A stretch of DNA of 40,014 nt from an uncultured Gammaproteobacteria bacterium (GTDB taxonomy: Bacteria; Pseudomonadota; Gammaproteobacteria; GCA-001735895), in the NCBI GenBank assembly GCA_947259305.1, contig CAMYML010000004.1, forward strand, positions 1-40,014, given 5' to 3'. This document shows positions 1 through 40,014 of this stretch, in pieces (the stretch's first letter is position 1; every line of letters starts with the position of its first letter). The notes beneath the pieces were generated by a model. The model made no database searches. It was given only the letters and a program-made list of their open reading frames with translations, and was not told the origin of the DNA. Both the position numbers and the translations under genes were made by a program.

Positions 1-432
1 TTCACGACCATGGTGGTGAGCTTTCTGATCCTGCTGCTGTGGGTACCGCTAGCGCAAAAACCGGGTATAGGCACCATTCTCAATGCGCTGATCATCGCTT
101 TCATGATCGATTTTTCATTGGACTGGCTGCCTTACCCGGAGCTGTTCGCCTGGCAGCTCGCCCAGGCGGCGGCGGGTGTTTTGCTGGTCGGTATTGCCTC
201 GGGCATCTACCTGACCGCTAACCTGGGGGCGGGCCCGCGCGACGGATTGATGACCGGTTTGCAGGCCGTCACCGGCCTGCCGATCGCCTCGATTCGGATC
301 GTCCTGGAAGTCGCGGTAGTAGCGGCTGGCTGGTACCTCGGCGGGGTCGTCGGCGCCGGCACCCTGCTGTTTGCTTTCGGCGTAGGACCCTGCGTTGCGC
401 TCGGCATACTGTTCGTGCGGAAATTTCTTTAA
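1..432 (+). CDS. YczE/YitT-type integral membrane protein, 3' end only
   Basis: The reading frame is open to the left edge of the window, so this is the C-terminal part of a longer gene; the ATG at position 10 is probably internal. The visible 143 residues are very hydrophobic, with about four membrane segments. They carry the GxYLxANLGAGPRDGLM stretch that is characteristic of YczE/YyaS/YitT-like inner-membrane proteins. The function of this family is not established. The gene ends with TAA and converges on the minus-strand operon that ends at position 590. Family assignment rests on the glycine-rich motif and the hydrophobic pattern only. Confidence 0.75.
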   Translation, partial: FTTMVVSFLILLLWVPLAQKPGIGTILNALIIAFMIDFSLDWLPYPELFAWQLAQAAAGVLLVGIASGIYLTANLGAGPRDGLMTGLQAVTGLPIASIRIVLEVAVVAAGWYLGGVVGAGTLLFAFGVGPCVALGILFVRKFL

Positions 433-561
433 CTCAGATTTTCTGGATTAAGGGCAACATCCCCTTTTGAATTGAGCTGCCCGTTTGCTAATTAAGATAT
501 GACAACAGAGGTCAGAGCAGGTTTTTTCGCTGCTAGCACGAGTGCAGAAAACGGGTTATCC

Positions 562-581
562 CCCGCAGGGAGAGTCGCGGG
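562..581 (-). terminator. weak hairpin between convergent genes
   Basis: CCCGC (562-566) pairs with GCGGG (577-581), just beyond the stop codon of the minus-strand DUF4175 gene. On the minus strand it is followed by GGATAACCCGTTTT, so the U-tract is short and distant. It could end transcription of the long minus-strand operon, but the stem is only 5 bp. Confidence 0.25.
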
Positions 582-589
582 TCGATCAT

Positions 590-3500
590 TTATTGCTGGC
601 TTAGTTTGCGGAAGTAGTCGGCGACCATTTCCTCGTAGTCGTCGGGTAACTCGGCCGGCTCGGATATCAACAGTTCGGGATATTCGGCTTTATCGAACTT
701 GTTGCGTAACTTGTACTCCAGCTCCATCAGAGCGCGCAGGGCGAGTTCGTACTGCGCGCTGGAAGCAGGGATAGCCGCGCCGTTTTGCCCGCGCGTTAAA
801 GCTTCAATCTGCGCGAGCACGGGATCGACATCGCCCGCCGAGGCGCCCTGGTCGAGCAAACCCCCGCCGAGTTCGCGCGTGCGTTCGGCGATGTCGTTCA
901 GTTCGTCCTGACCGATCGGCCGGTCGTCGAAATCCGTTCGACCCGCAGTGTCGGCGTCCACGCCCGGGCCGTTAGTGGTCCCCGCGGCGCGTTGCCGCAG
1001 GTAACGCAACTCTCGCGCCAGGTCGTGCAGTTGCTCGAGCGAGCGCCCCAGCCCCCGGGTGCCTTTTTCGCCAACGTTCTCGAGGGCCGTTTCGATATGC
1101 TCGCGGATCTCGCCGATGCCCTTCTGGATTACGGTTTCGTTGTCGAGCGCATGCTCGCGATCGTCCAGCAGCACCATTTGCCGGGTGCGACCGATGCGAT
1201 CGTGCAGGCGATACTCGCGCCCCGCCCGAATCGCCTGTTTTAACGCCTGACCTGACTCGGGCTGCTCTTCCTTCGCGGTTGTCGTCAGGCTGCTGAGTTC
1301 GCTCTCCAGGTCGGTCAGCGCTTCCGACAGCGCCTGCTTTTTTTGCCTGAGCCGTTCCAGCTGGGCTTCGAGCCGGCCGCCCCATTGGTCGTCCAGCGCC
1401 GACACTTCCTGCTTGATGGCAGCTTGTTTTTTCTCTACCAGTTCGGCGCGGCGCAGGCTGCGCTCGACCTTTTCGCTGAACTGCCGCGCCCGGCCCTGGT
1501 CCAGCAGGCGCCTGGCTTCACGCAGGTTTTCTGCGGCCTGGCGGGCCTGATCGACGCTGCCCGTACCGCCCGCCGTCGCGGACGACGCGGCGCGTCGCAT
1601 GGCTTGCGCCGCATTACGCATCTTGCTGATCGACTGCTGTAACTGCGGATTCGGCTGTGTGCGCGACAGCCGCTCCAGTTGTCGCGCCATCGCTTCCAGT
1701 TCTTCGGCCAGCGCGAGCTGCTTCTGGTTGGCGTTGTTGTTCTGCGCCTGACCCTGACGCCGCATCGCGCGTTCCACTTCCTGCTGCTGGCGCCTTGCCA
1801 GTTCGCGCAGTTTATCCAGGGTCTCGTCGATCAATTCGGCTGGCGGCGGTTGCTGCGCGCCGCGCTGCACGGTTTCATATTGATGCCGCAGTTTGTCCAT
1901 TTCCAGCTGGAACAGGTTGGCCAGGTCTTCGATGCCGGCGTTGCTGCCGGCCCCGCCGCCGCCGCGGTTCGCCAGCGAAACGTTGATATCCCTGAACTCC
2001 GCATCGGCTCTTTGCAGATGCTTCAGCGCAACCTGCGCGTCGGTTAGCGCCGGTTCGATCTCGGCTCGGTCCAGTTGTTGTTCCACCTCGCGCATGGCTT
2101 CGATTGCCAGCGGTAACTCCTCCAGGATGACCTTGTATCTTGCGTCGGCCTGGACAATCGCACGACTGCTGATGCGCCTTACAATCGCTTCCACGCGGTC
2201 GCGAATACGCCCTTGCGCCGTGACCAGCAGCTCCAGGTTTTCCTGGTAGGTCTGGTCACTGTAGCGGTTGCGGTCGCGAATCATTTTGAAGGTAGCCACG
2301 ACGAACTGCTTTTGCTGCTCCGACAGATGCCCCTGCTGTTGCCCGCCCTGGGCGCCGCCGCCACCGCCGCCACCCTGCTGCTCGGCGCGGCGGTAGTTTT
2401 TGCGGAACGGGCGCACCTGGTAAAAGAATATGTCGCTGGTAGCGGTTTTGGCCGCGTCGGCTGGCGCCCGGTCCGCGGCGTTGACGTAGTAGGAAATCAG
2501 GTCACCGGGACGCAGGCCGAGATCTTCGAGGTAGACGATGTGCTCGGCCTCGACCTGTTGACGGGCGCCTGGCTCATCCGCCGCCGGCATCAATTCGATG
2601 CGTTGCTCGGCTTCGCCATTGACCGACAGTACCAGCTCGAGGTTGGCAATGCCCTGATCGTCGGTGGCGCGCACTTTGAGCACCGGTTCTTCGATCATGC
2701 TGACCTTGATATCCCGCCCGGGGCTCGTAATCGATACGCTCGGAAATCGGTCGTCGAGCGCGCTGATGCGAAACTCGGCCGAAGCGTCGACCGGGATACC
2801 GCTCGCGCGCTGCAGCGTCACCTGGTAGGCGCTGTCCTGTTGCACCGTTATTTCACCAATCCAGGTCGAGTCATCCGCGCGCTGCAGGTCGATGCGCTCG
2901 CCATCGGCGAGCTGCAGTGCACCGCCTGGAATATCAATCGTCGGCTCGATCAGCACTTCGACGCGGGTGCCCCGCAGTGCCGTGATGTCGCCGGAACCCT
3001 GGCTGGTTTCGGGTGGCAGCATGGTATAAGCGGGAAAGTTGTAACGCAGGCCGATCGACTCGATCGCGGGGATATCGGCCACCGTGATGCGATGAGTCGG
3101 GGACTGCCGGCCCGCCCCGCTGACGTAGTAATCGGTGTCCTGCTTCAAATCGAAGACAAAGGACTCATAGCGGCCGCCCTCGTTGCTGGCAGCCATTGTC
3201 GTTTGCTGCCAGCTTTCACCTTCGTCGCGCGAGGTGAAAAGCAGCACGTCGGCGCCGTCGAATCCGTCAATCCGGGCGCTGATCAATTGATCGTCGCCGC
3301 GCGCAATTTCGATATCGCCGGGCGCAAGCTCGATGCGATAGGGAGAAACTTCACTCGCGCTGGCCCAGGCTTGCAGCAATGCCGGCGCGCCGCTGCGCAA
3401 AAACCCGGGCGGCCAGAGCATCAATCCGATAATAACGAACAGCGCAACCCCGAGCTTAGAGCCTGCCTGGCGGAGTTTTTGTCGTTCGACCCGGTCACCG

Positions 3501-3976
3501 TATTCAACCCGCGCACAGGCGTCGAGCGCTCGCTCGACCAGCTGTTCGACCAGTTGCGTCGATAAGTCACGCAGGCCCGTTCGCCGGGCGTCGACCGCGC
3601 TCAGGATGAGCGACTTCAAGTCTGGTTCGTGCTCTTCCAGGTAGAGCGCGACCTGGACGTCGTCGACCTTGCGGCGCAAGGGTTTGACACAGAACTGCAA
3701 GACCAGCGCAAGCAGGGCAAAAACGCCGACAAAGCGTAACGACCAGACCGCGGACGGGGCAAAATGCCACGCGTTTACCAGCCAGGCCAATATCAGGATC
3801 AACGCGGTCGCGAGCGCGAGCGTCCAAACCAGGCCGTTGACTAACAGGCGCAGCCGCCAGCGCCGTCGTATGCGCTCGATGATCGCGGACAGGGCGGGTC
3901 TGCCGTCGGCCTGGCGCCGGACCGGTGTCAGCAGGTCGAACAATCTGGCGCCGATATTGTGATGTGTCGTATCCAT
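590..3976 (-). CDS. DUF4175-like large membrane and coiled-coil protein
   Basis: The product has 1128 residues. Three hydrophobic segments lie near the N-terminus (about residues 44-68, 78-98 and 174-190), followed by a large domain that is probably periplasmic. A Gly/Gln-rich linker around residues 525-545 (GGGGGGGAQGGQQQ) leads into several hundred residues of highly charged, Gln/Arg/Glu-rich predicted coiled coil. This architecture matches DUF4175 proteins (TIGR02302-like), which occur beside MoxR/DUF58/vWA genes in proteobacteria. Their biochemical role is unknown. The gene starts 12 bp after the stop of the broken BatA-like gene and is the last gene of the operon. The ATG start has no strong Shine-Dalgarno sequence, so translational coupling is plausible. 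The frame is intact throughout. Confidence 0.85.
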   Translation of the reverse strand: MDTTHHNIGARLFDLLTPVRRQADGRPALSAIIERIRRRWRLRLLVNGLVWTLALATALILILAWLVNAWHFAPSAVWSLRFVGVFALLALVLQFCVKPLRRKVDDVQVALYLEEHEPDLKSLILSAVDARRTGLRDLSTQLVEQLVERALDACARVEYGDRVERQKLRQAGSKLGVALFVIIGLMLWPPGFLRSGAPALLQAWASASEVSPYRIELAPGDIEIARGDDQLISARIDGFDGADVLLFTSRDEGESWQQTTMAASNEGGRYESFVFDLKQDTDYYVSGAGRQSPTHRITVADIPAIESIGLRYNFPAYTMLPPETSQGSGDITALRGTRVEVLIEPTIDIPGGALQLADGERIDLQRADDSTWIGEITVQQDSAYQVTLQRASGIPVDASAEFRISALDDRFPSVSITSPGRDIKVSMIEEPVLKVRATDDQGIANLELVLSVNGEAEQRIELMPAADEPGARQQVEAEHIVYLEDLGLRPGDLISYYVNAADRAPADAAKTATSDIFFYQVRPFRKNYRRAEQQGGGGGGGAQGGQQQGHLSEQQKQFVVATFKMIRDRNRYSDQTYQENLELLVTAQGRIRDRVEAIVRRISSRAIVQADARYKVILEELPLAIEAMREVEQQLDRAEIEPALTDAQVALKHLQRADAEFRDINVSLANRGGGGAGSNAGIEDLANLFQLEMDKLRHQYETVQRGAQQPPPAELIDETLDKLRELARRQQQEVERAMRRQGQAQNNNANQKQLALAEELEAMARQLERLSRTQPNPQLQQSISKMRNAAQAMRRAASSATAGGTGSVDQARQAAENLREARRLLDQGRARQFSEKVERSLRRAELVEKKQAAIKQEVSALDDQWGGRLEAQLERLRQKKQALSEALTDLESELSSLTTTAKEEQPESGQALKQAIRAGREYRLHDRIGRTRQMVLLDDREHALDNETVIQKGIGEIREHIETALENVGEKGTRGLGRSLEQLHDLARELRYLRQRAAGTTNGPGVDADTAGRTDFDDRPIGQDELNDIAERTRELGGGLLDQGASAGDVDPVLAQIEALTRGQNGAAIPASSAQYELALRALMELEYKLRNKFDKAEYPELLISEPAELPDDYEEMVADYFRKLSQQ

Positions 3977-3988
3977 ATTTTTCGTCGG

Positions 3989-6033
3989 CTAGCCTGTTCC
4001 CCGGGTGCGGATGGATCGCCTGGCGCCGATCCAGTTTGCGGACAGGGCCTCGATCAGCGTCAACGCCAGCACCGCCAGCAGAATCGCGTAGGCCAGTTGC
4101 TGTTGCTGCTCATATTCACTGGCCTGTCGCCTGGTCAGGGCCGCACCCGTAACGGGAGGTTTCGCAGAAGCCCTAATTTCCTCCACAAATCGGTCGACGT
4201 CAAGCGTCTCCAGGTTTGTTTCCTGCGGATCGATGTTCGCCGCCAGGGTGATTTCCACCCCGCTCGGGGTCGCCTGATGGACCTGGTAGAACCCCGGCTC
4301 CGTCAACGCTAACAACGGGGATTGCCGATTGACCCGGATTTCCCTGGCCGACGGCGTTTCGATAATCAGCGGCCCGTCATTTGCGGCGGCGACGGTGGCG
4401 TCGGCGCCCGCAAGCGCACGCGCGTAGCGCATTACGTCGGTGATACTACCGATTTCGGATTGATTCGGATAGGCTTCGAAGGCCGTGAGATAGCGCAGGC
4501 TCTGGTGCAGAAAGGGTAGAAAAACCGGCTGTAGCGCGAGGTCGTTCCAATGCGTATCCAGCGTCGTAGTCAGCGCCAGCACGCGACCCTGGCCGACGCG
4601 CCGTTCCAGCAGCGCGACCGCGCCATCGCTGTAGCGGGCTACGACCCGGTCATCCGCCGCGGGTTGCAGTTCGCGATAATTGAAAATTCGCGCCAGCGAC
4701 AGGTCGATCGTATTGCGCGCGCCAAGACTGATGGCGAGCGGATGGTCGGCTTCGAAATCGGTTATGTTAAAGGCCGTGCCCCGTTTCGCATCGACCTTGC
4801 GACCCGGGCTGCCTGGCAGGTAAGGCGACGCCCAGTTTCGCTGCGTTGCCGTGCCGGTAGTGACCAGCAAGCCGCCGCCCGCGGCGGCGAATTTGGCCAG
4901 CGCCTCACCCAGCTCGCCACCGGGCAGCGAGACGTCATTCATGATGATTACCGCCCAGTTCTGCAGATCCTCCGCTTTCAATTCATCGATTGCTATGCGT
5001 TCGACCCGAAACACGGGGTTGCGCGATAGCCGCAGGGCGTTCTGCAGGTAAACGGCCTGGTTGCTGCGGGCTGCGGGCTCCTCGACGATTAACAGCGGCA
5101 GCTGTTGCCTGCTCGAGTAAACGAAGAAGCGCTGGTTATCCAGCGCCAGCGCATCGTCACCCAGGCTGACACGGCCGCGCAGTAAATCGTCGCTGACGCT
5201 CAGTCGATCGAAGCTTTCGGCAATCGCCGAGCGGGGTGCTAACAAGAGCTTGCGCCGGGCGAGCTCACGGCCGTCGAGCGTCAGCGTGACTTCCTGCTGC
5301 AGCGGGATGGTCGCGCGATTGGCCACGTCAACCGTGAGCGAAAACTCGTCGGCGCCGATGCGTGACGACGGTTCGATGACGACCCCGGTGATCGACGCAT
5401 TCGCAACCTCGGCCGACGCAGCCTGGTGGTACTGATTTCGGATCTATACGACACGCCGGAGCTCTTTTTGCGGCTGGCGTTGCTGCCCGCGAGCAGGCGC
5501 GCCGCCTGCTCGATCGCGGGCGGCAAGCGCGTTGCTTTAAACCCGGGTGTCTGGTCCTGGAGTACCGTGCGCAGGTTGGCGGCACGGCTGCTCAGGTCGC
5601 TGAGCAGCTCGGTCTCGTCATCGAATAATACGACAGCAATCCGGTCCTGCGCCGGTTTCTGATCGACCAGCCACAAGGCGATATCGAGCGCCTGTTGCCA
5701 ATGGTCGGCAATGCGCATGCTGTAGGATCGGTCGAGCACGATGACGCTGTCCTGGCGTCCCGGTTCCAGCCCCGTGGACCCGGTTGCAGAGCTGAAGAAC
5801 GGGCGCGCAAACGCGAGCACGATGAGCAGCAGCAGCAGGCAGCGCAATAGCAGCAGCAACCAGTGCCTGATCTCGAGGCGGCGTTTTTCGCGCTGCGGGA
5901 TTCGTTTTAAAAACATCAACGACGGGAAGCGGGCACCCTGGCTGTGCTGCTTTTGCACCAGGTGGATCAACACCGGCAGGGCCAGTAACAGCAGGCCGAC
6001 CAGATACAGCGGATTGATCCAGGACAGGCCCAT
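3989..6033 (-). pseudogene. BatA-like vWA membrane protein, frame broken by an inverted 59-bp copy
   Basis: The N-terminal half reads from 6033 and the C-terminal half is a separate frame running from about 5443 down to 3989. The N-terminal half has the BatA-type N-terminus (membrane helix at about residues 8-25, IHLVQKQ motif, second helix at 58-78) and a vWA MIDAS motif DRSYS (101-105). The C-terminal half has a GATase1-like domain and a final membrane helix. Together they would form one normal protein of about 680 residues. The break lies where a vWA domain should have its 'VxxISD' strand. The coding sequence there is replaced by 5404-5462, a perfect reverse complement of 6353-6411 in the neighbouring DUF58 gene. 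Read in the gene's direction it gives nonsense residues and then a shifted frame that stops at 5281. The start codon overlaps the DUF58 stop (TGATG). The gene is either genuinely inactivated or the sequence is a chimera; the sequence alone cannot decide. Confidence 0.85.
5404..5462 (+). repeat. 59-bp inverted copy, arm inside the BatA-like gene
   Basis: Base-by-base comparison shows that 5404-5462 equals the reverse complement of 6353-6411 with no mismatch, and that identity stops sharply at both ends. On the plus strand it encodes RRSLVVLISDLYDTPE, which makes sense only in the DUF58 gene. Confidence 0.95.
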
Positions 6034-6956
6034 CAGCGGGTCCGGTTCTGGCGTTCCCGGTCGGACAGGTAACGGAACAGGATATTATCCAGCGGTTGGG
6101 AAATGTCAGCGAAGATATAGTCGATCTGGTTGGCGCCAAAGCGCCGCTCGAGCTCAGCCCGGTGATCCTGGATCAGCTGTCGGTAGCGGTCCTGAAACTG
6201 CTCGGCTGCGAGCGGCAGGTTAACCCCTGATTCCAGGTCTTCCACGCTGGAGACGTCGCCCAGGTCCAGGCTCAGTTCCTGCGGATCCAGCAAATGGAAC
6301 ACGATCAGGTCGTTGCCGCGGTAGCGCAGTTGATTGATCGCACCGAGCAGGCGCTCCGGCGTGTCGTATAGATCCGAAATCAGTACCACCAGGCTGCGTC
6401 GGCCGAGGTTGAGGGCGATTTTCGCCAGCGGTTCGCGGTAATTGCTGGCGCCGCCGGCGGTGAGTCGATCGAGGGCAAGCAGCACCGTGTTGAAATGCCT
6501 GATCGACGGTGGGATCACTTCGACGATCTCGTTGTCGAAGGTGATCAGGCCGATACGATCGCGCTGGCGCCGGGACAGGTAGGCCAGGCTCGCGGCGAGA
6601 AATTTTGCGTATTCGAGTTTGGTCACCGCGCCGCTGCCGAAGTCCATGGAGCGGGAGACGTCGAGCAGCAGGTGCAGGTTGGCATTGGTATCGGCCTCGA
6701 ATTCCTTGACATAGAGGCGGTCGGTGCGCGCGAACAGCCGCCAGTCGATGCGGCGCACGTCATCGCCGGGCATGTAGGCGCGATGTTCGGCGAAATCCAC
6801 CGACATGCCGAGCATCGGCGAACGATGCAGACCGCTGATGAAGCCGTCCACCACGCCGCGCGCGACCAGTTCCAGGTTGTCGATACGGGTCAGTACTTCC
6901 GGATCGATGAAGCGCTGTCCGGGTAGCTGGGCCTGTGCCTGTCTGTTTCTCGGCAT
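6033..6956 (-). CDS. DUF58 protein (vWA-like partner of MoxR)
   Basis: The 307-residue protein carries the DUF58 signature GDDVRRIDWRLFARTDR (about 64-80). It is followed by a vWA-type MIDAS motif DVSRS (99-103) and a second vWA strand VVLISDLYDTPE near residue 190. DUF58 proteins are almost always encoded next to MoxR ATPases and are thought to be their soluble or membrane-associated partners. The gene follows MoxR by 11 bp, and its stop overlaps the BatA-like start by one base (TGATG), so the three genes are probably translationally coupled. The frame is intact. Its bases 6353-6411 are duplicated in inverted orientation in the next gene. Confidence 0.93.
   Translation of the reverse strand: MPRNRQAQAQLPGQRFIDPEVLTRIDNLELVARGVVDGFISGLHRSPMLGMSVDFAEHRAYMPGDDVRRIDWRLFARTDRLYVKEFEADTNANLHLLLDVSRSMDFGSGAVTKLEYAKFLAASLAYLSRRQRDRIGLITFDNEIVEVIPPSIRHFNTVLLALDRLTAGGASNYREPLAKIALNLGRRSLVVLISDLYDTPERLLGAINQLRYRGNDLIVFHLLDPQELSLDLGDVSSVEDLESGVNLPLAAEQFQDRYRQLIQDHRAELERRFGANQIDYIFADISQPLDNILFRYLSDRERQNRTR
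6353..6411 (-). repeat. 59-bp inverted copy, source arm inside the DUF58 gene
   Basis: This segment encodes residues of about 182-202 of the intact DUF58 protein in its natural frame, so it is the parental copy. The second copy at 5404-5462 lies about 890 bp away in the opposite orientation. Confidence 0.95.
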
Positions 6957-6967
6957 GCTGCTGCCCG

Positions 6968-8005
6968 CTACATGCCCGAGCTCGGTAACGGCACCGCGTC
7001 GAGCAGGCGATCGATGAGCTCGTCGGAAGTGATTTTTTCCGATTCGGCGTGAAAGTTTCGCAACACCCGATGCCTGAGCACGGGTTTGGCGAGCTGTACG
7101 ATATCGTCGAAATCGACATGGTAGCGACCATCGAGCAGGGCCCGCGCCTTGCCGCCGAGCACCAGGTACTGCGCGGCGCGGGTGCTGGCGCCGTAGTCCA
7201 CCCAGTCGCGCACGAAATCGAGCGCGTCAGCGCTGCCCGGGCGACTGCAGCGCACCAGGTCCAGCGCGTATTGCGAAACCGGTTTCGAGACCGGTACCCT
7301 GCGCACCAGTTTCTGAAAAGCGCGAATCTCCCCGCCGCTCATCGCGTATTCGAACGCAATTTCGCGCAGCGAGGTCGTCTGGCGCACCACTTCGAGTTCA
7401 TCCTCCGCCGACAGGTAGTCGATAATAATTTCGAACATGAAGCGATCCAGCTGCGCTTCGGGCAACGGATAGGTGCCCTCCAGTTCGATCGGGTTTTGCG
7501 TGGCGAACACGAAAAATGGCTCTTCCAGCTCGTAGGTCTTGCCCTGCACGGTGACGCGGTGCTCCTGCATCGCTTCGAGCAGCGCGGATTGCGTCTTCGG
7601 TGGCGTCCGGTTGATCTCGTCGGCGAGCACGATGTTGGCGAAAATGGGGCCGGGCAGGAAGTTGAGTTCGCGTTTACCGGTGTCGGGATTTTCCTGCACC
7701 AGGTCGGTGCCGGTGATATCCGACGGCATCAGGTCCGGCGTGAACTGGATGCGTGAAAACCTGAGATCCAGCACCTGGGCGATGGAGTGAATCAACAGCG
7801 TCTTGGCGAGGCCGGGTACGCCGACGATCAGGCTATTACCGCCGGCCAGGATGGTCAGCATGACCTGCTCCACCACGGCGTCCTGGCCGACGATCAGTTT
7901 GCCCAGTTCGCCGCGCAGGCGCGCGTAACGCTCGATCAAATCCTCGGCGAGCCCGATATCGTCGGCGGCCTGCAGGGATTCTGTCTGTTCAGTTTGCTTA
8001 TCCAT
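6968..8005 (-). CDS. MoxR-family AAA+ ATPase
   Basis: The 345-residue protein has the MoxR form of Walker A, GVPGLAKT (62-69), a Walker B of the form LADEINR (127-133) followed by the family stretch TPPKTQSALLEAMQE, and a sensor region FATQNP (167-172) before LPEAQLDRF. MoxR ATPases act as chaperones that remodel or activate vWA-domain partners. The next genes, DUF58 and BatA-like, are the expected partners. The ATG at 8005 is preceded by AAGAGG at good Shine-Dalgarno spacing. A 72-bp gap separates it from the TPR peptidase gene upstream, which is still short enough for one transcript. Confidence 0.95.
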   Translation of the reverse strand: MDKQTEQTESLQAADDIGLAEDLIERYARLRGELGKLIVGQDAVVEQVMLTILAGGNSLIVGVPGLAKTLLIHSIAQVLDLRFSRIQFTPDLMPSDITGTDLVQENPDTGKRELNFLPGPIFANIVLADEINRTPPKTQSALLEAMQEHRVTVQGKTYELEEPFFVFATQNPIELEGTYPLPEAQLDRFMFEIIIDYLSAEDELEVVRQTTSLREIAFEYAMSGGEIRAFQKLVRRVPVSKPVSQYALDLVRCSRPGSADALDFVRDWVDYGASTRAAQYLVLGGKARALLDGRYHVDFDDIVQLAKPVLRHRVLRNFHAESEKITSDELIDRLLDAVPLPSSGM

Positions 8006-8077
8006 CGGTGGACCTCTTGTGCCATTCAGGACGCGCCCGGCGCGGTCGCCGGCTGCTACGGTCGATCTGTCGCACGG

Positions 8078-10624
8078 CTACTGCGCCTCCGTCGCGGCGG
8101 GCGTCTTTGCCCGCAACGAGAGCAGCAATTCCTGCGCGCGGTAAAAATTGGGCGCGATCTCGAGAGCATATAATATCTGCTCGCGGGCGGAAGATCGATC
8201 ACCCGCGCGTTCGTAGGCAAAGGCCAGCTGGTAGTGCGCTTCCGCCTTGTCCACCGGGTCGAGCGCGAGCAGGGCGCGGCGCTCGCGCGCAACCCGCTCC
8301 CAGTTATCCAGAATAGTATGCTGGCCGGCCAGATCCTGGTGCAGGTCGAGATCGTAGGGGTAGATATAAATCGCGCCTTCCAGCGCCTCTGCGGCGGCGG
8401 CGTGAGCGCCACGTTTCACGCGTAGTTTCGCCAGCTCGAGTTGCGCCGGATAGTGTTCGGCGTTGATCGCAATCAATTGTTCGAGCTGCGTTTCCGCCTG
8501 CGGATATTGCTCCTGTTGCAGGTAGAGCTGAGCCAATAGCCAGTAGCTGCTATCTTCGCCCGCGTATTCCGGGAACAGTTGTTGTGCCCTTTGCAGAAAC
8601 AGTTCGGCCAGCTCCAGGTTTTCCTGTTCATACAGCAATTGCCCGAGTTTGAGTTGATCGAAATACTTGTCGGGCAGCGCGGTTTCGGCTGTCACCTGGC
8701 CCGCAGGGTCCACTGATTCGGTTTGTTGACCAGGTTCCATGTCCTTGCTCAGTGCCTTGAGCGCGGTGGCGTAGCGGGTTTTCAGATAATCGTCGAACGC
8801 GGCGTCGAGCGCGGCGCCGTCGAGCTGCAGCTGCTGCAGTAACACGGCATCGGGGTTTTTGCTGTCCCGATAGGCGTTCAGGCTTGCCCGGATCACGTCG
8901 AAGCCCCAGCGTTGTTCGATGAACTCGAATACCAGCGAAGCCTGGAAGTAGGAATGGATCACCTGTTCCGGGTAGGAGGGTCGAACGAATCCATTGTTCA
9001 ACTGGCTGACCGGCAATAATCGGCCGTCGAGATAGGCGAGTAGAAAATCCGGGGTGATATCGCCGCCCCAGCCCGGGCGGGCAATACGTTCCTCGTAGAC
9101 CGCAAGCCCCTCGGAGAACCAGCGCGGCACGCGGTTTGCGGTCATCGACAAGTGGAACACGTGGGCCAGCTCATGCCATAACGTGGAGCCCCAGTTGAAC
9201 TCGCTGCGCGCGCGCGCCGCGGGCGAGTCCATCGCCACCACCGGCCCGAAGCAGACACCCAGCAGCCCGACGCCGGCCAGTCCGACCGAGCGAACCGAGA
9301 AATCGGCGTGATCCGGGTATAGCTCGACGCGAATCGGCTCGTCGGGTTGGTGCCGGTAACGCGCCTCGAGATGCTGGTAAGCCTGCGCCGCGAGATCGTG
9401 AATATACTCGCCGAGTAACGCATTCTCCTGGCCGTGCAGGACGACGCGGAATCTACCCCGGTCGATCTGCACGTAGTCTTTGAAGCTGTCCGCGAGCTGT
9501 AGCGTATTCTTGATCCAGACGTTATAAGGATCGCCGGCGAAGGAGCGCTCCAGGTTTTCCCGCCCGGCCTCGATCTGCCCCAGGCGCATTTGATTCATGC
9601 CCAGCAGGCCAAAGCCGCGCCATGATAGCGCATCCAGCTGCAGCGCACGCCGGGCAAAGTTTTCGGCATCCTGGTAAAGCCTGTTTTGCGCCGCCAGGTC
9701 CGCCAGCGTGGTATAGAATTCGGCATACCGCGGATTCAGCGCCATGACCTGTGCTTCGATTGCTGCGAAGCGATCCGTGTTGCGCTCAAGATGGTTGACC
9801 ACGGCGAGCATGGTCAGGGCTTCCAGCGACACCGGGTTGACCTCGAGCGCGAGCTCCGCCTCGTGCCGGGCGTCGCTAAATTGCTCCAGCTCGATAAACA
9901 GGCGCGCCATGAAGACGCGCGTGGGCACCAGGTTGGGGTTGATGGACAATGCCTGCAGCGCCGTCGTCACCGCCTCTGACGAATAATCGAAGTGCTGGCT
10001 GCGCGCCAGGCCGAGCAGGGCGCGCGGATGTTTTTCGTCGATTGCGAGCATCTCTTTGAACAGCGCCGATGCCTCCTGGTTATTGTATTTTTCCAGCAGC
10101 AACTCACCCAGCGCAATGCCCGCATCGAGGTAGGAGGGATCTTTGCGGCTTGCCTGATCGAATAGCTGTACCGCGTCCTTGAACAGCTGCGGATCGGAGC
10201 GACCCAGGTGACGCGTGGCGCTGGCAATCGCAAACAGGTCGCGCGCGCTTAACGAGGATTCGGATTGGTAGGCCTGCCGAATATCGCGCCACAGGGTTTC
10301 GGCCGGTTGCCATGCGCCCCGTTGCCGATGAGTTTCGGCGAGATTGAGTTTTGCCATTAGGCGCGCGGGACCGGGCAGCTCGAGCGCCTGCCGGAAGCGC
10401 ATGGCCGCGGCGTCCAGGTCCCCTGTTTCGAGTCGAAGTTCGCCTAGCTGGTTCAGCAGCAGGCTGTTGTTCGGCTCCGCGTCCAGTTCGCTTTGTACGT
10501 GTTCGATCGCGGCCGGGTAATCGCCGGCAAGGCGCAGAGCCTGAATCTGTTCCAGCCGCGGGTCGGTGGCGGCGTAACCGAGTTGCGTCAAGCCAAGCAG
10601 CAGCAGTGCGTAGAGTTTTTTCAC
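8078..10624 (-). CDS. secreted TPR protein with HExxH (gluzincin-like) peptidase domain
   Basis: The 848-residue protein begins with a signal peptide (KKLYALLLLGLTQLGYA). An N-terminal half of tetratricopeptide-type helical repeats follows, with motifs such as ALxxxPxN and LGxxxLExxxxxxA. The centre carries a zinc-peptidase motif HELAH (484-488), with a downstream Glu in WFSEGLAVYEE (E505) fitting the third ligand of gluzincins (peptidase MA-like). More TPRs fill the C-terminus. The start codon is GTG and abuts the stop codon of the caspase-like gene (TAG|GTG). An AGGGAGG Shine-Dalgarno four bases before it supports this start and coupled translation. It probably acts in the periplasm; substrate unknown. 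Confidence 0.9.
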   Translation of the reverse strand: MKKLYALLLLGLTQLGYAATDPRLEQIQALRLAGDYPAAIEHVQSELDAEPNNSLLLNQLGELRLETGDLDAAAMRFRQALELPGPARLMAKLNLAETHRQRGAWQPAETLWRDIRQAYQSESSLSARDLFAIASATRHLGRSDPQLFKDAVQLFDQASRKDPSYLDAGIALGELLLEKYNNQEASALFKEMLAIDEKHPRALLGLARSQHFDYSSEAVTTALQALSINPNLVPTRVFMARLFIELEQFSDARHEAELALEVNPVSLEALTMLAVVNHLERNTDRFAAIEAQVMALNPRYAEFYTTLADLAAQNRLYQDAENFARRALQLDALSWRGFGLLGMNQMRLGQIEAGRENLERSFAGDPYNVWIKNTLQLADSFKDYVQIDRGRFRVVLHGQENALLGEYIHDLAAQAYQHLEARYRHQPDEPIRVELYPDHADFSVRSVGLAGVGLLGVCFGPVVAMDSPAARARSEFNWGSTLWHELAHVFHLSMTANRVPRWFSEGLAVYEERIARPGWGGDITPDFLLAYLDGRLLPVSQLNNGFVRPSYPEQVIHSYFQASLVFEFIEQRWGFDVIRASLNAYRDSKNPDAVLLQQLQLDGAALDAAFDDYLKTRYATALKALSKDMEPGQQTESVDPAGQVTAETALPDKYFDQLKLGQLLYEQENLELAELFLQRAQQLFPEYAGEDSSYWLLAQLYLQQEQYPQAETQLEQLIAINAEHYPAQLELAKLRVKRGAHAAAAEALEGAIYIYPYDLDLHQDLAGQHTILDNWERVARERRALLALDPVDKAEAHYQLAFAYERAGDRSSAREQILYALEIAPNFYRAQELLLSLRAKTPAATEAQ

Positions 10625-11599
10625 CTAACCTCCCTGTGCCCTGATTTCCCGGCTCAGCAGGGCGAGATCGACCAGTAATCCTTCGAGCCGGGTGTAGTAG
10701 TCGACCCGTGGCAGGCTTTCACGCTGCCGCTTTAGCTCGCTGATCGACTGCTCGAGATCCTGTTTGCGTCGCATCCTCTCGACTAATTGCGCGGATGCGC
10801 CAAGCTCCAGGGACGGCGGCTGCTGCAGGTAAACGCGGTTTGCCAGGGCGCCGTCAGGCTCGAACTCGCCTGGCGCCAGGCTGCCTTCGCCATCGCCGTT
10901 ATCGTCCAGCAGGGCGTGCTCGGTCAGCAGCTGTTTTTCATTGTCGAAGGCGCGCCGGGTCTCGCGGCGCGCGAAGGCGAAGGCTTCCAGCATCGATACC
11001 CGCTCGTCCTTGTCCGTGTCCGCGCCGGATTCGGCAAAGGCGGCAACGAAATAATCGCCGAAGAGGGTTGCGTGGTACTCGCGGCCGCTCGATGTCGCGG
11101 TAATGACGACCCGGTTATGCGCGGAGAGCGCCTTGATGAACGGGCCGCTGGCGGAGGCCGTGTTGACGATGACGACCAGCTGGTTTGCCAGCCCGTCCAG
11201 CGCCGCGGCGAGTTCCGTGGCGGAGATGTCGGGGCCTGGCAGGTTGAAGGCCGCGTCGTCGCCGCGGGGATTACCGTGGCCAATCAGGACCACGAAAACG
11301 CGGTCGTCGACCTGCGCCCTGGCGCCGATCTCCCGCAGCGCCTGCAGGATCGTCGGCTTGTCCGAGATCCGGTGTTGCGTGGGGCTATCCGGCATCGGGG
11401 TCTCGGTTAGCAAGATGATATTGTTTTTATCGACGCCGACCTCGATGGCAGATTCATACAGGCGCGTCGATCTGTCTGCAAAAAGCTCGCGATAGTCGTC
11501 GATCCCGCCGATCCCGCCGATAATCAGCAGGTAGTTTTGGGTCGCCTGCGCGCACGGCGTCGCGCACAGCAAGAGCAGCAGGATAGTGCGTAATTTCAT
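10625..11599 (-). CDS. secreted caspase-fold (peptidase C13-like) protein lacking the catalytic Cys
   Basis: I chose the ATG at 11599. It gives a signal peptide (KLRTILLLLLCATPCAQA), overlaps the upstream stop as ATGA, and has GGAG upstream; the frame itself extends to 11680 without a better start. The 324-residue product has the alternating strand/helix pattern of the caspase/legumain fold. The catalytic His motif is LIGHGN (His108). The next strand is VVIVNTASASGPF, where active relatives have (D/N)AC(x)SG. The Cys position is therefore Ser149. DTDKDERVSMLEAF near residue 194 is the calcium-loop-like segment common in bacterial caspase-like proteins, and another Asp-rich stretch DDNGDGEG follows. 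It may be a pseudopeptidase, a Ser variant or a binding scaffold. A hydrophilic coiled C-terminus closes the protein. Confidence 0.82.
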   Translation of the reverse strand: MKLRTILLLLLCATPCAQATQNYLLIIGGIGGIDDYRELFADRSTRLYESAIEVGVDKNNIILLTETPMPDSPTQHRISDKPTILQALREIGARAQVDDRVFVVLIGHGNPRGDDAAFNLPGPDISATELAAALDGLANQLVVIVNTASASGPFIKALSAHNRVVITATSSGREYHATLFGDYFVAAFAESGADTDKDERVSMLEAFAFARRETRRAFDNEKQLLTEHALLDDNGDGEGSLAPGEFEPDGALANRVYLQQPPSLELGASAQLVERMRRKQDLEQSISELKRQRESLPRVDYYTRLEGLLVDLALLSREIRAQGG

Positions 11600-13860
11600 G
11601 CCAGGCTCCGCCAGCGCCGGTATCCCCACTCCGCGCACAACAGGGCGACGAGCAACAGAAACAGGATCGGCATATCCCATAGCTCGAGGCGCAGCAGCCT
11701 GCGCGACCCACGCGAATTGCTATCCAGGGCAGCGACCAGCTGGTCCACCTCTTGCGCTCTGAAAAAGCTGCCGCTGGATTCGTCCGCGATCCGGCGCAAT
11801 AGTTTTTCGTTCATCTCCGAAGCAAAGTATTCATCACCTGCACGGGTTACCAGGAAACGGGTTTCGCCGCTGCGGGTCACTTGCCCGCTTGCATCGAGTT
11901 CGACCTGAGCCAGGTAATCCCCGGGTTCTGCAACCGCTAAATTCCCTTCGTAGACGCCTGGCAGGGAAGGGTGGGGTTGCAGGGGTATCGCCTGTTCGCT
12001 GCCGTCCAGCGCGGTCAGCACCGCACGCACCTGCGCCTCGCGCTGCGCGCTAAAATCAGCTTTCAATACTTCGCTGCGTAGTTTGATCACACCCCCGACA
12101 TGGATTTTCTGGGCCGACAGTTCCAGGTTCAAACGCCGCGGCACGCTTTCGACCAGCCAGCGCAGCAGTTGCCGCCACAACAGTTCATGGGTCTGATCTT
12201 CGAGGTCGATCTCGTGATGCATTTGCCACAACCAGGAATTCTGTACCGGGAACGCGACGACCTTGCCGCGGCCGTAGCGATGCCAGGCCATGGCCACGTA
12301 GGGGTCGTCCCGGTCGTTTGCCGGGCTGCTTAACAGCAGCGTCGCGCCGGGTTTTATTCGCCGGATCGGATTGACCATGGTCAACGGCGGCAGGGTCAGC
12401 CAGCGGGCGATCGATTTTTCGCTGCTGTCATCGAGTATCAGGGCCGGGTGGACCCAGGCTGCGGCGGTTGGCTGAATCTTGATCCGACGGTTGAATTCGG
12501 GTTGGGCCCGATCCGGCATGATCACCGGCGATATGCCGTGCAGCACGGAATCGCGATACCCCCCCTCGGTGAAAGCGTGACGGCCGCCCAGCATCAGCAG
12601 GCCGCCCCCGCGCTCGCTGACAAACTCGACGATCATGTCCTGTTGCTCGCGACTCAGTAATGAATTTTCGACACTGCCCAGTATGATGGCGTCGTAGGCA
12701 AATAGTTCGTCGCGGGTGATCGGAAAGCCGTTACGCAGCTCTTCCGAGGATTCGATACCGACCCGGTAATATTTCGCGTCGGCGGTTCTGATCAAACCCG
12801 TGACAGCCAGGTTCTCGTCATCGGCCACCGCGCGCCGGATGAACTTCAACTCGAAACGCGGCTCGCCTTCGTAATACAGGATTCGTATTTTACGGTTATC
12901 CACCGTCAGCATGGCCTGGCGGCTGTTGTTGGCGACGATTTGCTCGTCAGCCATGGCGCCGAGGTGAAACTCGAGTTGGCGCGGACCGGTATCTTCGATA
13001 GCGAGCGGTATCCGGATCGACTGCATCCCCGGTTTGAGGCGGAGTTGCTGCTTGTGCAGGATTCGGCTGTTGTCCTCGATCAGCAATTCAACCGGCAAGC
13101 CGTCGTAACCCTGCTGCTTTATCGTAACATCCGCCATCACCCGGCTGCCGTTCAGTACTTCGTCGGGCAGCCTGATCTGGCTGATTTCGATATCGCGCGC
13201 GTAGCGGCTCTCGCCCAGGCCGATGCTGTATACTGGAATCCGCGCCGACCTCAGGGATAACAGCAGCTTATCCAGCGGCTCGGCCGGCTGCAGGGCGCCG
13301 TCGCTGATCACCACCAGGCCGGCCAGCGGTTCACCCTGCAGGGTCGCCTGTGCGAAGCTTAGCGCCTGGATTAAATCGCTGTCGCCGTCGCTAAAATCGA
13401 GTGCGTCGATGTCGGCGATCGCTTCTGTTGCGGCGCCGAATTTAAACAGGCGCAGGTCGAAGCTCTGCTGTAGCGCGCGCAGCAGGTTGCCGGATTCGGC
13501 ATCGAGTTGCTGCCTGATAAAATCGCCGCGCGTGCCCAGCACCGGGTCCGCCAATCCCATGCTGATCGAATTATCGAGCAAAACGCCGACCACGCCGGGT
13601 TGCGGCATCTGCGCCGTGACTTCGAGCAGCGGCCGCGACAGACTGAAGATAATCACTGCAAGGGCCAGGCCGCGTAGCAACGCGATTATCATCCGATCCC
13701 CGCCGCGCGTGCGCCCCTGCAGTTTGAAGTAACCCAGCACTATGAAGGCGAGCGGAGCGATTACCAGTGGCAGTAGCGCCAGCTGCCACCAGGACAGGAG
13801 CGATACGAACCTGCCCTCGGCAAAATACTCGGCGGGGAATTTGAACAGGAATTCGAACAT
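11596..13860 (-). CDS. vWA and GATase1-like membrane protein
   Basis: The 754-residue protein has two N-terminal membrane helices (about 21-45 and 57-75) and a vWA domain with MIDAS motif DNSIS (96-100) followed by VVISDGA. A Rossmann-like GATase1-like region follows (GSVENSLLSREQQDMIVEF, then GGGLLMLGG). A C-terminal membrane helix ends at about residue 748 (PILFLLLVALLCAEWGY). The GATase1-like region lacks the nucleophilic Cys, as is usual in this family. Homologues sit beside MoxR/DUF58/BatA genes and are thought to be membrane-anchored vWA partners of the ATPase. The gene starts 25 bp after the DUF4159 gene and overlaps the caspase-like gene by 4 bp (ATGA). Confidence 0.9.
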   Translation of the reverse strand: MFEFLFKFPAEYFAEGRFVSLLSWWQLALLPLVIAPLAFIVLGYFKLQGRTRGGDRMIIALLRGLALAVIIFSLSRPLLEVTAQMPQPGVVGVLLDNSISMGLADPVLGTRGDFIRQQLDAESGNLLRALQQSFDLRLFKFGAATEAIADIDALDFSDGDSDLIQALSFAQATLQGEPLAGLVVISDGALQPAEPLDKLLLSLRSARIPVYSIGLGESRYARDIEISQIRLPDEVLNGSRVMADVTIKQQGYDGLPVELLIEDNSRILHKQQLRLKPGMQSIRIPLAIEDTGPRQLEFHLGAMADEQIVANNSRQAMLTVDNRKIRILYYEGEPRFELKFIRRAVADDENLAVTGLIRTADAKYYRVGIESSEELRNGFPITRDELFAYDAIILGSVENSLLSREQQDMIVEFVSERGGGLLMLGGRHAFTEGGYRDSVLHGISPVIMPDRAQPEFNRRIKIQPTAAAWVHPALILDDSSEKSIARWLTLPPLTMVNPIRRIKPGATLLLSSPANDRDDPYVAMAWHRYGRGKVVAFPVQNSWLWQMHHEIDLEDQTHELLWRQLLRWLVESVPRRLNLELSAQKIHVGGVIKLRSEVLKADFSAQREAQVRAVLTALDGSEQAIPLQPHPSLPGVYEGNLAVAEPGDYLAQVELDASGQVTRSGETRFLVTRAGDEYFASEMNEKLLRRIADESSGSFFRAQEVDQLVAALDSNSRGSRRLLRLELWDMPILFLLLVALLCAEWGYRRWRSLA

Positions 13861-13885
13861 GCTTCAGTTTAGCCCCGGGATGGCG

Positions 13886-14686
13886 CTAGTGGGTCATGCC
13901 GTAGATGACGAAATTGATTCCGATTTCGAAGGCATAGGTCGAAAATTTGAGTGGATAGTTTGGATCGTCCGCCCATTCCCAGGCGTCCCCGAGGTCGGTA
14001 TTCCAGTTGATCAACACCATCAGGCGGCCGTCGTCGTCGAAGATACCGCGCACGTGGGGCACGATGCCGTCGTATTCATGGGTCGGCCCGCCGTGCTGCG
14101 CGGCCCAGCCCTGGCGCAGGTTAGGCACCTGTATGACGCGATCGATGTTATAAAAGACATGAAATACGGGGTGTTCCGGCGGCACCTCGACTATCGCGCG
14201 ATCGGGGAAGACCATTTGCATCTGCGACAGAAACTGATCCCAGGCCCAGCTGCCCCAGAAATCGTCGAAGACCAGGAAACCGCCGGCCAGCAGGTAATTC
14301 CGCAGCGCCAGCACCTCCGCCTCGGTCAGCGACATCGAACCGACTTCGACCGCGTATAACAGCGGAAAGTGACGCAGCAAGGGATCGGTCAACTCGATTG
14401 CATTGTCGGACCCGTAGGCGTCGATAACGCTAAGCCGTTTCAGCGCCACCAGGAACTGGTGATCCGCTTTAGGATAATCGACTGCCCAGCGCCCGCCTTC
14501 GTCGTAGTCGTCGAACTCCCCGCTATAAATGCCGCGGGTAAAATAAAACTCATGCGCGTTGCCGGGAGGGGTGTCAGGGGCGCTGGAGATTTGCGCCTGA
14601 TCGTCATGCTGGAGCGACTGGGCGGTCGCGAGCGCAGGTAACAGGCCTGCAATCAGTAAAAGAAAAAACGGTTTTACCTGGTTCAT
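13886..14686 (-). CDS. secreted DUF4159 protein
   Basis: The 266-residue product has a signal peptide (NQVKPFFLLLIAGLLPALATA) and the DUF4159 features: an N-terminal FYFTRGIYSGEFDDY segment, then YPKADHQFLVALKRL, a GATase1-like core with LLYAVEVG and LRNYLLAGGFLVFDDFWG, and a C-terminal INWNTDLGDAWEW motif. DUF4159 is a Rossmann-like domain of unknown function. It is frequently fused to or encoded next to vWA/GATase1-like proteins in MoxR clusters, which agrees with its position directly before the vWA gene. The mature protein is probably periplasmic. The Shine-Dalgarno is weak. Confidence 0.88.
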   Translation of the reverse strand: MNQVKPFFLLLIAGLLPALATAQSLQHDDQAQISSAPDTPPGNAHEFYFTRGIYSGEFDDYDEGGRWAVDYPKADHQFLVALKRLSVIDAYGSDNAIELTDPLLRHFPLLYAVEVGSMSLTEAEVLALRNYLLAGGFLVFDDFWGSWAWDQFLSQMQMVFPDRAIVEVPPEHPVFHVFYNIDRVIQVPNLRQGWAAQHGGPTHEYDGIVPHVRGIFDDDGRLMVLINWNTDLGDAWEWADDPNYPLKFSTYAFEIGINFVIYGMTH

Positions 14687-14744
14687 AGTTCTGCCGTCGA
14701 TTCCTTGCCGTCCTGTTGCGGGCGCGCCATGAATACGGGCGCGC

Positions 14745-15284
14745 CTACTCTGGGGTCAGCACGATATCGAAGCGTCCAAAGAGAATGGTTTCCCCCTTCA
14801 CGGTAGACTCTTCCAGAAATATCGCGGTGCCGCTTTCGTAGTGTTCGTCCAGGTTTGGATCGCCCTTGAACAAGATGCTGGTATCGAAGTACGCGAAACC
14901 ATCCTGGTATACCGAAAGATGAACGTGCTTGGCGCCCATATAATTACCGGGTACCACCGATCCGAATTGATAGCGCCCCCTGGCGTCGGTTTCCAGGGTA
15001 GTCCGATAGTTTTCGGTATAATCGCCTTCACCGTTTGCCTGCCGCAGGGATATGCGAACGCCGCCGAGCGGGGTGCCGTCGATACTGGTCACCCGACCGC
15101 GGATATTCATACGCTCGCCCGCATCCCCGGGTTGCCACAGGTCGATCAGTTTCGATTTATTTTCCGTGTCGGCTGCCGTGCCATCAGCCTGGGCAATGAT
15201 TATACCTGCAGCGAAAACAGCATTGGAAATCAGCAGGCCTGTAACCGCCAGGAATACCGCAAACCTAAATTCGTGTTTGAACAT
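14745..15284 (-). CDS. secreted intradiol ring-cleavage dioxygenase-like protein
   Basis: The 179-residue product has a signal peptide (about residues 1-26) and a beta-sandwich resembling the beta subunit of protocatechuate 3,4-dioxygenase. Matching landmarks are RQANGEGDY, GRYQFGSVVPGNY, KHVHLSV, ILFKGDP and the final RFDIVL. By this alignment all four non-haem iron ligands are present: Tyr89, Tyr115, His120 and His122. The protein is shorter than true subunits, and the loop between the second Tyr and the His pair is reduced. Related secreted proteins are known, but their substrates often are not. It is the first gene of the minus-strand cluster, and GAGG lies seven bases before the ATG. Whether it oxidises a catechol or serves as a structural domain cannot be told. 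Confidence 0.8.
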   Translation of the reverse strand: MFKHEFRFAVFLAVTGLLISNAVFAAGIIIAQADGTAADTENKSKLIDLWQPGDAGERMNIRGRVTSIDGTPLGGVRISLRQANGEGDYTENYRTTLETDARGRYQFGSVVPGNYMGAKHVHLSVYQDGFAYFDTSILFKGDPNLDEHYESGTAIFLEESTVKGETILFGRFDIVLTPE

Positions 15285-15322
15285 TTCAGGTCCTCGCCAG
15301 AGTAATGGAATCCAGAAAACAT

Positions 15323-15351
15323 ATACTATTTATCCTGACCGGATAAAGCAA
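15323..15351 (-). promoter_or_regulatory. candidate sigma-70 promoter with inverted-repeat operator
   Basis: On the minus strand, TTGCTT (15346-15351) and TAGTAT (15323-15328) are separated by exactly 17 bp and lie about 40 bp upstream of the dioxygenase-like gene. The spacer contains the inverted repeat TATCC-N5-GGATA (15331-15345), which would place a regulator between -35 and -10. If real, it could drive the whole cluster down to position 590. The hexamers are only partial matches (3/6 and 4/6). Confidence 0.4.
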
Positions 15352-15672
15352 TGCAAGGCAATTTACGCCATTTGCGGGCAGTATTTCCCAGTCGATCGAG
15401 CAGTTACTGTTAGCGGTTTTTCCCAATTCGAGGCCCTGGCGCCGCGATCGAGCTGACTCGGCTATTGTTTATTGGGGCAGATTTACACCGCTTGTTTCGG
15501 CTGGTTTGCCAAACAATCGGTTCGGCGCCGGAATGGTCAGGGGCCTGTCGAAGGCCTTCCCGTCATTGGCGACGCTCGTGCGCTCCGCTTACGATCAGGC
15601 AATGCGGCACATGCATAACTACATGCAAGAGAGCGAGGAATTCCACCAGGACCTGGAGGGCATGGTAGAGAT

Positions 15673-15726
15673 TCACTGCAAGCCCAGAAGCTGCTGGCTG
15701 GTGGTTTCAATCGAACGTTTCTCCAT
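15673..15726 (-). CDS. possible 17-residue small ORF or truncated gene start
   Basis: AGGAGG stands six bases before an ATG at 15726, the clearest ribosome binding site in this gap. The ORF encodes MEKRSIETTSQQLLGLQ and then TGA. It lies downstream of the REC-PAS-GGDEF-EAL gene on the same strand. It could be a real small protein, or the 5' end of a gene whose remainder has been lost, since the following sequence gives no sensible continuation in any minus frame. Confidence 0.3.
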   Translation of the reverse strand: MEKRSIETTSQQLLGLQ

Positions 15727-15798
15727 TACGAACCTCCTGGTTTCCAATTCTTGTGCTGATTCTCCTGCCAATATTTCATCGGCATACCGACTAATCCT

Positions 15799-17994
15799 TC
15801 AGCCTTTGGACAGGCTCGAACTTATGGCCTGTTGTTTGTTTACGGCACCGAGGAAGTCGTTAACCGCCACCGGTCGGCCGAAAAGAAAGCCCTGCATGAT
15901 GTGACAGCCAAGGCTATCCAGGTACTCCGACTGGGCGGTGCTTTCCACGCCTTCGGCGATGACATTGATGCCGAGACCCTGCGCCATGCCGACGATGGCC
16001 GCAACCAGGGCCGCGCCCTTTTTCGAATGCTCGATTTCGGAGACGAACGAGTAATCGATTTTCACCGTGTGCACCGGTAGTTCGCGCAGATAGTTAAGCG
16101 AAGAATACCCGGTGCCGAAATCATCGATCGCAATCGATATTCCCTTGTTCGACAAAACCTGCAGCTTGTAGATACAGGACTGGATATCGCTCATGAACAT
16201 GTTTTCCGTGATCTCGATCTCGAGCCGGTTGGGTTTGATGTGCAGGTCCTCGATGTAGGCAACCAGGTTTTCCGGGAACTCTTTTTGCCGGATATCGGTG
16301 GCTGACAGGTTGACGCTGACTTTGATCTCGCTTTCCAGGAAAGTTTTATCGCTGAACAAATCGACCGCCACGCGATTGAGTACCCACTCGGTAAGCTGAT
16401 CGATGATGCTGGATTCTTCCGCGTGCGCGATAAAATAGTTTGGCGAGCGCAGGCCGAGCTTGGGATGATTCCAGCGTAGCAGGGCTTCGACGCCGACGAT
16501 CTGCTCGGTTTGCATGTCGATTTGCGGCTGGTAAAACATTTCCAGCTCGTCGTTTTTAATCGCGTTCCTGAGCCCGCTTTCGATGGATATTTTCTCGGCG
16601 GCGGCGTGTTCGAGCTTGTCGTTATAAAAGATGAAACCGTTTTTGCCGGATGACTTGACCTCGTACATCGCCATGTCGGCGTTTTTAACCAGGGTATTGA
16701 TGTCGCTTGAGTCATCCGGGTAGACCGAGATACCGATACTGACATTGACGTAGACTTCCTTGTTTTTCAAAAAGAAAGGCTGCTGCATGCTGGTGATCAA
16801 CTTTTGCGCCACGCGCTCCGCCTGTGCCCTCGAGGTGGGTTGGGGCAGTAGCAGCATGAATTCATCGCCGCCCAGCCTGGCCAGCGTATCGCCGGTTCGA
16901 ATTTCAGTCTTGAGTCGTTCGGCCACCTCGATCAGCAGTTGATCGCCCACCACGTGGCCGAAGCTGTCGTTGATCAGCTTGAACCGGTCCAGGTCGATGA
17001 ACATGACGATCAGGGCTTCACTGGTTCGTTTCGCCTGTTTGATGGCGAGATCCAGGCGATCGTAAAGCATGGCCCGGTTGGGCAGTTTGGTGAGCAGGTC
17101 GTGATAGGCCTGGTAGGTGATCAGCTTCTCGGCTTCTTTGCGGCTGGAAATATCGCGCGCGACACCGTAGGTGCCCTGGTAGCTGCCAACCACTTTTTTC
17201 TCCTTCGAGTCGACCGAGTAAATGCCCATCGAGTTGAGCTCGATCGGGCAGGTCGTGACCTCGAAAGGCCGCTCGGGATCCAGCGGATTGCATTTCAGAC
17301 GGAGTTCGATATTCCGGTTCGAACGACTTTCCCGACGGCGCTCGTTAAAAACGTACTCCGCTTTCAGGTGGTCTTCCTCGATCACAAATTCGCTGTAGTG
17401 CTTGCCGATCAGGTCGGTTTTGTCGTAGCCCAGCAGCCTGGTCACGCTGTCGTTAACAAAGGTGAATTTGCCCGTAAGGTCCAGTATGTAAATCAGGTCG
17501 GGCGAGTTATCCACCATGTAACGATGCAATTGCTCGGAATGTTTGAGGCGGCTCTGGATTTGCGATTTTTCTTCCTCGATGCGCGACCTGTCCAGCGCGT
17601 TGCGGATCGCGTGTTCCAGTTCATCGAAGTTGTAGGGTTTTTTGAAAATATCGTAGGCGCCAAGCCGCATCGCCTCGGTGACCTTGTTAAGCGAAGCCTC
17701 ACCGCTGATGACAATGACGGGCGTTGTCAGCCTTTGATCGCGGATAAAGGATAGAACCTGGTCACCTGATTTTCTCGGCATGTTGAGATCCAGGATGATC
17801 AGGTTGAATTGCCGCTTTTGAATGAGTCCTATCGCCTGATCGCCGTCTTCGGCCTCGGTAATATCGGTCCAGCTTCGCTGCAGCAGCCCGATCAGGCTTT
17901 CACGCGCGCGTTTTTCATCATCCACCACCAGAAAAGAGACCGGCTTGTCCAGGTGCCGGGCTTGTTCTTCAAAATCGATCAAGGAAGTCTCCAT
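15799..17994 (-). CDS. response regulator with REC-PAS-GGDEF-EAL domains (c-di-GMP turnover)
   Basis: The 731-residue protein begins with a receiver domain (acidic pair D25-D26, phospho-acceptor Asp69 in LIILDLNMPRKSG). A PAS domain (about 150-280, VDNSPDLIYILDL, LLGYDKTDLIG) follows. The GGDEF domain has an intact active site, GGDEF 375-379. It also has an allosteric I-site of the RxxD type (RTGD) at the usual five-residue spacing. The EAL domain has EALLRW (E503), ITEN, DDFGTGYSSL and AEGVES, all expected for active phosphodiesterases. So both synthesis and breakdown of c-di-GMP are possible. The gene starts 18 bp after the kinase gene, so it is the likely receiver of its phosphate. No strong Shine-Dalgarno is visible. 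Confidence 0.93.
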   Translation of the reverse strand: METSLIDFEEQARHLDKPVSFLVVDDEKRARESLIGLLQRSWTDITEAEDGDQAIGLIQKRQFNLIILDLNMPRKSGDQVLSFIRDQRLTTPVIVISGEASLNKVTEAMRLGAYDIFKKPYNFDELEHAIRNALDRSRIEEEKSQIQSRLKHSEQLHRYMVDNSPDLIYILDLTGKFTFVNDSVTRLLGYDKTDLIGKHYSEFVIEEDHLKAEYVFNERRRESRSNRNIELRLKCNPLDPERPFEVTTCPIELNSMGIYSVDSKEKKVVGSYQGTYGVARDISSRKEAEKLITYQAYHDLLTKLPNRAMLYDRLDLAIKQAKRTSEALIVMFIDLDRFKLINDSFGHVVGDQLLIEVAERLKTEIRTGDTLARLGGDEFMLLLPQPTSRAQAERVAQKLITSMQQPFFLKNKEVYVNVSIGISVYPDDSSDINTLVKNADMAMYEVKSSGKNGFIFYNDKLEHAAAEKISIESGLRNAIKNDELEMFYQPQIDMQTEQIVGVEALLRWNHPKLGLRSPNYFIAHAEESSIIDQLTEWVLNRVAVDLFSDKTFLESEIKVSVNLSATDIRQKEFPENLVAYIEDLHIKPNRLEIEITENMFMSDIQSCIYKLQVLSNKGISIAIDDFGTGYSSLNYLRELPVHTVKIDYSFVSEIEHSKKGAALVAAIVGMAQGLGINVIAEGVESTAQSEYLDSLGCHIMQGFLFGRPVAVNDFLGAVNKQQAISSSLSKG

Positions 17995-18012
17995 ATTAGT
18001 AAGGCAATAGGG

Positions 18013-20124
18013 TTACTGTTTGAGTGATAACGGAATCGACACTTCGAATAAAGCGCCACCGACTTCGTTTTTCGCGTATTTAATCTGGCCTTTGAAGGCT
18101 CTCAAAATATCGGCCACGACTGACAATCCCAGACCCCGGCCGGCGCCCTCTTTAGCGCTTACCAGTGGCGAGAACAGCAGGCTGCGGGTTTTGGTGTTGA
18201 TGCCTCTACCGCGATCCGAAATGGAAAACTGGGCATAAATCTTGCCGTCGATATTGGTAAAATTCCGGCTGGATACCATGATCGCAGCATCGTCGGCCTG
18301 CGCTTCAACCGCGTTTTTCACCAGGTTGAGCACGATCTGACGGAAAGCGTCACGGGTTACGTCGATCTCGGCGTCGGTTGGATCGAGGTCCCACATGATT
18401 TGAATTTCCCGTTCCGGGCTTATGGCCTTGACGTATAGCGGGATGCTGCCCTGCAGTTCGGTGTTCAGCATCACGGCCTCGGGCTCGACCTCGCCGCCGT
18501 CCTTGAAATTTATAACAATATTGCGAACGCGCTGCAGTTCTTCCTTCAGTATCCCGATTTCCTTGTCACTGCCGGTGCCTCCCGACCTTGCGTTGACGAT
18601 ATCGATGTAATTACCGATCACGCTCAGCGGGTTGCTGATCTCGTGAATCAACTTGTCGATTTCCCTTTGTTCCTGCTCGTTTTTCACGCCCTGCCGTCCC
18701 TGGATGGGCATGTGCTTTATCCAGGTTTCGGCGATGTCTTCCAGGTAGCTGGATATGATGTCGGCCAGCTTCTCCAGGTTGTTGCGCTGCGTTTTATGGC
18801 AACCGACCACAATCGTGCCGATGGCCTCGGTGTCGTAAACCAGCGGAAAGCAGAGTGCAATATGGTGGTTCAGCCGGTGAATGATCTGGCGGTCGGGGAC
18901 GGGCGATTTCCGATGGTCCGGGCCTTCGGCTTCGATCCACAGCTGGCGTTTTTCGAGATAGCTTCGCACCGCCTGGCTTTGGTTGTTTTCGAGCGAAAAT
19001 CTGCACAACGGATCGACCGGTTTAACCTCGTGCAAACTCAAGGATTCCGGGGCCTGGGGGTCATGGTAGAGCAGCGCCAGATGCGAGATCGAAAAATATA
19101 ACTGCATATCCCGCGCCACTTTCGCGAGCAGCTTGCCCGGGGTATTCAAAATCGTCGGATAGGTTTCTTCAGCGCTTATGACCTTGATCAGTGAAGCATC
19201 CCTGATTTTGCGCGCGAGCTTGACGGTTTCCTTTTCGATATCCTTGGATAATTGATCCTGGGTCAGGCTCTTTGACCGCGGCAGGCTGATGCCGAGTTTT
19301 TTGGCGGTCTGGGTGACCTTGTCGTGAACGTGAATATAGATATCCTTTAAATCTTTATGCTCGATCAGGGCCGAACGCCATTTGGGGTCGGCGCTGCCGG
19401 CCTCGCACCAGTGGCGGGCAATCTGGCTGGCCTCGGCGACGATCCGGCACAGAATGTCGCTGCCCTGCAGTTGGACCTCGTCTTCGTGGTGAAAACGGAC
19501 CGCGTCTGCGATCGCGGGGCTCAGGCTGGGCCAGCGTTCGATAATACCGGCGCCCAGTTCGGTATGGCTGATGCCGAACTTGGAAATTTCCTGGGCGATG
19601 GTTTCGGCCTCGGTCGTCGAATTAATGATTTTGATGTACTGATCGTGATACTTGGCGTCAAACACGATCTGGCCGATATCATGCAGCAAGCCCGCCAGGT
19701 AGGCATCCTGGGGATACTCGTAGCCGAGCGCGATGGCGATGTCCCTGGCGAACACGGCGCAATAAATAGAGTCCAGCCAGGCGTTGCAGATGTATTTTTT
19801 CTGGGATTCGATCAGCCCGGCAAAGAGTTGCTGTATCGACGAGGTCGCCACCATGGTTTTTACCTGCGCATGGCCGATCAGCGTTACCGCCTGCTCCAGG
19901 TTTTTCAGGGGCTGGTTGATCGCGAATGCGCTGGAATTTGCGGCCATGATCAACTTGCTGGTAAGGGCGGCGTCTATGCTGATCAAGTCGGCCAGCTCGC
20001 CCAGCGAACTATCCGGGTCGTGGCAAATATCCAGCAATTTACAAAGGACATGTGGGGGGCTAGGCAGCCTCACCAATTCCATTGATTCTAATAGCGATTG
20101 TGGCGGACTTCCTAGTTCATACAT
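18013..20124 (-). CDS. HDOD-sensor-histidine kinase hybrid signalling protein
   Basis: The 703-residue product opens with an HDOD domain (about 15-215; LPSPPHVLCKLLDI, then LAGLLHDIGQIVFD). A central region resembling a GAF sensor (about 320-460) follows. The C-terminal kinase part has a dimerisation helix LIHEISNPLSVIG with a candidate phospho-accepting His494. The ATPase domain carries an N-box NLVKNAVEAQ, a G1 box DRGRGI and a G2 box GAGRGLGLSVV. No transmembrane segment is evident, so it is probably cytoplasmic. It is co-transcribed with the REC-PAS-GGDEF-EAL gene, which suggests a two-component pathway to c-di-GMP. The single plausible start is the ATG at 20124; the ribosome binding site is weak. 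Confidence 0.9.
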   Translation of the reverse strand: MYELGSPPQSLLESMELVRLPSPPHVLCKLLDICHDPDSSLGELADLISIDAALTSKLIMAANSSAFAINQPLKNLEQAVTLIGHAQVKTMVATSSIQQLFAGLIESQKKYICNAWLDSIYCAVFARDIAIALGYEYPQDAYLAGLLHDIGQIVFDAKYHDQYIKIINSTTEAETIAQEISKFGISHTELGAGIIERWPSLSPAIADAVRFHHEDEVQLQGSDILCRIVAEASQIARHWCEAGSADPKWRSALIEHKDLKDIYIHVHDKVTQTAKKLGISLPRSKSLTQDQLSKDIEKETVKLARKIRDASLIKVISAEETYPTILNTPGKLLAKVARDMQLYFSISHLALLYHDPQAPESLSLHEVKPVDPLCRFSLENNQSQAVRSYLEKRQLWIEAEGPDHRKSPVPDRQIIHRLNHHIALCFPLVYDTEAIGTIVVGCHKTQRNNLEKLADIISSYLEDIAETWIKHMPIQGRQGVKNEQEQREIDKLIHEISNPLSVIGNYIDIVNARSGGTGSDKEIGILKEELQRVRNIVINFKDGGEVEPEAVMLNTELQGSIPLYVKAISPEREIQIMWDLDPTDAEIDVTRDAFRQIVLNLVKNAVEAQADDAAIMVSSRNFTNIDGKIYAQFSISDRGRGINTKTRSLLFSPLVSAKEGAGRGLGLSVVADILRAFKGQIKYAKNEVGGALFEVSIPLSLKQ

Positions 20125-20458
20125 TACGGAGTTTCTTATTTAAAGTCTCGGAAGAAGCAGGAACCGAAATACTATACTACATTTCTGTGCCTGATTTGCG
20201 CCTGGTCAGGACAATTTGTCGGAAAACGGCGCAAGACGATGTCAAACCGTACTATCGCATATCAGGGTAAACTAAGGAGGCCGATCACAGTTTTGCCAGT
20301 TATTGAATGCCAGGGCCGACCTGTCAGAGCGGCCTCAGACCGCCCTCTACTGGCCGTGGCTGTGCCCGGAATGGCTCAAGCCGCCAGCCACGATTACGGT
20401 GGTCGCTGCCCGGCTGCGATAAGACAGGGTAACTGGCACTTGGAATACAAAGGTTCGT

Positions 20459-20623
20459 ATGAGTCCCCGGCAAGCGGAAGAGGTTGCGGCAGTGGCGGCA
20501 TGCGCTGACTTTCTGCAGTGCCTGCCCGGTAAGGCCCTCGCAGAGGCGACAGATCCGAAAATCGGCTACTTCAATAATCCTCGTTTCATTGTCGCGGGAC
20601 AGAATCAGACCGATAGCCAATAG
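20459..20623 (+). CDS. possible small protein of 54 residues, unknown
   Basis: AAAGG stands five bases before an ATG that opens a 54-codon frame ending in TAG. The peptide has an amphipathic N-terminal helix (RQAEEVAAVAACADFLQCL) and ends PKIGYFNNPRFIVAGQ. I do not recognise it. An antisense frame over the same bases carries two CxxC pairs (CRLC and CRHC, 13 residues apart), which could be a zinc ribbon, but it has only a TTG start without a Shine-Dalgarno. At most one of the two is likely to be real; the plus-strand ORF has the better start signals. Confidence 0.35.
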   Translation: MSPRQAEEVAAVAACADFLQCLPGKALAEATDPKIGYFNNPRFIVAGQNQTDSQ

Positions 20624-20761
20624 CCGACATTCCCCGTGGTACGGAGACGGCAGCGGCACATTGAGCTGGTTTGAATTGCACACATCGGGCGAAGCTGGCA
20701 ACAGCGGTCGGGATTGTTAAGCGTTTTCTTGCGCCGCGTCTCAATCACGCGCAAGTTTCGC

Positions 20762-20767
20762 TATAAT
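20762..20767 (+). promoter_or_regulatory. perfect -10 hexamer before arfB
   Basis: TATAAT lies 26 bases before the arfB start, which would give a short leader. No good -35 element is seen at 16-18 bp upstream (TCTCAA), so the promoter call rests on the -10 alone. Confidence 0.4.
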
Positions 20768-20792
20768 CCGGTTTTTACCTGGAATGCCGGCA

Positions 20793-21206
20793 ATGCTGCA
20801 AATCTCTCGCAATGTTGAAATCCCCGGTGACGAGATCGAGTTGTCGGCCATTCGCGCCCAGGGCGCCGGCGGGCAGAACGTTAACAAGGTGTCGTCGGCG
20901 ATTCATTTACGTTTCGATATCAATGCCTCGTCGCTGCCCGATTTTTACAAACAACGCCTGCTGCTGTTGCGCGATCGACGTATCAGCAAGGATGGCGTGG
21001 TTATCATCAAGGCGCAGCAATACCGGACCCAGGAGAAAAACCGGCAGGCGGCGCTCGATCGGCTGCAGGAATTAATCCAGGCGGTGGCGGTCGTACGCAA
21101 GGCCAGAAAGCCGACCAAACCGAGCAAGCGCTCGCAGAGCAAACGTCTCGATTCCAAAACCCGCCACGGCAAGACCAAGTCGTTGCGCGGCAAGGTTAGC
21201 GAATAA
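20793..21206 (+). CDS. arfB: alternative ribosome-rescue factor B (peptidyl-tRNA hydrolase)
   Basis: ArfB hydrolyses peptidyl-tRNA on ribosomes stalled at the end of broken mRNAs. The catalytic motif GAGGQNVNK is present. With the ATG at 20793 the GGQ glutamine falls at residue 28, as in E. coli ArfB (YaeJ). The N-terminus MLQISRNVEIP also aligns with MIVISRHVAIP. This is why I prefer 20793 over the in-frame ATG at 20784. The C-terminal tail is rich in Lys and Arg (RKARKPTKPSKRSQSKR), matching the segment that inserts into the empty mRNA channel. The product is about 137 residues, close to the family size. The gene stands alone. Confidence 0.96.
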   Translation: MLQISRNVEIPGDEIELSAIRAQGAGGQNVNKVSSAIHLRFDINASSLPDFYKQRLLLLRDRRISKDGVVIIKAQQYRTQEKNRQAALDRLQELIQAVAVVRKARKPTKPSKRSQSKRLDSKTRHGKTKSLRGKVSE

Positions 21207-21245
21207 CCGACTGTAGAATCTGTCTCTTATTCATGACCACGAATC

Positions 21246-21311
21246 ATCCCGGCCAGGAAGCCGGGATCATGCAATGGGTGCGCGTAACAAGGTCTCCGCG
21301 TGCGCGGGGAC
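21246..21311. repeat. REP-like pair of palindromes downstream of arfB
   Basis: Two hairpins stand side by side: ATCCCGGC/GCCGGGAT (21246-21253 with 21260-21267, 6-base loop) and GTCTCCGCG/CGCGGGGAC (21292-21300 with 21303-21311). The GC-rich cores with ATCCCGG and GGGGAC ends resemble extragenic palindromic repeats of gamma- and other proteobacteria. Lying between two converging genes, they may also act as a transcription barrier, although no T-tract follows. Confidence 0.55.
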
Positions 21312-21344
21312 GACTCAAACTGCTGGCAACTGTCGCCGCTAATT

Positions 21345-21860
21345 CTAGGATTTGATCTTTTTCATTCCTTTGGCCGCCAGCCTTCTGATTTTCGCGATCT
21401 GTTGTTTTTCCCAGCGCTGACCAGCGGCCACCATCATTTTGGCTTTTTTCTCACCCAGCTTCAATAATTCCTGCTCGCGTTTCAGTGCCGCCTTGAGGTT
21501 CCCGTTGAGCGCGTCGATTTCAGCCTTTGCAGCTGCCTTGGCCAATTTGATTTCGTCCCTGGCGGCGGAGCGCGCGCTCCTGAGCGTGGCCTTTGTCGCC
21601 TTTAAATCCGCGCGCAGCTGTTTGAGTAACGCTTGCCGGGAACTGGCGGCGGCCTTGCGCTTGGTTACGACGCGTTTCTTTTTAATCGCTGCTTTACTGG
21701 TGGCGGCCTTTTTGACCGACGCGACTTTGCGTTTCGGCGCGGCCTTTTTCTTGACCGAGGTTGATTTCACTTTTGCAGAGGCTTTTTTCCCTATTGCCTT
21801 TTTCGCGGTAGCTTTCTTTTTAACAGCTGACTTTTTGATCGTGGGCATATTAAAAACCAT
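21345..21860 (-). CDS. histone-H1-like Lys/Ala-rich protein with helical C-terminus
   Basis: The 171-residue protein has an N-terminal half made almost entirely of Lys, Ala, Ser, Thr and Val in short repeats (KKSAVKKKATAKKAIGKKAS and similar), like bacterial H1-like DNA-binding proteins such as AlgP or HctB types. The C-terminal half is a long charged helix (LLKQLRADLKATKATLRSA onward) ending in another basic patch. It is probably nucleoid-associated, with the basic tail contacting DNA. I kept the upstream ATG at 21860; the internal ATG at 21848 (MPTIKK) is equally possible, since neither has a good Shine-Dalgarno. It converges on arfB, with the REP-like pair in between. Confidence 0.8.
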   Translation of the reverse strand: MVFNMPTIKKSAVKKKATAKKAIGKKASAKVKSTSVKKKAAPKRKVASVKKAATSKAAIKKKRVVTKRKAAASSRQALLKQLRADLKATKATLRSARSAARDEIKLAKAAAKAEIDALNGNLKAALKREQELLKLGEKKAKMMVAAGQRWEKQQIAKIRRLAAKGMKKIKS

Positions 21861-22205
21861 GAGAGTTGATTAAGGGCCTCCAGAGTACAGAAAACAGGCG
21901 GGCTTATAAAGCGACTACTGTTATCAATTTGAAAGCTGCCATCCCGCGGCTTGACCCGATGTGTCGGACCGGCGGGATCCAGCTTTAACAGGAAACATTT
22001 GCCCCGGGTGTCAGGCAGGAGACTAACGCTATCACTTCGATGGGCAATGTTGCACAATTAGCGGATTCGAGTCGCGTGCGAAGCAGGGCGGCCGTAGCTG
22101 CCGGATAACACGAACTCCGAATCGAACGCAACACCAACGCTTTTCGCAGTATAGATACGCAGGCAGCGAGTTGGGCAAAAGAAACCAACTGATCAGGGGG
22201 ATGAC
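21861..22205. other. 345-bp gap between divergent genes
   Basis: This stretch lies between the H1-like gene (minus) and the patatin gene (plus). It must carry promoters for both, though I cannot place them with confidence. It holds the palindromic element at 21932-21986. Just before the patatin ATG there is a good ribosome binding site (CAGGGGG). No convincing gene was found. Confidence 0.5.
21932..21986. repeat. 55-bp nested palindrome, REP-like
   Basis: Nested complementary arms are AAAGCT (21932-21937) with AGCTTT (21981-21986), then ATCCCGC (21941-21947) with GCGGGAT (21972-21978), then CCGA (21956-21959) with TCGG (21964-21967) around a TGTG loop. The ATCCCGC core resembles that of the palindromes at 21246-21311, so both may belong to one family of extragenic repeats. 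Confidence 0.6.
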
Positions 22206-24044
22206 ATGGAAGATGCAAAAAGCAATCGACGCCTGGGGCTGGCGTTGTCGGGTGGCGGTTTCCGCGCTTCGTTTTATCACATCGGTGTGCTGGCGAGGAT
22301 GGCAGAACTCGGCATGCTTCGACAGGTGGAATCCATCTCCACGGTTTCGGGTGGCTCCATCGTCGGCGCGGCCTATTACCTGTTGTTGAAAAAACTGTTG
22401 GAAAGCAAAACCGACAGCGAAATCACCAACCAGGATTACGTCGACCTGGTGCAGCGGCTCGAGGTGCATTTTCTCGGCGCGGTACAGCAAAACCTGCGCA
22501 TGCGCACCTTCGCCAACCCGCTGAAAAATCTGAAAATGTCGAAGGCGAACTACTCGCGCTCCGATACCATCGGCGAGATCTACGAAAAGTATATTTACGA
22601 TCCCCTGCTCGACGTCGGCGATCGACGTCTAACCATGGGCGACCTGCTTATCACGCCCAATGGGATCGAAGGGAAATTTCATCCGAAGGATGCAACCGTC
22701 GGCAATTCGGCGCGGCAGTGTAAGGTGCCGATATTGATCCTGAACGCTACCAGCCTCAACAGCGGCCACAACTGGATATTTACCGCCACCAGTATGGGCG
22801 AAGTGCCGCCTCGCAACCTGAACTTTCGTGATATCGACAAGAAAGACCGCTACCGGCGCGTGCGATACGATGACATTGATCCGGACATGCGCGCCCCGAG
22901 TTTCAAGCTGGGCAACGCGGTTGCGGCATCGGCCGGAGTGCCGGGCCTGTTTCCACCGATGGCGGTCTCCGGTCTATACAGCGAGCGGCGAGTGCAACTG
23001 GTTGACGGCGGGGTTTACGATAACCAGGGTATCGCCGGGTTACTCGATCCCGACTGGACCTGTACCGATTTCGTCATTAGCGACGCCGCGGGGCAGAGCG
23101 ACGCCACCGACAATCCCGATACCGACACCCTGCCGGTGCTGATCGCCAGTAGCGGCGTCATGGGCGGGCGGGTGCGCGAGGAGATGGTCAACAGCCTGCA
23201 GATATCTCATGGCAGCGAAAAATTCGCCTATTTTCATCTGACCCGCGGCCTGTTTGCGCGCGACATTGTATTTAACAAAGGCGGAGTTTCCAGCAAGCCT
23301 GGTGAAAAAATGAAGGAGGACATCGTCGAATCCGAAAAGGAATTTGAAGTCACCCAGGAAGCGCAGGAGAAACTTGCCCATATTCGCACCGACCTGGATT
23401 CGTTCACCGATGTCGAAGCCGGCTGCCTGCAGGCGGATGCCTACCAGATGTCCAAGCCGCGCCTGCTCAAGCTGAAAGATTACCTGGCGCCGGAGCCGCT
23501 CGCCGGCAACTGGCAATTCAGCCGCTACCTGCCGGCGCTGAAAAATGGCGATGCGATGACGTTGAAGCACCTGGACCTGGGTCGTCACCAGTTCCTCAAA
23601 CCCCTGCTGTATGTCTTCAATGGCGCGACCAGTGTCGCTAAGGCGCTGGGTTTACTGGTGGTCAGTATTCCGCTGATCGCGAGCCTGATCGTTATTTTCT
23701 GGGCGATCGGATGGGCCTTAAAAAAATCCGGTATCGACGTCTACAGGATTCTCGCCGATGAAGTCGAGCGGCAGACTTTCCTTAGTGAGGTCGGGCCCTG
23801 GATATATACCATCGTCATATCGCTGATCCTGTCGTTTATCCTGTCGAAGCTGGCCGACCTGTTGATTCGAGGCAGCGGCAAATGGGCCAGCAGGATTCAG
23901 AAGCTGTTGAAAAGCCCGATGTCGCTGATCACCGGTTTTTTCGTCAGGGCGCTGCTGCCGGTCGTGTTCTCGATACCCATCATCATTTATCTTTACACCG
24001 TCGATCGCTACTTCATCAAGCAGATGGGCAAGCTGGACGGATAA
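22206..24044 (+). CDS. patatin-like phospholipase with C-terminal membrane helices
   Basis: Patatin-type enzymes hydrolyse acyl esters with a Ser-Asp dyad. The 612-residue product has the glycine-rich oxyanion loop GLALSGGGFRASFYH (11-25), the nucleophile motif VSGGSIVGA (Ser51) and the Asp motif LVDGGVYDNQG (Asp267). The central part holds a variable cap. About 120 C-terminal residues contain three to four hydrophobic segments (LGLLVVSIPLIASLIVIFWA; IYTIVISLILSFILSKLADL; ALLPVVFSIPIIIYLY), which should anchor it in the membrane. There is no signal peptide, so the catalytic domain probably faces the cytoplasm. A CAGGGGG Shine-Dalgarno supports the ATG at 22206. It stands alone between the H1-like gene and gnd. 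Confidence 0.9.
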   Translation: MEDAKSNRRLGLALSGGGFRASFYHIGVLARMAELGMLRQVESISTVSGGSIVGAAYYLLLKKLLESKTDSEITNQDYVDLVQRLEVHFLGAVQQNLRMRTFANPLKNLKMSKANYSRSDTIGEIYEKYIYDPLLDVGDRRLTMGDLLITPNGIEGKFHPKDATVGNSARQCKVPILILNATSLNSGHNWIFTATSMGEVPPRNLNFRDIDKKDRYRRVRYDDIDPDMRAPSFKLGNAVAASAGVPGLFPPMAVSGLYSERRVQLVDGGVYDNQGIAGLLDPDWTCTDFVISDAAGQSDATDNPDTDTLPVLIASSGVMGGRVREEMVNSLQISHGSEKFAYFHLTRGLFARDIVFNKGGVSSKPGEKMKEDIVESEKEFEVTQEAQEKLAHIRTDLDSFTDVEAGCLQADAYQMSKPRLLKLKDYLAPEPLAGNWQFSRYLPALKNGDAMTLKHLDLGRHQFLKPLLYVFNGATSVAKALGLLVVSIPLIASLIVIFWAIGWALKKSGIDVYRILADEVERQTFLSEVGPWIYTIVISLILSFILSKLADLLIRGSGKWASRIQKLLKSPMSLITGFFVRALLPVVFSIPIIIYLYTVDRYFIKQMGKLDG

Positions 24045-24174
24045 CTTACCCGGCCTGTACTTAACCGCATACCGAATTTTCGGATAAGCCGCGCATCCTG
24101 AGCCGGGAGGTTGGTACTGGTGCGCTCGAGTCGGTGTTATCATGCCGCGTTTACCTTATGAAGATTCCGCGAAT

Positions 24175-25626
24175 ATGAAAGCACTTTCTGACATTGGCCT
24201 GGTCGGCCTGGCCGTAATGGGTGAAAACCTGATCCTGAATATGGAAAGCAAGGGTTACACGGTTACTGCTTTTAACCGCTCGATCGATAAAGTCGACAGC
24301 TTTATAAAAGGTCGAGCCGCGGGTAAGAATATCCGTGGGGCAAAAAACGTGGAAGCACTCGTCGAATCGCTCGAGCTGCCGCGCAAGGTCATGTTGATGG
24401 TCAAGGCCGGGCAGGCGGTCGACGACTTTATCGAGCAGCTTATCCCGCATCTCGCTGCGGGCGATATTATTATCGACGGAGGTAATGCACACTATGCCGA
24501 CACGATGCGCAGAACCGCCTACCTGGAAAGTAAGAATTTGCTGTTTATCGGTACCGGCGTCTCGGGCGGCGAAGAAGGCGCGCTGATCGGCCCGTCGATC
24601 ATGCCGGGCGGATCGAAGGCCGCCTGGGAATCGGTCAAACCGATTTTTCAGGGCATTGCGGCCCGGGTCGAAGACGGCACGCCCTGCTGCGAGTGGGTCG
24701 GCGAAAACGGCGCGGGTCACTTCGTCAAGATGGTCCACAACGGCATCGAGTACGGTGACATGCAGTTGATCTGTGAGGCTTACCAGATCATGAAGGAATT
24801 GCTGGGCATGACGCCTGCGGAAATGCACGTGGTGTTCGCCGACTGGAACCAGGGTGAGCTCGACAGCTACCTGATCGAGATTACGCGCGATATCCTGGCC
24901 TACCAGGAAAACGGTGAACCGCTGGTGGAGAAGATTCTCGATACCGCGGGCCAGAAGGGAACCGGCAAGTGGACCGGCATCTCGGCGCTCGAGCTCGGAA
25001 TCCCGCTTACCCTGATCGGCGAGGCGGTATTTGCCCGATTTTTATCGGCGCAAAAGGAAGAGCGCGTGCAGGCTGCCGGGATACTCAAGGGGCCCGAGCG
25101 TAATTTCGAGGGTGACCGGCAAGCCTTTATCGAAGACATTCGGCAAGCCTTGCTGGCCTCCAAGATCGTCTCGTATGCTCAGGGTTATTTACTCATGCGC
25201 GAGGCCGCAAAGCAGCACGACTGGAATCTGAACTATGGCGGCATCGCGCTGATGTGGCGCGGCGGATGTATTATTCGCTCGGTGTTCCTGAGCCGAATTA
25301 AGGATGCCTTTGACGAAGATCCGAACCTGCCGAACCTGCTGTTGTCTCCCTACTTCCGTGAAAAAGTCGAGAGCGCGCAAGCCGGCTGGCGCCGCGTGGT
25401 GGCTGCCGCGGTTTGTCACGGCATCGCTTCGCCTGCGTTGACCTCCGCGCTGAGTTATTTCGATGGTTACCGCTCGGATCGACTGCCCGCTAACCTGTTG
25501 CAGGCGCAACGGGATTATTTTGGCGCACATACCTACGAACGCATCGATCGACCGCGCGGTGAATTTTTTCATACCAACTGGACCGGTCGTGGCGGCGATA
25601 CTGCCTCCTCGACTTATAACGTCTAA
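24175..25626 (+). CDS. gnd: 6-phosphogluconate dehydrogenase (decarboxylating)
   Basis: Oxidises 6-phosphogluconate to ribulose-5-phosphate with release of CO2 and NADPH (oxidative pentose phosphate pathway, cytoplasm). The N-terminal NADP-binding fold shows IGLVGLAVMGENLILN. Substrate and catalytic segments include IIIDGGN, GTGVSGGEEGAL, IMPGG, GHFVKMVHNGIEYGDMQL and near the end QAQRDYFGAHTYERID. Length (483 residues) is typical of the dimeric E. coli-type enzyme. I start it at 24175 because MKALSDIGLVG aligns with the E. coli N-terminus; an upstream in-frame ATG at 24142 would add 11 unaligned residues. The gene lies 274 bp before glgC and is probably transcribed separately. Confidence 0.96.
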   Translation: MKALSDIGLVGLAVMGENLILNMESKGYTVTAFNRSIDKVDSFIKGRAAGKNIRGAKNVEALVESLELPRKVMLMVKAGQAVDDFIEQLIPHLAAGDIIIDGGNAHYADTMRRTAYLESKNLLFIGTGVSGGEEGALIGPSIMPGGSKAAWESVKPIFQGIAARVEDGTPCCEWVGENGAGHFVKMVHNGIEYGDMQLICEAYQIMKELLGMTPAEMHVVFADWNQGELDSYLIEITRDILAYQENGEPLVEKILDTAGQKGTGKWTGISALELGIPLTLIGEAVFARFLSAQKEERVQAAGILKGPERNFEGDRQAFIEDIRQALLASKIVSYAQGYLLMREAAKQHDWNLNYGGIALMWRGGCIIRSVFLSRIKDAFDEDPNLPNLLLSPYFREKVESAQAGWRRVVAAAVCHGIASPALTSALSYFDGYRSDRLPANLLQAQRDYFGAHTYERIDRPRGEFFHTNWTGRGGDTASSTYNV

Positions 25627-25900
25627 ATCCGGGCTGTGTCCCAAATCAACTGCACTAATTCAGGGCAAACGAGGTCGCACATAACCACGAGGAAACTAAC
25701 TGTTCCGGGTCTCAGTCAGCTGCCCGCACCGGAAACAGGCGGTAACATCCGACATTCGATTGTGTCACAGTGCGTGGAAGTATCTTTTTTCCGTTAATCG
25801 AGTAACATTTTAAGGTTAAGGTAGCGATGACGCATTCAGCGGTAGCAACACGCTCGACCTGAACCAGCAGTCGATTAATCCCAACATATGTAACCACAAT

Positions 25901-27175
25901 ATGAAAACTCACAAGCAAACCCGTTTTGTCAGTCGGCTTACGCGCCAGACGCTGGCCCTGGTGATGGCCGGGGGCCGCGGCTCTCGACTCTACGAACTGA
26001 CCGACTGGCGAGCCAAGCCGGCGGTGCCTTTCGGCGGCAAATTCCGCATCATCGACTTCCCGCTTTCGAACTGCATCAACACCGGCATTCGCCGCATCGG
26101 CGTGTTAACCCAGTACAAGGCGCATTCGCTGATTCGCCACCTGGTGCGTGGCTGGACCCGGTTCGACAGCGAGCTCGACGAATTTGTCGAAATCCTGCCG
26201 GCTTCACAGCGCGCCGGCGGCGAGTGGTACCAGGGCACCGCGGACGCGGTTTATCAAAACCTCGATATCATGCGTACGCACAAACCCGAATACGTGCTGA
26301 TCCTGTCGGGCGATCATATTTACAAGATGGACTACGGCGACCTGATCGCCACGCATCATAAAACCCAGGCCGACATGACGATCGCCTGTCTCGAAGTACC
26401 GATCGAAGAGGCGGCCGGCGCCTTTGGCGTCATGACCGTCGATGAATCCGGCCGCATTATCGAATTCAATGAAAAGCCGGCCGAGCCGGCGCCGATACCC
26501 GGCCAGCCCGGGTTCTGCCTGGCCTCGATGGGTAATTACCTGTTCAACACCGAGTTTCTCTACGAGCAGTTGATCAAGGATGCGGACGAGCCGGATTCCT
26601 CGCACGATTTCGGCAAGGACATCATCCCGTCGATCATCGAAAAGTACCAGGTCTACGCCTATCCGTTTCGCGACATGGACACCGGCGAACGCGCCTACTG
26701 GCGCGACGTGGGAACGCTCGACGCTTTCTGGGAAGCCAACATGGAACTCGTCAACGTGTCGCCTGAACTGAATCTTTACGATCAGAACTGGCCGATTCTG
26801 ACGCACCAGGCGCAGATGCCGCCGGCCAAGTTCGTGTTTGACCTGGAAGAGCGTCGCGGGCTGGCGATTGACTCGATGGTCTCGGGCGGATGTGTGATTT
26901 CCGGATCGCTGGTCAAGCGCTCTTTATTGTTCTCCAACGTCAGAATCCATTCTTACGCCAAGATACTGGACAGCGTCATCCTGCCCGACGTAGAAGTCGG
27001 TCGTAACGCCCGTATCAATAAAGCCATCATCGATCGCGGATGCACCATCGAAGCCGGCATGGTGATCGGCGAAGACCACGAACAGGACAGGCAGCGCGGA
27101 TTTCGGGTTACCGAAAAAGGCGTGGTACTGGTGACACCGGATATGCTGCACCAGACTACCCACGAGCAAAGGTAA
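25901..27175 (+). CDS. glgC: glucose-1-phosphate adenylyltransferase (ADP-glucose synthase)
   Basis: Makes ADP-glucose from glucose-1-phosphate and ATP, the committed and usually allosterically controlled step of bacterial glycogen synthesis. The 424-residue protein has the nucleotide-binding loop MAGGRGSRL followed by [19 protein letters not shown]. It also has [10 protein letters not shown], the substrate-site motif [11 protein letters not shown] and [17 protein letters not shown]-terminal left-handed beta-helix part shows SGGCVISGS and [13 protein letters not shown]. Arg and Lys residues in the N-terminal extension ([12 protein letters not shown]) fit the activator site of related enzymes. 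It is the first gene of the glg operon, with no strong Shine-Dalgarno and a 274-bp upstream region. Confidence 0.97.
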
Positions 27176-28830
<1,655 letters not shown>

Positions 28831-28831
<1 letters not shown>

Positions 28832-30390
28832 TGACGCATATCCTGATGGTCGCCGCGGAAAACGGAGCCCTGCCCGGTGGCAAGGTCGGTGGTATCGGCG
28901 ACGTCGTGCGCGAGATTCCCGGGGCACTCGCGCAGCGTAACTGCACGGTTTCCGTTATCACCCCGGCCTACGGTGTTTTCGACAGTTTGGCCGGCGCGAA
29001 GCAGCTGCAAACACTCAAGGTCAAATTTGCCGGCCGTACCGAGGCGCTCAAACTTTACCGGCTGGACGGGATCGGCACCGATAAGGTTCGGCACTACGTG
29101 ATCGAGCATCCCCTGTTCAGCAGCTGCGGCGCGGGCCGGATTTACTGCGACGACCCTCCCGGGCGCCCGTTTGAAACCGACGCCAGCAAGTTTGCGTTAT
29201 TTTGCCTGGGCGTTGCCGCGGCAATGAAAAAAGCGGTCTTTGCCGATCTCGACGTTCTGCACCTGCATGACTGGCACGCGGCTTTCCTGTGCATCTTGCG
29301 CCGTTACGATCCCGTTTACCGTTCACTACAGAACCTGCGCTGCGCCTACAGCATTCATAACCTCGCCGTGCAGGGCGTACGACCCTTTGCCGGGGACGAC
29401 TCGTCACTCGAGGAATGGTATCCGGGCCTGGCCTACGAGCGTAAGCGGCTGGCTGACCCGCGCTGGTCCGACTGCGTCAACCCGATGGCCAGCGCAATTC
29501 GCCTGGCCGATGCGGTGCACACGGTGTCGCCGAGTTATGCCGAGGAAATTCTGCTTCCGGGGGATCCCGAGCACGGTAAACATGGCGGGGAGGGTCTCGA
29601 TCAGGACCTGCGCAACGCGCGCGACGAGAAGCGCCTGTTTGGCATCCTCAACGGCTGCGATTACTCGCAAAAACCGGGTTCGGTGCTGGTCGACTGGCCA
29701 TCGTTGCTGCAGCGGATGAGAGCGCTGGTATTACGCTGGGCCAGCCGCGATTCGGCGCTCGCCAGCGCGCATTTTATTGCCCAGCATTCGCTCGACCAGC
29801 TCAGCGATGAACGGCCGCAAATGTTACTCACGAATGTCGGTCGGATAACCGATCAGAAGGTGGGCCTGATGCGTCAGCCAACGACCTCGGGACAACCGGC
29901 GCTGCATGCTGCACTGGAAATAATGGATGCGGACGGCCTGCTGTTGATGGTTGGAACCGGGGATCCGGTTTACGAGCAATTCTTATGCGAAACCGCGGCA
30001 GGTTATCGCAATTTTATTTACCTGCGCGGCTTTTCCGAGGAACTGGCCCAGGCGCTTTACCAGCAGGGCGATTTGTTCTTTATGCCCAGTTCTTTCGAAC
30101 CCTGCGGCATCAGCCAGATGCTGGCATTACGTGCCGGCCAGCCCTGCCTGGTGCACCATGTCGGCGGACTGCGCGATACGGTCAAGGACGGTAGTACGGG
30201 TTTTGTCTTTACTGGCGATAATCCGACCGAGCAGGCCGATGCCCTGGTCTCGACCGTGCAGCGCGCGCTAAACCAGTTCAAGAAAAAATCCAGCAAATGG
30301 GGAACCATGCGCAAGGCTGCGGCGGCGACAAGATTCGAGTGGGCCGACAGTATCGATGCTTATATTAAGCAGCTTTACCGAAAATCGTGA
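28831..30390 (+). CDS. glgA: glycogen synthase (ADP-glucose type, GT5)
   Basis: Adds glucose from ADP-glucose to the non-reducing ends of glycogen. The 519-residue protein has the N-terminal KVGGIGDV motif (Lys18; KxGGL family). It also has LHLHDWHAAFL, HTVSPSYAEEI, GILNGCDYS, a GRITDQK motif carrying the Arg and Lys that contact phosphate, and the C-terminal SFEPCGISQM motif with the catalytic-site Glu423. It is about 40 residues longer than E. coli GlgA, and several loops differ (the region after GILNGCDY is not standard). It is therefore a divergent member of the family, but all key residues are present. It is followed after 12 bp by glgB. Confidence 0.93.
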
Positions 30391-30402
30391 GCTGCTGAAA
30401 CC

Positions 30403-32571
30403 ATGACCACGCTGGAATCCAGTTACGACGCCATTGCCCAGGGACGGCACGGTGATCCGTTCAAGGTCCTGGGTCCGCATAGCGCCAGGAAAAACTGGAC
30501 GGTGCGCAGCTTTCAACCGCAGGCCCAGGCGATCGAAGTCGTCGACGCTAACGATGAATTGCTGATCGATATGCAATCGGTACATGCTGACGGTCTGTTC
30601 GAAGCGCGATTGCCGCTGCCGGTCGTAACCTATCGGCTGCGCGTCCATGTCAATGATCACAGCTATATCATCGATGATCCGTATCGTTTCGCTTCGCCAT
30701 TCGGGGATCTCGACCGCCACTTGATGCGCGAGGGTAAATTGCGAAACCTGGCGGAAAAACTCGGCGCTCACGTGATTGAAATCGATGGCGTCGAGGGCGT
30801 GCATTTTGCGGTCTGGGCGCCCGCTGCGAGCCGGGTCAGCGTCGTCGGTTTGTTCAACGGCTGGGACGGTCGTCGCCACCCGATGCGACGGCATCCCACC
30901 GGCGGCGGGTGGGATATCTTTATCCCGGGTCTTGGCGCCGGCGACTATTACAAGTACGAAATACTCGACGCCAAAGGCAAGCTACTGCCGCTCAAGGCCG
31001 ATCCGTTTGCCCGGCAGATGGAACTGGCGCCCGGCAACGCGTCGATCGTGCACCAGGATGACTACCGTTGGCAGGATACCGAGTGGCTGGACGCCAGGCG
31101 AGCCACCAGCACGCTCGATCAACCGATGGCAATTTACGAAGTACATCTCGGTTCGTGGCGCCGGCAGAGTGACGGCAACCAGGCGTTGAGTTACCGCGAA
31201 CTCGCCGAGAGCCTGGTCGCCTACGTCAGGGACATGGGTTATACCCATATCGAGTTACTCCCCGTTAGCGAACATCCTTTCGATGGTTCCTGGGGCTATC
31301 AACCGGTCGGCCTGTTCGCACCGACATCCCGATTCGGTAATCCCGAGGATTTCAAGTTCTTCATCGACTGCTGCCATCAACAGGGAATCGGCGTGATCAT
31401 GGACTGGGTCCCGGCGCACTTTCCGCGCGATGATTTCGGGCTTGGCCGGTTTGACGGTAGCCACCTCTATGAGCACGCCGATCCGCGCCAGGGCGCGCAT
31501 CCGGACTGGGGCACGCTGATTTTTAATTTCGGCCGGCCCGAAGTCGTCAACTACCTGATCGCCAACGCGCTGTTCTGGGTCGAGGAATACCATATCGACG
31601 CGCTGCGCGTCGACGCGGTTGCTTCTATGCTCTACCTGGATTACTCACGCGAGCCCGATGAATGGATTCCCAATCAATACGGTGGCAACGAAAATCTCGA
31701 GGCGGTAGATTTCCTGCGGCAGATGAATGAACAGGTGCACGCGACTGGCGCGGTCACCATCGCCGAAGAGTCGACCGCCTGGCCTGGCGTTTCACACCCG
31801 GTTTACACCGGTGGGCTGGGGTTCAGCTACAAATGGAACATGGGCTGGATGCACGATAGCCTGGACTACTTTGGCGAAAACCCGGTGCACCGGCGCTATC
31901 ACCAGGACAAGCTCACGTTTGGGTTGCTCTACGCCTTCAGTGAAAACTTTATCCTGCCGCTGTCACACGACGAGGTCGTGCACGGCAAGGGCTCGATGAT
32001 CGAGCGCATGCCCGGCGACGACTGGCAGGCATTTTCCAACCTGCGACTTTACTACAGCTTCATGTACGCGCATCCCGGCAAGAAATTGCTGTTCATGGGC
32101 GGCGAATTCGCGCAACGGAGCGAATGGAACCACGACGCTGCGCTCGACTGGCACCTGCTCGAACAGCCCGCGCACGCCGGTATCCAGCAGCTGGTTCGAG
32201 ACCTGAATCATTTCTATCGCGACACGGCCGCGCTCCACCAGGTGGATTTCAGCGCTGAAGGTTTCGAATGGATCGATTGCAGCGATAACGAGCAGGGCGT
32301 GATTTCCTTCATACGCCGCGCTTCGAACCCGAACGAAATGATTGTTACGGTATGTAATATGACGCCGGTAATACGCCGTGATTATCGCATTGGCGTACCT
32401 TTGGCGGGCTGCTATCGAGAGAAAATTAACAGCGACGCCGGCGTCTATGGCGGCAGCGGCGTGGGTAACCTGGGGAAAGTCCATGCCGAGGAAATTGCCG
32501 CCCACGGGCGTGACTACTCGTTGAATTTGACCTTACCGCCGCTAGCGACTTTAATCCTGTCATTCGAATGA
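30403..32571 (+). CDS. glgB: 1,4-alpha-glucan branching enzyme (GH13)
   Basis: Cuts an alpha-1,4 chain and re-attaches it by an alpha-1,6 bond. The 722-residue protein begins with a CBM48-type domain pair ([10 protein letters not shown], then [17 protein letters not shown]). It has the GH13 barrel with [10 protein letters not shown], the nucleophile Asp404 in LRVDAV, the acid/base Glu455 in TIAEES and the third acidic residue Asp523 in [10 protein letters not shown]. These fall within a few residues of the E. coli positions. A beta-sandwich domain closes it. The upstream gene ends 12 bp before; a 28-bp gap separates it from glgP. Confidence 0.97.
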
Positions 32572-32599
32572 CCGATACAGAGAACTGACCGACAGCAAC

Positions 32600-35101
32600 A
32601 TGAACACTCGTCACAAAAAAGAAATCGCCGCGCTGGCGCCTCCGGGTCGCGATAGCAAAAGCCTGATGCACGACTTTCGGCGTTACTTCAATCACACCCT
32701 GGGGCGCAACCATTACCAGAGTTCACCGCACTACGAGTACGTTGCACTGGCAATGACGCTGCGCGACCGGCTCATGGACGGCATTAACAACACTCGCCAC
32801 GGTTACGAAAAACAGGATAGCCGCCGGGTCTGTTACCTGTCGATGGAGTACCTGCTCGGCCGCAGCCTGCGCAACGCGGCCCTGAACCTGGATTTGAGCG
32901 ATGGGCTGGCTACAGCGCTCAACGAGCTTGGACTCGATGAGGAGGAGCTGGTCGAGCAGGAGCACGATGCCGGGCTCGGTAACGGTGGCCTGGGACGGCT
33001 CGCCGCCTGCTTCCTCGACAGTTGCGCGACCCTGGGTTTGCCGGTTATCGGCTACGGCATCCGTTACCAGTACGGCATGTTTCGTCAGAAAATTGTTTCA
33101 GGTCACCAGGTCGAGGAGCCCGATCCCTGGCTGCGCGGCGGCCACCCCTGGGAAATCGAGCGCGCCGAATACGAACAGACGGTGCATTTTGGCGGGCACG
33201 TCGAACACTTTCTCGACGACGACGGGCGCAGCCATGCGCGCTGGGTCGATACCTACGACGTGCTGGCGATACCATTCGACATTCCGGTGCCCGGTTACCA
33301 CAATGGCACGGTCAACACCCTGCGGCTGTGGTCGGCTATCGCCACCAACGAATTCGACCTCGATGAATTCAACGCCGGCAGTTACACCGAGGCGGTTGCC
33401 GGCAGAACCGCGGCGGAAAACATCACCATGGTTTTATATCCCAATGATGCCAGCGAGAACGGCAAGGAACTGCGCCTGCGGCAACAGTATTTTCTCGCCT
33501 CGGCCAGCCTCAAGGATGTGTTCCGCCAGTGGAGCAATCGCCATAATGAGGACTTTACTCATTTCGCCGAAAAGCATTGCTTCCAGTTAAACGATACCCA
33601 TCCGAGCATCGCCGTGGCCGAGCTGATGCGCCTGCTGATCGATGTGCATGGGCTCAAATGGAACGCGGCCTGGAAAATCACCACCAGCTGTATGGCCTAC
33701 ACCAATCATACCCTGCTGCCGGAGGCGCTCGAGCGCTGGCCGGTCAGCCTGTTGGAGCAACTGGTGCCGCGAGTGATGGACATCGTGCGCGAGATTAACA
33801 GTCGCTTCGTCGCCGAAATCACCGAACGCTGGCCGAAAGACGTGAAACGACGCGAACGCATGGCGATCATCGAGGAAGGCCCCGAACCCATGGTGCGCAT
33901 GGCGCATCTCGCCATCGTCGGTAGTTACTCGGTGAATGGCGTCGCCGAGCTCCATTCGAACCTGTTGAAACATGGGCTGTTTCGCGATTTCCACGAACTC
34001 TGGCCAACCCGTCTCAATAACAAGACCAACGGTGTCACGCAGCGCCGCTGGCTCAAGGCCTGCAATCCCGGGCTGTCGCAACTGATAACCGACAGCATCG
34101 GCGATGGCTGGGTTACCCATCTGGAGCAGCTCGGCAAGCTGGCCCCGCTGGCGCAGGACGCCGCCTTCCGCGAGTCCTGGCAGGCGGTTAAGCAGGCCAA
34201 CAAGATGCAGGTGGTCTCGCTGGTGAAACAGACCTGCGATGTCGAGCTTTACCCCGACGCCATATTTGATGTGCAGGTCAAACGCATGCACGAATACAAG
34301 CGCCAGCTGCTCAACGTATTGCATGTCATCCATTTATTGCAAAGGATTCACCGCGGCGACACCGATGACTGGACGCCGCGTTGCGTGCTCATCGGCGGCA
34401 AGGCCGCGCCCGGTTATTTCATCGCCAAGCTAATTATCAAGCTGATCAGCAATGTCGCCCAGGTAGTTAACTCGGACCCCAGGACTACAGACCTGTTACG
34501 CCTGGTATTTCTGCCCAACTACAATGTCAGCACGATGGAGATCATTTGCCCGGGCTGCGATCTCTCCGAGCAGATTTCGACGGCGGGCAAGGAAGCTTCC
34601 GGCACCGGCAACATGAAATTCATGATCAACGGCGCGCTCACGATAGGTACCCTGGACGGAGCCAATATAGAGATCCGCGAAGCCGTCGGCGCAGAGAATT
34701 TTTTCCTCTGCGGGCTGAGTGCCGAAGAGGTCGCGCAAACCCGCCCGCAATATGATCCGGCTGCGATCGTTGCCGCCGACGACGATCTGCGCGAGGTCAT
34801 GCAAGTGTTGCGCAGCAACCAGTTCAGCCGGTCTGAACCCGGTATTTTCGATCCGATAATAAATGGCATTCTCAATCCGCACGACGCCTGGATGACGGCC
34901 GCGGACTTTGCCAGTTTCGTGGCCGCGCAGCGGCTTGCGGCGAGCACCTTCCTGGACCGTGATCGCTGGACGCAGATGAGTATTCTCAACACCGCGGCCA
35001 GTGGACGCTTCTCTTCCGATCGAACCATTCGCGAATACAACGACGAGATCTGGAGACTGGAGCCGGTATCGCCGGTCGCGGAAAACACCCACTTACCATG
35101 A
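32600..35101 (+). CDS. glgP: glycogen phosphorylase (GT35)
   Basis: Releases glucose-1-phosphate from glycogen chains using pyridoxal phosphate. The 833-residue protein shows the family landmarks EYLLGRSLRNAALNL, GLGNGGLGRLAACFLDS, YGIRYQYGMF, NDTHPSIAVAELMR, FDVQVKRMHEYKRQLLNVLH and, around the cofactor lysine Lys673, ASGTGNMKFMINGALTIGTL. Its size matches E. coli GlgP/MalP. The stop codon overlaps the start of glgX (ATGA), so phosphorolysis and debranching are translationally linked. Confidence 0.97.
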   Translation: MNTRHKKEIAALAPPGRDSKSLMHDFRRYFNHTLGRNHYQSSPHYEYVALAMTLRDRLMDGINNTRHGYEKQDSRRVCYLSMEYLLGRSLRNAALNLDLSDGLATALNELGLDEEELVEQEHDAGLGNGGLGRLAACFLDSCATLGLPVIGYGIRYQYGMFRQKIVSGHQVEEPDPWLRGGHPWEIERAEYEQTVHFGGHVEHFLDDDGRSHARWVDTYDVLAIPFDIPVPGYHNGTVNTLRLWSAIATNEFDLDEFNAGSYTEAVAGRTAAENITMVLYPNDASENGKELRLRQQYFLASASLKDVFRQWSNRHNEDFTHFAEKHCFQLNDTHPSIAVAELMRLLIDVHGLKWNAAWKITTSCMAYTNHTLLPEALERWPVSLLEQLVPRVMDIVREINSRFVAEITERWPKDVKRRERMAIIEEGPEPMVRMAHLAIVGSYSVNGVAELHSNLLKHGLFRDFHELWPTRLNNKTNGVTQRRWLKACNPGLSQLITDSIGDGWVTHLEQLGKLAPLAQDAAFRESWQAVKQANKMQVVSLVKQTCDVELYPDAIFDVQVKRMHEYKRQLLNVLHVIHLLQRIHRGDTDDWTPRCVLIGGKAAPGYFIAKLIIKLISNVAQVVNSDPRTTDLLRLVFLPNYNVSTMEIICPGCDLSEQISTAGKEASGTGNMKFMINGALTIGTLDGANIEIREAVGAENFFLCGLSAEEVAQTRPQYDPAAIVAADDDLREVMQVLRSNQFSRSEPGIFDPIINGILNPHDAWMTAADFASFVAAQRLAASTFLDRDRWTQMSILNTAASGRFSSDRTIREYNDEIWRLEPVSPVAENTHLP

Positions 35102-37194
35102 ACCACGACCAGCTGCGCGGAACACCACAGCCGCTCGGAGCTAACTGGGATGGCCACGGGGTAAATTTTGCGCTGTTCTCGGCGCATGCAACCCGGGTCG
35201 AGCTGTGCCTGTATGACGCCGCAACCGGGCGCGAAATCGAACGCTTCGAACTCAAGCTTAGCGACCAGGTCTGGCATACTTACCTGCCGGGTTGCGCACC
35301 GGGTACGCATTACGCTTACCGCGTCGATGGACCCTATGAACCGCAGCAAGGCCATCGCTTCAATTCCAATAAGCTGCTGCTCGATCCCTACGCCAGGCAG
35401 ATCAGCGGAAACCTGAGCTGGGATGATTCCGTCTACGGTTTCGATTTTGATGATCGCGGGCAGGACCCGGGTTTCGACAGCAGCGACAGTGCCGAGTTTG
35501 TTCCAAGGTCCGTGGTTGTGGATGACGCTTTCGACTGGGGCAACGATCAACCGCCGCGGGTGCCCTGGCCGCGTACGGTAATTTACGAAGCCCACGTGCG
35601 TGGCTTTACCATGCGGAATCCCGAAGTTAGCGAGAATGAGCGCGGCAGCTTCGCCGGACTGGCATCGGACAGCGTGATTGCCTACCTCAGGGCGCTCGGC
35701 ATAACCGCGCTGGAACTGATGCCGATCCATGCGTTTATCGACGATCACTTCCTGGTCAAAAAAGGCCTCGTCAATTACTGGGGTTACAACAGTATCGGTT
35801 TTTTCGCCATTGAACCACGCTACCTTTCGAGTGGCGACCGCAACGAATTCAAGGCCATGGTGCGACGCCTGCACCAGGCCGGCATCGAAGTCATCCTCGA
35901 CGTGGTCTACAACCATACCGCCGAAGGCGACCACTCGGGGCCGACGCTTGGTTTTCGCGGTATCGATAATGCGAGCTACTATCGACTTTCGGATGAGGAC
36001 AAACGCTTTTATATCAACGACAGCGGTTGCGGCAATACCCTCAACCTGAATCATCCACGGGTTTTACAAATGGTCATCGACAGCCTGCGTTACTGGGTGA
36101 CCGAGATGCACGTTGACGGCTTTCGCTTCGATCTTGCCGTCAGTCTTGCGCGTGCAGCGCAGGGTTTCGACAGCGAAAGCGAGTTTTTCAGGGCGATACG
36201 TGAAGATCCCGTGCTGTCCCGGGTGAAGCTCATCGCCGAACCCTGGGACATCGGGCCGGGGGGCTATCAACTGGGTGCTTTCCCGACGGGCTGGGCGGAA
36301 TGGAACGATCGCTTTCGCGATAGCCTGCGCCGTTTCTGGCGTGGCGACCCCGGGGTGTTGCCCGAACTGGCGTGCAGCCTGCATGGCTCGAGCGATCTGT
36401 TCGAACATAACGGCCGCCGACCCTCGGCCAGCATTAACCTGGTTACCAGTCACGACGGGTTCACGCTTAACGACCTGGTCAGCTACAACGAGCACCATAA
36501 CCAGGCCAACGGCGAGCACAACAAAGACGGCCATAGCGCCAACTTCAGCAGCAACTATGGTGCCGAAGGCGCGAGCGACGATACGGCAATCGAGCAGCTG
36601 CGGTTACGCCAGCGGCGTAATATTCTGGCAACCCTGATCCTCGCGCAGGGTACCCCGATGCTGCTGGCCGGGGACGAACTCGGGCGCAGTCAGCGGGGCA
36701 ATAACAATGCCTATTGCCAGGATAACGACACTACCTGGCTGGACTGGTCCGCGCTTCAGCGGGAATCGGAAATGCTCGACTTTGTGCGCTCCCTGATACG
36801 CATTCGAAGCGAATACCTGCTGCTGCATCGGGATCGTTTCGTGCATGGGGAAGCGCAGTTCGAACCCAGCGGTTTTATCGATATTCAGTGGCTGCGCGCC
36901 GACGGCCAGCCGATGAACGACGTTGACTGGCATGACCACGACAGCAACTTTCTCGCCATGTTGCTGGCGGTCGAGGCCATGCCCGCGAGGGACCCGCGCT
37001 TCGATGGCGAAAAGGAGTCGGCGCTGCTGATCGTTTTTAATGCCGATGCAACGCCGGTGGACTTTGTACTGCCGCAGACCGGGTTTCACTGGCAGTGCAT
37101 CCTGACGACCGCAAGTATCGAGCCTTCGATCAACGGCAACTCGTCCGTGGAGATTGAGCCGCGATCGGTACAGTTGTTTGAATTGCTGATGTAA
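35098..37194 (+). CDS. glgX: glycogen debranching enzyme (GH13 isoamylase type)
   Basis: Hydrolyses the alpha-1,6 bonds of limit dextrins left by GlgP. The 698-residue protein has an N-terminal CBM48-type domain (PLGANWDGHGVNFALFSAHA) and the GH13 barrel with DVVYNHTAEG, the nucleophile Asp345 in HVDGFRFDLA, the acid/base Glu381 in LIAEPWDIGPGGYQ and Asp453 in TSHDGFTLNDLVSYN. A GMLLAGDE-like motif (TPMLLAGDELGRSQ) is typical of GlgX/TreX. The start overlaps glgP by 4 bp. It is somewhat longer than E. coli GlgX (about 657). Confidence 0.97.
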   Translation: MNHDQLRGTPQPLGANWDGHGVNFALFSAHATRVELCLYDAATGREIERFELKLSDQVWHTYLPGCAPGTHYAYRVDGPYEPQQGHRFNSNKLLLDPYARQISGNLSWDDSVYGFDFDDRGQDPGFDSSDSAEFVPRSVVVDDAFDWGNDQPPRVPWPRTVIYEAHVRGFTMRNPEVSENERGSFAGLASDSVIAYLRALGITALELMPIHAFIDDHFLVKKGLVNYWGYNSIGFFAIEPRYLSSGDRNEFKAMVRRLHQAGIEVILDVVYNHTAEGDHSGPTLGFRGIDNASYYRLSDEDKRFYINDSGCGNTLNLNHPRVLQMVIDSLRYWVTEMHVDGFRFDLAVSLARAAQGFDSESEFFRAIREDPVLSRVKLIAEPWDIGPGGYQLGAFPTGWAEWNDRFRDSLRRFWRGDPGVLPELACSLHGSSDLFEHNGRRPSASINLVTSHDGFTLNDLVSYNEHHNQANGEHNKDGHSANFSSNYGAEGASDDTAIEQLRLRQRRNILATLILAQGTPMLLAGDELGRSQRGNNNAYCQDNDTTWLDWSALQRESEMLDFVRSLIRIRSEYLLLHRDRFVHGEAQFEPSGFIDIQWLRADGQPMNDVDWHDHDSNFLAMLLAVEAMPARDPRFDGEKESALLIVFNADATPVDFVLPQTGFHWQCILTTASIEPSINGNSSVEIEPRSVQLFELLM

Positions 37195-37286
37195 GGTCGC
37201 GCCAGCATGATACGCTCGCAAGAATGACGATTTCGATTCCACGACGCGGCAAAGATGCACCCGTACTCGAGCCGGAATAGAGTTCG

Positions 37287-39494
37287 ATGCCGATAACCGA
37301 TCACGAGGGGCTCGATGCGCTATGCGCCAGCTGCGGTATTGCGCTTGGCTACCACGATATCCGCGGCCAGTGGCATGAGCCCGGCGTCGAGGTGAAGCGA
37401 TCTCTGCTGGCGGCGTTACAGTTGCCGGTAAATAGCGATGACGATATTCGGCATAAGCTCGAGGCAGCGGCGTCACGCCAATGGCGTCATCTCATCGCTC
37501 CGGTGGTGGTGCGGCGTCAGAACGAAGCGCCGCTGCGCCTGACCCTGACACTTGGCATTAACCAGACCGATAAGGCGATAAACTGGGAACTTTGTACAGA
37601 AAGCGGCCAGCACAGGCAGGGTGAATGGAATCCTGGCGCGCAGGCTGCGGTCGACGAAGCGGTGGTTAACGGCACCCGGCTGAGGCAATTCGAAGTCGTC
37701 TTGCCGGACTTTGACGAGGTCGGTTATCACCAGCTAAGCGTGAAAGCGGATAACGCGTGCGCAGCGCGAGCCAGCCTCATCGTCGCGCCCGAAACCTGCT
37801 ATCAACCGCCCGCACTTGCTAACGGCAGGAAGATATGGGGTATTAGCCTGCAACTGTTTTCGCTGCGTTCGCAGCGCAACTGGGGCATCGGTGATTTTAC
37901 TGACCTGCATGCAACGATCGATATATTGGCCCCGCTCGGAATCAATGTGCTGGGTCTCAATCCACTGCACGCGCTGTTCCCGCATTTACCCGAAAACGCG
38001 AGCCCATACAGCCCTTCGAGTCGAGAATTCCTCAACCCGGTTTACCTGGATGTCGAGGCGATCGACGAATTTGAACATGACCCTGAAGTAAAGCATCAGG
38101 TAACAAGCCGGGAATTCCAGGCCAGCCTGCAGGCATTGCGAGACCTCGAGTTGATCGATTACCGGGAGGTCTGGGGCCTCAAGTTGCAGGTGTTGGGAGC
38201 GCTGTATCAGGCGTTCAGGCAACAGCGGCTCAATCCTGATTCGATACGGCTCGAAGCTTTTCGCCAGTTCCAGCAAAACGGCGGTCAGGATTTATTCAAA
38301 TTCGCCCTGTTCGAGGCCTTGCAGGCGTCTTTTCACCGACAGGATGCCGCTGTCGATCAATGGCAGAAATGGCCTCAAGCCTATCGAGACCCAGCTTCGG
38401 AGGCGGTAGCAAGGTGGGCCGACGAGCATGGCGATGAAATCGAGTTTCACCAGTACCTGCAGTGGAATGCAGAGCAGCAGCTAGCCGCGGCACAGGAAAA
38501 TTGCAAAAGACACGGCATGTGCATCGGCGTCTATCGCGATCTCGCGGTTGGCGATGCAAAGTCTTCGGCGCAGTGTTGGACTGAACAGGAAGACTACGCG
38601 CCAGGCGTGGGTATCGGTGCGCCGCCCGACGATTTTAATTCAAACGGGCAAAACTGGGCGTTACCCCCGTTAAAGCCGCAGTCGCTGCGCGATCAGGCTT
38701 ATCGACCGTTCATCAATACCCTGCGCGCGAACATGCGCCATGCGGGTGCGCTCCGGATCGACCATATCATGGGTCTGATGCGACTTTTCTGGGTGCCGCC
38801 GAACTGTTCGCCCAGCGAAGGTACCTATGTCTCTTATCCCTTTTCGGACCTGCTCGGCATTCTCGCGCTCGAGAGCCAACGCAATCGTTGCCTGATTATC
38901 GGCGAAGACCTGGGCACCGTCCCGGACGAGGTTCGCCATGCGCTCGAAAGCAATAAAATGTTGTCGTATCGAATTCTATGTTTCGAAAAAGACTGGCACC
39001 GGGGAACGATTAAGCCGCCCGCAGATTTTCCCTACTACGCGCTTTGCACCGCGGGCTCACATGACTTGCCGACGCTGCGAGGTTTCTGGCAGGAATCTGA
39101 CCTGGAGCTGCGCGAACAACTCGATTTATATCCTTCAGACGAGTCCCGGGATCAACAGCGGCAAATTCGCCAGCGGGATCGTTTGGAAATTCTGGCGGCG
39201 CTGAGGCGCGAAAATATGATCGCTGGCGAAGATACAAACGAGAGTCGAGAAGGTAGTGACTTTAGCAGCGAACTGGCTCAGTCTATTCAGCGTTATCTTG
39301 CGCGCTCGGGGTCTATGCTGTTGATGGTTCAACTGGAAGACCTGTTGTCACAGACCAGGCAGATGAATGTGCCCGGCACCATAGCTGAATACCCGAACTG
39401 GCGAGTCAAGTTATCGACTAAGCTTGAAGACTGGCGCGACCAGGTCGATCTCGAAGGTTTCGCCATTGCCATCAATGCCGAACGCGATAACTGA
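37287..39494 (+). CDS. malQ: 4-alpha-glucanotransferase (amylomaltase, GH77)
   Basis: Transfers alpha-1,4-glucan segments between maltodextrins, recycling the short chains released by GlgX and GlgP. The 735-residue protein has the long N-terminal domain of the bacterial MalQ type and the GH77 barrel: KIWGISLQLFSLRSQRNWGI, then LGLNPLHALFP. Its catalytic acids are Asp492 in LRIDHIMGLMRLFWVP, Glu540 in IIGEDLGTVPDEVR and Asp593 in GSHDLPTLRGFW. It is separated from glgX by 92 bp with no terminator visible, so it is probably the last gene of the operon. A hairpin terminator begins at its stop codon. Confidence 0.96.
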   Translation: MPITDHEGLDALCASCGIALGYHDIRGQWHEPGVEVKRSLLAALQLPVNSDDDIRHKLEAAASRQWRHLIAPVVVRRQNEAPLRLTLTLGINQTDKAINWELCTESGQHRQGEWNPGAQAAVDEAVVNGTRLRQFEVVLPDFDEVGYHQLSVKADNACAARASLIVAPETCYQPPALANGRKIWGISLQLFSLRSQRNWGIGDFTDLHATIDILAPLGINVLGLNPLHALFPHLPENASPYSPSSREFLNPVYLDVEAIDEFEHDPEVKHQVTSREFQASLQALRDLELIDYREVWGLKLQVLGALYQAFRQQRLNPDSIRLEAFRQFQQNGGQDLFKFALFEALQASFHRQDAAVDQWQKWPQAYRDPASEAVARWADEHGDEIEFHQYLQWNAEQQLAAAQENCKRHGMCIGVYRDLAVGDAKSSAQCWTEQEDYAPGVGIGAPPDDFNSNGQNWALPPLKPQSLRDQAYRPFINTLRANMRHAGALRIDHIMGLMRLFWVPPNCSPSEGTYVSYPFSDLLGILALESQRNRCLIIGEDLGTVPDEVRHALESNKMLSYRILCFEKDWHRGTIKPPADFPYYALCTAGSHDLPTLRGFWQESDLELREQLDLYPSDESRDQQRQIRQRDRLEILAALRRENMIAGEDTNESREGSDFSSELAQSIQRYLARSGSMLLMVQLEDLLSQTRQMNVPGTIAEYPNWRVKLSTKLEDWRDQVDLEGFAIAINAERDN

Positions 39495-39529
39495 AAAGAA
39501 ATCGAGTATTCAGAGGCCCTCGACTTTTC
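39493..39529 (+). terminator. hairpin terminator of the glg operon
   Basis: Directly after the malQ stop, GAAAAG (39493-39498) and TCGAG (39502-39506) pair with CTCGA (39519-39523) and CTTTTC (39524-39529), with a three-base bulge on the left arm. The right arm supplies a short T-tract. The A-rich left side would also let it work in the opposite direction. Confidence 0.55.
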
Positions 39530-39669
39530 TACGCTGGCCCTGATTCAAAAGGTTGAGTTTAACCATAGCCGTTGTTTATGAAGGGGTTTTCAGCTCGATG
39601 GACCAACCGCAGTTCGTCCTTTGATCTGCACCCCGAAAGCGCATTAATTAACACTTTCGAGATAAATGT

Positions 39670-39678
39670 TGCAGTGCA
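39670..39678. promoter_or_regulatory. TGCAGTGCA dyad in an A/T-rich leader
   Basis: TGCA-G-TGCA stands about 60 bases upstream of the ATG at 39739, in DNA clearly richer in A and T than the surroundings. TGC/GCA dyads of this form are known as binding sites of PhaR-type regulators upstream of phasin and polyhydroxyalkanoate genes. That link is inference only. Confidence 0.35.
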
Positions 39679-39738
39679 CAATATTCACTATTAGTATCCA
39701 TTACCTGAATTTTAAACAACTAATTTGAAGAGCAGGTC

Positions 39739-40014
39739 ATGAAAATGAATATTGAATCAGATATTAAAACCGATGCCAAAAGCGAAGCCAGCCATAATCG
39801 CCACCCGGAAGTTTTAGCAAGCTCGAGTTTGCGAAATTTCTCCAGGCGCCTGAACCATTTGCAACGCTGGGTTACCTCGAGATTTGACGCACATCACGCA
39901 AGGACTTTATCGCTTCGAGTACATCGACAAAACAGAACCGATTAAATGGGCCGATCCGCTTGCTGCTACCTCCGCCGGTGGCAAATGGAGCCCGGGTGGT
40001 AAATCCCGTTACCG
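39739..40014 (+). CDS. start of an unknown gene, frame apparently shifted near 39870, cut by the window end
   Basis: The ATG at 39739 is preceded by GAGCAGG. The first frame gives a hydrophilic start (MKMNIESDIKTDAKSEASHN) continuing to about NHLQRW, then turns into His/Arg-rich residues and stops at 39945. From 39854 another frame, offset by one base, is open to the window edge. It reads LPRDLTHITQGLYRFEYIDK and then ADPLAATSAGGKW, far more protein-like. Dropping one G near 39871 would join them as ...LQRWLPRDLTH.... This suggests a frameshift or a single-base sequence error. I do not recognise the family; the rest of the gene lies outside the window. Confidence 0.5.

Follow-up and report, generated by a model that had tools for sequence, protein, structure and literature searches.

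The question raised by this locus is how a BatA-like gene, lying beside intact DUF58 and MoxR genes, came to carry in its middle an inverted copy of part of its neighbour. The window, that is, the whole stretch of DNA analysed (40,014 nt), is the entire contig C4 of the draft genome of an uncultured gammaproteobacterium. Within it, positions 5404-5462, read on the plus strand, are the exact reverse complement of positions 6353-6411, at 59 of 59 nucleotides and with 890 nt between the arms. This identity, pointed out in an initial annotation, was recovered both by a repeat search and by an independent script, and the pair is the sole exact inverted one of at least 25 nt in all 40,014 nt of the window. 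When the 4.29-Mb, 368-contig draft assembly was searched, the 59-nt segment was found in these two places only. The probability that a perfect match of 59 nt arises by chance within 40 kb is negligible, around 1e-27 by simple counting.

On the minus strand, an intact gene for a MoxR-family AAA+ ATPase (6968-8005; PF07726, 1.6e-61) shares the operon with the intact DUF58 gene (6033-6956, 307 aa; PF01882, 2.6e-45) and with the BatA-like gene; beyond them, on the same strand (590-3976), is the gene for a large protein whose match to DUF4175 lies below threshold. The BatA-like gene is found in two parts, an intact 5' part of 190 aa (5464-6033, minus strand; MGLSWIN...SNASRKK) and an orphaned 3' part (3989-5401, minus strand; from NASITGVV... 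to the stop), which is open and out of frame with the first. A profile search of the 5' part gave PF07584 (1.5e-21) and PF13519 (1.1e-10), both over the cut-off; this is the order found in BatA-like proteins of MoxR-vWA operons, a BatA N-terminal domain and then a vWA domain, here truncated at the insert. As had been claimed, the copy runs antisense to the gene and shifts its frame, in which 190 aa of true sequence are followed by frameshifted residues up to a stop at 250 aa. An intact middle section of the BatA-like gene was sought elsewhere in the assembly and was not found. As the truncated product would be deprived of its C-terminal half and of the transmembrane helix therein, the function of the BatA-like subunit has in all likelihood been lost.

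Positions 10625-11680, upstream of the MoxR operon, encode a product that reads by eye like a caspase-like peptidase, with the motifs GHGNPRGDDAAF and VIVNTASASGPF; it is flanked by a large TPR protein on one side and, on the other, by a membrane protein, also large, that has a GATase1-like domain.

The donor segment (6353-6411, minus strand) encodes a conserved vWA strand (...SLVVLISDLYDTPE) and is conserved in five relatives, in agreement with its earlier assignment to the DUF58 gene, whose protein is 90% identical in the closest relative. Since the DUF58 gene is intact, its donor segment is conserved in relatives and the BatA-like gene is the interrupted one, the copying went from DUF58 to BatA.

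The locus in related genomes

Comparison with close relatives, which the initial annotation had proposed as a check, showed an uninterrupted BatA-like gene in 11 of 11 relatives from the same genus, with open frames of 585-1007 aa. The two nearest to a 190-aa probe were G030 and G005, with protein identities of 83% and 78%, respectively. In both of them 105 nt lie between the SRK[K/R/Q] codon and the NAS codon, against 62 nt here, so that the suspected deletion of host sequence is real in this comparison: if one or two bases are taken to have been kept at either edge, 59 nt stand in place of around 103 nt of host sequence. The 'IxVISDF' strand of the vWA domain is part of what was lost, and the replaced stretch starts just before that strand in the relatives, which is the position that had been assigned to the copy. 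The same inverted segment in independent relatives, which according to the initial annotation would have marked an old and real event, is absent from the BatA-like gene in all 11 of the same-genus relatives; the event is therefore private to this genome, and either recent or artefactual.

The two halves of the gene gave dN/dS values of 0.15-0.32 against the relatives, compared with 0.17-0.29 for the intact pair G030/G005, and these values indicate that purifying selection is still undisturbed in both halves. As the copy is perfect and its flanks appear to be under purifying selection, the event would be recent, or else absent from the organism; a perfect copy and undecayed halves fit a recent event and an artefact equally.

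Outside the patch, both gene halves are collinear with those of the relatives. In the sense of the gene, the first join passes from ...CGCAAAAAGA into GCTCCGG..., and the second from ...GAGGTTG into CGAATGCG...; judged from the relatives, no base is common to join and donor flank in the first case, and one, at most two, in the second. A 30-mer across the junction was sought in viral contigs and gave no match.

Among 1,666 48-nt stretches sampled from the window, none is more stable than a GC-rich imperfect palindrome around 25 nt from the insert (5486-5522), whose counterparts in all the relatives are weaker; against shuffles of its own composition, its stability is modest and unremarkable (z = -1.63). 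One arm of this hairpin, CGAGCAGGC, also abuts the donor segment, at 6344-6352. That this 9-mer is found both at the edge of the donor and in the hairpin of the recipient (P around 0.009 per comparison, with four comparisons made) is suggestive; the 9-mer lies around 40 nt from the junction, and it is therefore not the primer of the join.

A second inverted patch in the same genome

A scan of this genome for inverted local copies, covering 2.16 of its 4.29 Mb, detected a single comparable pair, which lies on contig C52 (L174), where positions 15546-15647 are an inverted copy of positions 12884-12984, with 96% identity over 101 bp and an exact core of 57 nt. The donor lies in a NADH:flavin oxidoreductase-like gene (named from its translation). 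At the corresponding locus of G018, G021 and G030, an interval of around 0.9-1.2 kb separates a DksA-like gene from a histone-deacetylase-like gene, and in G021 this interval carries an EamA/DMT-like transporter gene (all three names from translations). Here, most of the length of the interval is gone and the inverted patch is in its place, with around 12 nt common to the recipient at one edge and around 8 nt at the other. Outside these homologous edges at least one substitution separates the patch from its donor; being already diverged, it is not an assembler's duplicate, and it follows that inverted templated replacement occurs in this lineage.

The other inverted matches in the 2.16 Mb are short or look like members of a dispersed palindromic repeat family. 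A repeat of this kind, REP-like and around 130 bp long, with CGATACGTCGGACCGCC units and GTCATTCCCGCGCAAGCGGGAATC arms, was seen on several contigs (L133 5364-5459, L148 2881-3067, L151 11932-12039, L184 1-164 and L171 4234-4363). In 0.45 Mb of other bins no inverted copy of at least 30 nt at 85% identity was found, and 0.40 Mb of G021 gave two weak ones only (85% and 90%), samples which are too small for rates to be compared.

Origin of the patch

That a real event took place seems to us somewhat probable, and an artefact of the assembly or of the library has a considerable probability, short of even. On balance, we lean towards a mutation that arose recently and by accident in the lineage of the cell, in the form of a short-patch inverted templated substitution. 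Its setting would be replication or repair near the strong hairpin in the BatA-like gene, where DNA synthesis would leave its template, copy 59 nt from the opposite-sense strand of the DUF58 gene, around 0.9 kb away, and then come back to the BatA template around 103 nt further on; as an alternative step, a short single strand from DUF58 may have annealed and been built in by two illegitimate joins. The outcome would be the 59-nt inverted patch in the place of around 103 nt, the frameshift and the probable loss of the subunit. An origin of the template-switch type, already put forward in the initial annotation, is thus the leading reading: a four-point switch or short-patch substitution is favoured because the two junctions leave the gene halves collinear, and an inverted templated origin is further supported by the second, independent and diverged patch on C52. 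The position of the site beside the hairpin also speaks for this reading. The nearly blunt joins of the window (0 and 1-2 nt), unlike those of the C52 patch, argue against an origin in vivo.

The event resembles several known processes. In the four-point template switch (Loytynoja and Goldman model; PMC7954356), the reverse complement of a nearby sequence likewise takes the place of a short stretch, with collinear flanks, a possible shrinkage in length and a hairpin near the switch point; a nearby reverse-complement donor (59/59, at 890 nt) and collinear flanks are both found here. In great apes the median length of such switches is 12 nt and the longest measures 128 nt (PMC7954356), to be compared with a patch of 59 nt and a donor 0.9 kb away in the window. 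Joins with microhomology are typical of a further process, short-patch double illegitimate recombination (SPDIR). As in the window, where 59 nt copied from elsewhere on the contig took the place of around 103 nt, SPDIR substitutes a short intragenomic segment for unrelated local sequence, inserting it by two illegitimate joins (Harms et al. 2016, PNAS 113:15066, as cited in PMC7192050); microhomology at both joins is seen in the C52 patch and is nearly absent from the joins of the window event (0 and 1-2 nt). Bacterial quasipalindrome-to-palindrome switching also yields a perfect inverted repeat by copying of the opposite strand, but in this case no pre-existing imperfect repeat is detectable in the relatives. 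Whether the patch is a textbook case of short inverted templated substitution or a product of the assembly, it is not a new kind of system.

The strongest competitor is an artefact of assembly, scaffolding or gap closing, in which the BatA-like gene would be intact in the organism, with around 103 nt lost beside the hairpin and bridged by a reverse-complemented 59-nt piece of DUF58. We consider it a serious possibility, clearly below even. The assembly is a draft in the style of short-read ones, in 368 contigs, and N gaps of 3-41 nt are left in it; one of eight gaps has an unmerged 51-nt duplicate flank, and the hairpin nearby could have depressed the coverage. The patch length would correspond to k-1 for k=60, or, in a different widely used assembler, to its step at k=59; a single 99-nt overlap of contig ends suggests a k of around 99/100, too little to identify the assembler. 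The lack of decay in the gene halves and the nearly blunt joins would also fit this explanation. However, it would require two chimeric joins separated by exactly 59 nt, at a site with no N run, and the diverged C52 patch is a sign that the lineage does undergo events of this sort. Since the 2.16 Mb contain no other exact inverted copy of such length in coding sequence, the patch does not look like an assembler habit either.

The gap with the duplicate flank is found in L176 (contig C63), at 14910-15039, where 28 N are bordered on both sides by the same 51 nt and the overlap was left unmerged.

Improbable, in our opinion, is a chimera of whole-genome amplification by phi29 MDA fixed into the assembly, which the initial annotation had also proposed. 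Chimeras of this kind join nearby segments in inverted orientation with an intervening deletion, 85% of them being inverted and mostly less than 10 kb apart, and among the inverted joins below 10 kb at least two complementary bases were present in 93.5% (Lasken and Stockwell 2007, PMC1855051). They are, however, single junctions, whereas the window has two, nearly blunt (0 and 1-2 nt), after which the template is regained; as both joins come back in register, a simple single-junction chimera is excluded. Moreover, inverted joins do not accumulate in the 2.16 Mb of the same assembly, and all the named same-genus records with the operon are metagenome bins.

Very unlikely is homologous gene conversion between the vWA genes, or the correction of a pre-existing imperfect inverted repeat. 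The replaced stretch does start at the structurally homologous vWA strand, but conversion would give a direct copy and not an inverted one, as had been argued before and as we agree. Besides, in neither orientation does the replaced stretch of the relatives resemble the donor more than shuffles do (p 0.15-0.76), which speaks against both processes. A functional invertible switch, in which the 59-nt repeats would flip the 890-nt segment between the arms, is hardly credible: a perfect inverted pair of such size could in principle recombine, but the arms lie inside two genes, one in conserved coding sequence and the other in a host gene that it has destroyed, neither orientation would restore an intact BatA-like frame, judging from the ORF map, and the relatives do not have the inverted pair.

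Should the event be real, it would be a clean and natural case, from a wild bacterium, of a single step in which a gene is broken by an inverted copy of the gene next to it. Should it be an artefact, the lesson would be that perfect inverted patches can be present in draft bins, where they mimic biology and produce false pseudogenes.

Ku in this genome, and RecJ in it and its relatives

No Ku gene was found in this genome, which disfavours end joining, and non-homologous end joining was rejected as an origin on this ground.

RecJ is a near-universal exonuclease, and its models (TIGR00644 and PF17768 RecJ_OB) had no match in this genome. In Acinetobacter baylyi, RecJ is reported to restrain the integration of short fragments via illegitimate recombination (Harms et al. 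2007, cited in PMC5312590 and PMC13344027). We hypothesize a link between the absence of RecJ and the two inverted patches, and the coincidence of both in one genome is a lead worth keeping. If the event in the window is real, the two patches offer a way to test whether lineages lacking RecJ suffer more events of this type. The broader proposal, that short inverted templated substitutions copied from nearby genes build up in a gammaproteobacterial clade which has lost RecJ, and become a visible force in gene loss, is speculative and in our view improbable; were it true, the event in the window and the replacement of the transporter on C52 would be two examples.

The models also had no match in nine other relatives with the BatA operon, 81-97% complete (G001, G003, G005, G006, G014, G016, G018, G020 and G021); the one exception was a weak partial match to TIGR00644 in G021. 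RecJ is present in six other genomes placed in the same genus, and in 16-17 of the 27 better genomes overall. This distribution suggests that RecJ was lost by the clade as a whole, more than that a single assembly happens to miss it.
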